From Spirochaetaceae bacterium (GTDB lineage: Bacteria > Spirochaetota > Spirochaetia > Treponematales > Breznakiellaceae), in contig JAITIR010000047.1 of the NCBI GenBank assembly GCA_031279285.1, positions 1 through 49,452 of the forward strand: a stretch of 49,452 nt of DNA, in the 5' to 3' direction. Shown here in pieces: positions 1 to 49,452 of the stretch (the first letter of the stretch is position 1; the number at the start of each line of letters is the position of its first letter). The notes under the pieces were generated by a model. The model ran no database searches. It saw only the letters and a list, made by a program, of their open reading frames with translations, and was not told where the DNA came from. The position numbers and the translations under genes were made by a program.

Positions 1-35
1 CTTCCTTATCGGGTTGGGCAAGCGGCAAAACGTCA

Positions 36-305
36 GGGCAACGCTGATTAACTTGAGGCCAATCATCGTTGCCCTATGTATTTGCTCATTTCATTACGCA
101 AATGTGTCAACAAAGTTGATATTCGCATTAAAGCAGCACCGATTTATGCGCATTCGCATAAATCAGTGCTTTCTTAGGCAAAACAGCTTAACGCTGTTTT
201 GTGGCGGGGCGGTTCATTTCCTAATTGCGTAAGCAATTGTACTTGTTCGACAAACTTGTCGATCGTCTCCCAAGTCTCATAAAATGCTGTGCATTTCATT
301 TATGA
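36..305. repeat. Intergenic array of consecutive perfect hairpins
   Basis: This 344-base gene-free stretch contains seven inverted repeats in a row. They are: 36-49/61-74 (14 bp, one mismatch); 107-111/115-119; 141-150/155-164 (10 bp, perfect), enclosed by 135-139/166-170; 179-187/193-201 (9 bp); 223-228/233-238; 247-253/256-262 (2-nt centre); and 282-287/291-296 nested in 277-282/300-305. No reading frame here looks like a gene. The first module begins GGGCAACGCTGATT, and a near copy of that half occurs at 48459. The structure resembles REP/BIME or MITE-type intergenic repeats. Function is unknown, and no transposase is nearby. Confidence 0.6.
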
Positions 306-344
306 ACAGGTCCTAATGATGAGCGAAGGCGGCCGTCCGCTTAC

Positions 345-1379
345 CTATGGGGATGCGGGAAAGGCGTCAAAACCGTGTTCTTTCAGACGCGCTATAGTGC
401 TTTTTACAGTAGCGCCTTCGGGTATGCTGACCGATACCGCCCAGTACGAAGTTCCGTCCACGGTGCGGGTGGCCAGCGCCGCGTTAAAACCGCCCGCTTT
501 CAGGCGCTCAGCCTGTAAAGCGGCGTTTTGCTTTTCCCTGTACAGGCCGGCCTGGAGCGGGCGGGAAACCTTCCTTGTCGTAGCGGAGGCGGCTTGCGTA
601 GCGGTGCGGGCGGAAGCCAGGTTTCTGGGGGCAGGCTGATCGGCGTCAACTCGGACATCCCCTGAGGACGCAACGGCGCGAAACTCCTCCCTGCCTGGGA
701 ACAGAAGCCAGTAGGCCGTCGTAAGCGCGGAAACAACTTTAGGGCCGTTGCCGCCGTCCGCCGTGGAACAGGCCTCCGGGCTGTCGGGAAATTCCTTAAG
801 TAATTTTGTCCTGTAATCGTTAACGCCGCCCGCCCGCCAAAGCGTGTAGTAAATTGCGGGCCGGTACAAAATGTAGTCCGGATTCTCCGCAATCGCGGCA
901 AGAGCCGCCGTATTGCCGTTATGAAGGGCCTCTATCTGGCCGTGTAGGTAGACGGCCCTTACGGAAATGTTTTTATCGTCACGGGATGTAAGAAGGAGCA
1001 GCTTTACAATGGCGTCCGCCTTGTCCCAGTCCCCGATGGAAACATAGCAGGCCGCGCTCTCAGCCAGCGCGGTATCGTCCCGTTTTTCCGGATTCGCATG
1101 CGCCGCGTTTTCCCAGGCCGTAGCCGCCTTTTCGATGTCGCCGGACAGGTAAAGGAGTCTCGCCAACTGCTTGTAAGCGTCGTGCTTTTTCCCGGCGTCT
1201 GCCCCGGAACTTTCCAACTCCGTAACGGCGGCCCGGAACTCGTCCCCGATATAGAACGGCTTTGTTTGAGTCACATCGCCGTTTTCAAGCGCGGCGGTGA
1301 CGCAGCCCAAAGCAACGCAGAGGCTCGCCGCAAAAAGTGTAATTTTTTTTGACAAAAGCATCATACCCATTATCGGCAT
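345..1379 (-). CDS. SPOR-domain protein with TPR-like repeats, probable lipoprotein
   Basis: About 344 residues. The N-terminus has a short basic stretch, a hydrophobic core and a cysteine in the context VALGC, so a signal peptide is clear and lipidation is plausible under the relaxed spirochaetal lipobox. The middle holds helical TPR-like pairs (around LYLSGDIEKAATAWENA and YVSIGDWDKAD). The last 70 or so residues are a SPOR domain, from LQAGLYREKQNAALQAERL to the C-terminus. SPOR domains of other bacteria bind denuded peptidoglycan at division sites. The start is uncertain: ATG codons lie at 1379, 1370, 1364 and 1361, all just before the signal peptide, and none has a strong Shine-Dalgarno site. 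A longer upstream reading frame exists but would bury the signal peptide. The gene is divergent from the phosphopantetheinyl transferase. Confidence 0.75.
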   Translation of the reverse strand: MPIMGMMLLSKKITLFAASLCVALGCVTAALENGDVTQTKPFYIGDEFRAAVTELESSGADAGKKHDAYKQLARLLYLSGDIEKAATAWENAAHANPEKRDDTALAESAACYVSIGDWDKADAIVKLLLLTSRDDKNISVRAVYLHGQIEALHNGNTAALAAIAENPDYILYRPAIYYTLWRAGGVNDYRTKLLKEFPDSPEACSTADGGNGPKVVSALTTAYWLLFPGREEFRAVASSGDVRVDADQPAPRNLASARTATQAASATTRKVSRPLQAGLYREKQNAALQAERLKAGGFNAALATRTVDGTSYWAVSVSIPEGATVKSTIARLKEHGFDAFPASP

Positions 1380-1586
1380 TTTCCGGTCAAATTTTGACCC
1401 GCCAGGCTCGCCGGCAGGCTTAACATACACAGCCAACTGGGGCGACGCTGCTACGCCAACATTGTTGGCCGCTTGCAAGCTAGACCAAACATTAATAAAC
1501 TCATCATCATGGTTGCAAAAACCCAGACCCCGCGTGTTAAACGACTCTACCTTAATGAACCGTCACGCCGCGAATGAGAAAAAATC

Positions 1587-2225
1587 ATGGAAGCGCTATA
1601 CAGTGATAAACCGGCCCTCTACGGCCTTGATATAGATTCAGTTATTTTTGACGAAAAACGGATCGATACGATGCCGCCAGACCGGGCCCAAAGGATACGT
1701 TCCTTACGTTTTTTGGACGATAGGAAGAGGTCTTTCGCGGCGGGGCTACTGCTGGAGGCCGCGCTGGGACGGGAGGCGCTGTTCCGCATCCGCAGGTACG
1801 ATAACGGCAAGCCTTACATTGACGGCGGGCCGTGCTTCAGCATCTCACATTCGGGAAACTGGGCTGTTCTTGCCGTCTGCCGGGAAAACACCGGCTTTGA
1901 CATCGAGTTTGCCGGGGCGGGCCGTGATACCGCCCTAATAGCGCGGCACGCCTTCCAACCTGAAGAGATCGAGGCGGCGGGGTGTGACGCCGGCATGTTT
2001 TACAGGATATGGACGGCCAAGGAATCCTACCTCAAGATGTTGGGCTGCTACCCACTATCCATATCAGGCTTTTGCGTTCAGTTGGAGGGCGAAGCGGGCC
2101 GCGTAAAAGGCAGTGCCGGTACAGAAATCCGCTTTTTTGAACAGTTTGACGGGTACGCGGCGGCGGTTTCCGCGCCCGCCGGCACGGAGTGGCCGCGCGA
2201 GCTAACGGTACTGTCCGGTATTTAG
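1587..2225 (+). CDS. 4'-phosphopantetheinyl transferase, Sfp type
   Basis: 212 residues, the usual length for the Sfp/AcpT-type family. These enzymes move 4'-phosphopantetheine from CoA to a serine of acyl- or peptidyl-carrier proteins. The two diagnostic motifs are visible: GFDIEF (residues 103-108, with Asp105 and Glu107 as the Mg ligands) and WTAKESYLK (142-150, with catalytic Glu146 and Lys150). FSISHS at 84-89 matches the conserved SxSH segment. ATG at 1587 follows a purine-rich GAGAAAA. No carrier-protein or NRPS/PKS gene is in the window, so the target may simply be the fatty-acid carrier protein, as in organisms lacking AcpS. The 94-base gap to cbiET has no obvious terminator, so co-transcription is possible. 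Confidence 0.85.
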   Translation: MEALYSDKPALYGLDIDSVIFDEKRIDTMPPDRAQRIRSLRFLDDRKRSFAAGLLLEAALGREALFRIRRYDNGKPYIDGGPCFSISHSGNWAVLAVCRENTGFDIEFAGAGRDTALIARHAFQPEEIEAAGCDAGMFYRIWTAKESYLKMLGCYPLSISGFCVQLEGEAGRVKGSAGTEIRFFEQFDGYAAAVSAPAGTEWPRELTVLSGI

Positions 2226-2319
2226 CTTGAAACGACGGAGCTTGGCGGGAAAACCACGCTGACAGGGCTGTACGTAAAACCGCCCGGTACCATTTGCGGA
2301 AGGAGCGTTCAACAGGAGT

Positions 2320-3573
2320 ATGGCTAAACAGGTTTATATAGTAGGCGCCGGGCCGGGCGGCGAAGGGCTTTTGACTGGCGAGGCACGGGAGGCGCTGGCA
2401 GGGAGCGAATGTGTGATAGGGGCGCGGCGGCTTTTGGACTCGTTTGCGGCGCTTGTACAGGGCAGGGAGACGCTTGCCCTTACCGTGGGTGAGGCCGTGA
2501 TCGAGGCGATAAGGGACGGTGGGCGGCGTGTGTACGCGGTGCTGGTATCGGGAGACAGCGGTTTCTTTTCGCTCTGCAAACGGCTCTTTCCGCTCGCAAG
2601 GGCGGAAGGCTGGGAAGTCCGCGTTCTATGCGGAATAAGTTCGGTCGCGTACTTCGCATCCCGGCTCGGCATCCCTTACGACGACGCGGTTTTGATTAGC
2701 TTTCATGGGAGGTTGCGGCCTGGCTGCGTCGGGGTGGAACGGGAGCGGCTCTTGAACGAGTTGACCGGGCTTGCCGCGCAAAACGGTAAGTGCTTTTTTT
2801 TGACGGACGGTGAACTGTCGCCTGAGCTTGTGTGCGGCACTCTGGCCGGGCGGGGCCTTGGGGAACTTCGCATAAGTGTCGGCGAAAGGCTCTCCCACCA
2901 GGACGAAAAAATATCTACAGGCACGGCGGACAGCCTGCTGAAGACGGAATTCAGCGCTCCAAATATAATTTGCGTGGAAAATGACGGAGCCGGGAAGTAC
3001 CCGTGTACAAATTTGCGGGATACGGACTTTTTTAGAGCTTCCGTACCGATGACAAAGGAGGATGTGCGTACGGTAAGTCTGGCAAAACTGCGCCTGAGAC
3101 CGGATTCGATCTGCTGGGACATCGGCGCCGGAACAGGTTCGGTATCCTGCGTGGCGGCGCTGGCCGCTCCTTACGGCAGAGTGTACGCGGTGGAACGGGA
3201 ATCTGACGCGGTAGACCTGATCAGACGGAACAAACAAAAGTTTGGCCTCTACAACCTTGAGCTTGTGGAAGGCGCCGCCCCCGCCGCCCTTGCCGCCTTG
3301 CCCCGCCCTGATTCCGTGTTTATAGGCGGAACGGGCGGCGCGCTTCGGGCCATAATGTGGGAAATACTAGCCAAAAATCCCGGCGTCCGTACCGTGATAA
3401 ACGCGATTACGCTTGAAACCCTTGCCGAGGCCCGGATGCTTATCGAGGAAAACGGCTTTCCTGACGTGGAAATGGTGCAGATCGGGGTAAACACGGTCCA
3501 AAAAGCGGGACAATACAGTATGCTGAAGGCACAGAATCCGGTTTTTGTGATAAGTTTTGGCGGGGCTGCATGA
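2320..3573 (+). CDS. cbiET: Precorrin-6Y/cobalt-precorrin C5,C15-methyltransferase (decarboxylating), CbiE-CbiT fusion
   Basis: 417 residues in two fused enzymes, as in CobL. Residues 1 to about 230 are the CbiE tetrapyrrole methylase, with VGAGPGGEGLLT at 8-19 and VSGDSGFFS at 76-84. Residues from about 243 to the end are CbiT, a Rossmann methyltransferase with DIGAGTGSVS at 267-276 as the S-adenosylmethionine loop. Together they methylate C5 and C15 and remove the C12 acetate carboxyl during corrin-ring synthesis. The ATG at 2320 follows AACAGGAGT. The stop overlaps the start of cbiA by 4 bases, implying translational coupling. No other corrin genes are here, so the pathway must be split around the genome or be partial. 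Confidence 0.93.
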   Translation: MAKQVYIVGAGPGGEGLLTGEAREALAGSECVIGARRLLDSFAALVQGRETLALTVGEAVIEAIRDGGRRVYAVLVSGDSGFFSLCKRLFPLARAEGWEVRVLCGISSVAYFASRLGIPYDDAVLISFHGRLRPGCVGVERERLLNELTGLAAQNGKCFFLTDGELSPELVCGTLAGRGLGELRISVGERLSHQDEKISTGTADSLLKTEFSAPNIICVENDGAGKYPCTNLRDTDFFRASVPMTKEDVRTVSLAKLRLRPDSICWDIGAGTGSVSCVAALAAPYGRVYAVERESDAVDLIRRNKQKFGLYNLELVEGAAPAALAALPRPDSVFIGGTGGALRAIMWEILAKNPGVRTVINAITLETLAEARMLIEENGFPDVEMVQIGVNTVQKAGQYSMLKAQNPVFVISFGGAA

Positions 3574-4928
3574 AAAATCTGCCGAGGATCATGGTTTCCG
3601 GCGGCGGGAGCGACTCGGGGAAGACGACGCTGACCTGCGCCCTCCTGGATCTGTTCTCGCGGCGCGGCCTTAAAACCGCTGCCTTTAAGTGCGGGCCCGA
3701 CTACATAGATCCTATGTTCCACCGCGAGACGCAGGGGACATATTCGTCAAACCTTGATCTTTACATGCTGGGCGAAGATACCGTTTGCCGTCTGCTACTT
3801 GAAAACGGAGCCGGGGCCGACATTGCCGTTCTTGAAGGCGTGATGGGTTTTTATGACGGGGTTGGCGGTGGCACGGCGGAAGCAAGTGCGTGGCATCTGT
3901 CCCAGCTTACCGAAACGCCGGTACTGCTTGTAGAGAACTGCAAAGGAAGCTCCCTCACCGCGGCGGCCCGCATCAAGGGCATTGCCGGGTTCAGACGGAA
4001 CAACATACGCGCCGTGCTGTTGAATAATGCCGGCGAGGTGCTTTTCGGCATGGTAAAGCCGGAGATAGAACGTGAAACCGGCCTCTACGTGGCGGGCTGC
4101 CTGCCTTATATGCCGGAATGTGCGATAGAAAGCCGCCATTTGGGGCTGGTAACGGCGGCAGAAATTAGGGGTTTGCGTCAAAAGATCGCGCGGCTTGCCG
4201 ATGCTGTCGAAAAAACAGTTGATATTGACGCGATTCTGGCGGTGGCGGCCACCGCGCCTTTGCTAAAAGACAGTTCCCCGGCAAAAACCGCGCCGCCGTC
4301 CAAAAAGAGGCCGCGCATAGCGGTGGCGCGTGACAGGGCTTTTTGCTTTTACTACGAGGACGGTCTCCGCCTGCTCGAAAAGCTGGGGGCTGAATTAGTC
4401 AATTTCAGCCCGCTTAACGATGCAACGCTGCCGCCCTCGACAGACGGCCTCATACTTGGCGGCGGCTACCCGGAACTGTACGCGGCGGAACTATCATCAA
4501 ACGTAACGATGCTTGACTCGGTACGGGACGCGGTGAAAGGCGGTCTGCCCACCCTGGCCGAATGCGGCGGCTTCATGTACCTGCACCGTGAACTGGAGGG
4601 CACGGATGGCAAGCGTTACCCGCTTGCCGCCGTGATCGACGCAGGCTGCGAAAAAAAGTCTCGCCTTGTCCGTTTTGGCTACGCCGAATTTACCGCGAAT
4701 GTTGACAACCTGCTCTGCCGGGCAGGTGAAACGTTGCGCGGGCATGAGTTCCATTACTGGGACAGCGGAGAGGCAGGCTCAGGTTTTACCGCTGTAAAAC
4801 CTGTTTCCGGCAAAAGCTGGAACTGCATAGTCGCCACGGAAACACTGTTTGCCGGTTTTCCCCACTTTCACTTTTGCGCGGCGCCCGAAACGGCGGAACG
4901 CTTTTTGAACAAATGCTGTGAACGGTGA
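3570..4928 (+). CDS. cbiA: Cobyrinic acid a,c-diamide synthase
   Basis: 452 residues, typical of CbiA/CobB. The N-terminal dethiobiotin-synthetase-like ATPase has a P-loop GGSDSGKTT at 12-20 and the CGPDYIDP motif at 41-48. The C-terminal class-I glutamine amidotransferase-like domain has ECGGFMYL with the nucleophile Cys332 and ends with an FPHFHF segment carrying the catalytic-type histidine. It amidates the a and c side chains of (hydrogeno)cobyrinate using glutamine and ATP. The ATG overlaps the cbiET stop (ATGA, 3570-3573), so the two are one translational unit. Downstream, 4929-5228 carries no clear terminator. Confidence 0.93.
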   Translation: MKNLPRIMVSGGGSDSGKTTLTCALLDLFSRRGLKTAAFKCGPDYIDPMFHRETQGTYSSNLDLYMLGEDTVCRLLLENGAGADIAVLEGVMGFYDGVGGGTAEASAWHLSQLTETPVLLVENCKGSSLTAAARIKGIAGFRRNNIRAVLLNNAGEVLFGMVKPEIERETGLYVAGCLPYMPECAIESRHLGLVTAAEIRGLRQKIARLADAVEKTVDIDAILAVAATAPLLKDSSPAKTAPPSKKRPRIAVARDRAFCFYYEDGLRLLEKLGAELVNFSPLNDATLPPSTDGLILGGGYPELYAAELSSNVTMLDSVRDAVKGGLPTLAECGGFMYLHRELEGTDGKRYPLAAVIDAGCEKKSRLVRFGYAEFTANVDNLLCRAGETLRGHEFHYWDSGEAGSGFTAVKPVSGKSWNCIVATETLFAGFPHFHFCAAPETAERFLNKCCER

Positions 4929-5007
4929 AGCGCATACAGACCTGCTGAGGCTGCCGGAAAAGTAGCCGCACATCAAAAACTGTGGTATACAGTATCTACT
5001 ATAGGCC

Positions 5008-5276
5008 CGTTATAAATACTTTGATATGTCCTGGCAGCCTGCTGCACAGGGATTGTTCCCGGGTATTGCTGAAATGTTACGCTCTGGGATTAATCGGCGG
5101 AGAAACTGATAGCGCAGCATATCCAGTTGGATAAGCAGGCAAAAGGGGAGACGGACTTACGTTGGGCTGCCTACCCATACGTGTACGACGTGAACTCCAA
5201 AGATACCGCGCAGCAAATTGTTGTTATCTTAGCTAAAAAACCTGGCCGCTATTGTGTCGTTTGGGTCTATGTCTAG
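5008..5276 (+). pseudogene. Possible decayed coding remnant downstream of cbiA
   Basis: The ~300-base spacer after cbiA reads as protein-like sequence in two plus-strand frames. One runs about 5008-5090 (includes FDMSWQPAAQGLFPGIAEML). The other runs 5094-5276 (includes ETDLRWAAYPYVYDVN and AQQIVVILAKKP), ending at TAG 5274-5276. A single frameshift between about 5076 and 5097 would join them. There is no ribosome binding site, and the 3' end runs into the convergent TPR gene. I do not recognise the family. It could be a relic of a lost gene or chance coding-like composition. Confidence 0.25.
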
Positions 5277-6179
5277 GACCCTGCGGAACAGGGCGGCGGC
5301 TTCTGTTTCATGCCCTGTTCTGAGTTCCAGCACCGCCAGGTTTGAAATAAGTTTTGTGTTTTTGGCATCTTCCGACAGCGCGCTTTCCAGATGACGGCGG
5401 GCGCCGGCATAGTCTCCACTTTCCATCAGGCATATCGCAAGCTCGTTGCTCGTGTCGGGACAGAGACCGCCTGCTTCCACAGACTTGTGGAAGCAGGCGG
5501 CGGCATCTTTCCAGCGTTTCAGCCTGCGGAGCGCCCAGCCGAGCATGAACCAACCGTTCCAAGAATCAGGGTGACGCTCCAGGAATTTACGCAGCTTCCC
5601 CATACCGGCCTCTTCGTTACTGCCGCTTATCAGCCGGTACGCCTCCATGTAGTCCGGCTCGCCTGAGGCGCCGCAGGCTTCGGCATCTTCATCAAGCATA
5701 GCTTTCAGCGCCGTCACTTCGGGAGAGCCTGGGAAGAGGCCCAGAAGCGCCTCAATAGCCTCACGCGCCTTGCCGTAAGCGCCGTTTTGAGCATGCGTTA
5801 TCGCGGCCGCCCTAAATTCTGCCAGTATGCCGGGCTTGAACGCAAGCACAAAACTTCGGTAGTATTCGGAAACCTCATCGCCAGCCTTGCCTGCCGCCGC
5901 GTAGCGACAGATAACACGAATCATCCCGGCCACTATCATCTCTATCGTAAGATTCTCCAACGCGGCAGGCAGTGAGGCTTCCGATCCGGCAGCGAAACTT
6001 ATTTCAACAGGTATCGGGATGGAAGTCTTTAAAGGAACCCCGGCCGCCGCGCATTTTAATGCGAGGCTTTCGGATACGGGCAGGAAGACAACTTTAATCA
6101 CGGCGCCGTCATCGTCCCGGCTGACAGTAAAGTCATGTTTAACATCCCTGCCGTCACGGCGGACGCCGGTATCAGGCAT
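5229..6179 (-). CDS. TPR-repeat protein, partner of the PilZ protein
   Basis: 316 residues, no signal peptide, probably cytoplasmic. The first ~120 residues form a beta-rich domain I cannot assign. From about 150 to the end there are helical TPR units, clearest in WNGWFMLGWALRRLKRWKDA, LCPDTSNELAICLMESGDYA and NTKLISNLAVLELRTGHETE, ending FRRVLDIDPNDTIAARFF. The ATG at 6179 overlaps the stop of the upstream PilZ gene as TGATG, so the two are translationally coupled. A TTG one codon upstream is less likely. A TPR scaffold coupled to a c-di-GMP receptor suggests a shared protein complex, perhaps in motility control. That is inference from context only. Confidence 0.7.
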   Translation of the reverse strand: MPDTGVRRDGRDVKHDFTVSRDDDGAVIKVVFLPVSESLALKCAAAGVPLKTSIPIPVEISFAAGSEASLPAALENLTIEMIVAGMIRVICRYAAAGKAGDEVSEYYRSFVLAFKPGILAEFRAAAITHAQNGAYGKAREAIEALLGLFPGSPEVTALKAMLDEDAEACGASGEPDYMEAYRLISGSNEEAGMGKLRKFLERHPDSWNGWFMLGWALRRLKRWKDAAACFHKSVEAGGLCPDTSNELAICLMESGDYAGARRHLESALSEDAKNTKLISNLAVLELRTGHETEAAALFRRVLDIDPNDTIAARFFS

Positions 6180-7123
6180 CAACCGTTAGGCACAGAGGAG
6201 GCGGCAGGCGCGTCCGCCGTATCGACGCCAGGCATGGGACGGTTTGTCCGGGTATCCGTTCTTATTGTGTTAAGGTAATCGCTCAACCGCACCTTGTACG
6301 TCATAGGCACAGGGTCATTGTAGAGTATATTTAACACAACCATATCTTTACGTTCCGCTACTTTTTCGATATCTATGGACTTTCCGATAATGCTGTAGCT
6401 TTCGGTAGGTTCATCAAACTCAAATTTTATCGTGATCTGCTTGTTTATCAGGAATTTCGATAAACCGAGCATGATAATGCGCGCTCCTGTAAAAGAGATA
6501 TCCCGCAGTATGCATCGCCGCGGCACACCGTCTATCGTAACACCGACCTCTTTTGGCGTAAGATGCAGCTTGCGCATTGTTTCTGGCGTTATCGTTATAC
6601 GCTCGTCCTTGCGTTTGGTAAAACTTTTGTTTGCTTCGATGATCCGCCCTACAATCTCGATCAGGTCGTCCGGTGGACGCTGTGAAAATTGTAGCGTGAA
6701 CATGGACATATCGGGACCCGCATCGTACGGTGCGGAACCGGCCACACGGGCGGTTACCAAAAAAGCTACCTGTTCACCGCTGGAAGGCACTTTGAAGCAG
6801 AATTTTATGCTTGCCGAATTATTAGTCTCTTTCAGCTTATCCATCAAGCCCGATTTATTGCTTGCTACTATCTTTGCTTCCTCAAAACTCGTCGAATATA
6901 TAACGCACGGGAAAAAATCCGAACCGCATTTCAGAATGATCTGCTTTGCCTGCAAACCTGTTACCTGGATAACCTCTTTATGAAAGGTTATAGGTATATT
7001 CCTGAATTCAGCATAGTAGTCTTGTATTTTTTGTCGTGGTAATACTGCCATACTTTCTTTATAATACAGTGTTTTTGAATTTTTGTAAAGGCGGCGCATT
7101 GCCTCATCAAAAATGTTCCCCAA
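6179..7123 (-). CDS. PilZ-domain cyclic-di-GMP receptor, treponemal type
   Basis: 314 residues. The C-terminal half has the PilZ ligand signature: RKDER (RxxxR) near residue 172, followed about 35 residues later by RDISFTGARI, which fits the (D/N)xSxxG element. The N-terminal ~150 residues are a YcgR-N/PilZN-like region with no transmembrane segment. Treponema denticola has a PilZ receptor of this general architecture that binds c-di-GMP and affects motility and virulence. Equivalence is inferred from architecture. The start is TTG at 7123, with GGAGG 11 bases upstream, a longer spacing than usual. It is followed by the TPR gene in a TGATG overlap. Confidence 0.85.
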   Translation of the reverse strand: MGNIFDEAMRRLYKNSKTLYYKESMAVLPRQKIQDYYAEFRNIPITFHKEVIQVTGLQAKQIILKCGSDFFPCVIYSTSFEEAKIVASNKSGLMDKLKETNNSASIKFCFKVPSSGEQVAFLVTARVAGSAPYDAGPDMSMFTLQFSQRPPDDLIEIVGRIIEANKSFTKRKDERITITPETMRKLHLTPKEVGVTIDGVPRRCILRDISFTGARIIMLGLSKFLINKQITIKFEFDEPTESYSIIGKSIDIEKVAERKDMVVLNILYNDPVPMTYKVRLSDYLNTIRTDTRTNRPMPGVDTADAPAASSVPNG

Positions 7124-7143
7124 ATTATAATGAACCTCCCCGC

Positions 7144-7159
7144 CGCAAACTTGTTTGCG
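7144..7159. repeat. 16-bp palindrome with 2-nt centre
   Basis: CGCAAAC-TT-GTTTGCG, perfect over 7 bp, lies in the divergent spacer between the PilZ gene and nifB. It belongs with similar 2-nt-centre palindromes in other spacers (247-262, 18055-18066, 19557-19586, 47506-47523, 47573-47588). It is close to the PilZ start and could act as an operator or as part of the 5' leader. Confidence 0.45.
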
Positions 7160-7227
7160 ACTTCAGTGCGGAGGAACTTCGTTTTTCAGCCATGTGATGA
7201 GTTTAGTGTTGTTTGGCTTAGGCCGCC

Positions 7228-7293
7228 ATCACAATTTGTCGTGATATAATTACTATTTTCCTACTTGACATATATGAATAATATTGTTATTGT
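7228..7293 (+). promoter_or_regulatory. Candidate nifB promoter with upstream inverted repeat
   Basis: TTGACA at 7265-7270, a 17-base spacer, then TATTGT at 7288-7293, is a good housekeeping-sigma promoter reading toward nifB. An inverted repeat ATCAC-N8-GTGAT (7228-7232/7241-7245) lies 20 bases upstream of the -35 box, where an activator could bind. No TGGCAC-N5-TTGC sigma-54 element is visible, so nifB is apparently not under the proteobacterial NifA/sigma-54 arrangement. Confidence 0.5.
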
Positions 7294-7332
7294 CCTATGG
7301 TTTTATGGGTAAACCTTTGACAGGAGCGTAAT

Positions 7333-8595
7333 TTGTATACTGTAGATTCGAAAAAAGCCGTCAATTTGCTAAAAACGGCAAGTCATCCCTGTTTTTCCGG
7401 CTGCGGCGGCGGACATAGCCGCGTACACCTTCCCATAGCTCCTGCCTGCAACATACAGTGCAACTACTGTGTGCGCAAATACGACTGTCCCAATGAAAGC
7501 CGTCCAGGTGTTACTGCAAAGGTTTTATCGCCGCACCAGGCGTTGGAACGTTACCTCCTAGTAAAAGAAAAGATCGGGAAGCCGGATGTTGTGGGTATAG
7601 CGGGGCCTGGTGACGCCCTCGCAAATTTCCAAGCGCTCAAGGAGACTCTCATCCTTGTGCGTCAGATTGAACCGGAAATTACGTTCTGTATTTCAACCAA
7701 CGGGCTGGCGTTGCCTATGTATGCCGGCGAACTTGAAGACCTGGGCGTCTCCCACGTCACGGTAACGGTAAACGCCGTGGCCCCTGTCATAGGAAAGCGT
7801 ATTTACCGCTACGTGCGGTTTAATGACAGAAACTACATGGGCATTGATGCGGCAAAGGCGCTTCAGGAGAATCAGCTTGATGGAATAAGACGCATTGTGG
7901 ATATGGGCATGGTCTGCAAGGTAAATATCGTGATGCTGGCTGGGATAAACGATGCGCACATCCCGGATGTTGTCAAAACCGTTGCCGGGCTGGGGGTGGC
8001 TATGTCAAACATAATGCAGCTTATCCCGGTCAAGGGCAGTATATTTGAACATCTACCGCTTGTAAGCAACACGGACATCACAAGAATGCGGAAACAATGC
8101 GAGGGGATACTTCCACAGATGTACCATTGCAGGCAGTGCCGGGCCGATGCCGCAGGCACGCTGGACAACGATATTTCGCTTTCGTTAAACAGCAGCGCGG
8201 AGCCACCGGCAAAAACAAAGCGCACTTATTCGGATAATCCCCTGCGCTTCGCCGTAGCATCAAAGAACGGCTACCTGGTGGATCAGCATTTCGGCCACAC
8301 CGTCGCATTTTATGTTTATGAATACTCGCGTGGACAGGTAACTTTCTTTGAACGCCGTGAGATTCCACGCTACTGTTCCGGGCCGGAAGGGTGCGGGGAT
8401 CGAGGGGAGATGATGAAGACTATTATATCCGTAATAGAAGACTGTACGGGTGTGATTGCCGTGCGCATAGGGGAAATGCCCAGATCAATTCTGGCCGAAA
8501 AAGGAATACGGTTTTTTATGACCTACGACTATGCTACCACCGCGGTTGGCATTGCGGCGGAACAAGTTACGGAGAGCGTCTGCGGCATCGAATAG
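7333..8595 (+). CDS. nifB: Nitrogenase cofactor biosynthesis radical SAM protein NifB
   Basis: 420 residues. NifB fuses two [4Fe-4S] units and inserts a carbide to make NifB-co, the precursor of FeMo-co. HPCFSGCGGGHSR (18-30) is the NifB-specific N-terminal signature. CNIQCNYC (39-46) is the radical-SAM CxxxCxxC site. GPGDAL (91-96) and HCRQC (265-269) match conserved cluster and substrate elements. Residues from about 305 to the end form the NifX/NafY-like cofactor-binding domain, including DQHFGH. The start is TTG at 7333 with AGGAG at 7322-7326. There is no nearby ATG. No other nif gene is in the window, so nifHDK must be elsewhere. The gene stands alone between divergent and convergent neighbours. 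Confidence 0.96.
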   Translation: MYTVDSKKAVNLLKTASHPCFSGCGGGHSRVHLPIAPACNIQCNYCVRKYDCPNESRPGVTAKVLSPHQALERYLLVKEKIGKPDVVGIAGPGDALANFQALKETLILVRQIEPEITFCISTNGLALPMYAGELEDLGVSHVTVTVNAVAPVIGKRIYRYVRFNDRNYMGIDAAKALQENQLDGIRRIVDMGMVCKVNIVMLAGINDAHIPDVVKTVAGLGVAMSNIMQLIPVKGSIFEHLPLVSNTDITRMRKQCEGILPQMYHCRQCRADAAGTLDNDISLSLNSSAEPPAKTKRTYSDNPLRFAVASKNGYLVDQHFGHTVAFYVYEYSRGQVTFFERREIPRYCSGPEGCGDRGEMMKTIISVIEDCTGVIAVRIGEMPRSILAEKGIRFFMTYDYATTAVGIAAEQVTESVCGIE

Positions 8596-8680
8596 GTTTC
8601 CATCTGTTGTTAAAAGCAGCGCACTGAATATTTCGGCTGTTTCAGCAATGTAGGGACAGCGGCCCGCAGAACGGCGGGGC

Positions 8681-9661
8681 TCATTCTCCCGACACCTGCA
8701 TATCAACGATAAAGGCCACACGGTAAGTCTTGCCCTTCTCTATCGTAACGGTTTTGATGATAGTATAATCGCTCAACTGTATGCGGACATCGTGTATGCC
8801 GGGATCGACGGCAAGCGGCGCGTTCGTCCGCATGACAGGCGTGTTGTCAATAAATATACGGGCAAGCGCCGGCGCTTCAAATATGACGAGCGGGGTTAAA
8901 TCCTGTAGTGTGACAGAAAGGCTCAGCGTTTTGCCGCGTTCTATTACAAAACGGCGGTTTTCGGTGCGGTAGTCCGGGGAGAGCAGCGTAAGGGTATGCT
9001 CGCCTTCCTTAACCAGTGTTTCCACGTCTGAGTTTTCAACAACCTGATCGTCAATAAGCACCGTATAGCTTCCGTTAGGCGGGAATTCGGGACGGTGCAC
9101 ACTGATGCTCAACGCGCCCTCATCACTGAATACCGGTTTAACGTTAAGCTGGAAACGCATAGACTCTATTTCCCTGCTCCAGCCTTTCGCCGTCGGCGTT
9201 AACCTGAAAAGAAGCGGAAAACTTTCCGGCGGGACAGGCGCCTTGAGTAGCGTCATGTACGGAGTGCCGCGCAGCCCGTGCTGTGTGTGCAGCGGTATCT
9301 GGTATACGGTTTGTATTTTGTTCGGAATGGGACCGACCAGGACGGGCGTACATTCAATTTCGGCAGGGTTTGTTACAGGCTCGCTGTCCAGGTTTGAATA
9401 TAGCCCGAAAGCCAGGCTGCCTTGATGGGGTAGCCATGTTTGCGGTGCGGTAAATTCCAGTTCTACGCCGCGTATGAAACGTACATCTTGCTGAAGGAAG
9501 ATCAGCACGGAGTCGTTGTATGCGAGCGAAATGGAGACACCGGCTGGTATATCGCTGTTCACCTCAATTCTATCTTTGACAAGAACGCGTACTCTTTCGG
9601 CGTACAGCACAGAATTCAGAAGAAATAATACAAAAAACACACAAATTTTGATATTTCCCAT
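8681..9661 (-). CDS. Exported beta-rich protein, PEGA-like repeats (unknown function)
   Basis: 326 residues with a clear signal peptide (ICVFFVLFLLNSVLYA, cleavage after YAE or nearby). The mature part is almost all predicted beta strand. Two C-terminal stretches, around YTVLIDDQVVENSDVETLVK and ARIFIDNTPVMRTNAPLAV followed by PGIHDVRI, have the spacing of PEGA-type surface domains (small beta sandwich, G-x-H-x-hydrophobic turn). The protein is probably periplasmic or outer-envelope. The ATG at 9661 abuts the stop of the upstream M23 peptidase gene (TAG-ATG), so they form one transcription unit and may act together on the cell wall. I do not recognise a named family. Confidence 0.7.
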   Translation of the reverse strand: MGNIKICVFFVLFLLNSVLYAERVRVLVKDRIEVNSDIPAGVSISLAYNDSVLIFLQQDVRFIRGVELEFTAPQTWLPHQGSLAFGLYSNLDSEPVTNPAEIECTPVLVGPIPNKIQTVYQIPLHTQHGLRGTPYMTLLKAPVPPESFPLLFRLTPTAKGWSREIESMRFQLNVKPVFSDEGALSISVHRPEFPPNGSYTVLIDDQVVENSDVETLVKEGEHTLTLLSPDYRTENRRFVIERGKTLSLSVTLQDLTPLVIFEAPALARIFIDNTPVMRTNAPLAVDPGIHDVRIQLSDYTIIKTVTIEKGKTYRVAFIVDMQVSGE

Positions 9662-10681
9662 CTATTTTTTTCCTCCCCCTGCCCCGCCTAACAGCCTGGC
9701 CGGGTCCTGGGCTTTGCCGTCCTGCCGTAATTCGAAATGAAGGTGAGGACCCGTAGATAGGCCGGTAGAACCCACCCGTCCTATCAGTATGCCCGCTTTT
9801 ACCTTGGTTCGCAAGGCTGTGTTTATACTGGAAAGATGACCGTACAGACTCGTCCAGCCCCCGTCATGGGCTATCACGACATACTTTCCGTAAACGGAAT
9901 TTTCGGACGTTTCTATTACGGTCCCGTCCCGGCAGGCGTAAACTTCTGTACCGGTGGGGGCGGCGAGATCGAGGCCGTTGTGTGATGAAAGCCGTCCGCT
10001 GATCGGGCTTACCCGCCGCCCAAAGGCGCTTGTCAGCGTGAACTTCTGTAAAGGAAAGCGGAAAAAACCGGGATAGAGGAAAAACGTCCTTTCGTTTGGG
10101 GTAAAGCTATCGCCTGGGATGAATCTGTAGCGCCGCTTTCCTTCCGGCAGGTTTACCGTTATGACCGCACCCGTCCGGGTGTCCCTGCCGGACAGTATCA
10201 GTTTCTCAAGATCGCTTTCCGCGTCTTCCGGTATAAAAATGCCTGGGATTGAGGGAAGTATTAGCGTCCCGCACGGGAATGACGGTATATGGGAGAACCT
10301 GTTAAGTGTGGCTATCGTATCGTAAGGTATGTTGCATCTGGCCGCAATCCGCAAGAAATCGTCCTCCTCCGACGGGATGTAGGCGTAGAGTGTAAGCCGC
10401 CGCGCTATCTCTTCCGCACCGGCGACCCTGTTTATAGAGAATACCGCCTTCCGCCCCAGCGCGACATCCTCAGAATACTGCCGGAATGTAAGGTCCCGTC
10501 CATCCAGGCGCTCGATCAGCGGCAACGCGCCGGCATTCTCCTCACCGTGAATGAGCGGAACAAGGAACAGCGCTGTGAACAAAAACACAACAAATTTTGT
10601 GCCCGCGTTCAATTTTTTTATGTAAAAACCGGAGAAATTACTGTTGGAAAGAAAAACTTTAATGCCGCGTATTCTGTACAT
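9662..10681 (-). CDS. M23-family (LytM) cell-wall endopeptidase
   Basis: About 339 residues. A hydrophobic export/anchor segment (FVVFLFTALFLVPLIHG) is followed by a LysM-like region (DDFLRIAARCNIPYDTIATL, then TLILP), then the M23 catalytic domain. Zinc-ligand motifs are intact: HNGLDLAAPTG (HxxxD) and TGPHLHFELR (HxH), with the AFGRRVSPISG lead-in and the GGWTSLYGHL motif. It should cleave peptidoglycan cross-links in the periplasm. The start is unclear: ATG at 10681 is used here, but TTG at 10612, nearer the signal sequence, is equally possible, and neither has a Shine-Dalgarno site. A longer frame to 10789 runs through the ferredoxin terminator and is unlikely. The gene abuts the exported beta-rich protein downstream. 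Confidence 0.85.
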   Translation of the reverse strand: MYRIRGIKVFLSNSNFSGFYIKKLNAGTKFVVFLFTALFLVPLIHGEENAGALPLIERLDGRDLTFRQYSEDVALGRKAVFSINRVAGAEEIARRLTLYAYIPSEEDDFLRIAARCNIPYDTIATLNRFSHIPSFPCGTLILPSIPGIFIPEDAESDLEKLILSGRDTRTGAVITVNLPEGKRRYRFIPGDSFTPNERTFFLYPGFFRFPLQKFTLTSAFGRRVSPISGRLSSHNGLDLAAPTGTEVYACRDGTVIETSENSVYGKYVVIAHDGGWTSLYGHLSSINTALRTKVKAGILIGRVGSTGLSTGPHLHFELRQDGKAQDPARLLGGAGGGKK

Positions 10682-10765
10682 AGCGCGACAAACCGTAAGC
10701 GGCATATACCAATTAAGCTCCCGGCCGCATAGCCAGCCCGCCCGTAACCGCTTGTGCAAAAAGAG

Positions 10766-10783
10766 CCGGGGCGTGAGCCCCGG
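10766..10783 (-). terminator. Rho-independent terminator of the ferredoxin gene
   Basis: On the minus strand a 7-bp GC-only stem (CCGGGGC/GCCCCGG, 4-nt loop) is followed after CTC by TTTTT. It lies 19 bases past the ferredoxin stop codon and separates it from the M23 gene. Confidence 0.75.
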
Positions 10784-10801
10784 CCCCACGTAACGCGGTT
10801 G

Positions 10802-10972
10802 CTAAACCTCTTTGATAGCTTCTGTTGGACAGGAATCTACACAAGTGCCGCAATCGGCGCACTTTTCAGGGTCAATCCAACGGATTCCGTCCTTCTCGGA
10901 AATAGCTTCCGATGGACAGTCGTCTTCGCAAGTACCGCAGTTAACGCACTCTTCAGTAACTTTGTAAGCCAT
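10802..10972 (-). CDS. 2[4Fe-4S] clostridial-type ferredoxin
   Basis: 56 residues, a size at which such genes are easily missed. Two CxxCxxCxxxCP motifs are complete: CVNCGTCEDDCP (9-20) and CADCGTCVDSCP (38-49). Each is followed by the usual EAI, and the second half repeats the first, as in bacterial 2[4Fe-4S] ferredoxins. It is a low-potential electron carrier, suited to hydrogenases, pyruvate:ferredoxin oxidoreductase and, given nifB nearby, possibly nitrogenase. ATG at 10972 follows GAGAGGTG. It has its own promoter (11003-11031) and terminator (10766-10783), so it is a compact monocistronic unit and probably strongly expressed. Confidence 0.96.
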   Translation of the reverse strand: MAYKVTEECVNCGTCEDDCPSEAISEKDGIRWIDPEKCADCGTCVDSCPTEAIKEV

Positions 10973-11002
10973 AAAACACCTCTCAAATTAAGATTTTTAA
11001 AA

Positions 11003-11031
11003 ATCATACAACCAAATGAAAGAGAATTCAA
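11003..11031 (-). promoter_or_regulatory. Ferredoxin promoter
   Basis: On the minus strand TTGAAT (11031-11026), exactly 17 bases, then TATGAT (11008-11003). The -10 box is 31 bases from the ferredoxin start codon, leaving a short leader with GAGAGGTG. This is a good sigma-70-type match in an AT-rich spacer. Confidence 0.7.
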
Positions 11032-11126
11032 GTAAAATTGACATCTCCGGCATGATAAACACATAGACTTAAACATAGGAAAAAATGAGTACCGGAAGCA
11101 AGGTATAAGACAGGGACTGTATATAG

Positions 11127-11255
11127 TTATACGAAATGCCCGAACAAATTTATCGAATACACCGCGTCCATGCGGCGCAAATGAAACAGCCATAAATTAA
11201 ACTTATTCTGTCTTGGGGCATTAAACCACATGGCAGAATAGACTATTTGATACAT
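11127..11255 (-). pseudogene. Remnant of a RelE/YoeB-like toxin gene
   Basis: A 42-codon frame starts with ATG at 11255, five bases after the stop of the antitoxin remnant, and begins MYQIVYS. That is the usual N-terminal beta strand of RelE/YoeB-type mRNA interferases. After about ten residues the similarity fades and the frame stops at 11127, far short of the ~85-90 residues of a real toxin. No catalytic residues can be placed. The main support is its position behind the antitoxin remnant, as in intact modules. It is probably dead. Confidence 0.4.
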
Positions 11256-11259
11256 TTTA

Positions 11260-11373
11260 CTATTCTACGTCTCTGGAACAATGTTCAATTTTCTCTTGCA
11301 TACCAGCAATAATTGACTCTTTCATTCCCGGGATTGAGTTTAGATAAAGCGTTTCTTCAATGGGTCGCATAAA
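11260..11373 (-). pseudogene. C-terminal remnant of a Phd/YefM-type antitoxin gene
   Basis: The frame ending at TAG 11262-11260 reads RPIEETLYLNSIPGMKESI and then AGMQEKIEHCSRDVE. This is a typical toxin-neutralising tail of Phd/YefM-family antitoxins. Upstream in the same frame there is an in-frame stop a few codons earlier (after YQVLE), and the DNA-binding N-terminal domain is missing, so the gene is truncated. It is followed directly by the toxin remnant. This explains part of the otherwise gene-free 500 bases between the ferredoxin and the LacI regulator. Confidence 0.6.
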
Positions 11374-11420
11374 CCTGTCAAGCTATTCCAGCACTTGATA
11401 AACTAATTTTCGATTTTTTC

Positions 11421-11471
11421 TTGACGGTTCGAAAATTCCGATTGTATAATAAATCACTAAAACGTTTTAGT
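11421..11471 (+). promoter_or_regulatory. Promoter and LacI-type operator of the TRAP/URO-D operon
   Basis: TTGACG (11421-11426), 18 bases, TATAAT (11445-11450), followed at once by the perfect 16-bp palindrome ACTAAAACGTTTTAGT (11456-11471) centred on CG. LacI/PurR-family regulators bind just such CG-centred palindromes. The site covers the expected transcription start, and the regulator ATG is 7 bases further. Autorepression of the regulator, and probably of the whole downstream operon, is the natural reading. I found no second copy before dctP (12549-12632). Confidence 0.8.
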
Positions 11472-11477
11472 TAAAAA

Positions 11478-12548
11478 ATGATGGAAAAACGGGTTACCAT
11501 AAAAGATATTGCCGCACAGGCGGGCGTTTCTCTTGGGGCTGTACACTGCGCCTTGCTGGGGAAAAAGGGTGTCGGCGCCGAAACCAGGCAGCGGATCATC
11601 AAGATAGCAAAAGACGTGAATTACCTTCCCAATTCAAGCGCCGCGGCCATCAAACGCAAGCAACTGCGGGTTGCGGCAGCCTTTCCCACCACCACCAACG
11701 ACAACCGCTTTTTCTACACCGCTATTTGGCAGGGAATCCGTGATTTCTTTGCGTCCCAGGCCGATCTGAATATACGCTGTATCGAGGTTCCTTTTAGCGG
11801 AATAATCAACAGTTACTCGGATGAAATCACAGAACTTATGGACCGCACCGAGATTCACGGCCTCATTTCTGTAGGTTTTATGGATAACCGTGGGAAAATT
11901 TCCCTTCAAAGCCTTATCGACAAAGATATCCCCGTGATTCTGGTTACCAACGATATTCCCCTTTCGGGGAGATTGTGCTGTGTGCAGCCCGATTATAGGG
12001 TCACCGGCCGTATGTTGGCGGAATGTATTACCCGTCAAATCCCCAGGGACGCGGGCATTCTGATTTGGGCGGGCGATGTACTTATGCCTTCCCACTACAT
12101 GACTGTGGAAGGCTTTGATTCCTGGCTGTCCGATAAACAACTGGGGAACCCTTTGTACAAAATTCATGTCAGCGGCGCAAAGGATATGGATATAGAAAAC
12201 ATAGCGCGTGCCCTTAAACAAAAAGCTCCGGCCGCCGCTTGCTGCATTAATGCCCGTGGAAGCGTAATCCTGGGTAATGCCATCGTAGAAACCGGGCTGG
12301 CGGGAAAGATCGTTTCGGTAGGTTGTGACATCTTTGAAGAAAACCTGCGCTTCCTCCGTGAGGGTGTATTTACCAATTTGCTCCATAAAAACGCGTACCT
12401 ACAGGCTTATATGGCCTCCAAATATATGGTCGACTACTTGGTAAAAGATATAAGACCCCCTTCGGATCTTATCTACGTAAACAGTGAAATTATTTTTGAG
12501 AGCAATGCTTCATTATGTAATAATGGCTTTACCCAGTTACTGCTCTAG
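11478..12548 (+). CDS. LacI-family transcriptional regulator
   Basis: About 355 residues. The N-terminal LacI helix-turn-helix is clear (VTIKDIAAQAGVSLGAVHCA, with hinge-helix region NYLPNSSAAAIKRKQ), followed by a periplasmic-binding-protein-like sensor domain (FYTAIWQGIRDFF, ILVTNDIPL, GRMLAECITRQIP). In canonical members an alanine of the hinge helix intercalates at the central CG step, matching the CG-centred operator in front of the gene. Two adjacent ATGs (11478, 11481) are possible, and neither has a good Shine-Dalgarno site. The sensor family normally binds a small organic ligand, which here is probably the TRAP substrate or a product. The TRAP operon follows 84 bases later. Confidence 0.9.
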   Translation: MMEKRVTIKDIAAQAGVSLGAVHCALLGKKGVGAETRQRIIKIAKDVNYLPNSSAAAIKRKQLRVAAAFPTTTNDNRFFYTAIWQGIRDFFASQADLNIRCIEVPFSGIINSYSDEITELMDRTEIHGLISVGFMDNRGKISLQSLIDKDIPVILVTNDIPLSGRLCCVQPDYRVTGRMLAECITRQIPRDAGILIWAGDVLMPSHYMTVEGFDSWLSDKQLGNPLYKIHVSGAKDMDIENIARALKQKAPAAACCINARGSVILGNAIVETGLAGKIVSVGCDIFEENLRFLREGVFTNLLHKNAYLQAYMASKYMVDYLVKDIRPPSDLIYVNSEIIFESNASLCNNGFTQLLL

Positions 12549-12632
12549 GAATCTGCGGGTATCGACTCTTTGGACGGCGCGGGTTCCGGAGCATTCTGGA
12601 TAAAAATAATTTATGTTTTCAGGAGGAAAACA

Positions 12633-13643
12633 ATGAAAAAATTACTGTTGGTTTTTTTGGGAATCGCAATAGCGGTTCCGGCTTTTGCGACCGGCGGGCA
12701 GGCGTCTTCCGGAGGGGACGGCTCACAGCAGTCCATTACCCTGAGGTACGCGGAACTTAACCCCGACGGCCACATCATGGATCTCTGCGCGGATCACTTT
12801 GCCGAATTGGTCAAACAAAAATCCGGCGGCCGCATTAACATCCAAGTGTTCCCGGCGAGTCAGCTTGGTGACGAAAAAACCGTCTACCAGGGCCTTCAGA
12901 TCGGCAGCGTGGATATGTGTCGTGGAAACACCAACTCAATGGTTGACTTCGGTGTCAGGAAGATCACCCTCTTCGGCCTGCCCTTTATTTTCCGCGACAG
13001 GGACCACCTGTGGAAGGTACTGAACAGCGAAATCGGTGACGAATTCCTCAAAGAAGTTGAGGACATCAACTCGGGCATGGTTGGGCTTTTCTACCTTGAC
13101 GAGGGAAGCCGTAACTTCTTTACCGCGAGAAGGTACGTCATTAACAGCGTCAACGATTACCGGGGACTCAAGCTACGGGTTCCTACAACGGAACTTATGA
13201 GCGACACCGTCGCGGCGCTGGGCGTTCAGTCGACGCCGATCAGCTTCTCGGAACTCTATTCCGCGCTTCAAACCGGCGTTGTCGACGGCGCCGAGCAGCC
13301 TCACTCCGGCTACTTCTCCAACAAATTCTATGAGGTTGCGCCTAACTACATACTTTCGGGCCACACTTACAGCCCCGGTATCGTACTGATGAGCGAGCTT
13401 AGCTGGAAAAAACTGAGCTCCGCGGATCAGGCCATCATCCGGGAAGCGGCCAAGGAAACCGAAGCGTGGAACAAATCAAACATCGAAAAGCTTGACAACG
13501 ATCTTCTTGAGCAGATCAAAGCCGCCGGCGCGAACGTGATTCCCGTTCCGGACAAGACTCCCTATATCGAACGGACAAGGGATGTTTCCGCCAAATACGC
13601 GAAGGGCCTTGAAAATTATTACCAGGCTATTCTGGCAAAATGA
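12633..13643 (+). CDS. dctP: TRAP transporter solute-binding protein (DctP family)
   Basis: 336 residues. ATG at 12633 follows an ideal AGGAGG (12621-12626). An upstream in-frame ATG exists but would misplace the signal peptide, which is MKKLLLVFLGIAIAVPAFA. The DctP fold is evident: LRYAELNPDGHIMDLCADHF at the start, SQLGDEKTVYQGLQIGSVDM, then the FRDRDHLW segment. The conserved YRGLKLRVP carries the arginine that in characterised family members binds a substrate carboxylate. GVVDGAEQP and WNK follow. It therefore probably captures an organic acid in the periplasm for DctQM. The ligand cannot be named from sequence. It is the first structural gene after the LacI regulator. Confidence 0.92.
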   Translation: MKKLLLVFLGIAIAVPAFATGGQASSGGDGSQQSITLRYAELNPDGHIMDLCADHFAELVKQKSGGRINIQVFPASQLGDEKTVYQGLQIGSVDMCRGNTNSMVDFGVRKITLFGLPFIFRDRDHLWKVLNSEIGDEFLKEVEDINSGMVGLFYLDEGSRNFFTARRYVINSVNDYRGLKLRVPTTELMSDTVAALGVQSTPISFSELYSALQTGVVDGAEQPHSGYFSNKFYEVAPNYILSGHTYSPGIVLMSELSWKKLSSADQAIIREAAKETEAWNKSNIEKLDNDLLEQIKAAGANVIPVPDKTPYIERTRDVSAKYAKGLENYYQAILAK

Positions 13644-13653
13644 ACCAATGAGC

Positions 13654-13684
13654 GTAAAACCCGGCAACCACGGCCGGGTTTTAC
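13654..13684 (+). terminator. Intercistronic hairpin between dctP and dctQ, probable attenuator
   Basis: A perfect 12-bp stem (13654-13665/13673-13684) with a 7-nt loop starts 10 bases after the dctP stop. Its core CCCGGC/GCCGGG is followed by TTTT, which is itself part of the stem, so it could act as a leaky terminator or as a 3' block to RNA decay. Either would raise dctP mRNA relative to dctQM. A new GTG start with AAGGGGG follows directly. Confidence 0.65.
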
Positions 13685-13698
13685 CCAAAGGGGGAAAA

Positions 13699-14253
13699 GT
13701 GAAACGGATAACCCAATTTTTTGACGTAGTGTATTGGATTTTTATGACTACCTGCAAGATCTGTTTTATTGCCATGGTAGCCCTTACCGCATACGTTGTG
13801 TTTAACCGCTATATCGTAAAATCGCCACTAAGCTGGGGTGAACCGGTCGTACTGATGTTCATGGTTTATATGGCACTGGTAAGCGCCGCCCTGGCAATAA
13901 GGAAAGACCGTCATATCAGAATGCAGATAATAGATTTTTTTATGCCCAGAAAGGTCGTGGCTTTTTTCCGGGGCGTAGCTCAGGTCTGCATATTTTTCTT
14001 CGGCATTTTCATGATCTGGAACGGCTGTAAATTTGCAGTCCAGGCCGGACGAAATCTGATGACTGGCGTCGGCATTAAATCCCTGTGGTTGTATGTAGCT
14101 GTCCCCATATCGGGCGTCGCTATCTGCCTTATGGAAATTGAGCGTTTCATCAATTGCATCGACCGCATAAAGCGGGGCGTCATGCTTGAGGGCGGAAGCA
14201 TAGTCGAGGACGCGCAAAAACTGGTAGAAGAAGAAGCCGGGGAGGTGGAATAA
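13699..14253 (+). CDS. dctQ: TRAP transporter small permease (DctQ family)
   Basis: About 184 residues with four hydrophobic segments, as expected for DctQ: FMTTCKICFIAMVALTAYVV, LMFMVYMALVSAALAI, VAQVCIFFFGIFMIW, and LWLYVAVPISGVAICLM. The family mark of a polar RKDRHIRM after helix 2 is present. I prefer GTG at 13699 because AAGGGGG sits 5 bases upstream. In-frame ATGs at 13582 (inside dctP) and 13648 (before the hairpin) are poorer. Its TAA shares one base with the dctM ATG. It forms the membrane unit with DctM. Confidence 0.88.
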   Translation: MKRITQFFDVVYWIFMTTCKICFIAMVALTAYVVFNRYIVKSPLSWGEPVVLMFMVYMALVSAALAIRKDRHIRMQIIDFFMPRKVVAFFRGVAQVCIFFFGIFMIWNGCKFAVQAGRNLMTGVGIKSLWLYVAVPISGVAICLMEIERFINCIDRIKRGVMLEGGSIVEDAQKLVEEEAGEVE

Positions 14254-15563
14254 TGGATATTACTACCTCTGCCAGTCTGTTATTAATCTGTTCTTTCTTT
14301 TTGATGCTGATTGCGCGTTTTCCTATAGCCTTTGCCATCGGCATTTCCAGCATCATTACCACCATTTACCTCAAGATTCCACTGATGCAGATTGCCCAGC
14401 TTATGGTAAAAGGGGTCAACGTATTTACCCTTATGGCTGTTCCCTTCTTCGTCATCGCCGGTGAAATCATGGGCGCCGGAGGTATAGCCAGACGCCTGGT
14501 AAATTTGGCGAACGCCTGCGTGGGCTGGATGCGAGGCGGGCTGGCGATGGTAAACGTGGTGGACTCCATGTTTTTCGGCGGAATTTCCGGCTCCTCAACC
14601 GCGGACACCGCGGCCCTGGGGTCCGTCCTTATTCCGATGATGGTGGAACAGGGCTACGATGAAGAATTCTCCACCAACATTACCATGACCAGTTCGGTTC
14701 AGGGGCTGCTTATTCCCCCCAGCCATAACATGGTTATGTACGCCATGGTAGCGGGCAGCGTTTCGGTAGGGCGGCTCTTTCTGGGTGGCATTGTTCCGGG
14801 GATATTTCTTGGTATAGCCTTGGGAGTTTACTGTTTTTATCTTTCGATAAAACGCAAGTATCCCAAGGGCGATCCTTTCAGATTCAGGATTCTTGTTAAA
14901 GCCCTGGCAGATTCGATCTGGGGCCTTGCGACAATTCTTATCGTTATGGTCGGCGTAATAACCGGTATCATAACAGCCACCGAATCCGCGGCCATTGCCG
15001 TGGTTTGGGCGCTCTTTGTCAGCGCCTTTATTTACAAGGAACTGACCTGGAAAAAATTCTGGAAAGTCCTTGAAAAATCGCTGGGAACCCTGGCTATTGT
15101 CATGATCCTGATTTCGACTTCCCAGGTTTTCGGATGGCTGCTCACATACCTCCGTATGCCCCAGATGGCCGCCGAAGCTGTATTCAAACTTACCAGCAAC
15201 CGTTATGTAATAATGCTGCTCCTAAATATCTTCATGCTCTTTCTGGGAACAATCATGGATATGTCGGCCATCATCATTGTTGCAACGCCCATCCTGCTCC
15301 CGATTGCGATACGGGCGGGAATGGATCCGGTCCACTTTGGCGTGGTGGTGATTTTGAACCTCGGAATCGGCCTTATCACCCCGCCTGTTGGCGGCACACT
15401 CTTTGTCGGTTCCGCGGTTTCAGGCGTGCCTATAGAACGGCTGATAAAACCACTCATGCCCTTCTTTTGCGTGATGGTCATCGTACTTATCATTATCACC
15501 TATGTGCCGGAAATCGTTATGTTCGTGCCGGATCTCATCATGCCGGTAAAAACGGGAGGCTGA
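14253..15563 (+). CDS. dctM: TRAP transporter large permease (DctM family)
   Basis: 436 residues, the usual DctM length, with about 12 hydrophobic segments. Family features include AVPFFVIAGEIMGAGGIARR, FFGGISGSSTADTAALGSVL, MTSSVQGLLIPPSHNM and LGIGLITPPVGGTLFVG. DctM carries the solute across the inner membrane using an ion gradient. The start overlaps the dctQ stop by one base (TAATG), with GGAGGTGG upstream. The next reading frame begins only 3 bases after its stop. Confidence 0.95.
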   Translation: MDITTSASLLLICSFFLMLIARFPIAFAIGISSIITTIYLKIPLMQIAQLMVKGVNVFTLMAVPFFVIAGEIMGAGGIARRLVNLANACVGWMRGGLAMVNVVDSMFFGGISGSSTADTAALGSVLIPMMVEQGYDEEFSTNITMTSSVQGLLIPPSHNMVMYAMVAGSVSVGRLFLGGIVPGIFLGIALGVYCFYLSIKRKYPKGDPFRFRILVKALADSIWGLATILIVMVGVITGIITATESAAIAVVWALFVSAFIYKELTWKKFWKVLEKSLGTLAIVMILISTSQVFGWLLTYLRMPQMAAEAVFKLTSNRYVIMLLLNIFMLFLGTIMDMSAIIIVATPILLPIAIRAGMDPVHFGVVVILNLGIGLITPPVGGTLFVGSAVSGVPIERLIKPLMPFFCVMVIVLIIITYVPEIVMFVPDLIMPVKTGG

Positions 15564-15566
15564 AAA

Positions 15567-15770
15567 ATGTGGGACTTGCCCGACGAAAGCGGTCGGCTTG
15601 GGCCGGGTTTTGAAAGGGATTTTAAAGCTGCCGGATCGGTCATCACCTACCCCGGCGGCGCCTGTCGTTTTCTTTCTCCGCGGGAAGCGGGACGCCTGAA
15701 TGATGTTCACGTTGCCCGCCGGTTTGATCTATGCGTTGAATGGCTAAGCGGCCTTACGGGGCGGCAATGA
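15567..15770 (+). CDS. Small hypothetical protein in the TRAP/URO-D operon
   Basis: 67 residues, starting at ATG 15567 three bases after the dctM stop, with GGGAGG 8 bases upstream, and ending 21 bases before the next gene. Position, Shine-Dalgarno and lack of overlap support a real gene. The sequence (MWDLPDESGRLGPGF..., CVEWLSGLTGRQ) has no transmembrane segment and only two cysteines, and I do not recognise it. It could be a small subunit or chaperone for one of the URO-D-fold proteins. That is inference from position only. Confidence 0.55.
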   Translation: MWDLPDESGRLGPGFERDFKAAGSVITYPGGACRFLSPREAGRLNDVHVARRFDLCVEWLSGLTGRQ

Positions 15771-15791
15771 TTTACAGGAAAGTAAGCGTAC

Positions 15792-16922
15792 ATGGATACG
15801 ATCAAGTTTGATACAAGCAACGCGGATTCCCAGGGGACAAGGGTCGAGCCCCTCTCTCCCGCCGCCTTTGACGCCGAAAAATACGCCGGCTATGCCGCGG
15901 CGCTTGATGAAAAATGCGCCCGTTTTAGGGATTCGAGTGAAGGAATTCTGGTACACCGGCGTTTCCGGGTTCCCGAAGTTTTCGCGGGGAAATGCGGGGA
16001 CATGGAGCTTTCCCTCAGCCTCCAGCTTTCCGCCCTGCAAAGCAGCGTGGACTACGCTATGGACGTTCCCAATTTCCTTGAACCCTGGTACGGTATAGGC
16101 GCTGTTCCCGCCGCCTACGGCGCGGATTACGTGTGGAACGGCGATCTGGCGCCCGCAACCATGCCGCTTTTTAAAACTGTTGACGAAGCTCTTGCCGCCG
16201 AACCTAAGGAAATAGAAGAAACTCCCGTGGGACGGCACATTCTTGAAATGATAGAATATTTTATGGAAAGTACAGGCGGCAAAATTCCCATTTCCCTTTC
16301 CGATGTCCAATCACCCCTTGATTCGACGGCCGCCCTGATCGAGACCTCCGAGTTTTATATGGCCTGCCTGGAGGACCCCGATTCCGTAAAAAAACTTCTT
16401 GAACGCATAACGAATCTTACAGTCAGATTCTGCAAAAAGCAGGCCGCTATGATCGGGGAGCAGCTTGTGTTTCCCGGACATGGCTTTTCATCTTCAAGGA
16501 ATTTTTCCGGAATGGGATTCAGCGATGACAACTCCATCATGCTTTCGCCCAAAACCCATGAGGAAATATGCGGCGATTCGATGGTTCGTTTTGGCCAGGC
16601 TTTCGGCGGTTTCGCCTTTCACTGCTGCGGAAACTGGTCGAAAAAAACCGAAACTGTCAAAGCCCTGAGCGGCGTCAAAACCGTCGACGGGGCGTTTACC
16701 ATCAGAACCGATCCTTCACCTAACCCGGTTGCGCCCTTTCGGGATTCCTTTGCCGGTTCGGGCATCTGCGTCAATGCCCGTATGGTGGGAAGCCGCGAAG
16801 AGGTTATCGAAAAGGTTAGGGAACTTCAAAAGCCGGGAATGAAACTGATCATTGTTACCTATTGCGAAAGCAGTGAAGAACAGAAAAAAATCCATGAGGC
16901 CATACATGAGAGTATATGCTGA
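15792..16922 (+). CDS. URO-D/MtaA-fold protein, first of two
   Basis: 376 residues of the uroporphyrinogen-decarboxylase superfamily, which includes the corrinoid:CoM methyltransferases MtaA/MtbA/CmuA-C as well as true HemE. The segment FHCCGNW resembles the HxCGN zinc motif of the methyltransferase branch. HemE's N-terminal arginine signature is not seen, so heme synthesis is unlikely. Residues 1-60 form an unusual N-terminal extension. It lies behind a TRAP transporter for a probable organic acid and is followed, with a 17-base overlap, by a second member. A role in methyl or carboxyl transfer on the imported compound is a reasonable guess. No corrinoid-binding or MttB-like partner is nearby. 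Confidence 0.8.
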   Translation: MDTIKFDTSNADSQGTRVEPLSPAAFDAEKYAGYAAALDEKCARFRDSSEGILVHRRFRVPEVFAGKCGDMELSLSLQLSALQSSVDYAMDVPNFLEPWYGIGAVPAAYGADYVWNGDLAPATMPLFKTVDEALAAEPKEIEETPVGRHILEMIEYFMESTGGKIPISLSDVQSPLDSTAALIETSEFYMACLEDPDSVKKLLERITNLTVRFCKKQAAMIGEQLVFPGHGFSSSRNFSGMGFSDDNSIMLSPKTHEEICGDSMVRFGQAFGGFAFHCCGNWSKKTETVKALSGVKTVDGAFTIRTDPSPNPVAPFRDSFAGSGICVNARMVGSREEVIEKVRELQKPGMKLIIVTYCESSEEQKKIHEAIHESIC

Positions 16923-17976
16923 CAAACTCCTTCCTGTGGAACTTGTATTCTCGCCCCAGTGGTGGTACAGGCAGGCAGGCATCACCTTTGATCGGGACTT
17001 TTTCTTCCACCCCGCGCGTAGGGTGGAGGACGAGCGTAAAATGGAAAAGCTGCTTTACGAAAAGTGGGGCGGATACGGACTCGGTAATGACCGCGACAAG
17101 AACCGGCCGGAGCAGGGAGCGGTGCATCTGGCATCGGGCTACCTGCTTTCCGAAATGATGGGCTGTAAAGTTGAATACCGCGAGGCGGCGCCGCCCCAGG
17201 TAATCTGCCGCTACATGAAAGAAATGGACTGTCGTCCGGCGGAGGGCGCCTTTGAAAGCGATACTTTCAAAGCCTTCAGCGGTATGCGGGAAAAGCTTAA
17301 AACAAAATACGGCCATGTCACGGGTGACGTAAACTGGAGCGGCATCCTTAACCTGGCCATCGACCTGAGAGGTCCTGAAGTTTTTGAGGACATGGCCGAA
17401 GAACACGAAAAGAGCAAAGCCTTCTTTAATTCCATCGCCGCCATGATAGAGAAATTTACCGACGGCCTTCAGGAGAACGCGAACTCAACATCGGTTTCGG
17501 TGAACCGGAACGTAGCCCATCTTGATATGCCTGTTCTGCTACATTCCGAATGTTCCCTCACAATGATCTCTGAAAGTATGTACCGGGAGTATATTCTGCC
17601 GCATGATCTCAGGTGGAGCCGAAAGAAGGTTCCTTTCGGCATTCATTACTGCGGCCCCGATCCTCAACGTTTCGCGGCAGTCTTCGCGGAGATACCTGAT
17701 CTCGCTTTCCTTGACCTTGGCTACGGCGGAGACGTTGCAGTGATCCGCAAATATCTTCCGAATACCTTTCTCAACATCAGGCTCAGCCCCGTAGAGATCG
17801 CCCGCAACGGTCCTGTAGAGGTGAGGGAAACAGTGATCCGGCTGGTCAGGCAGTCTGCCGACTACAGGCTTACCGGTATCTGCTGCATCAATATGGACGA
17901 TACTGTTAAAGACGAAAACGTGGACGCGATTTTCGAGGCACGGAAGGAACTGCTGGAAGAAATCGGCGCTTTATAG
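16906..17976 (+). CDS. URO-D/MtaA-fold protein, second of two
   Basis: 356 residues from ATG 16906, with GAGG six bases upstream. The start lies 17 bases inside the previous gene, so the two are probably translationally coupled. A longer in-frame version starting at 16852 overlaps more and has no Shine-Dalgarno. The superfamily segment IHYCGPDP (zinc-type His and Cys) and the C-terminal NIRLSPVEIARNGPVEV are visible. The protein is divergent from the first copy: one ends its zinc motif in CGNW and the other in CGPD, so they are paralogues of old standing, not a recent duplication. They may form a hetero-complex or catalyse successive steps. The substrate is unknown. Confidence 0.78.
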   Translation: MRVYADKLLPVELVFSPQWWYRQAGITFDRDFFFHPARRVEDERKMEKLLYEKWGGYGLGNDRDKNRPEQGAVHLASGYLLSEMMGCKVEYREAAPPQVICRYMKEMDCRPAEGAFESDTFKAFSGMREKLKTKYGHVTGDVNWSGILNLAIDLRGPEVFEDMAEEHEKSKAFFNSIAAMIEKFTDGLQENANSTSVSVNRNVAHLDMPVLLHSECSLTMISESMYREYILPHDLRWSRKKVPFGIHYCGPDPQRFAAVFAEIPDLAFLDLGYGGDVAVIRKYLPNTFLNIRLSPVEIARNGPVEVRETVIRLVRQSADYRLTGICCINMDDTVKDENVDAIFEARKELLEEIGAL

Positions 17977-18054
17977 AGCTTTCCATGAAAGTACAGCTTT
18001 CGTAATGTAACGTCGCCGACGGCCTTGTCGAAGCATGGAACCAGGAGGCGCACC

Positions 18055-18066
18055 GGCGCTTGCGCC
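18055..18066. repeat. GC-rich palindrome with 2-nt centre in the gapA spacer
   Basis: GGCGC-TT-GCGCC is perfect over 5 bp, and CGTCGCCGACG (18011-18021) lies nearby. Apart from these and the terminator at 18136-18170, the 228 bases between the second URO-D gene and gapA (17977-18204) hold nothing I can recognise. Confidence 0.35.
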
Positions 18067-18135
18067 AACCCCTCAGCGGTTTAACATGACGTTTTAAAAG
18101 ATCACGTTTGCGGTATGAAATGCGGCGTTTACAAC

Positions 18136-18170
18136 AAGAAAGCCCCGCGCTTTTCACGTGGGGCTTTCTT
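18136..18170. terminator. Bidirectional terminator between the URO-D operon and gapA
   Basis: An 11-bp perfect stem (AAGAAAGCCCC at 18136-18146, GGGGCTTTCTT at 18160-18170) with further pairing inside the loop. A/T-rich tracts on both flanks let it serve the plus-strand operon and the minus-strand gapA. It lies 34 bases from the gapA stop. Confidence 0.75.
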
Positions 18171-18204
18171 TCAGGTATGTCTTGTGGAAGCCGACAGTTG
18201 GGAG

Positions 18205-19586
<1,382 letters not shown>

Positions 19587-19610
19587 CGCAAATATTTATA
19601 TTATAACAAC

Positions 19611-19664
19611 TTGTCAAAACGTATTGGTGTTGACAAAATTTGGCATATTTATTGCTGTATAAAT
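19611..19664 (+). promoter_or_regulatory. Regulatory region of hsp20 with inverted repeat
   Basis: TTGTCAA (19611-19617) and TTGACAA (19630-19636) form a 7-bp inverted repeat with a 12-base gap. The right arm contains a TTGACA -35 candidate. TATAAA follows at 19658-19663, but with a non-standard 22-base spacing from it. No CIRCE (TTAGCACTC-N9-GAGTGCTAA) is present, so the heat-shock control is not HrcA-type. Confidence 0.4.
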
Positions 19665-19790
19665 AACGTAAGTACAAGCTGAGGGTAGGAAGTATTCCGG
19701 CCTTTTGGCGTGGAAAGCCATGGCGTGTTTGCGCCATGAATTTATAAAAACCGAATCAAAAAGCGGGATTCAAAAATTTGGAGGTTCAGT

Positions 19791-20243
19791 ATGAAATCTT
19801 TAACATTGCACAGGCCCATGGAACTTGGGCAAACGATGGTTGACATCAATCATTTTATGGAGTCGGTCTTCGGCGAATCGCCGTTCAGCCGCTCGCAATC
19901 TGAAATGAAGGGAATGTACCCCAGTGTTGACATCCACGAAACAAATGATGCCTACCATATTGAGGCGGATCTTCCCGGCTGCGACGAAAAGGACATCGAA
20001 CTGACGGTTGACAGTGGCGTCCTCACGATACAGTCGAAAAAGGAAGTTAAATCGGAAAAAAATAACGACAGCAAGAACTACATCATCCGTGAAAGGCAGC
20101 TTGATATATTCAGCCGCTCGTTCAAACTGCCGGACAACGCTGACAGCGAGAATATTTCCGCTTCATTCAGAAACGGCCTGCTCTCACTTACGATCAAGAA
20201 GCGGGCCGAGGCGCAGAAGCGCATCATCAACATAGGAAAGTAA
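19791..20243 (+). CDS. Small heat-shock protein, Hsp20/alpha-crystallin family
   Basis: 150 residues, the standard length. The alpha-crystallin domain spans about residues 40-140, with DIHETNDAYHIEADLPGCDE at its start. The core motif has a conserved arginine and ends GLLSLTIKKR in place of the usual GVLxV. Hsp20 proteins form large oligomers that hold unfolding proteins without ATP. ATG at 19791 follows TTGGAGG. The gene has its own terminator at 20259-20296. Confidence 0.95.
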   Translation: MKSLTLHRPMELGQTMVDINHFMESVFGESPFSRSQSEMKGMYPSVDIHETNDAYHIEADLPGCDEKDIELTVDSGVLTIQSKKEVKSEKNNDSKNYIIRERQLDIFSRSFKLPDNADSENISASFRNGLLSLTIKKRAEAQKRIINIGK

Positions 20244-20258
20244 AGCATTGTACCAATG

Positions 20259-20296
20259 TGGAGGGTTGGCTGCGCCGGCCCTCCATAATTTTTTTG
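20259..20296 (+). terminator. Rho-independent terminator of hsp20
   Basis: A 12-bp stem (20259-20270/20274-20285, two G-U pairs) with a 3-nt loop is followed by TAATTTTTTT. It is one of the best terminators in the window and separates hsp20 from the motility cluster. Confidence 0.85.
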
Positions 20297-20387
20297 GCAG
20301 CCCGCCACGCGGGGAATGGCGTAAATTCTTAATTCCGTTATATTTCTTACCGATAATCTCTACAGGTGTATTTTCGGGAGATAATAG

Positions 20388-21272
20388 ATGGAAGATCAGG
20401 CTGAACAGTTGAGGGAGTTGGTACGCGCTAAAGAGGGCAGCATAGATAGGTTGCCACAACGAACCACCAAATCAAAAAAAGCACGTATAATAACGGTTGC
20501 AAGCGGCAAAGGAGGCGTAGGGAAGACCAATTTATCGGTGAATATGGCCCTCGCCTACGCTCGCATAGGCAAAAAGGTTATAGTCATGGACGCAGATTTG
20601 GGGCTTGCCAATGTGAACGTGATGCTCAAAATGATACCTAAATGGAACCTGTACCATGTGATCCGCAAACAAAAAACCATGCGTGAAATCCTGCTGGAAA
20701 CCGAGTACGGTATAAGTATCGTGGCCGGTGCGTCCGGTTTTTCAAAAATTGCAAACCTGAGTGGTGAACAACGTACAAGCTTTATTGAAGAATTGGAAAC
20801 CCTCTCCAGCGCCGACATCATAATTATAGATACGAGCGCAGGCGTTTCCAGCAATGTACTTGACTTCATCGCGGTGGCGGATGACGTTGTCATTATTACA
20901 ACCCCGGAGCCGACGGCGATTACCGACGCTTACGGGATTGTCAAAATAATCGCTACCGAAATTGAAAGCATAGAAATGGGGCTTAAACTTGTTGTAAACC
21001 GTGTTCATAATGTAACTGACGCCAAAAAAGTGGCGGACCGTATGATTGTCATTACCGGACAATTTTTGAATGTTAAGCTGGAGTACCTTGGCTTCATATA
21101 CGATGATATGGCTGTTTCGCAGGCAGTGCTTAAGCAGCGGCCTTTTATGGTGGATTCGCCCAGGAGCAAGGCGGCGCAGTGCGTTCAGCATATAGTGGGA
21201 CGCATGGAAAAAACCGAATTCCGCGATGGAGGTGGGTTTAGCAATATGGTCAGGCGAATTTTGGATAAATAG
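20388..21272 (+). CDS. flhG: FlhG/YlxH (FleN) MinD-like ATPase controlling flagellar number and placement
   Basis: 294 residues. The deviant Walker A ASGKGGVGKTN (about residues 37-47) follows an N-terminal amphipathic/basic stretch (QLRELVRAKEGSI) that in FlhG proteins contacts the FlhF GTPase. VMDADLGLANV and DIIIIDTSAG are the Walker A' and B motifs, and TTPEPTAITDAYG is typical of the FlhG subgroup. It works at the cell pole with FlhF to limit the number of flagella, here periplasmic flagella. Unlike the usual treponemal order, flhF and flhA are not immediately upstream; hsp20 is. ATG at 20388 follows GGGAGA. Confidence 0.93.
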   Translation: MEDQAEQLRELVRAKEGSIDRLPQRTTKSKKARIITVASGKGGVGKTNLSVNMALAYARIGKKVIVMDADLGLANVNVMLKMIPKWNLYHVIRKQKTMREILLETEYGISIVAGASGFSKIANLSGEQRTSFIEELETLSSADIIIIDTSAGVSSNVLDFIAVADDVVIITTPEPTAITDAYGIVKIIATEIESIEMGLKLVVNRVHNVTDAKKVADRMIVITGQFLNVKLEYLGFIYDDMAVSQAVLKQRPFMVDSPRSKAAQCVQHIVGRMEKTEFRDGGGFSNMVRRILDK

Positions 21273-21319
21273 TACGGGAACGTGTTTTTCCGTATCATGT
21301 AATGATTTGGGGATAATAT

Positions 21320-22072
21320 TTGTTTAATCCTATGTTGGCTGGTATAATTGCCGGCGGCGCTTTTTTAATCTCTTTTATACTGGGGCTCTTTGGAAAAACG
21401 CCTTTTTTTACAGTATTTCTGCGGGCGTTGGCTTTTTCTGGGTGTTTTTTTGGCATAGTTGCCGGAATCTATTTTTTGTACAACAAATTTTTACTGTCGT
21501 ATGAAACGGACGAAAAAGAACCTGTAGATGAAGGCCGGGTTGGTCAAAATATTGATTATTCTTTAGGTGATGATAACGATTGGCTCAACAATTTTGACAA
21601 CATTGAAGATGGCAGGATGCCCGAAGATATCTCAAAGATAAACGGCGGCGATGTGGAAAAGTCACAGGATATTCAAAGCGACGTCGAGGAGCAGCCTTCC
21701 GAGGCAGATGTTCTTACCGGTGAAGAAAAAACCACTGCCTTGAAGGAGACGCCAGAGGTACTAGCACAAAGTAACGATAACGGGTACAGTGTAGGTGGAG
21801 ATTCGTTGTTGCCGCAAAAAAAGGCCGGCGCTTTCTCTCAGGATGGCTATGATATGGATATGAGCGTCTTTGTAGCCGGTGCGTCTGGTACAGAAGACGA
21901 TAGCTATCCACAAAGGGGGGCGACGTCAAGTTCGCCGGGTCCTATTATGAATGAAGGAACGGTCGATATGTCGGTAGAGCGAAGAACCGGTAAACCGGAT
22001 TTGGGGTTTGATGTAGACGGGAAAAAGATGGCTGGCGCTATTCAATCTTTACTTAAAAAGGACTTGGGATAG
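21320..22072 (+). CDS. Membrane protein between flhG and fliA, hypothetical
   Basis: 250 residues. Two hydrophobic segments near the N-terminus (MLAGIIAGGAFLISFILGLF and FLRALAFSGCFFGIVAGIYF) are followed by a long, acidic, low-complexity cytoplasmic tail. The C-terminus is compact and conserved-looking (KPDLGFDVDGKKMAGAIQSL). In treponemes a gene of this kind sits between the FlhG and the WhiG/FliA sigma-factor genes, so a motility function is likely but unknown. The start is TTG at 21320, with GGGG upstream. Confidence 0.75.
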   Translation: MFNPMLAGIIAGGAFLISFILGLFGKTPFFTVFLRALAFSGCFFGIVAGIYFLYNKFLLSYETDEKEPVDEGRVGQNIDYSLGDDNDWLNNFDNIEDGRMPEDISKINGGDVEKSQDIQSDVEEQPSEADVLTGEEKTTALKETPEVLAQSNDNGYSVGGDSLLPQKKAGAFSQDGYDMDMSVFVAGASGTEDDSYPQRGATSSSPGPIMNEGTVDMSVERRTGKPDLGFDVDGKKMAGAIQSLLKKDLG

Positions 22073-22076
22073 GTTT

Positions 22077-22865
22077 ATGGTTAGATCCCTTCTGGATGAA
22101 AAATCAGAAGAAGAACTTTGGCAGGAGTACCGCCAAAATAAAGATCCAAAGATTCGCGACACCTTCATAAGGCAGTATGCTCCGTTGGTAAAGTATGTTG
22201 CAGGTAAAGTGTACGATGGTATGCCGTCTACAGTGGAATTTGACGATCTGGTCAGCTACGGTACCTTTGGCCTTTTGGACGCTATCGAAAAATTCGATTT
22301 GGCGCAGAATGTTAAGTTCAAAACCTACGCGGTTGTCCGTATCAGAGGCGCGATATTCGATGAGTTGCGTTCGACCGACTGGGTCCCCCGCTCCGTCCGG
22401 CAGAAAATACGTGAAGTCGAAGAAGCGATCAGTTCACTGGAAGCCCAGCACGGCCGCCCTGTAAGCGATCAAGAGGTCGCCGCCTACCTCAGGATGAACG
22501 AGGATGAATATATAAAAACCATTGTCAAAATATCCGGCACTTCCGTCCTGTCGTTAAACGATGTATGGTTTTCCGGTGATGAAAACGACAAAATGTCTAT
22601 CCAGGACAGCATCGAAGGGCCCGAAACTCTTAAACCTGATGTAGAGGTTGAACGCAAGGAAATACGCAGGATAGTATACGACGTTATCAATCAACTGCCC
22701 GAAAAAGAAAAAAAAATTATCATTCTGTACCATTATGAAGATTTAACCCTTAAAGAAATAGGCCAGGTTTTGGAGATTACCGAATCGCGGGTCTCTCAAC
22801 TGCACACCAAGGCTATGCTCCGAATACGCTCAAAATTAACGAATGTACGCAAGGGTATAATGTAG
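22077..22865 (+). CDS. fliA: FliA/WhiG-family flagellar sigma factor
   Basis: 262 residues. Region 2 is seen in FDDLVSYGTFGLLDAIEKFD and the neighbouring KFKTYAVVRIRGAIFDELR. Region 3 follows (DWVPRSVRQKIREVEEA). Region 4 has the helix-turn-helix LTLKEIGQVLEITESRVSQL. The family directs RNA polymerase to late flagellar promoters (TAAA-N15-GCCGATAA type). ATG at 22077 is four bases after the upstream stop. It is co-transcribed with flhG and fapA. I did not find a clear sigma-28 promoter in front of flaA or the receptor gene in this window. Confidence 0.94.
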   Translation: MVRSLLDEKSEEELWQEYRQNKDPKIRDTFIRQYAPLVKYVAGKVYDGMPSTVEFDDLVSYGTFGLLDAIEKFDLAQNVKFKTYAVVRIRGAIFDELRSTDWVPRSVRQKIREVEEAISSLEAQHGRPVSDQEVAAYLRMNEDEYIKTIVKISGTSVLSLNDVWFSGDENDKMSIQDSIEGPETLKPDVEVERKEIRRIVYDVINQLPEKEKKIIILYHYEDLTLKEIGQVLEITESRVSQLHTKAMLRIRSKLTNVRKGIM

Positions 22866-22876
22866 AGAGGACAGGT

Positions 22877-24826
22877 TTGGTTGATTTTGCCGGCTTACAG
22901 GCGGCCGTAAAAGAACGCCTGGAAGTAGACAGTGCCATTACCGCTGTTGAGACTGAAGGATCAACGCTGGAGGCTGCCATATCGGAAGCGGCTACGTTGC
23001 TTGGCATCCCGCTCCGGTATATTGAATACGAAATAATTGAAAAACGTACATCCATATTTGGCATAGGTGAAAATATTTGCAAGATACGCGCCTATCAACG
23101 TAGCGGAATTGAAGTTGAAAGTGAACGCATTGATGAAGAAATTTATGAGGATACTGAAGAAGCAAGCGATCTGGAAGAAGATATTGACGGCCAGGTCTTT
23201 GTGCAATGCCGCCGCGATGGTGTATACATGAAGATTACCGCCCCCACTGGCAGTGGCGAAAGTGCGGGCAAGTCCACGGCCCTGCATATTTTGAACAGGC
23301 GCGGCATTAAGTTTTTTGATACTGACCTGATAAACGATCTGTTTAAGTTGCCGGAGACAGATTATGTCCGTGTGGCGGATTTTCAAAATATACCTCGCAA
23401 TGATAGTACGGTAACTGTTGAGATTTCCGATCAGGAAACAAGGGCTTTTATAAAAATAAGCCCGCCAAAGCCGGGCGGCTGTGATTTTTCTTATGAAGAC
23501 TACCGCCGAATTTTAATTGATAACGGAGTTGTCTATAGCATAAATGAAGAACTGTTGCGATCGCTTGCCGACAGACCTGTTTACAAAGAAAAAATTTGCA
23601 TCGCAACTTCAACAAAACCCATTGACGGAATGAATTCATACCTTGATTACTTTTTTGAAACTGATCCCGGCAGAGTAAGACTTTCGGAAAGCGCTGACGG
23701 CAAAGTTAATTTTAAAGAATTAAACATAATTCAAAATGTAATGAAGGATCAAAAACTTGCAAAGTTGAATCATGCCGAAAAGGGCCGTCCCGGCCATACC
23801 GTGACAGGAAAATTCTTACCGGCTCACGATGGCAAGGATTTTCCCGTTACGCTTGGCAAGAATGTCCGTTTTGCCGAAGATGGCGTTACAATTCTTGCCG
23901 ATATTAACGGCCAGGCCCTTATATCAAACGGAAAAATAAACGTTGAATCGGTCTATACGATTGACGGTTCAGTCGATCTCAAAACGGGAAATATTCTTTT
24001 CCTTGGAAACGTTATTGTAACCGGTAACGTTGAGGAAGGGTTTTCTGTAAAGGCTTCCGGAAATATTGAGATTTACGGGCTGGCCGACAAGGCTACGCTT
24101 ACCGCTGAAGGCGATATAATTGTGAGACAGGGCATTACCGGCAAAAAGGATGAACATGTCAGCGCGGGGCGTTCGATTTGGGCAAAGTTTATTGAAAACG
24201 CGTCAGTATCGGCAGGTTCAATGGTCGTTGTATCGGACGGAATCCTTAATTCAACAATAGATGCCGGAAAATGTGTAATCTGCCAGGGAAAGCGCGCCGC
24301 GATCATAGGCGGGCATCTGCGCGCCGTCGAAGAAATCACCGCAAAGTCTTTGGGCAGCCCTTCCGGTAATACGGAAACCATCTGCGAAGTTGGTACCGAT
24401 CCTAAGAAAAAATCACAGCGTGTAGCCCTTGAAGAACAAAAACTCGAATTGTTAAACGAACTTGAAAGTATTAATCTCGATATAAGAACCCTGAACGGTA
24501 TAAAACAGCAGCGTAACGGTTTGCCGGAGGACAAAGAGGTCTATCTGCGGGAATTGATTGAAAACAGCGCAAGAAAAAATGAAACGTTAAAAAAAATAAA
24601 CAATGATATTAACGAAATAAATACCTTTTTACAAAACCTGCCTACGATTGGCCGTGTATCCGCCTCGGCCAAAATACATTCCGGTGTAGTTATCGTTATT
24701 CGCGATATAAAACGCGCCATAAACAGTGAATACAAGGCGTCTACATTTATTTTGGAAAATGGTTTGATACGCGCCATAAGCTATATTGAACCAAATGCCG
24801 ATTTACAGCAGAGGGCGGTAAGGTAA
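22877..24826 (+). CDS. FapA (DUF342) polymer-like beta-helix protein with Jag-N domain
   Basis: 649 residues. The N-terminal Jag-N domain (about 30-75, EAAISEAATLLGIPLRYIEY, ending with the FGIGENICKIRAY turn) leads to the DUF342/FapA core with many short beta rungs (GNILFLGNVIVTGNVEEGF, ASGNIEIYGLADKATLTAEG). A C-terminal coiled coil (QRVALEEQKLELLNELESI onward) follows. The family often sits next to flagellar and chemotaxis genes, but its molecular role is unsettled. TTG at 22877 with GAGAGG six bases upstream is the start. The stop overlaps the next ATG by one base. Confidence 0.88.
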   Translation: MVDFAGLQAAVKERLEVDSAITAVETEGSTLEAAISEAATLLGIPLRYIEYEIIEKRTSIFGIGENICKIRAYQRSGIEVESERIDEEIYEDTEEASDLEEDIDGQVFVQCRRDGVYMKITAPTGSGESAGKSTALHILNRRGIKFFDTDLINDLFKLPETDYVRVADFQNIPRNDSTVTVEISDQETRAFIKISPPKPGGCDFSYEDYRRILIDNGVVYSINEELLRSLADRPVYKEKICIATSTKPIDGMNSYLDYFFETDPGRVRLSESADGKVNFKELNIIQNVMKDQKLAKLNHAEKGRPGHTVTGKFLPAHDGKDFPVTLGKNVRFAEDGVTILADINGQALISNGKINVESVYTIDGSVDLKTGNILFLGNVIVTGNVEEGFSVKASGNIEIYGLADKATLTAEGDIIVRQGITGKKDEHVSAGRSIWAKFIENASVSAGSMVVVSDGILNSTIDAGKCVICQGKRAAIIGGHLRAVEEITAKSLGSPSGNTETICEVGTDPKKKSQRVALEEQKLELLNELESINLDIRTLNGIKQQRNGLPEDKEVYLRELIENSARKNETLKKINNDINEINTFLQNLPTIGRVSASAKIHSGVVIVIRDIKRAINSEYKASTFILENGLIRAISYIEPNADLQQRAVR

Positions 24827-25152
24827 TGGCAATGCAACCGCTCGATCTGCAAATACTTTTTTCCCAGCTCGATTCTGTCGCAAAGGACGCCGCCGCGCAA
24901 AAGGATGGCCTCATGCTGCGCGGGGCAATAAACGCTTCCGTGATTGAAAAAAAAACCGAAGAAAAATCCCGGTCCGTAAATGAAGCGCATGATGCCGAAA
25001 ATGGATTGGAGGCTCTTAATTCAGACAAAAATCAGAATTCAAACAGAAAAAACCTCAAGAAAAAACCGCGTGATGAAGACAGCGGACAAAAAAGGGCAGG
25101 GCAGTTTTTCAAAGACCCCTCACTTGGAAATTATATAGATTTAAGCGGTTGA
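24826..25152 (+). CDS. Small hydrophilic protein after fapA, hypothetical
   Basis: 108 residues, starting at an ATG sharing one base with the fapA stop (TAATG). It is charged and low-complexity in the middle (lysine, glutamate and asparagine rich). The N-terminus MAMQPLDLQILFSQLDSVAK is helical, and the C-terminal FFKDPSLGNYIDLSG looks conserved. It is likely the counterpart of the short treponemal gene that follows the DUF342 gene. No function can be given. Confidence 0.7.
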   Translation: MAMQPLDLQILFSQLDSVAKDAAAQKDGLMLRGAINASVIEKKTEEKSRSVNEAHDAENGLEALNSDKNQNSNRKNLKKKPRDEDSGQKRAGQFFKDPSLGNYIDLSG

Positions 25153-25153
25153 G

Positions 25154-25717
25154 ATGGCTTATATTTTTTCTTCCGCCGCACTTCTTGTCAGTATCGTATC
25201 CTTTTTTGTAATATTCTTTTATGCAAGAAAACGTACCGCCGTAGATAGAATTCCGCCTGAAACTCGGCAGGAAGTGACGAATATTATTAACGAAATTGAC
25301 AGAATTACTGACCGCGACTCGGAGTTAATCGAAGACCGTGTAAGAAAATTAAAGTCTCTGCTGGAAGATATCGACCGTCGTATCGCAGTGCATGAGAATC
25401 AACTGGATAGTTACAAGATTGCCGAAGATAAGAGAAAAAAACTGAATGAAGAAAAAACTGACGCCGCCGTTGAAGCGTACCGCACGCTTGGGAAAAATAT
25501 GCTTGCGTACAAAAGTTTTACGCCGCCGCATCTTACGGTAAGTATAACAGAAAACAGAGCGGCAGCTGACGGGGCGGAGTCCGCAAACGCTGATACAAGT
25601 ATAAAAAAAGCGGCGGAATTATACGCCGCCGGCGTCCCTGTTTACGAAATAGCGAAACGCCTGCACAAAACGGTAGACGAAATAGAAATAGCGCTTTTTT
25701 TATCGTCAAAACATTAA
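25154..25717 (+). CDS. Single-pass membrane protein with coiled coil and HTH-like C-terminus
   Basis: 187 residues. An N-terminal transmembrane helix (FSSAALLVSIVSFFVIFFYA) is followed by a long heptad-rich coiled coil (about 40-115) and a short C-terminal domain, AAELYAAGVPVYEIAKRLHK, which has the pattern of a helix-turn-helix. The architecture resembles the DUF6115/SwrB-like motility proteins of other bacteria. It is the last gene of the flhG cluster, its ATG lying one base after the previous stop. Promoter elements for rpsF start about 45 bases after it. Confidence 0.7.
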   Translation: MAYIFSSAALLVSIVSFFVIFFYARKRTAVDRIPPETRQEVTNIINEIDRITDRDSELIEDRVRKLKSLLEDIDRRIAVHENQLDSYKIAEDKRKKLNEEKTDAAVEAYRTLGKNMLAYKSFTPPHLTVSITENRAAADGAESANADTSIKKAAELYAAGVPVYEIAKRLHKTVDEIEIALFLSSKH

Positions 25718-25762
25718 TTGTAACTGTTCAGTACCCGCGTATGTCGTGCAGGATTGACCTGC

Positions 25763-25832
25763 TTGACGGGGGTCTGGGGAAAGGCTAACATTCAATATCC
25801 CCTTATCCGCGCCTTGATGGAATAGGCGTGGA
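25763..25832 (+). promoter_or_regulatory. rpsF promoter and leader hairpin
   Basis: TTGACG (25763-25768), 17 bases, TAACAT (25786-25791) is the likely promoter of the rpsF operon. Its leader contains an 8-bp hairpin (25806-25813/25825-25832, 11-nt loop TTGATGGAATA) followed by GGAGG at the rpsF start. Many bacteria control rpsF operons by S6:S18 binding to a leader RNA. This hairpin is a candidate, though I cannot show the consensus bulge. Confidence 0.55.
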
Positions 25833-25857
25833 TCATTTTAGTCCGTAAGGAGGACAC

Positions 25858-26139
25858 ATGAGAAAGTATGAGTTGATGGTCATATTTCCGATAGAGGAAG
25901 ACCAACACAAGGAGGGTAGGGAGCGGCTTCTGGCCGACCTTGCCGGTAACAACGCCGAAATTGAAAAAACAGACGAAATCGGCGAGCGTGATTTAGCTTA
26001 CGAAATCAAAAAAAGAAAGCGGGGACGCTATGTCTTATTTACAATAAAGCTCAACCCCGCAGCCATTGCCAATCTTGACCGCATCTTTAAACTGAACAGC
26101 AACCTTGTCAAGTATCTTTTTGTCAGGATAGAAGAGTAA
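25858..26139 (+). CDS. rpsF: Ribosomal protein S6
   Basis: 93 residues, the standard length. It starts RKYELMVIFPIEEDQH and has the family middle section (GERDLAYEIKKRKRGRYVLF) and C-terminal LNSNLVKYLFVRIEE. S6 pairs with S18 on the 30S platform. ATG at 25858 follows AAGGAGG. It is the first gene of the rpsF-ssb-rpsR-rplI-dnaB operon. Confidence 0.97.
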   Translation: MRKYELMVIFPIEEDQHKEGRERLLADLAGNNAEIEKTDEIGERDLAYEIKKRKRGRYVLFTIKLNPAAIANLDRIFKLNSNLVKYLFVRIEE

Positions 26140-26148
26140 GGAGGTCTT

Positions 26149-26625
26149 ATGGCGGATTTGAATCACGTATCTTTGATAGGAAGGTTGACGCGTGACGCCG
26201 AGTACAAGGTATTGCCGAGCGGGCAGGCTGTCTGCAATTTTTCTATCGCGGTGAACCGCCGGCGCAAGAACGGCGACAACTGGGAGGACGAGGCAAACTA
26301 TTTTGATATTGTCCTGTGGGGCAAGCAGGCCGATTCGCTGAACCGTTACTTGGTTAAGGGCAAGCAGATAGGGGTAGACGGGGAACTTAGGCAGGACAGG
26401 TGGCAGCAGGATGGTCAGAACAGGTCAAAAGTAGTGATATCCGCGATAAACGTGCAACTGCTTGGCGGCGGGCCGGGAGGAGGCGCATCCGGGGCTTCTT
26501 CCTACTCAAGCGGGGCAGGCGGAGGCTATTCAGCGGGCAGCCATCCTTACGGTGATGGCGGCGATATGGACGGAGGGGCTAGAATTCCCTCCAATCACCA
26601 GTTTACGGATGATATTCCGTTTTAG
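26149..26625 (+). CDS. ssb: Single-stranded DNA-binding protein
   Basis: 158 residues. The OB-fold (about 1-110) starts [19 protein letters not shown], with the conserved aromatic [13 protein letters not shown] segment. A glycine/serine-rich linker leads to the acidic tip DDIPF, which recruits replication and repair partners. ATG at 26149 follows AAGGAGG. It lies between rpsF and rpsR as in many bacteria. Confidence 0.97.
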
Positions 26626-26639
26626 CAAAGGATTGTATC

Positions 26640-26966
26640 ATGGGAGAAAACAGATTTATTAATAGGGACGGCGAACGACATTCGCGGACGGATCGCGGGC
26701 AGGATGGGGAAGGACGCGATGGAGATGAGCGCGGCAGAGGCGGACGCGGCGGAAAGTTTTTTATAAAGAAAAAGGTATGCAGATTCTGTACGCAAAAACT
26801 CAAGATAGATTACAAGGATGCGGACGGGTTGCGCCGTTTTATCACTGAGCGGGGTAAGATACTACCACGCCGCATCACAGGTACCTGCGCTAAACATCAG
26901 CGCACATTGGCGGAAGCGATTAAGCGGGCGCGGATCATCGCATTGCTGCCATTTGTATCGAATTAG
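26640..26966 (+). CDS. rpsR: Ribosomal protein S18, zinc-binding form with charged N-terminal extension
   Basis: 108 residues, about 30 longer than usual. The extra length is an N-terminal arginine/glycine/aspartate-rich tail ([20 protein letters not shown]). The core has VCRFCTQ and TCAKHQR, so the CxxC and CxxH ligands of the zinc-binding (C+) form are kept. The ATG at 26640 follows AAAGGATTG. The tail is real coding sequence in frame, since there is no later start. Confidence 0.95.
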
Positions 26967-27015
26967 CCGCTGTACGGTTGACAGAGTCACAACTGTATCA
27001 CTTTAGGAGTGCATT

Positions 27016-27636
27016 ATGAACATGAAAGTTATATTAAATAAAGACATTTCCCCGTTAGGTGAGGAAGGTGATGTCAAGGAGGTTGCCAAAGGCTATGCTC
27101 GTAACTTCCTGTTGCCGCGTGGAATCGCCTTCAGATATACAGAAAGAACGGCGCGGCTCTTCGAGAGTCGCAGGGAAGAGATTGAGGAGCGCAAGAAGCT
27201 GAAGCACGACGACGCCGCAAGCGTTAAGGAAAGGCTGGAAGCGCTTGAACTGTCCATAACGATGCCCGCCGGGGCAAACGGAAAACTGTACGGTGCCGTC
27301 ACAAGCCAGACGGTGATAGATGAACTTTCAAAACAGGGTTTTCAGATAGAGCGGAAGCGAATAGAAATACCCGGAAACAACATCAAGAGTACAGGAAAGT
27401 ACAAGTTTACCGTCAAACTGTACGGGAATACGACGGCGGAGTTGTTTATCAACATAGTGGCGCAGGAAACCAAGACCGCTTCCAAGGAACTGCCCGCAAA
27501 GGACAGGCGGCGGCGTGCCGGCGAAGACCGTAATGAAAATACGTCCGGCACGGGTGAGAATATTGCTTCAGAGGGTGAGACGGCACCGGTGGCGCTTGCG
27601 CCGGAGGTGGCAGCTACGCCGGAGGCGGAAGACTAA
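27016..27636 (+). CDS. rplI: Ribosomal protein L9 with C-terminal extension
   Basis: 206 residues against about 150 for most L9. The N-terminal domain (MKVILNKDISPLGEEGDVKE, then GYARNFLLPRGIA), the connecting helix and the C-terminal domain (GKLYGAVTSQTVIDEL) are normal. The final ~55 residues, after NIVAQE, are a low-complexity tail rich in alanine, glutamate and threonine. ATG at 27016 follows TTTAGGAG. The dnaB gene begins 9 bases after its stop. Confidence 0.96.
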   Translation: MNMKVILNKDISPLGEEGDVKEVAKGYARNFLLPRGIAFRYTERTARLFESRREEIEERKKLKHDDAASVKERLEALELSITMPAGANGKLYGAVTSQTVIDELSKQGFQIERKRIEIPGNNIKSTGKYKFTVKLYGNTTAELFINIVAQETKTASKELPAKDRRRRAGEDRNENTSGTGENIASEGETAPVALAPEVAATPEAED

Positions 27637-27645
27637 ACGGTCGGT

Positions 27646-28995
27646 ATGCCGAGAAATCCGGCGTCTCCATCAATAAAAGATAAGATACCGCCTCATAACG
27701 AGGACGCCGAGCGCGCGGCGCTCGGCGCGATGTTGCTCGATTCGGAGGCTGTGCCCGTTGCCCAGCAGTACCTGCGGCCTGAAGATTTTTATTCGGCGGC
27801 GAACGGGCGTGTTTACAAAGCGATTCTCGCTCTGTACGACGACGGCGGCAAGAAAGCGGACATTATTACCGTCAGGGACGCCCTACAGCAGGCTGGCGAT
27901 CTGGAAGCGGCAGGTGGTGAGGCCTACATAGCCTCGTTGACGGATGTTGTGCCGACGAGCGCTAACATTGAGTACTATGCCCAAATAGTGCAGGACTGTG
28001 CGTTGCGCCGCGCACTGATCAATGCCGCATCAAAAATAAGCTCCTATTCCTACGACATTTCCGAGGACTCAAGTATCCTTTTGGAAAAGGCCCAGCAGCT
28101 GATCTTTGACTTAACGGACAGAAAGCGGACTCTCAATTTTCGTAGCGTACACGAAACGGTACCTGAAGCTATAGAGCGCATCGAAAAACTGTTTCACTCC
28201 AAGAGCGCGTTCACAGGTGTCCCGTCCGGCTTTGAAGAGTTGGACAGGATGACATCAGGCTTTCAGAACGCGGAGATGATCGTAATAGGGGCGCGGCCTT
28301 CGATCGGAAAAACCGCGTTTGCGCTTAACATGGCGGCCAACATTGCGGTGCAGAACAGGCGTCCCGCCGCTTTTTTTACGCTTGAGATGACGGACATAGC
28401 GCTTGCTACACGGCTCATCTCGTCCGAGGCGCATGTCGATTCCAACGCGCTCAAAACAGGCTTTGTCAGGCAGGCTGATTTTCACAGGATACTGGACGCG
28501 GCGGGGCGGATTTACGACGCGCCGCTTTATACGGTGGATATGCCGAACATGAAGCTGCTCGACCTGCGTACCCAGGCCCGCCGGCTCCGTTCAATGAAAC
28601 AGGTAGAGATAATTTTTATAGACTATCTTGGGCTTATCAGCATGGAAGATGCCAGGACGCCGCGTTTCGAGCAGGTATCGGAGATTTCACGCTCGCTTAA
28701 GGGGCTTGCGCGTGAGCTCAACATACCGGTAGTCGCGCTGTCCCAGATAGGCCGTCCCTCCGAAGGCTCGCGCCCCAACCTCGCCTCACTGCGCGACTCA
28801 GGCGCGGTTGAACAGGACGCGGATGTCGTGATGTTCCTGCACCGTGAACGAAAACAGGAGGTGCAGACAGGCGAACCGGCCCCTGAAGTTATAGAAACGG
28901 AGCTGATCATCGCCAAGCAGCGTAACGGACCTGTAGGAACGGTAACGCTGGGTTTCAGGCCTAAATATACCGAGTTCGTGAGCATGGCCAAGTAG
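27646..28995 (+). CDS. dnaB: Replicative DNA helicase DnaB
   Basis: 449 residues, the full length of the family with no intein. The N-terminal helical domain (DAERAALGAMLLDSEAVPVA) that binds primase is followed by the RecA-like ATPase with Walker A GARPSIGKTAF and Walker B-type EIIFIDYLGLI. The conserved SQIGRPSEGSRPNLASLRDS and EQDADVVMFLHR are seen. It unwinds DNA at the replication fork. ATG at 27646. It is the last gene of the ribosomal-protein operon. Confidence 0.97.
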   Translation: MPRNPASPSIKDKIPPHNEDAERAALGAMLLDSEAVPVAQQYLRPEDFYSAANGRVYKAILALYDDGGKKADIITVRDALQQAGDLEAAGGEAYIASLTDVVPTSANIEYYAQIVQDCALRRALINAASKISSYSYDISEDSSILLEKAQQLIFDLTDRKRTLNFRSVHETVPEAIERIEKLFHSKSAFTGVPSGFEELDRMTSGFQNAEMIVIGARPSIGKTAFALNMAANIAVQNRRPAAFFTLEMTDIALATRLISSEAHVDSNALKTGFVRQADFHRILDAAGRIYDAPLYTVDMPNMKLLDLRTQARRLRSMKQVEIIFIDYLGLISMEDARTPRFEQVSEISRSLKGLARELNIPVVALSQIGRPSEGSRPNLASLRDSGAVEQDADVVMFLHRERKQEVQTGEPAPEVIETELIIAKQRNGPVGTVTLGFRPKYTEFVSMAK

Positions 28996-29014
28996 CCCCT
29001 AATATTCATTGTTA

Positions 29015-29071
29015 ATCAAGCGTCCTTGTCAAATTGGAGACAATGCGTACAGTCACCGACGGTGGCTTGAT
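29015..29071 (+). other. Three-way-junction-like RNA element after dnaB
   Basis: ATCAAGC (29015-29021) pairs with GCTTGAT (29065-29071) and encloses two hairpins: TTGTC/GACAA (29026-29030/29039-29043) and CACC/GGTG (29054-29057/29061-29064). The closing stem and two arms make a compact 57-nt fold starting 20 bases after the dnaB stop. No U tract follows, so it is not a classic terminator. It may be a 3' stabiliser or processing site. Confidence 0.4.
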
Positions 29072-29095
29072 ACAAGAAAAATTATCCCGTATACT
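29067..29095 (+). promoter_or_regulatory. tRNA-Ala promoter candidate
   Basis: TTGATA (29067-29072), 17 bases, TATACT (29090-29095), placing transcription start about 34 bases before the mature tRNA. The -35 box overlaps the 3' arm of the junction element upstream. Confidence 0.55.
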
Positions 29096-29135
29096 CACTA
29101 TATACCGCATATTTAGGTATACCGATTCTGTCATC

Positions 29136-29208
29136 GGGGAATTAGCTCAGTTGGTAGAGCGATAGGTTCGCAATCTATAGGCCAGGGGTTCGAGTCCCCT
29201 ATTCTCCA
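29136..29208 (+). tRNA. tRNA-Ala, anticodon CGC
   Basis: 73 nt that fold fully: acceptor GGGGAAT (29136-29142) with ATTCTCC (29201-29207) and discriminator A; D arm GCTC/GAGC; anticodon arm with loop TTCGCAA, anticodon CGC at 29169-29171; T arm AGGGG-TTCGAGT-CCCCT. The third acceptor pair is G-U, the G3:U70 pair that identifies alanine tRNAs. It reads GCG. CCA is not encoded. Confidence 0.95.
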
Positions 29209-29222
29209 AAAAACGCCCTCCT

Positions 29223-30167
29223 TTAACTGCCGGTAGAGGCTGACTGGGCGGGTTTGGGCCACAGCGTGGCGGGGTAAACGCCTGACGCGGTAAGCTCCGA
29301 TACACGGCGCGCGGCGCCGGCGCGATCTGCGGCGTACGTCACACCGAACCATTCGGAATCGGCGTTAAGCACCCGGAAAGAGAGGACGCCGCTTTTAATG
29401 AAGCTGTCAACCGCTTTTGGAATGTAACATTCACTGTTTGCTTCTAGCCCCTGTTTTTCAAGAAAATCATCAAAGTAAGCATGAAGCGCCTTAAAAATTG
29501 AGGTTGGGAATCCCCAGAAATTCATGGAAACCGGTGTATCCGCCTCTAGCCGCCGCTTTGAGCCGTCCTTCTCCGTGCTGAATATCGCGTCCCCATCTCT
29601 TTCTATGCTAAAAAGTTCATCGACGGAACTGAGGCGGCCGTCTCTTATCCCGCAGACGCCCCTTGTAACGCTTCCAGTCGGGCTCAATGTGTTTTCAAGC
29701 CTGTACGGGACTATCGCGCCTTCCCCGCTATCGTCACTCGAAAGGAATTTCCCCAATTCGGTGTAGGCGGCCCTGCCGTAAAAATCGTCCGCGTTTATCA
29801 CGGCAAACGGCGCGTCTATCACCGGTTCAGCGCAGAGTATGGCGTGCGCCGTACCCCAGGGTTTGGTACGGTTTGACTTTCTTGTTTCCGCCGCAATGCC
29901 GGCGGGGATAAGGCTGTCCAACTCCTGAAACACAAGCTCGTAAGGTACGGAATTGCCGATACGGGCGAGCACAATATCCCTGAAATCCTTTTCTATGCCG
30001 CTCCTGATCACAAAAACAACCTTCCCGAAACCGGAACGGAGCGCATCGAAAACCGAATAATCAAGCAGGGCCTCGCCGGAGGAGCCAATTTTGTCCATCT
30101 GCTTGAGTCCACCATAGCGGCTTCCCATGCCGGCCGCCAGCACAACAAGGATAGGTTTACATTTCAT
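29223..30167 (-). CDS. Sugar-phosphate nucleotidyltransferase family protein
   Basis: 314 residues. LAAGMGSRYGGLKQMDKIG is the nucleotide-binding signature of the NTP_transferase (GT-A-like) family, and FAVINADDFYG supplies the metal-binding aspartates. The family joins a sugar phosphate to an NTP to make an activated sugar. The substrate cannot be told from sequence, and GlmU- or RmlA-type domains are absent. It ends 14 bases from the end of the convergent tRNA gene. A minus-strand promoter lies at 30226-30255. Confidence 0.8.
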   Translation of the reverse strand: MKCKPILVVLAAGMGSRYGGLKQMDKIGSSGEALLDYSVFDALRSGFGKVVFVIRSGIEKDFRDIVLARIGNSVPYELVFQELDSLIPAGIAAETRKSNRTKPWGTAHAILCAEPVIDAPFAVINADDFYGRAAYTELGKFLSSDDSGEGAIVPYRLENTLSPTGSVTRGVCGIRDGRLSSVDELFSIERDGDAIFSTEKDGSKRRLEADTPVSMNFWGFPTSIFKALHAYFDDFLEKQGLEANSECYIPKAVDSFIKSGVLSFRVLNADSEWFGVTYAADRAGAARRVSELTASGVYPATLWPKPAQSASTGS

Positions 30168-30225
30168 GCAGAAAGGATAGACACAAAAGACTCTGTGTTC
30201 AATCCCTCGTACCTCGTCACGCGAT

Positions 30226-30255
30226 ATTTTAACTTGACTGGTTGTGAAATATCAA
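30226..30255 (-). promoter_or_regulatory. Promoter of the nucleotidyltransferase gene
   Basis: On the minus strand TTGATA (30255-30250), 18 bases, TAAAAT (30231-30226), about 60 bases before the start codon. It lies in the divergent spacer shared with the aldo/keto reductase gene, whose own promoter is less clear (TTGACG near 30290 with poor -10 spacing). Confidence 0.5.
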
Positions 30256-30375
30256 TAAAATTCAGTTTAAGAATTGTATTTTGACGGCCTTGCGTTGGAT
30301 ACGGCCATAATACTTGTAATGGCGATGCCGCGCTGTTGATAAGGCTTGGCGGCGCGGCATAGAGGGGGACGGCAG

Positions 30376-31491
30376 ATGAAAAAACTGGGTTTTGGCTTGA
30401 TGAGGCTTCCGTTGTTGAGTGAGTTTGATCGGGCAAGCGTTGATCTGGAAGTTACGATCAAAATGGCGGATCATTTTATCGAACAGGGATTCACTTATTT
30501 TGACACGGCGTATATGTACCATTTGGGAAACAGCGAAACCGTGTTCAAGAAGGCGGTAGCGGAACGGTATCCGAGGGACGCGTTCACGATTGCGGATAAA
30601 ATGCCCGTGTGGCTGGTAAAGGAAAGCGGCGATTATCAAAAGTATTTTGATGAACAATTTGGACGCTGTGGCGTTGACTATTTTGATTACTACCTGCTGC
30701 ACAATCTCGGCGGGAACGCCTATACGGATACGCTGAAGTGCGGCGGCTTTGAATTCATAAAAGGGATTAAGGCTGCGGGAAAGGCGCGGCGTATCGGTTT
30801 TTCTTTCCATGATAGTGCGGAACTGCTGGACAGAATCCTGACGGAACAGAACGATGTCGACTTTGTGCAGCTTCAGATCAACTACATTGATTGGGACAAC
30901 GAGGGCATCCAGTCCCGCAAATGCCATGAAGTCGCGGTAAAACACAGGATGCCCATCATTGTTATGGAACCGGTGAAGGGCGGGAGCCTTGCCTCAATAC
31001 CGGAGGACGCGGAGAAAATCTTTAACGGGTACAACAGCGCGGCAAGCGCCGCGTCATGGGCCATCCGCTTTGCCGCCTCCCTGGAAAATGTCTTCGTCGT
31101 TTTAAGCGGCATGAGTACGACCGGGCAGGTGGCGGACAATGTAGGCTATATGCGGGACTTCAAACCGTTCAACAGCGATGAACGAGCGCTTGTCGAGCAG
31201 GTGGCCGCCCTCATCAACAAAAATACCGCGATACCCTGCACCGCCTGCGCGTACTGTACGGAGGACTGTCCGCAAAATATCGCGATACCGCAGTACTTTT
31301 CGCTCTACAACAACCAGAAACAGTTTGGGCTGACGCCCTCCCAGACGGTCTACTACAACAACCTGGCGGCGGGCGGACACGGCAAGGCTTCCGACTGCGT
31401 TGCCTGCAAGCAGTGTGAGGAGCACTGTCCCCAGCATATAGAGGTTGCGGAGCGCCTTAAAGAAATTGCCGCCGTTTTTGAGAAAAGCTGA
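30376..31491 (+). CDS. Aldo/keto reductase with C-terminal 4Fe-4S ferredoxin domain
   Basis: 371 residues from ATG 30376 behind GGGGG. The AKR barrel (KLGFGLMRLPLLS, FDTAYMYHLGNSE, YYLLHNLGGNAY, GFSFHD) spans about residues 1-280. The C-terminal ~90 residues hold two cysteine clusters, CTACAYCTEDCPQN and CVACKQCEEHCPQH, each with the spacing for a [4Fe-4S] centre. Such fusions are common in anaerobes and are predicted oxidoreductases. The substrate is unknown. An in-frame ATG 30 bases upstream lacks a ribosome binding site. Confidence 0.9.
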   Translation: MKKLGFGLMRLPLLSEFDRASVDLEVTIKMADHFIEQGFTYFDTAYMYHLGNSETVFKKAVAERYPRDAFTIADKMPVWLVKESGDYQKYFDEQFGRCGVDYFDYYLLHNLGGNAYTDTLKCGGFEFIKGIKAAGKARRIGFSFHDSAELLDRILTEQNDVDFVQLQINYIDWDNEGIQSRKCHEVAVKHRMPIIVMEPVKGGSLASIPEDAEKIFNGYNSAASAASWAIRFAASLENVFVVLSGMSTTGQVADNVGYMRDFKPFNSDERALVEQVAALINKNTAIPCTACAYCTEDCPQNIAIPQYFSLYNNQKQFGLTPSQTVYYNNLAAGGHGKASDCVACKQCEEHCPQHIEVAERLKEIAAVFEKS

Positions 31492-31684
31492 TATGGAACG
31501 GTAAACGTCTGTATTTATGCTTATACAATCGAATGGCTCAAAAATGTCCGGGCGGGTGGTTATAACGGAGGTCTTTAACTTGTTGGTTATCCGGGTCACG
31601 AAAAGCAGCCTTGGATTCGGCTTTCCTGTACGAGGCCTTGTCCTAAAAATAAATACCGATGCCCTGTGCTAAACAAAGATGACC

Positions 31685-31752
31685 TTGTCTAACTTTTTTT
31701 ATACTTTTATACTTAATCACAACATTGCAGGCGTATGTGCTGTTTAATACGC
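31685..31752 (+). promoter_or_regulatory. malQ promoter and inverted repeat
   Basis: TTGTCT (31685-31690), 17 bases, TATACT (31708-31713) is a good promoter. An inverted repeat GCGTAT/ATACGC (31731-31736/31747-31752) lies in the transcribed leader, flanked by TTGCA and TGCAA. It may be an operator or leader hairpin. The rest of the 288-base spacer (31492-31684) shows nothing clear. Confidence 0.5.
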
Positions 31753-31779
31753 ATATCATCAAATGCAAGGAGAAACCTT

Positions 31780-33786
31780 ATGGCGGATACAGTGACAAAC
31801 AAGCGGCTTATCGGGGTGGTTGTTCCGGTGGGCGCTTTACGGGGAAAGGGGAGTGTCGGCGTTGGGGAATTTCCGGACCTTGTTGAATTTGCCAGGCTTT
31901 GCAAAAAAATGGATGTGGGTCTGATACAGATTCTGCCGGTAAATGACACGGGTTACGAAAATTCGCCTTACGGTGCGCTGTCGGCATTTGCACTCCACCC
32001 TATCTACCTTCGTATTGCGGACCTTGATGAAGCGTCCGGCTACAAAAAGAATCTAGACGAAATAGGCGCCAAATTTGATCATGAAACACGGATTCCCTAC
32101 TATAAACTGGTCACGGCAAAAATGGAGCTTTTGCGTAAGATTTTCAGGGATAACACAGAAAAAATTGAACGAGATGCGGCGCTTAGCGTGTGGCTGCAAA
32201 ATAATGGTTGGGTAAAGGCCTATGCCGTCTTCCGCAGGCTGAAAGAGGCGAACGGTGAAAAGAGTTGGAAGGAGTGGAAGGCATTCCAGATCGTAAGCGA
32301 CAGGGATATAGAAGCTCTCTGGAACGATCCAAATCAAAAGGTGGAACACCTTTTCTGGGTTTGGCTTCAATACAACCTTGACAAACAGTTTTACGATGCG
32401 GCCCGCGCAATAGCCGAAATGGGTATAATCTTAAAAGGTGACCTGCCTATCCTGATGAATCTGGACAGTTGCGACGTTTGGGCTCACCCTGAATACTTCC
32501 ACCAGAATTTTTCGGCGGGCGCGCCGCCCGACATGTACAGTCCGGACGGACAAAATTGGGGCTTCCCTATATACAACTGGACGGCCCAGTCAAAGGATGA
32601 CTATACATGGTGGAAGGCGCGGATAAAAGCGGCGGAAAAGTACTACAAGGCGTTCAGAATCGATCATGTCCTGGGATTTTTCAGGATTTGGGCGACGAGC
32701 AGACACTACGAATCGGCTGCTATGGGCCGGTTTGTTCCATTCGCTCCGATAAAAAAGAGTGAACTGCGGGAATTGGGCTTTGATGAAGGTAGAATCTGCT
32801 GGGTAACCCAACCGCATATCCCCACGCACGAGGTTTGGGAGGCGGTACAGCAGCTGGGCGGCGGTTCTAACGAAGATGTAAACAAGGTTTTCCAATTGGC
32901 GCTTGACCGCATAGGTAATGAGGAACTTTGGCTTCTCAAAAAAACGGCGAAATACCAGACCGATATAGATGCGCTGGACATACATCCCGCCGGAAAAGCT
33001 TTCTTAAACGGGGAACTAAGTAACCGGATATTCAAGGAGTACGATACAGACACCTATGCCTTTATCTGGACGTACAAAAAATCAAGGCAGTACGCTTCGC
33101 TTTCCGATACGGAACGTGAAGCGCTCGAAAACTTTCTATCCAAAAAAGCCGAAATCTCGGAAAAAAAGTGGGAAAGCAGCGCAAAAAAACTCCTTTCAGT
33201 TTTAACGGAAGGCTCTTCCATGACAGCCTGCGCAGAAGATTTGGGCGTGAATACCGAATGTGTGCCCCGCGTGCTGAAAAAACTCAAAATACTTTCGTTG
33301 AAAGTGATCCGCTGGGAGCGCAACTGGAACAAGGAAGGCCACCCTTACATCCCGTATGGCAACTATCCGGAACTTTCAGTTTGTACAACATCTGTCCACG
33401 ACAGCATGACGCTAAGGGAATGGTGGAACGGCGAGGCGGATCAGGAACTGTTTGCCGCATTCAACGGACTACCCTACCTGCCCAAAAACTACAATCCCGG
33501 AACGGCGCGTACCTTCATACGGCAGGCAGCGTCGGCAAGATCGCAGTGGCGCATCTTCCCGATTATAGACCTGCTGCACCTTACACCGTGCTGGTACGCG
33601 GACGATCCCGCATCTGAGCGTATAAACGTGCCCGGGACCAGCAACGAATTTAACTGGAACTGGAGACTGCCCGCAAGTATCGCGGAAATAGGCGGGGACG
33701 CCGAGTTGGTAAATGCGGTAAAAGAGCTTAACGGCATTGCCGCCGCTCCGCCGTATCAAAAAAGAACCGGTCCGGCCAAAACTTAA
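31780..33786 (+). CDS. malQ: 4-alpha-glucanotransferase (amylomaltase), DPE2-like with insertion
   Basis: 668 residues from ATG 31780 with AAGGAG upstream. GH77 transfers alpha-1,4-glucan segments. The catalytic parts are intact: SPYGALSAFALHP near the start, FRIDHVLGF with nucleophile Asp295, CAEDLG with acid/base Glu486, and CTTSVHDSMTLREWW with the third carboxylate. In ordinary MalQ the nucleophile and acid are about 50 residues apart. Here they are 191 apart, so the protein carries the ~140-residue insertion that marks the DPE2-type (plant cytosolic and some bacterial) enzymes, but it lacks their N-terminal starch-binding modules. It probably processes maltodextrin or glycogen in the cytoplasm. 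Confidence 0.93.
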   Translation: MADTVTNKRLIGVVVPVGALRGKGSVGVGEFPDLVEFARLCKKMDVGLIQILPVNDTGYENSPYGALSAFALHPIYLRIADLDEASGYKKNLDEIGAKFDHETRIPYYKLVTAKMELLRKIFRDNTEKIERDAALSVWLQNNGWVKAYAVFRRLKEANGEKSWKEWKAFQIVSDRDIEALWNDPNQKVEHLFWVWLQYNLDKQFYDAARAIAEMGIILKGDLPILMNLDSCDVWAHPEYFHQNFSAGAPPDMYSPDGQNWGFPIYNWTAQSKDDYTWWKARIKAAEKYYKAFRIDHVLGFFRIWATSRHYESAAMGRFVPFAPIKKSELRELGFDEGRICWVTQPHIPTHEVWEAVQQLGGGSNEDVNKVFQLALDRIGNEELWLLKKTAKYQTDIDALDIHPAGKAFLNGELSNRIFKEYDTDTYAFIWTYKKSRQYASLSDTEREALENFLSKKAEISEKKWESSAKKLLSVLTEGSSMTACAEDLGVNTECVPRVLKKLKILSLKVIRWERNWNKEGHPYIPYGNYPELSVCTTSVHDSMTLREWWNGEADQELFAAFNGLPYLPKNYNPGTARTFIRQAASARSQWRIFPIIDLLHLTPCWYADDPASERINVPGTSNEFNWNWRLPASIAEIGGDAELVNAVKELNGIAAAPPYQKRTGPAKT

Positions 33787-33803
33787 ATATCGACTGGATA
33801 AAA

Positions 33804-34442
33804 ATGGTTCTGTTTTGCGCGCTATGGACACCCGTGTTTTATATGTTTTGGCTCACGTTAAGGCCGGAAAACAGCGATTCAATGCCGTTTTTGGCGCTTC
33901 TTACCGGCGGCGTGGCCGCCGTTGTACGGTTCTTTTTTCCGACTCTGTTTGATGCGTACGGTTTTGGGCTGTCTCGTTTTGCAAGCGCTTTTATCGACTA
34001 TACAACTCTCCCGGTGCTGTTTCCGCTGATTGTCGCGTTGCTTATCTCCCGTATTTATCCGGAGAGCGGCATAACCGACTTTACAGGCTTCACCCTGCTT
34101 GCTATGACGCCGATTTCCCTGGTGTGTTCTGTCTCATGGAGCGTCCGGCGCGAAGTTTTGCGTCTTGTACTTACGCCGCTTCTTTGGACGGCGCTCACGG
34201 CGGGTTTCTATCCGTTTATCCGGCTGTTTAGGGGAGGATTGTTCCATAAAACAGCCGTAATTCTTGGAATCGCTGGATTTTCGCTGCTGCCGCCGCTGGT
34301 ATGGCTGAATTTTTTCCGCCATAGTTACATTGAAGGCACGGCGCTGCTACTTGCGACTCTTGCGCCAATGCTCGTACTGTGCGTGTACCGTTTCCGGAAA
34401 AAAGCGGGCACGGAGAGGCTTGAGCCTGCCTCAAATAGTTAG
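33804..34442 (+). CDS. Hypothetical multi-pass membrane protein
   Basis: 212 residues, 17 bases after malQ, with about six hydrophobic segments (MVLFCALWTPVFYMFWLTL, PFLALLTGGVAAVVRFFF, LPVLFPLIVALLISRIY, FTLLAMTPISLVCSV, LGIAGFSLLPPLVWLNFF, ALLLATLAPMLVLCVYRF). No family is recognised. The start is weakly supported by GGATAAAA. It is followed closely by the GerM protein gene and may be co-transcribed with malQ. Confidence 0.65.
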   Translation: MVLFCALWTPVFYMFWLTLRPENSDSMPFLALLTGGVAAVVRFFFPTLFDAYGFGLSRFASAFIDYTTLPVLFPLIVALLISRIYPESGITDFTGFTLLAMTPISLVCSVSWSVRREVLRLVLTPLLWTALTAGFYPFIRLFRGGLFHKTAVILGIAGFSLLPPLVWLNFFRHSYIEGTALLLATLAPMLVLCVYRFRKKAGTERLEPASNS

Positions 34443-34452
34443 TATAACAGAA

Positions 34453-34956
34453 GTGAAGAGCAGTAAATTGGTACGTATTCCGTTGCGGGCGGCGCTCAAA
34501 GTGCGGGTTTTCGTTAGAAAAAGGCAAAGGGCAGCCGCATTTACCGGCCTGTTGCTTTTGTGCTTGATAGCGCCGGCAGACTATTTTGTGTCCGGTTTGG
34601 CGCGGCGTACCTTTGTGTTTTATCTAATAGATACCGGACAAACTGTTGTGGAAGAGCGCATGCTCATGCGTGCAGGTTCGCGTGAGGCGGATATAAGCCG
34701 CTATGTTGAGGAGGTGATTCTGGGGCCGCTTTCGCTGGAAGCCGAGCCCCTTTTGGATCACGATGCAAAGTTGGAGGCTGTTCTGCTGAGGGACGGTACT
34801 GTTTTTCTTGATTTTTCAGAGGAGGCTGCGATTCCTCCGCCGGCTGGCGGTCTTGCGGACAAATTTAAGGTTTTGAATGAGGGTATACGGCGAAATTTCT
34901 TTTTTGTCAAAGGTGTCCGTATTTTTATTGCAGGTCAGGAAGCAAGATTCTTTTAA
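34453..34956 (+). CDS. GerM-domain envelope protein
   Basis: About 167 residues. After a hydrophobic segment (AAAFTGLLLLCLIAPADYFV), the rest is one GerM domain: FYLIDTGQTVVEERMLMRAG, SRYVEEVILGPLSLEA and KLEAVLLRDGTVFLDFSEEA. GerM domains occur in spore and cell-wall associated lipoproteins of Firmicutes, and stand-alone copies occur in spirochaetes. The start is uncertain: GTG at 34453 is used, TTG at 34468 is possible, and the longer frame from 34330 overlaps the upstream gene too far. Likely periplasmic. Confidence 0.7.
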   Translation: MKSSKLVRIPLRAALKVRVFVRKRQRAAAFTGLLLLCLIAPADYFVSGLARRTFVFYLIDTGQTVVEERMLMRAGSREADISRYVEEVILGPLSLEAEPLLDHDAKLEAVLLRDGTVFLDFSEEAAIPPPAGGLADKFKVLNEGIRRNFFFVKGVRIFIAGQEARFF

Positions 34957-35025
34957 ATTGATGGTATGATGCCGATAATTGATAGGGAGCTGTGCATAGA
35001 TTCGGTGCGCCTTGTCATAAGGGCG

Positions 35026-35089
35026 TTGACATTTTTTTATATTCACTGTTATACTGAATTAGGATTGTAGCTTGCGCTTTGCGTAAGCT
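35026..35089 (+). promoter_or_regulatory. flaA promoter and leader hairpin
   Basis: TTGACA (35026-35031), 18 bases, TATACT (35050-35055) is a strong sigma-70-type promoter. It is notable for a flagellar sheath gene because it is not sigma-28. The leader has a 9-bp stem (35069-35077/35081-35089, TTT loop) before the AAAGGAG at the start codon, which may stabilise the mRNA. Confidence 0.7.
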
Positions 35090-35120
35090 CTATTAAGGCA
35101 TAAACGGAAAGGAGCATTAA

Positions 35121-36200
35121 ATGAAGCGGTTATTTGTTTTTATAGCTTTTGCTATAGCGGCTGTTGGTACTATGTTTGCGGATGAAAATGTTCTGATAGA
35201 CTTTTCTAACCTTGTACCGGATATTCTTTTGGATCAAACCGGTTTATTACCACAGAACAAGCAAACCACGATGGATTTTTCTAACACTGCGGGTACGAAC
35301 TATACGGACGAACAGAAGGCATTGATGAAGACATCATTGGCTATTCCCAACTGGAAGGTTGAGTTGGCGCCTTCTTCAAAAACTATTGTAAACAATGTAA
35401 ACAGTTATACCAAAGTGTCTACGTCCAAGCAGTTTACCAATGTTATGGGGACTAGGGTACACTTCCCGGTGGCATCGTATAACTCATGGGCTTTGATCAA
35501 GCCGCCTTTTGAAATTCCCGCCTACGAATTTTCAGAGGTCGATGATCAGGGCGCGATCGCAAAAAGCGATGATGCGCCGTTTTCAGGGCCGTCACGTTTT
35601 GAGAACGGCTTTGGTGTTATCAAGAATGTTGGGGCAATAAAATCGGTGGCGGCAAGGGTTTATGGGATTGAGGCGCCCCATTCCGTTTCCGTAATTTTGA
35701 TTGACGGTAACGGCAGAAGCCAAACGATATTTCTTGGTTACCTGAACTATGACGGCTGGGCAACGCTATCATGGGATAACCCTCAGTACATAAACGAGGT
35801 TCGTTCCCGTTCACAACGCATTTACCAGCTTTATCCCAGCCATTCGCCTTATATCCGTTTTGGCGGCTTCCTTGTTCAACGTGACGGCAGTAACGAAGGC
35901 GGCGACTTTGTTGTATACTTCAAAGATGTCAGCATTGTTTACGATAAGGCACAACTCGAAGCCGAAAAGGATATCGACGACGAATCCGAGTGGGACATCA
36001 TCAAAGAACGCGAAGCGGAACGGCAGCGGCTTGAATTTACCAACTTTGGAAAGGACCAGGTTTGGCGGTATCTTGAGACTGAAAAGAAGGCGCCGGAAAC
36101 CTACTTCTCTGACCTTAACCGGAATCAGAACGCTGCTACGGGTGGCGGAGCTCAACAGCAACAGCAACAGCAACAGCAACAACAACAGCAGCAGCCGTAG
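35121..36200 (+). CDS. flaA: Flagellar filament outer-layer (sheath) protein FlaA
   Basis: 359 residues with a signal peptide (LFVFIAFAIAAVGTMFA, mature from about DENVL). It matches the spirochaetal FlaA pattern: LIDFSNLVPDILLDQTG, WALIKPPFEIPAYEF, GVIKNVGAIKSVAARVYGI and YIRFGGFLVQRDGSN. FlaA is exported by the Sec route and coats the FlaB core of periplasmic flagella. The C-terminal ~100 residues are charged and end in a run of 14 glutamines, which is unusual. ATG at 35121 follows AAAGGAG. It is monocistronic, between its own promoter and the terminator at 36224-36259. Confidence 0.95.
   Translation: MKRLFVFIAFAIAAVGTMFADENVLIDFSNLVPDILLDQTGLLPQNKQTTMDFSNTAGTNYTDEQKALMKTSLAIPNWKVELAPSSKTIVNNVNSYTKVSTSKQFTNVMGTRVHFPVASYNSWALIKPPFEIPAYEFSEVDDQGAIAKSDDAPFSGPSRFENGFGVIKNVGAIKSVAARVYGIEAPHSVSVILIDGNGRSQTIFLGYLNYDGWATLSWDNPQYINEVRSRSQRIYQLYPSHSPYIRFGGFLVQRDGSNEGGDFVVYFKDVSIVYDKAQLEAEKDIDDESEWDIIKEREAERQRLEFTNFGKDQVWRYLETEKKAPETYFSDLNRNQNAATGGGAQQQQQQQQQQQQQQP
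36153..36194 (+). repeat. Trinucleotide CAA/CAG repeat encoding polyglutamine in flaA
   Basis: Fourteen consecutive glutamine codons, a mix of CAA and CAG, just before the terminal proline and stop. Being a triplet repeat, slippage would change tail length without breaking the frame. The antisense reads as polyleucine, a shadow only. Confidence 0.9.
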
Positions 36201-36223
36201 TATATAAAACTGTACTTTTTAAT

Positions 36224-36259
36224 TTAAAATGTCCGAAGGCTATCCTTCGGACATTTTAA
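36224..36259 (+). terminator. flaA terminator hairpin
   Basis: A perfect 16-bp inverted repeat (36224-36239/36244-36259, loop CTAT), starting 23 bases after the flaA stop. The 3' arm ends CATTTTAA, so the U run is within the stem. It is the strongest single hairpin in the window. Confidence 0.8.
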
Positions 36260-36307
36260 GTGTTGTAATGCAGCGATTAACAACAGGGATAAGCGCGCTA
36301 AATCATA

Positions 36308-37561
36308 ATGCGTCAAGTACTACCCGATAAAAGTGCCCTACAGAAGCAGTACGAAGCTGATCTCCCGGCACGTGAATTGATTGTAAAAGAACTGGAAATT
36401 TATATTGAAAGGCTTGTATCGGGCATCCCCTCCAACCTGACAGTCAAAGGCAGGGTGAAAAGCTTCAAAAGTTTTTTTAAAAAATACCTCCGTTACCTTG
36501 GTGGTACATCAGATGGTACTCCTCCGATCATACCGGATCAGATCGGCATAAGGATTGTTTGTCCGTTTATCGAAGATACCTTAAGCGTCGAAGCCCTGAT
36601 AAAAAATAATTTTAACGTTACCGAGGTTGAGCGCAAAGGTTCGTCGTACTCTTTTAAGGAATTCGGTTATGAATCTATACACTTTTTGGTACACCTGCCG
36701 GAGGAGGTCGGTGGCAAATACATAAAAACGTCTAACGAATCTTTTACCGGCGATGTTGTGGAGATACAAATACGTACGATCCTACAGGACGCCTGGGCCG
36801 AGGTGGAGCATGAGTTGGTCTACAAGGCGGAATTCCGGCCTTACGATCTTCCGATGAAGCGTAAATTGGCGGCTATAAATGCCAGCCTTTCCCTTGCCGA
36901 TACAATATTTCAGGAGATACGCACATACCAGCGGCATTTTAACAAGCAGATTGGACAGCGCAAGGAATCTTTTTTCAAAAAGGTTGAAGATGCTGCCGAC
37001 CTGTTTTTGTCTGAAGGCGCCGGACATTTATTTGGGGCTTCAAGGTGTGAGGAGCCTCCGCACGACATACAGGTTGATATCCGAAACAAATCAATTGACG
37101 ATCTACTGTTAAACGCCCTCTACGCGCACCACCGTGGACTCTTTTCCGACGCCGCGGCTTACTATTCATTCATGCTGAGCCTTGAGCCTGACAAAAAGAT
37201 CACTTCCCTGATCTACAAGCACCGAGGCATGGCTTTCTTTGCCCAATCCCTGTACGAGGATGCGATAAAGGATTTTAGCCTGTCCTTGAAGTTTGACGAA
37301 AAATCGTACCAGTCCGCCTACTATTGCGGCGTTGTACACCTCGTACTACAGCAGTACACGGCTGCAATTGATGATTTCACAGTGTCGATAACGATAAATA
37401 GTTTTCAGCCTTACTGTTTTTACCGCCGTGCCGAGGCTTACTACCATTTGAAGGACTACCCGCAGGCCCTGGCGGACTGTGAAGCGGCGTTGGCGCTGGA
37501 CCACGAGATCGACGGCGTCCTAAAATTAAAATACATGTTGCTGGACAAGCTGAAAATGTAG
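36308..37561 (+). CDS. RelA/SpoT-domain protein with C-terminal TPR repeats
   Basis: 417 residues. The N-terminal half is a RelA/SpoT synthetase-like domain: VKGRVKSFKSFFKKY (47-60), DQIGIRI (77-83), GYESIH (120-125), VEIQIRT (151-157) and WAEVEHEL (163-170) match the synthetase motifs, including the Asp, Glu and Gln positions, so catalysis of (p)ppGpp or a related transfer is plausible. There is no HD hydrolase domain, no TGS and no ACT, so it is not a long RSH. Residues from about 255 to the end are TPR units (FSDAAAYYSFMLSL, YEDAIKDFSLSLKFD, YPQALADCEAAL). The fusion of a small alarmone-synthetase-like domain to TPRs suggests a protein partner controls it. ATG at 36308. Confidence 0.82.
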   Translation: MRQVLPDKSALQKQYEADLPARELIVKELEIYIERLVSGIPSNLTVKGRVKSFKSFFKKYLRYLGGTSDGTPPIIPDQIGIRIVCPFIEDTLSVEALIKNNFNVTEVERKGSSYSFKEFGYESIHFLVHLPEEVGGKYIKTSNESFTGDVVEIQIRTILQDAWAEVEHELVYKAEFRPYDLPMKRKLAAINASLSLADTIFQEIRTYQRHFNKQIGQRKESFFKKVEDAADLFLSEGAGHLFGASRCEEPPHDIQVDIRNKSIDDLLLNALYAHHRGLFSDAAAYYSFMLSLEPDKKITSLIYKHRGMAFFAQSLYEDAIKDFSLSLKFDEKSYQSAYYCGVVHLVLQQYTAAIDDFTVSITINSFQPYCFYRRAEAYYHLKDYPQALADCEAALALDHEIDGVLKLKYMLLDKLKM

Positions 37562-37585
37562 TCGCCCTGCCATGCGGCTTATATT

Positions 37586-38683
37586 TTAGATGAAACCCCG
37601 TCCAAGTGTTTGCAGGAAACGGCAGGGCGGCTCCCAGGCTCGTTCGCCGTAACCGCCCGCCATTATCCATGCGGAAGGGATATTTCTGCTTCGTAAAAAG
37701 TTATATACCAGCATATCACGTTCCACGCACTGATCTAGGGAGAGGCGCATCAACGAGCTTGATAAAAGTTCGTCGTGCTCGTAAGTATCGGCGCCGTCAA
37801 CGACTATTGCGATGTCGGGTTTGCACCCGGACGATGTCAGCCATTCCAGCCGGTGGAGGCCGTCCTCCAGGAGGCTTATGTAAAAGGGTTCTTCCCCTTC
37901 ACCGACAGGGATTTCTACATCGGACGGCAGAAGCGGCGCGCGTCCCGGAACAGCGTTGCGCAAGCTTTCAGCGTCAAGGGGCCAGCCCCGCGCCATGTGT
38001 ATCGAGAGCGTGAGTATGTCGCGTCCCGTTTCAAACGGCGTAGGATTCAAGCCGTCGCGGATAAATGAAACCAGTTCCGCGCTGCCGCAGCCTTTGTGAA
38101 CGTCAACATCAATTATCCAGACGATACGCGCGCCGTCTTCCGCCTGAAGTTTTCGCGCCGCTATGATTATCTCGTTTATCAAACAGAATCCAGCGCCGGT
38201 ATCGTAGCGGGCGTGGTGATTCCCACCAGCAAGGAAGTAACAAAAATGCGGCTCTGTCGTTAGGGCCGACGCACAGGCAAGGTATGAACCGGCGCATTGG
38301 GCAAGAATCTTTTCAAACAGCGCGGACAGCGGCTTTACCGCCATCTCCGGCTCGTAACGGTTAGGTTTTCCGTCCGCGCCTATAAGTTCGTAGGCATTCA
38401 GCAGTTCACGAAGCAACTCGTCCGGGTTGTCGGAAAATAACGCGTTCACATAGGCGGCGCTGTGGACACGCTCAATGTCGTAACGGTTTATCACATTACC
38501 AGTTCTTCCCAAAAGGGAAAGTGTATGTTGAATGTCCAGAACGGGGCCGGGAAAACGTCCATGCCTGGAGCTGATGCCGGCGCCAAGTTCATCAACTATT
38601 TTCCGCGCCCTACAGGACTCTATCGGCAACATTATACCGTAGTCGCTGAAAACGGACACTACTTCATCGTCAAATATTATCAT
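37586..38683 (-). CDS. Histone-deacetylase/AcuC-fold hydrolase
   Basis: 365 residues from ATG 38683. The family is clear from GGNHHARYDTGAGFCLINEI (two active-site histidines, 156-157) and IDVDVHKGCG (Asp194 and His196 as zinc ligands), with a later aspartate in VVDGADTYEHDEL. Bacterial members deacetylate small molecules such as polyamines, or acetylated proteins. The substrate is not known here. The start overlaps the stop of the upstream metalloprotease gene by four bases (ATGA), with GGTGAGGG ahead, so expression is coupled. A 50-codon extension into the upstream gene is not used. Confidence 0.85.
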   Translation of the reverse strand: MIIFDDEVVSVFSDYGIMLPIESCRARKIVDELGAGISSRHGRFPGPVLDIQHTLSLLGRTGNVINRYDIERVHSAAYVNALFSDNPDELLRELLNAYELIGADGKPNRYEPEMAVKPLSALFEKILAQCAGSYLACASALTTEPHFCYFLAGGNHHARYDTGAGFCLINEIIIAARKLQAEDGARIVWIIDVDVHKGCGSAELVSFIRDGLNPTPFETGRDILTLSIHMARGWPLDAESLRNAVPGRAPLLPSDVEIPVGEGEEPFYISLLEDGLHRLEWLTSSGCKPDIAIVVDGADTYEHDELLSSSLMRLSLDQCVERDMLVYNFLRSRNIPSAWIMAGGYGERAWEPPCRFLQTLGRGFI

Positions 38684-40356
38684 GCCCTCACCCGCCAAAC
38701 CCTGCCTGCGGCCAGCCCCCAGCGCATTGATACATAGTCCGAAAGCGCCGACGCTTCCCGCCTGAAAGTTTCCGCGATTCCGGGCCAGGCGCCCGACTCT
38801 TCGTCCCGTGGCGGAAGCACGGCGCGCCGCCACGGACTCTTTTCGTATATCCTGTTTGCAAGACTTTCGCCAAAGTATTTACCGGAAGCGGAGACTCCCT
38901 GCTGTAAACAGTGCGCCATAAATTCGTTCAGCACAAGGAACGAGTCGCTAATGTCGTACTGCTGAAAATCAAAGTATGACGTGATAAAACGTTTCGCGTC
39001 CGTGTCAAGGTTGTCCCAGCGCCGTTTGCAGAATTCCCGGAAGTCCGCGTCAACAAAAAAAATCCCGTGAAACGCCTCGTGCGCCATAAACGTAAGTCTT
39101 AAATAATCAGGCGAATCACGCGATATTGAAATTATTGCCCCGCTGCCGGCCGTAAAACCATCCCCTGAAACCCTTATGATACCCGATTCGACGAGGATTT
39201 TGCGCAGGGTCAGTTCCTCATCAAGCAGCGGGAACGATGCTTTTTTGGCGGCGCCAAAAAAGCGCGCCAGGGTTTCGGCGCTGTAATCGTGTGCGTTCCA
39301 GCCGTGCAGTTCCGCTATCTCCTCGTCCCTCGCCAGCCTTCCCTTAAAGCCCTTCTTTTCGGCAAAGAACGCGATCCGCTTAAAAAGTTTATCCTGCTGG
39401 TCGTAAGAGGCTGTATCGAATATCAAAATAGTTGGAAAGCTTTCCCAGCGAAAAATCTCAAAGTCTTTACCGCGCCATTTGTCCTGGGGATACAGAAGGA
39501 TAAAGCCGGGGTCGGCGGTGATCGGCATGGCCGGCGTTTCATCCCGCAAGGGGGCGGCCCTGAGCACGGCTGTTTCCACGCCACCGCTTATCCGGACATC
39601 AGCGCCTGAAGCCAAAAATACGGAGGGCACGGTAAGGTTCCGGTACCCGCCGTTCCCCCTGTCAGCTATATACTGAAACGTATTGCCGCCTGCCGTGATT
39701 AGGATTGAGTCTTTTATACCGGCAATGAACAGAATCCGCGGGCCGGCTATCATGTAATCCCCGTTAGGGCTTATCGAGGTCAGCGGCTGAGCCTCAGCTC
39801 CGACTCCGCGGGACACAAATGGGCCCGTCAAAACAGCTTCGTCCGTTGTATCAAAGCCGTAGAACCGTTCAGTAAGACGCAGGCCGTTCAAACGCAGCTC
39901 GACGCCAGATTTTTTTGAACCGCTTACTTCAAACGAGATTTTTTTTATACGTGTCGTCCGTAACGGAACCGCGTACCGTATACCCAGTCCGGGTTTGTTT
40001 ATCGCTAAAAAGGCTAAGTCCATGGGCAGCACCCAGCCGGAATCGTCATCAATTTTTAATACAACCTGATAACTGTTAGCGGCGGCATCCCGCGCGGGAA
40101 CTTCCTGTAAACCGTGCAGGATGTAGTCAACTTCCAGCGAATAGTTATGCGGAACGTTCAGGTATCGATCCGGAGAATAATCGTAACGCTTTGTTTTCGA
40201 CAGGCTGAATACGCCGGACAGTGCGTTTGAACGGGTGTAAAGCGGACAACTTTCCCCGCCGATTCCGGCAAGAACAAAATCGGCTGGTTTTTCCGCAAAA
40301 CATGAATTGGCAAGCAGCAACATACCGCTCAAAACAAAAACATATTTAATATACAT
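38680..40356 (-). CDS. Exported HExxH (gluzincin-like) metallopeptidase candidate
   Basis: 558 residues with a signal peptide (YVFVLSGMLLLANSCFA; the Cys before FAE could be a lipobox but fits poorly). The first ~290 residues are beta-rich and unrecognised. The C-terminal part has HEAFH (426-430) within LTFMAHEAFHGIFF and a downstream NEFMAH with Glu478, 52 residues away, which suits a gluzincin third zinc ligand. The sequence suggests a periplasmic or surface zinc protease, but the family is not named. It is translationally coupled to the HDAC-fold gene, an odd pairing. ATG at 40356. Confidence 0.65.
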   Translation of the reverse strand: MYIKYVFVLSGMLLLANSCFAEKPADFVLAGIGGESCPLYTRSNALSGVFSLSKTKRYDYSPDRYLNVPHNYSLEVDYILHGLQEVPARDAAANSYQVVLKIDDDSGWVLPMDLAFLAINKPGLGIRYAVPLRTTRIKKISFEVSGSKKSGVELRLNGLRLTERFYGFDTTDEAVLTGPFVSRGVGAEAQPLTSISPNGDYMIAGPRILFIAGIKDSILITAGGNTFQYIADRGNGGYRNLTVPSVFLASGADVRISGGVETAVLRAAPLRDETPAMPITADPGFILLYPQDKWRGKDFEIFRWESFPTILIFDTASYDQQDKLFKRIAFFAEKKGFKGRLARDEEIAELHGWNAHDYSAETLARFFGAAKKASFPLLDEELTLRKILVESGIIRVSGDGFTAGSGAIISISRDSPDYLRLTFMAHEAFHGIFFVDADFREFCKRRWDNLDTDAKRFITSYFDFQQYDISDSFLVLNEFMAHCLQQGVSASGKYFGESLANRIYEKSPWRRAVLPPRDEESGAWPGIAETFRREASALSDYVSMRWGLAAGRVWRVRA

Positions 40357-40429
40357 TTACCACAAACCGCTATCTTTGTCCGTAAGGATATAAAAAATCA
40401 TTGAACGCGCCCGTATAAGGGAACGTTGA

Positions 40430-41203
40430 TCAAAGTTTGATTATGCCGCGGGCTATAAGCTGCGCCAGCGCGTAACGCCGCTCCATCGTGATGTCCTGTT
40501 CGTTGCGCAGAATCGTTTCCAACTGCGCACAGAACGCATCGTTTTTCACCGGCAGCCCGGTAACTTGTTTGTAGTACGCGCGGTGCGACGGTTCGAAGCG
40601 CCGGTTTATGCAGAAAAGTGTGAGGCAGGCGGTTTTGATGAATCCGGCTTCCGACATCAGATAAAAAAAATCATCGCCGTTAATCAGCGCTGCGCCCAAG
40701 TCACTTAAAAAATGCTCCATTTTTGATTGATTCGCCTGCCGCATTACCGTCCAAAATTCCTCGCTGGGATTGCTGAGCCGCTCCCTGATCGTGTCTATCC
40801 AGCCGGTACGTGAAAAAAGTATGTAACCGTTACAGAGTCTGTAAAAACCGTAGGTGCCCGTATCTTTAATCAACCAGAGACGCCCGTTGCCTTCGACCGC
40901 GATCGAAACAATGTCATCTATATTTTTTGTGGATTTGAATTCTATCCGTACCGGCAGCTTGCCCGCCAAAAACCTGTCCTTGTTGCCTGAGCTTTCAAAC
41001 GCGCTAATGTCGACGCCATACTGCGTTTCACGCCCGAAAGCCTCCGGTATAGTTCCGTTGCAAAAGACATCAATTATCAGTGCAAAGTACGGATCTAGCG
41101 TTGTCGGCAGTGCAGCCTCATTCAAACTAACACATTCCACGCAGTCCCACGATGAAAGCAGTTTCGTAAAACGATCCGCCAGCCTCTTAACTTCATACTT
41201 CAT
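40430..41203 (-). CDS. Conserved-looking hypothetical protein
   Basis: 257 residues if started at ATG 41203; an upstream in-frame extension (to 41296) overlaps the receptor gene. No signal peptide or membrane segment is seen, and no Shine-Dalgarno lies before 41203. The sequence (LDPYFALIIDVFCNGTIP, VRIEFKSTKNIDDIVSI, LSNPSEEFWTVMRQ) is consistent with a nucleotidyltransferase-like or DUF4037-like fold, but I cannot confirm it. It lies behind the chemoreceptor gene and may be co-transcribed. Confidence 0.55.
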   Translation of the reverse strand: MKYEVKRLADRFTKLLSSWDCVECVSLNEAALPTTLDPYFALIIDVFCNGTIPEAFGRETQYGVDISAFESSGNKDRFLAGKLPVRIEFKSTKNIDDIVSIAVEGNGRLWLIKDTGTYGFYRLCNGYILFSRTGWIDTIRERLSNPSEEFWTVMRQANQSKMEHFLSDLGAALINGDDFFYLMSEAGFIKTACLTLFCINRRFEPSHRAYYKQVTGLPVKNDAFCAQLETILRNEQDITMERRYALAQLIARGIIKL

Positions 41204-41292
41204 GTTTAAAATTATAAACCAAGCAGTCTTCCATTTCAAGGCAGCGCAGAGGAGTTGCAGCGGGGCGGAAGCCTCTGCAGCCATAGAATCGT

Positions 41293-43845
41293 TCATTCAG
41301 GCAATTTTCTCGAAGAGAGCAAATGGCGATCCCTCAGATACAAGCCGAGCTTTATGTCCTGACCTTTTATGTGGGTAACGAGCCATTCACCCAGTTTTTT
41401 CCGAACCGTGGCGACGAGGTCCTCGTTGGCTCCTCTAATGATGAGCTCACGGGAGAGTTCCCGCACCGTGACCTTGAAATCCTCGTGCATCTTGTGGTGG
41501 TTCGGGTAATCGGGGTAATTGGCCTGCTGCTGGATCTGTTCTTCTTCAAAGAAATGCTTAATCGTGTAGTCGTTTAGAAAATCGACGGCCTTTTTCAGTT
41601 CACCTTTCGTCTCTGCCGTCTTTCCCGACTGTATGGCGGCGAGCAGCCGGTTGAGCGCGTCAAAGAGTGTCCGGTGCTGGCTGTCGATGGTCTCGTTTCC
41701 TGTGGCGAAGGTCTCGTCCCACACATAGCCGGGCATCGCGGTTCCCGCGGTGACTTGCCGTTTCGATACTTTGAATCGACTCACCTCTTCCACGAGGGCA
41801 TTGATATTTTCCTTGTTTTTCCCGCCTGCCGCGTTCATGTCGCGCACGGAGCTGATGATGTTGGCTGCATTGATCGCCATTTCGTCCATACTGAATTTGA
41901 TTTCGGCGGACAAGCCTTCAAGATTCCGGCTCTCTTTGATGACCGACTTGCTCTTTTCGAGCATCTCCGAGGTGCCCTTTTTGACCATAGTCGTGATCTT
42001 CTTGAGACGGCTGATCTCATCAAGGATGAGGCGGCTTCCCTCACCCTGTTCCTCCATCGCGTCGCGGATTGATTCTTCCTGCTGTGCAACCGTTTTGATG
42101 CCGTCGTCGATAGACTCAAATTCGGACAGGACAGAACTGGTGGACAGTGTGATTTTATCAATTGAGGATTTGATCTTTTTCAATACCGCCGAGATTGTTT
42201 TCGACTGTTCCGCCGAGGACATGGAGAGTTTCCGAATCTCGTCGGAGACAACGGCAAAGCCTTTTCCCAATTCTCCGGCATGGGCGGCCTCAATAGCGGC
42301 GTTCATTGACAACAGGTTCGTCTGACTGGCAATGTTTTCCATCACCGCGTTGATCTCTAAGAGCCCCTCCGACTCGCGGGCGATCCCTTGAATATCGGTA
42401 GCGACATCGGAAAGCCGGTTTCGTCCAACACCGGAAGCCTCAATGAGACGTTTCACGTTGCCGTCGTTTGCGATTAGCGTGTCCGTTACCATCCTGATGC
42501 TCTCAAGCATCTTCGTGATCGCGGCGGCGGACCCTTCCACACTCTTTGCCTGATGCACCACCTCCTCATCAAGGCTGTCGATGTTTTCAGAGACGAGTGA
42601 CATAGCACCAATTGACGTAACGACCGACTCGCTCTGTTCTTTCACTCGCACGTTGACATTGATCACCGTGTCGTTTATATCCTTGATGGAGGCCGCCGTG
42701 AGCGTCATGTGTTCGCTAAGCCCGTCACTGATCTGCCGCAGGGTGAGGGCGCGTTCCCTGATAAGTAGAATCAATTCTTCGATTTTGGTGACCATCTTGT
42801 TAAAATAACGGGCGAGGTCTCCAATCTCGTCTTTGGACTTGAGTTCCAGCCTTTTGGTAAGATTACCCTCGCCCTCAGATATATCTTTCAACACACGTGC
42901 GGAAAAGTTAATGGGTCTTGAAACCGAGCGTCCAATAAGGATGGCAACAACAATACCGGCCAGGAGTAGAACGAGCCCCGCTCCGGCGACAAGCGTGGTA
43001 AGCCGCGATATTCCCGCAAGCATCTCGCCCCGTTCCACTGTAATGACAAATTTCCAGGGAAGACTCCCGGATACCCCTATCGACACAAAGCCCGCATAGT
43101 GGTTCCGGCCGTTAAATTCGTAGGTTAAAAAGCCGCTCTCATTTTTCAGCATGTCCGCTACCGCACGGTCAAAGGAAGCTGCCGCAGGATTGTTTACGGC
43201 CGCTTCAACCGGGTTATACTGCTGGGTTACTAGATCTGTGTTCCGGTGCGCGATAAAGGTGCCGCTGTTGTTCACAATATAGGCATAACCGGTCTTACCG
43301 AACTTAACGTTTTTGATGATATCTGTCAGCGCGTTTCCGTTCATCTGTCCGATAAGCGCTCCAATCACGGCGCCCGCCTCGTTTCGTACCGGCACCCCGA
43401 ACATCAGCACAGGCTGCCTGGTTACCCTGCTGATAAGCACATCGGAAACGCTTAAGTTACCGGCAAAAGCGCTCTTCACATAATCACGGTCGCCTAGAAA
43501 CGCTCTTGTTTGTTCGTTGTAGTAATAGGCGTTGCCGTCGGGAGTCACCACCGCTATGTCAAGAAAACCGGTACGGGCGATGCTCTCTTTTAGGGAGGCA
43601 TCGAAATTCCTCACATTCAAAGCTTGTGCTCCGCTACGGGTGGCAAAATCCTCCAATACCCGCAGTTGGGCGCCAATACTCGCCTTCAACAAATCGGCAC
43701 CTAACGTTGCCTGGTTTCTCAGCGACTCCCGTGCCGAATTCTCAATGATACTGGACGACACGATAAGCGCCGTTCCCCCAAGCGCCGCGGTAAGGGCAAG
43801 GACAAGAATACCGATTAAAAGTGATATTCGGACAGACAGTTTCAT
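41293..43845 (-). CDS. Methyl-accepting chemotaxis protein with C-terminal bacteriohemerythrin domain
   Basis: 850 residues from ATG 43845 behind GAGAGGTGA; a GTG three codons upstream is not needed. Order: N-terminal transmembrane helix (ISLLIGILVLALTAALGGTA), a Cache-type sensor (about 35-275, with YYYNEQTRAFLGDRDYVKSA), a second transmembrane helix (LTTLVAGAGLVLLLAGIVVA), HAMP, the MCP signalling domain with hairpin tip MNAAIEAAHAGELGKGFAVV, then a hemerythrin domain. The hemerythrin has all seven di-iron ligand positions: the His of DSQH, HFFEEE, HHKMH, and HIKGQD. Bacteriohemerythrin-MCP fusions such as DcrH of Desulfovibrio sense oxygen. Here it likely steers the anaerobe away from the oxic gut wall. 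Confidence 0.92.
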   Translation of the reverse strand: MKLSVRISLLIGILVLALTAALGGTALIVSSSIIENSARESLRNQATLGADLLKASIGAQLRVLEDFATRSGAQALNVRNFDASLKESIARTGFLDIAVVTPDGNAYYYNEQTRAFLGDRDYVKSAFAGNLSVSDVLISRVTRQPVLMFGVPVRNEAGAVIGALIGQMNGNALTDIIKNVKFGKTGYAYIVNNSGTFIAHRNTDLVTQQYNPVEAAVNNPAAASFDRAVADMLKNESGFLTYEFNGRNHYAGFVSIGVSGSLPWKFVITVERGEMLAGISRLTTLVAGAGLVLLLAGIVVAILIGRSVSRPINFSARVLKDISEGEGNLTKRLELKSKDEIGDLARYFNKMVTKIEELILLIRERALTLRQISDGLSEHMTLTAASIKDINDTVINVNVRVKEQSESVVTSIGAMSLVSENIDSLDEEVVHQAKSVEGSAAAITKMLESIRMVTDTLIANDGNVKRLIEASGVGRNRLSDVATDIQGIARESEGLLEINAVMENIASQTNLLSMNAAIEAAHAGELGKGFAVVSDEIRKLSMSSAEQSKTISAVLKKIKSSIDKITLSTSSVLSEFESIDDGIKTVAQQEESIRDAMEEQGEGSRLILDEISRLKKITTMVKKGTSEMLEKSKSVIKESRNLEGLSAEIKFSMDEMAINAANIISSVRDMNAAGGKNKENINALVEEVSRFKVSKRQVTAGTAMPGYVWDETFATGNETIDSQHRTLFDALNRLLAAIQSGKTAETKGELKKAVDFLNDYTIKHFFEEEQIQQQANYPDYPNHHKMHEDFKVTVRELSRELIIRGANEDLVATVRKKLGEWLVTHIKGQDIKLGLYLRDRHLLSSRKLPE

Positions 43846-43942
43846 GCAGGTCACCTCTCTAAAACTACTCTTTCATAATTTTAACTGGGATGGTAGACCG
43901 TCCTCCATGACGTATTGCTTTGACCTGTAGTTCCTTAATCTC

Positions 43943-45262
43943 CTAGTAGGCTGCTCCGGTAGGCGCGCCTGCCGGCGGCATGGAAAGGGCGGAATCGAGG
44001 ACATTGTCCAGCGCCTTTGAAATGAGGGATTCGCGGCCTTCATAAACGGATCTGTCGATAAATACACGGACTATACGCAGGATTTTGATGCAGGAGTCCA
44101 TCGTTTTGCCGGCAAAAAAACTTGTACTTTCATTGAACGGGCAGTTTTTTCCCCGTATAAACAAGTCTGTTTCAAACGAAAAAGGCTCCGGTACATCAAT
44201 GATAAGCTCGTTTTCATTTACCGCTACGCCTGATTCTGAGGTCAGCGCGGATGCAAGGTATTTTTCGTAAAGTGGTCGCGCCATTATGTCGGCAAGGGCG
44301 GTATACGGCCTTGAATCGAACGGGAATTCGGCGGCAAGTGAAAAAAACTGCCCGCTGTAGGCGCGCAAACCAAGCTCAAACAGGTGGTGCCCGTCGCTGG
44401 CCATACGCGACATCAGGGTAAAAAGGCCCATATCGCTTAGGTCGTACAGGTCGTGTGGCCGCAGATAGCCTTCTATAAGGCCGTTCAGCAGCGGCTTTTT
44501 GACCATGGCTGTCGCGCATCTTACCGAATGATGCCAGTAAACGGAACGGTACATCATGTACTTTGAAAAAAGTATCGCCTCCACACTTGGAATGCCGCGC
44601 TGGTCAATGTCAAGCCCTCTTTCTTTGTGGGGGTATAGCATCGAAAAGATAAAATCTATGTCCTGGGCGCCGTAAGGAACTCCACAATAGCGGGCGTCGC
44701 GGTTTAAATAGTCAAGTTTGTCGGGATCCAGGCAGCCGGAGAGCAATTTTCTGTAAAAAAGAATTTCGGTATCGCCTTTTGCGTCGATGCTGCCGTCCAC
44801 TATGGCCGCGCAGACAGTGGGGTCACCGCCCGCGCCGAGTACCAGTGAAGATACCGCTGGTGAAAGTATCAGGCTGCCCGATAACTCTTCGTGGGTCAGG
44901 AGCGGCAGTTCTTTAAGGGAATGGGCGTACGGAAAATGCCCGACATCATGCAGCAACGCCGCGCAAAGCGCTGAACGTATGCCGCTGAACGAAAGCCACC
45001 CTGACGCACCCCTGTCGCACAGCACGGACAGGAGCCGCCATGCCAGGTGGTACACGCCGATTGAGTGAGCCGCCCTCGTATGCGTCGCGCCGGGATAGCA
45101 AAAACTTGCCGGACCAAGCTGCGCTATGCGGTGTAGCCGTACAAACACGCCTGTACGGGTGATTTTTTCCAGTTCAGGCGTCAGGTATATATGCCCCCAA
45201 AGCGCGTCCCTTATAGGTTCGGTAAAACCATCGCGCAGGGCGGAGTCAATGCTGTTTTTCAA
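43943..45262 (-). CDS. HD-superfamily phosphohydrolase (dGTPase/SAMHD1-like)
   Basis: 439 residues, start TTG at 45262. The HD signature is present: HTRAAHSIGVYHLAWRLL (first His) and CAALLHDVGHFPYAHSL (His-Asp), with LDYLNRDARYCG for the later Asp. It begins with DPIxxxI-like sequence (GHIYLTPELEKI, HRIAQLGPASFCYPGATHTR), the pattern of dNTP triphosphohydrolase/SAMHD1-type proteins. The substrate may be a dNTP. It lies 15 bases after the upstream beta-propeller-like gene, so it is the last gene of the prmC operon. Confidence 0.85.
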   Translation of the reverse strand: MKNSIDSALRDGFTEPIRDALWGHIYLTPELEKITRTGVFVRLHRIAQLGPASFCYPGATHTRAAHSIGVYHLAWRLLSVLCDRGASGWLSFSGIRSALCAALLHDVGHFPYAHSLKELPLLTHEELSGSLILSPAVSSLVLGAGGDPTVCAAIVDGSIDAKGDTEILFYRKLLSGCLDPDKLDYLNRDARYCGVPYGAQDIDFIFSMLYPHKERGLDIDQRGIPSVEAILFSKYMMYRSVYWHHSVRCATAMVKKPLLNGLIEGYLRPHDLYDLSDMGLFTLMSRMASDGHHLFELGLRAYSGQFFSLAAEFPFDSRPYTALADIMARPLYEKYLASALTSESGVAVNENELIIDVPEPFSFETDLFIRGKNCPFNESTSFFAGKTMDSCIKILRIVRVFIDRSVYEGRESLISKALDNVLDSALSMPPAGAPTGAAY

Positions 45263-45277
45263 AATATGTGCCTTCCG

Positions 45278-46375
45278 TTACTTTTTATGAATTTTGAATG
45301 ATGCGAGGGTAGTTTTTCCGCCCACAAAAAGGTTGTCGTCTTTTCGGGCCAAAAAAGAGTTGGCGCTGCTGAACGGCGCTTCAATAATAACTGTATCGGG
45401 GAACCTGATCCCTATCAATTTTTTTTGGAATTCGCCCTGGGATGTTATGAAAAAAAACATTCCATCCTTGCCGCTGTCGCCAAATGTCGCAATCTCGCCG
45501 TCCAACGGCACCTTGTAACTTGTACGTAATTTTACATCGTATACGCCGATCGCGTTTTTTCTTTCAAAAACTATTTTGTTGTCATCCTCGGCAAACGTTA
45601 CGTAAACATTTCGTCTTAAGCCTTCTCCTAAAAATTCATGGAAGGTTATGCGCCATGTTGCTCCGAATTGTTCAAACAAAACAAAGCGCTGTTCATCCAA
45701 GCCCGAGACAAGAGCGATTTTCCTGCCGTCCCTGGACAGGGCGCAGCCGAATATGGCCGATACACGTGAGCCGGATGGTTCGGAAAAATAAATGCGCTGT
45801 CCGGCATTGTTTATCAATTCCACCGCTCCGTCCAAAGTTCCCGCCAAAAGGAGGCCCGCAGCGGCGTCAACGCAGGTTACGGGTGATGCAAAATCATAGG
45901 TCCACGCAATTTTGTCGACGCTGGTTTCAGAGACCGGACGGTTTCTGTCCAATAGTGAAATAGAATTTTGTTCATTGCTAATTATAAAACTTCGTGAATC
46001 CAGAAAAAACGGGTAACCATTCCCGTCTTCAATGCTAAAAACAGTTTCGTTAAAAGGATTTCTTACCGTTATGTCGCTGTCCTGTGCTTCGTACTCCGCC
46101 CAAAAGAAATCGGACAGTGAAACATAAGATTTTTTTATTTTTCGTACGCTGAATCGTCCGTCCTCCGAGACATATCCAAAGTAGTCGCCTAACTCAAACG
46201 GAATGAGCGATCCTTCAACATTTTTCTCATAGGCTGTTTCAAGCGAATGGATCCAGTTCAGGGACAGCACCGTTTCTTCCTGCACAGGAGCCGCCGCGAT
46301 AAATACATACAGCAGCAACGCAAAAATCACCGTAATTATCACATACTTTTTGTTAAACCTGAACCGACCCATCAC
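45278..46375 (-). CDS. Membrane-anchored WD40-like/beta-propeller protein, hypothetical
   Basis: About 365 residues. One N-terminal transmembrane helix (YVIITVIFALLLYVFIAAAP) anchors a large extracytoplasmic domain of repeated beta blades (FASPVTCVDAAAGLLLAGTL, AIFGCALSRDGRKIALVSGL, VYVTFAEDDNKIVFERKNAI). The fold suggests a WD40-like propeller and a scaffold role. The start is at an adjacent GTG/ATG pair, and the exact codon is uncertain by one position. It lies 28 bases downstream of prmC. Confidence 0.65.
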   Translation of the reverse strand: MMGRFRFNKKYVIITVIFALLLYVFIAAAPVQEETVLSLNWIHSLETAYEKNVEGSLIPFELGDYFGYVSEDGRFSVRKIKKSYVSLSDFFWAEYEAQDSDITVRNPFNETVFSIEDGNGYPFFLDSRSFIISNEQNSISLLDRNRPVSETSVDKIAWTYDFASPVTCVDAAAGLLLAGTLDGAVELINNAGQRIYFSEPSGSRVSAIFGCALSRDGRKIALVSGLDEQRFVLFEQFGATWRITFHEFLGEGLRRNVYVTFAEDDNKIVFERKNAIGVYDVKLRTSYKVPLDGEIATFGDSGKDGMFFFITSQGEFQKKLIGIRFPDTVIIEAPFSSANSFLARKDDNLFVGGKTTLASFKIHKK

Positions 46376-46403
46376 CGAACCATCTGATTTAATTCTAGAG
46401 GAT

Positions 46404-47264
46404 TCACAGACAAGTGTTAATACAGGCGCCTATAACCCTGCCGGCGCCTGATAGATCGCGGCTTATTTCGATTCTGTCAAAGCCGGCGGATACAAGCAGC
46501 GCGGCCGTACTATCCATCTGTTCCGGTGAGGCCTCAAGAAATATATGCCCTCCACCCGGCAGATACCCTTTTGCGCCGCTTACGATACGCCTCACTATCT
46601 CAAGCCCATCCTTGCCGCCGTCAAGCGCTACGATAGGTTCTTTTTGCACCTCCGCCTGCAATGTTTTTATCATATCATGCGGAATATAAGGCGGATTCGA
46701 TACGATTATGTCGAATCGTCCGGTGATGTTTTCAAAGACATCACTGTGTATCAGGCATACATCATTCTGTAATTTATGTTTTTCAATATTCTTTTGCGCA
46801 ACGGCAAGGGCAGCCTCCGATATATCGGAGGCATATACTTTTATGAACGGCCTTTCATGCTTTAACGAGAGTGCCGCCGCCCCGCTGCCCGTACACAGAT
46901 CAAGTACGGAAATGTCGTTTTTTGTTTCTTTAAGTTTGTCTATGCAGCACAATGCAGCCTCGACGAGTGTCTCCGTCTCGGGACGCGGGACAAGTACATT
47001 TTTGTCAACATAAAATTCAAGAAAACGAAATTCCCTGCTGTTTGTGATATAGGCGGTACATTCATGGTCCGCGCGGCGCTCAAGCAGTTCCTCGTATCTT
47101 TTGTAATCGCAGATTTTTATCTCCATCTCAGGTCTAATCAAGAATTCCGTCCTGTCCATACCCAAAACTTTAGCGAGCAGCAGGGCAGCGTCAAGTTTAT
47201 AACTTTCGATTCCCGCGTTTCGTAAAAAAGCCGCGGCCTCGTCCAGCGCTCCCCGTAGATTCAT
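46404..47264 (-). CDS. prmC: Release factor glutamine methyltransferase PrmC (HemK)
   Basis: 286 residues. The N-terminal helical domain (LDEAAAFLRNAGIESYKLDA) is followed by the methyltransferase with LDLCTGSGAAAL as the S-adenosylmethionine loop and SNPPYIP, the NPPY motif for the glutamine amide. It methylates the GGQ glutamine of RF1 and RF2, raising termination efficiency. prfA, a frequent neighbour, is not here. First gene of a three-gene minus-strand operon with the propeller-like and HD proteins. Confidence 0.96.
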   Translation of the reverse strand: MNLRGALDEAAAFLRNAGIESYKLDAALLLAKVLGMDRTEFLIRPEMEIKICDYKRYEELLERRADHECTAYITNSREFRFLEFYVDKNVLVPRPETETLVEAALCCIDKLKETKNDISVLDLCTGSGAAALSLKHERPFIKVYASDISEAALAVAQKNIEKHKLQNDVCLIHSDVFENITGRFDIIVSNPPYIPHDMIKTLQAEVQKEPIVALDGGKDGLEIVRRIVSGAKGYLPGGGHIFLEASPEQMDSTAALLVSAGFDRIEISRDLSGAGRVIGACINTCL

Positions 47265-47282
47265 TTAAGCTTTAACTATTGA

Positions 47283-47523
47283 GCCTGTTCCAAAACTAAT
47301 CAAGTGTGCGCTAAACGGCCCCGTCATAGCCGGGTCACGGTGCGAACCTTCGGTTAGATGGAACAGGCTGAAGCCGTTGGCGGAGCAGTTAGCGGAGCAG
47401 TTAGCGGAGCCATTAGCTCTTGCAGTTTTTGTGGCTTAAAAGCCATAAGCTGAAGTCACAAAACTGCGTTTTTTAGAGGTTGCCGGCCTTGCAAAGCTTG
47501 TCTCCCCAAAACTGAAGTTTTGG
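47283..47523. repeat. Modular intergenic repeat, copy B, with 12-bp tandem units
   Basis: The ~240-base element between prmC and tatD has the same modules in the same order as 19438-19586: GCCTGTTCCA.../TGGAACAGGC (47283 to about 47368), then GCAGTTTT...AAAACTGC around GCCATAAGC (47421-47467), then GCGTTTTTTAGAGGTTGC, then CCAAAACT-GA-AGTTTTGG (47506-47523). It differs by an insertion with three 12-bp tandem units at 47380-47415 (GCGGAGCAGTTA twice, then GCGGAGCCATTA). This shows the module order is copied as a unit. Confidence 0.75.
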
Positions 47524-47572
47524 AGCAGCCTCTTATAACACTACAACAATTCTAATATAGAACCAATGAAGT

Positions 47573-47588
47573 CGCAAGCACGCTTGCG
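47573..47588. repeat. 16-bp palindrome with 2-nt centre before tatD
   Basis: CGCAAGC-AC-GCTTGCG, perfect over 7 bp, in the spacer between repeat copy B and tatD. It is near-identical in form to 7144-7159. Confidence 0.45.
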
Positions 47589-47630
47589 CGCTTGCACTTT
47601 TAGCGGAGTAAGCGGTATAGTCAGCTAAGC

Positions 47631-48458
47631 ATGTGTAGTACTGATTTTGAAATCGACGCCGGCTGGCGCGGATTGTTTGACACCCACGCGCACCTTTCCT
47701 TCCTTGATGAGCGCGGTATAGACGGGAAAAAATGCGCGGCCGCGTTGTTCGAGGCCGGGTTTGCCGGGATAATTGACATCGGGACGGTTGCGGGAGACCT
47801 GGGCAGTCGTATAGCGGAATTTTCATCGTTCGCGGAAGACGGAAGGTTGCACTTTGCCGCCGGTATCTGGCCGTGGAAGACGGCGATTGCCGAAGCGAAA
47901 GAACAGATTGCGCTGCTGGAACGGGAGATCGACGCTGCTCCCGTGGGCTTCGTTGCAGCGATCGGCGAGTGCGGCTTTGACAGGCGGGAAAACCCGGAAG
48001 CGCCGGACGGGGAGCGCGCCCTTCTGGAGGCGCAGTTGGACCTTGCTCAGCGTAAAAGGCTGCCCGTCATAATCCATTCACGCGAGGCCCCGGCGGAAAC
48101 GATCGAGACGCTTGCCGCCTTCCCTGCCGTGCGCGGCGTGATTCACTGCTTTTCGTACACGGCTACGGAGGCGAAGACCTTTGTCGGTATGGGTTACGCG
48201 ATCTCGTTTGCCGGAAACATCACGTACAAAAATGCCGGTAACCTGCGTGACGCACTGCTGAGCGTCCCTCCGGACAGGCTGCTGCTGGAGACCGACTGCC
48301 CATACCTTGCGCCCGTTCCGTACCGCGGAAAACCGGCGCATCCCGGTATGCTGCTCGAAACTTACCGCTGCGTGGCCGCCCTGCTCAAAATGGATGTCCA
48401 GGAGCTGAAAGAACTACTGAAATTGAACGCGGAAACTGTTTTTGCCGCCAACGCTTAG
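47631..48458 (+). CDS. tatD: TatD-family metal-dependent hydrolase (DNase)
   Basis: 275 residues, family length. The metal ligands are in FDTHAHLSF (near residue 17), the GECGFDRRE segment, IIHSREAP, GVIHCFSYT and LLLETDCPYLAPVPYRGK. TatD proteins are 3'-5' exonucleases with roles in DNA degradation and repair. ATG at 47631 has only a weak ribosome binding site. Confidence 0.92.
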   Translation: MCSTDFEIDAGWRGLFDTHAHLSFLDERGIDGKKCAAALFEAGFAGIIDIGTVAGDLGSRIAEFSSFAEDGRLHFAAGIWPWKTAIAEAKEQIALLEREIDAAPVGFVAAIGECGFDRRENPEAPDGERALLEAQLDLAQRKRLPVIIHSREAPAETIETLAAFPAVRGVIHCFSYTATEAKTFVGMGYAISFAGNITYKNAGNLRDALLSVPPDRLLLETDCPYLAPVPYRGKPAHPGMLLETYRCVAALLKMDVQELKELLKLNAETVFAANA

Positions 48459-48469
48459 GGCAACGCCGA

Positions 48470-48498
48470 TTGGAAAAATTATTTTTGGGCAGTATAAT
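48470..48498 (+). promoter_or_regulatory. Promoter giving a probable leaderless mRNA
   Basis: TTGGAA (48470-48475), 17 bases, consensus TATAAT (48493-48498). The expected start of transcription (about 48504-48506) coincides with the ATG at 48505, and there is no Shine-Dalgarno site between, so the mRNA would be leaderless. Confidence 0.6.
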
Positions 48499-48504
48499 AT
48501 CATA

Positions 48505-48813
48505 ATGGACACAGGCTCTCTTGTTCTTATAGTTTCACGGCTGCTGTTTTCCGCGGTTGCGGCGGTTTTTGCGATCGTAACCTGGTCGAAAACGCGCGAA
48601 GCGGCCTGGATGTTGCTGGTTTTGAGCGCCATATCGTCGTACGCGGAAACCGTTTATTCGATTTTGGAGATGTTCGGCATAACCAAAGACTTTTTTCCGG
48701 TGATAGGTTCGGTGCCGGTAGCGACGATAATTGTGTCATGTTTACCATCCATATTCTTCATTGCCGCATTCTGGGTATTTCTGGCAAAACGAAAGATAAC
48801 GCCGATAGTCTGA
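48505..48813 (+). CDS. Small membrane protein, hypothetical
   Basis: 102 residues with three hydrophobic segments (LVLIVSRLLFSAVAAVFAIV, AAWMLLVLSAISSYA, VATIIVSCLPSIFFIAAFWV) and a short basic C-terminus. The family is unknown. The start at 48505 is chosen because a consensus promoter fires exactly there; an in-frame ATG at 48442 lies inside tatD. Downstream, nested hairpins (48822-48861: CCGCC/GGCGG around TAGTAC/GTACTA) without a T run end the unit. Confidence 0.7.
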   Translation: MDTGSLVLIVSRLLFSAVAAVFAIVTWSKTREAAWMLLVLSAISSYAETVYSILEMFGITKDFFPVIGSVPVATIIVSCLPSIFFIAAFWVFLAKRKITPIV

Positions 48814-48915
48814 TGTGATTGCCGCCTTCAAAAGCTAGTACTGGAAGGTACTAATGGGCGGAAGTTGCTGAAATTTGGTGAAATCTATGAAAAATTAACA
48901 AATTACTGCCGATAT

Positions 48916-49047
48916 TTGTAAAAAAAGATTTTTTTTGGTATATTGTCTTACGTATGCCATTGGAGGATAAGACCATGTTACAGGTAGCCGCCCTACGGCT
49001 TAAAACAGGGGCGTGATTTGTAAGTAATCACGGATACTATCCAATGG
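48916..49047 (+). promoter_or_regulatory. Promoter and structured 5' leader of the lipoprotein gene
   Basis: TTGTAA (48916-48921), 17 bases, TATATT (48939-48944) predicts a transcript start near 48951. The first ~95 nt then fold: P1 pairs CCATTGG (48957-48963) plus ATA (48967-48969) with TATCCAATGG (49038-49047), leaving a 3-nt bulge. Inside are CGCCC/GGGCG or GCCG/CGGC alternatives (48987-49012) and a 7-bp hairpin (49012-49018/49026-49032). AGGAG lies 3 bases after P1. A 20-codon frame (48954-49016) also lies in the leader. The geometry is riboswitch-like, and I match it to no known class. Confidence 0.5.
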
Positions 49048-49065
49048 ACAAGGAGAAAATGCGAG

Positions 49066-49452
49066 ATGAGAAAATTTTTATTGATCGGTTGCCTTTTGGC
49101 GGCTTTGGTGCTGACGAGCTGTGAGCAGTCGACCAGCGGCGAGATTGAAGCAGCGCCAAGGGTGGCGAATCCCAAGGCTGACGTTTCGGTGACCGCGGAC
49201 GTACCGTTCGGCACCGGGGTAATGCTTAGCACAACGACGGAGGGGGCGCTGATCTACTACACCCTGAACGATGAGACTGTTCCAACTTCCGGCGCCGAGA
49301 GACTGTATACGGAAGGAAAGCTGGTTTCGCTAGGCAACACAGAAGGGGAAGTAACCCTCAGGGCAATAGCTGTGAAGCCGGGATGGGGAAACAGCGACAC
49401 CGAGATATGGACGTACAAGGTGACCAGTACCGCAGTTCCTGTCCCCACGGTA
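49066..49452 (+). CDS. Lipoprotein with chitobiase/beta-hexosaminidase C-terminal-type domain, 5' part
   Basis: 129 codons, cut by the window end. ATG at 49066 is ten bases after AGGAG. The signal sequence MRKFLLIGCLLAALVLTSC has a typical lipobox (LTSC), so the protein is lipidated. Mature residues from about 40 (VTADVPFGTGVMLSTTTEGA, then IYYTLNDETVPTSG) match the CHB_HEX_C_1 fold: strands, the TDGSxP-like turn and LRAIAVKPGW. Such domains occur singly or in tandem in surface proteins of gut bacteria. The rest, and thus the role, is outside the window. It is expressed behind the structured leader at 48951-49047. Confidence 0.75.
   Translation, partial: MRKFLLIGCLLAALVLTSCEQSTSGEIEAAPRVANPKADVSVTADVPFGTGVMLSTTTEGALIYYTLNDETVPTSGAERLYTEGKLVSLGNTEGEVTLRAIAVKPGWGNSDTEIWTYKVTSTAVPVPTV

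Follow-up and report, generated by a model that had tools for sequence, protein, structure and literature searches.

The MtaA-type soluble CoM methyltransferases (PDB entries 4AY7 and 4AY8) combine the URO-D fold with a His-Cys-Cys site, and are the best structural matches for the two proteins described here, U1 and U2. Unlike MtaA, U1 and U2 fall far under the sequence cut-off of that family, belong to a non-methanogen, are two different paired proteins and lie behind a sugar-acid importer. The MtvB, OdmB, VdmB and CdmB systems (URO-D MT1, corrinoid protein, H4F methyltransferase and activase) probably share their parts list with the U1/U2 system genome-wide, but in the latter the parts are spread over several contigs, the site is His-Cys-Cys, and the context is that of plant polysaccharide sugars rather than methoxyaromatics or chloromethane. 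Type 1 mlp gene clusters (Kountz & Balskus, PMC10418091) likewise encode several URO-D proteins with His-Cys-Cys, in a setting of S/Se metabolism. The U1/U2 cluster does not bring together Mlp2, Mlp3, a corrinoid protein and Ram/RACE as those clusters do, having neither of the last two, and its context is sugar-acid import and glycoside hydrolases (GHs).

Sugar methyl ethers are also stripped during polysaccharide catabolism by P450 oxidative demethylation, as for 6-O-methyl-galactose in aerobic bacteria (PMC10033563, PMC12316285); this route needs O2, whereas the one proposed here would be anaerobic. The anaerobic demethylation mechanism for methyl-galactose in gut bacteria has not been elucidated (PMC12316285). 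A literature search found no report of anaerobic sugar O-demethylation by corrinoid enzymes. Plant cell-wall sugars commonly bear methyl ethers, among them 4-O-methyl-glucuronate in xylan, and 2-O-methyl-fucose and 2-O-methyl-xylose in RG-II.

The operon lies in a window of 49,452 nucleotides, the whole stretch of Spirochaetaceae DNA that was analysed, and is read here, with moderate confidence, as serving to take up an O-methylated acidic sugar on induction and to demethylate it anaerobically with the help of a corrinoid. It comprises:

11421–11450, + strand: sigma-70-like promoter, TTGACG-18-TATAAT (consensus match only, 11/12)
11456–11471, no strand: perfect 16-bp palindromic operator, ACTAAAACGTTTTAGT, just 3′ of the promoter and before lacI, an autoregulatory position
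11478–12548, + strand: LacI-family regulator, HTH and sugar-binding effector domain (PF00356, 2.8e-10; PF13407, 2.4e-19)
12633–13643, + strand: DctP, TRAP solute-binding protein (PF03480, 2.4e-74; PDB matches)
13699–14253, + strand: DctQ, small TRAP membrane subunit (PF04290, 7.5e-26)
14253–15563, + strand: DctM, large TRAP permease (PF06808, 1.3e-115)
15567–15770, + strand: 67-aa ORF, internally deleted esterase remnant (by comparison with the intact gene of a relative)
15792–16922, + strand: U1, URO-D-superfamily protein, HCCG...C (PF01208, 1.8e-8; model pLDDT 84.7)
16906–17976, + strand: U2, URO-D-superfamily protein, HYCG...GICCINMDD (model pLDDT 87; fold match)
about 18136–18170, + strand: intrinsic terminator hairpin ending the operon, 14-bp stem and T-rich tail (fold −25.5 kcal/mol, z −4.76)

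The genes for LacI, DctP, DctQ, DctM, U1 and U2 are all on the + strand. A preliminary description of this DNA had named one LacI regulator with a perfect 16-bp operator, dctP-dctQ-dctM and two divergent URO-D-fold genes overlapping by 17 bases. Regulator and palindrome were both located, Pfam matches and fold comparison agree with the gene assignments, and the coordinates of U1 and U2 give an overlap of exactly 17. Corrin-synthesis genes, placed 8 kb away in the same description, are CbiET and CobB at 6.5–9 kb upstream of the operon. The regulator has the HTH, the effector domain and the nearby palindromic operator of the LacI family. A genome scan identified the palindrome as the only site at 0–1 mismatch, and shuffling of the window yields 0.26 operator-like sites even when 3 mismatches are allowed. 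The palindrome is thus unique in the assembled genome, and the scan found no copy on the contig of the corrinoid protein. This gives no sign of joint regulation with the corrinoid genes, and a shared operator was dropped as regulon evidence.

The TRAP transporter is complete, with DctP, DctQ and DctM subunits all present. For DctQ, the GTG at 13699 is preferred as start on sequence judgement; an in-frame ATG also occurs at 13648. DctP belongs to the same family as the solute-binding proteins of the hexuronate TRAP transporters STM3169, Bpro_3107 and Apre_1383 (PMC7660916), and its Arg160 and Arg182 occupy the positions of both ligand Arg residues in glucuronate binders. It differs from these in having Gln222 in place of the Asn of the known glucuronate binders, a residue of the ligand triad that is retained in DctP from another Treponema (L024). 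DctPQM is best read, from these residues, as an importer of an acidic sugar.

The 67-aa ORF that follows had been put forward as a possible partner in a complex with the URO-D proteins. This role is rejected, since the ORF matches the two ends of a BD-FAE/acetyl-esterase-like α/β hydrolase of ~254 aa, with ~40 residues from the N-terminus and ~28 from the C-terminus, and the catalytic middle is absent. The intact esterase gene is directly upstream of U1 in a related Treponema (L024), and L008 carries it from about residue 48 on, its N-terminus missing because the contig begins within the gene. The gap in our sequence may be a genuine deletion or an assembly collapse.

Membership of the URO-D superfamily is indicated for U1 by PF01208 and for U2 by fold only, as a Pfam search gave no PF01208 match for U2. 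Sequence profiles of both proteins found no significant match in the PDB, and only fold comparison was successful: the best PDB matches are MtaA 4ay8 for the U1 model and MtaA 4ay7 for the U2 model (Foldseek 6e-11 to MtaA), in both cases ahead of HemE. Against the MtaA/CmuA model TIGR01463, U1 and U2 score 22.2 and 16.8 bits, below the family threshold of 235.4, and neither matches the hemE equivalog model TIGR01464 at E ≤ 0.01. Each family forms a single clade with support 100/100, and dN/dS is about 0.17 for U1 and 0.11 for U2. Although U1 matches the URO-D Pfam family, these results leave a negligible chance that the pair are HemE duplicates serving ordinary heme biosynthesis: there is no equivalog match, U2 misses PF01208, the His-Cys-Cys site is present and no heme gene is adjacent. 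HemE is not known to have an intact zinc site. Heme biosynthesis was accordingly rejected.

The zinc segments, previously described as one CGNW and one CGPD, read HCCGNW in U1 and HYCGPD in U2. His277, Cys279 and Cys358 of U1 are invariant among eight aligned orthologues, and His247, Cys249, Cys326 and Cys327 of U2 among 17. In the superfamily, a His-Cys-Cys set is associated with S-methyltransferases, while relatives that act on oxygen have carboxylates in the site or lack one Cys (PMC10418091). Residues of U1 and U2 are predicted to supply the former set of zinc ligands, and neither shows the latter features, both Cys being kept; a separate URO-D family, U3, has HLDG and fits the O-type better. 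This is the main objection to O-demethylation, that both putative zinc sites are of the kind reported for sulfur-acting relatives. U1 and U2 could thus be S-type enzymes, with homocysteine or another thiol accepting the corrinoid-bound methyl or with a thioether as the compound demethylated; the sugar step would then fall to a U3-like or other enzyme. Gene neighbourhoods lend this some weight: O-type HLDG URO-D proteins adjoin U1 (L090) and the GH138–U2 pair (L106) and are beside or fused to corrinoid proteins in L116, L062 and L063, and homocysteine methyltransferases adjoin corrinoid proteins in L069, L070, L120 and L121. However, the Treponema pair follows a dedicated acidic-sugar importer, the expected place of a substrate-specific enzyme, the operon has no sulfur-metabolism gene, and a pterin-type acceptor methyltransferase is already present beside the corrinoid protein. 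We consider the S-type assignment unlikely, though it is the most serious of the alternatives.

Genomes from three phyla, Spirochaetota, Bacteroidota and Planctomycetota, contain U1 together with U2, including genomes where the two are not linked. A U1 orthologue is present in 13/23 genomes that have U2, five of those 13 carrying it on another contig than U2, and nine U2 genomes have none. The association of TRAP transporter, esterase, U1 and U2 recurs in a second lineage of Treponema, whose U1 and U2 are 69% identical to those described here and whose gene arrangement is different. This recurrence supports the earlier view that the URO-D pair serves a catabolic route following an organic-acid importer, and shows the pair to be conserved. 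In six loci (L009, L010, L012, L023, L106 and L109) U2 adjoins a GH138-type hydrolase, homologous to BPa0997, which we take to be the GH138 α-galacturonidase of RG-II chain A. In L109/L114, U2 is flanked by GH138 and by a homologue of GH139, the one family known to contain 2-O-methyl-fucosidases (PMC12282258). About 8 kb from there, a second GH139 copy is grouped in a single run with a corrinoid protein and an MtaA-like gene. U1 adjoins sugar-acid MFS transporters in L010, L012 and L090, and the mannonate dehydratase UxuA in L018. U2 also has more than one context, given the genomes without U1 and the loci where it is paired with a Gfo/Idh oxidoreductase or found on such contigs (L014, L017, L019, L027, L108, L110 and L113).

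Methoxylated aromatics or betaine-type methyl donors had been suggested as substrates, and the URO-D-superfamily proteins MtvB, OdmB and VdmB do demethylate methoxyaromatics (PMC13222342). DctP, however, resembles hexuronate binders, and the relatives' neighbours are GHs of pectin and RG-II type, SusCD, sugar-acid transporters and UxuA, with no aromatic genes. Because of this company, O-demethylation of such compounds by U1 and U2 is improbable, and sugars of the plant cell wall that bear O-methyl groups, uronic or other, are the better fit.

The window contains no corrinoid protein gene, and none adjoins U1 or U2 in any Treponema locus. The earlier statement that a corrinoid partner is missing therefore holds for the neighbourhood but not for the genome: other contigs encode a stand-alone corrinoid protein adjoining a pterin-binding methyltransferase (C29), and an AcsV-type RACo (C74; PF14574), the reductive activase of a corrinoid methyltransferase system. 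Among U2 genomes, 22/23 have a corrinoid-protein match, the best being stand-alone and about 210–290 aa in 17–18, and RACo is present in 11/15 compared with 1/14 controls. Within the Bacteroidales (n = 393), corrinoid proteins occur in 10/11 U2-positive and 54/382 U2-negative genomes (Fisher p = 6.7e-8), and U2 and a corrinoid protein are adjacent in L023/L103. In the spirochaete sample, two genomes with full-length U2 and one with a contig-edge U2 fragment have a corrinoid protein, but one is also present in about 24 of the remaining 57, so that co-occurrence there is uninformative. The same corrinoid/MT2 pair is also found in treponemes without U2, and its partnership with U2 is thus not exclusive.

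These observations bear on whether U1 and U2 might use the URO-D barrel to convert an unmethylated uronate without a corrinoid, for example by decarboxylating or rearranging it, with the co-occurrence of corrinoid proteins reflecting a shared anaerobic lifestyle. The uronate context is strong, the operon has no corrinoid gene, corrinoid proteins are widespread among treponemes, and the AcsV-type RACo could serve acetogenesis alone. Against this, the association holds inside one order, the L023 genes are adjacent, the nearest fold is MtaA and not HemE, and the putative zinc site is intact. Corrinoid-free chemistry is consequently rather improbable.

From the genes, their orthology, folds, motifs, genome-level co-occurrence and neighbourhoods, we infer an activity, a substrate, a direction of methyl transfer and a choice of corrinoid protein for O-demethylation as follows. 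Binding of the sugar or a derivative to LacI would release the operator, and DctPQM would bring in the acidic sugar, which the now truncated esterase may formerly have deacylated. As the zinc-dependent methyltransferases that give an anaerobic corrinoid system its substrate specificity, U1 and U2 would together take the methyl group from an O-methylated acidic sugar of plants, such as 4-O-methyl-glucuronate or a methylated galacturonate, and place it on Co(I) of the stand-alone corrinoid protein encoded on the other contig. The adjoining pterin-binding methyltransferase would pass it to tetrahydrofolate, and the RACo-type ATPase would reactivate the cobalt. The freed uronate would enter ordinary uronate catabolism, and in treponemes methyl-tetrahydrofolate could feed acetogenesis. 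The relatives G060 and G076 have acsB; a search of the genome studied, which is 72% complete, detected neither UxuA nor acsB.

More tentatively, U1 and U2 may represent the first two-protein, corrinoid-dependent removal of carbohydrate methyl ethers without oxygen, acting on O-methylated uronates and related RG-II and xylan sugars, common to Treponema, Bacteroidota and Planctomycetota, and delivering the methyl group to acetogenesis in treponemes. A conserved pair tied to corrinoid proteins and methyl-sugar glycosidases makes anaerobic methyl-ether removal directly testable, also in the cultured Phocaeicola coprophilus and Bacteroides sp. Marseille-P3684, and suggests a link between the methyl groups of hemicellulose and pectin and acetogenesis in treponemes of the insect-gut type.

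In the window the regulator, the TRAP transporter genes, the 67-aa ORF and the genes for U1 and U2, the two divergent URO-D-fold proteins, follow one another on the plus strand as first described, and the reported 17-base overlap of U1 and U2 is present:

11478-12548, +, LacI
12633-13643, +, DctP
likely GTG start 13699, end 14253, +, DctQ
14253-15563, +, DctM
15567-15770, +, 67-aa ORF
15792-16922, +, U1
16906-17976, +, U2

The 16-bp palindrome ACTAAAACGTTTTAGT likewise lies at 11456-11471, directly downstream of a promoter-like TTGACG-18-TATAAT, and a scan of the genome gave no other site with 0-1 mismatch. That genome is a 72%-complete bin, represented in the window by a single contig, whose nearest relatives carry the label Treponema sp. 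MAGs. A terminator with a 14-bp stem follows U2. A GC-rich hairpin (13655-13685) separates dctP from dctQ immediately 5' of the likely GTG start, and may raise the level of DctP above that of the permease. Elsewhere in the window, nifB (nitrogenase cofactor; 7333-8595) scores above its equivalog cut-off, near cbiET and cobB.

In a Pfam search U1 matches PF01208 weakly and U2 matches no family; both score far under the MtaA/CmuA cut-off, and neither matches the HemE model. AlphaFold models of the two (pLDDT 85-87) best match Methanosarcina mazei MtaA, with HemE second. HxCG and a C-terminal Cys are invariant in both alignments. In a tree with the other URO-D proteins of the same neighbourhoods each forms one clade (100/100 each), with long-branch warnings on how the clades join. 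Compared with L008, a related Treponema locus, dN/dS is 0.17 for U1 and 0.11 for U2, and purifying selection, judged from sequence, acts on both.

The proposal that the 67-aa protein is a third component was not borne out. The ORF aligns to both ends (~40 N-terminal and ~28 C-terminal residues) of a ~254-aa alpha/beta hydrolase encoded immediately upstream of U1 in L024, another related Treponema locus; in L008 the same gene is present from about residue 48 onward. The intact hydrolase of relatives matches BD-FAE, and its nearest solved relative is an esterase, 6a6o. Because the middle part, including the GFSAGG nucleophile region, is absent, the ORF is either a relic or an assembly collapse of this esterase.

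The preliminary description found no corrinoid partner. This stands for the genes adjacent to the operon, but the same genome encodes a 214-aa corrinoid protein (PF02310 and PF02607) adjoining a pterin-binding methyltransferase (contig C29), and a corrinoid-reactivating ATPase, RACo, above the AcsV cut-off (C74). The latter (L099:3091-5025), the sole RACo found, is AcsV-type; acetyl-CoA synthase was not found in this incomplete bin, and relatives possess both. A corrinoid query matched in 22 of 23 U2 genomes, the best match being a stand-alone protein of about 210-290 aa in 17-18, a URO-D-corrinoid fusion in three and a MetH-sized protein in one; the match in G002 is a frame containing three stops. 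Among 393 genomes sampled evenly from Bacteroidales, a corrinoid protein occurs in 10/11 U2-positive vs 54/382 U2-negative genomes (Fisher p = 6.7e-8, optimistic as the genomes are related); the association is not informative in the spirochaete sample. Loci L023 and L103 read GH138-like, GH2, U2, corrinoid protein.

The best solved relatives of DctP are TRAP binding proteins, including 4MHF and 4N91, which bind glucuronate with two Arg and one Asn named as ligand residues (PMC7660916). DctP retains both Arg (160, 182) and has Gln222 in place of Asn; the L024 protein retains the Asn. Sugar-acid MFS transporters adjoin U1 in L010, L012 and L090, as does UxuA in L018. A full-length homologue of BPa0997 (6hze/6hzf), a GH138 alpha-galacturonidase acting on RG-II chain A, adjoins U2 in six loci; in L023 a single GH2 separates the two. 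GH95, GH2, pectinesterase, GH28 and GH106 are further neighbours in relatives. Transporter and neighbours point foremost to 4-O-methyl-glucuronate and methylated galacturonate as candidate substrates.

Chances are about even that the operon serves a route, predicted in both activity and substrate, in which inducible import would be followed by corrinoid-dependent demethylation and the methyl group would be handed to tetrahydrofolate. Acetyl-CoA synthase is present in relatives G060, G076 and G002, and methyl-tetrahydrofolate can therefore flow to acetate there. Weighing most against this reading is the His-Cys-Cys site of U1 and U2, a set tied to sulfur chemistry (PMC10418091); the two could form the acceptor side, or could bind the leaving hydroxyl differently. 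The parts of the operon are known families; no description of such a gene combination with a probable carbohydrate substrate was found in the literature searched, and an anaerobic methyl-galactose route is undiscovered according to PMC12316285.

U2 orthologues were found in Treponema, Bacteroidota and Planctomycetota; Chloroflexota has a distant one. U1 adjoins U2 in L008, L024, L010, L018, L021 and L022, is one gene away in L012, and lies on a separate contig in five further U2 genomes; it was not found by search in 9/23, and G002 has only a 28% match. In L024 the TRAP genes, LacI, intact esterase, U1 and U2 are grouped in divergent arrangement, and the association thus outlasts rearrangement. 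Where U1 is not adjacent, a Gfo/Idh/MocA oxidoreductase directly precedes U2 in several loci. One such U2 branch (L014, L015, L017, L019, L027, L108, L110, L113) lies behind a Tat-type member, or before it in L017, and probably has a different substrate.

L109 reads GH138-like, U2 and a homologue (E 1.7e-204) of 9hyq, one of the two GH139 structures in PMC12282258, according to which no other family is known to release 2-O-methyl-fucose. The Bacteroidales contig concerned (L114:280-4534 and L109:6965-13231) carries, some 8 kb from this group, a single run made up of a second GH139 copy, a corrinoid protein and an MtaA-like gene, an arrangement that provides a strong lead on demethylation of 2-O-methyl-fucose by a corrinoid route. 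In L116 (3749-8096) an O-type URO-D protein of a third family, U3, with HLDG rather than HxCG, neighbours GH31 and a separate corrinoid protein; the Phocaeicola and Bacteroides versions carry a fused corrinoid domain and lie next to GH31 (L062:7126-8931, L063:7728-9533). U3 also occurs at L106:19-1086 and L090:3774-4946, and may be an O-type demethylase acting on a methylated sugar. Enzymes releasing methylated or acidic cell-wall sugars thus repeatedly have corrinoid proteins and URO-D enzymes as neighbours.
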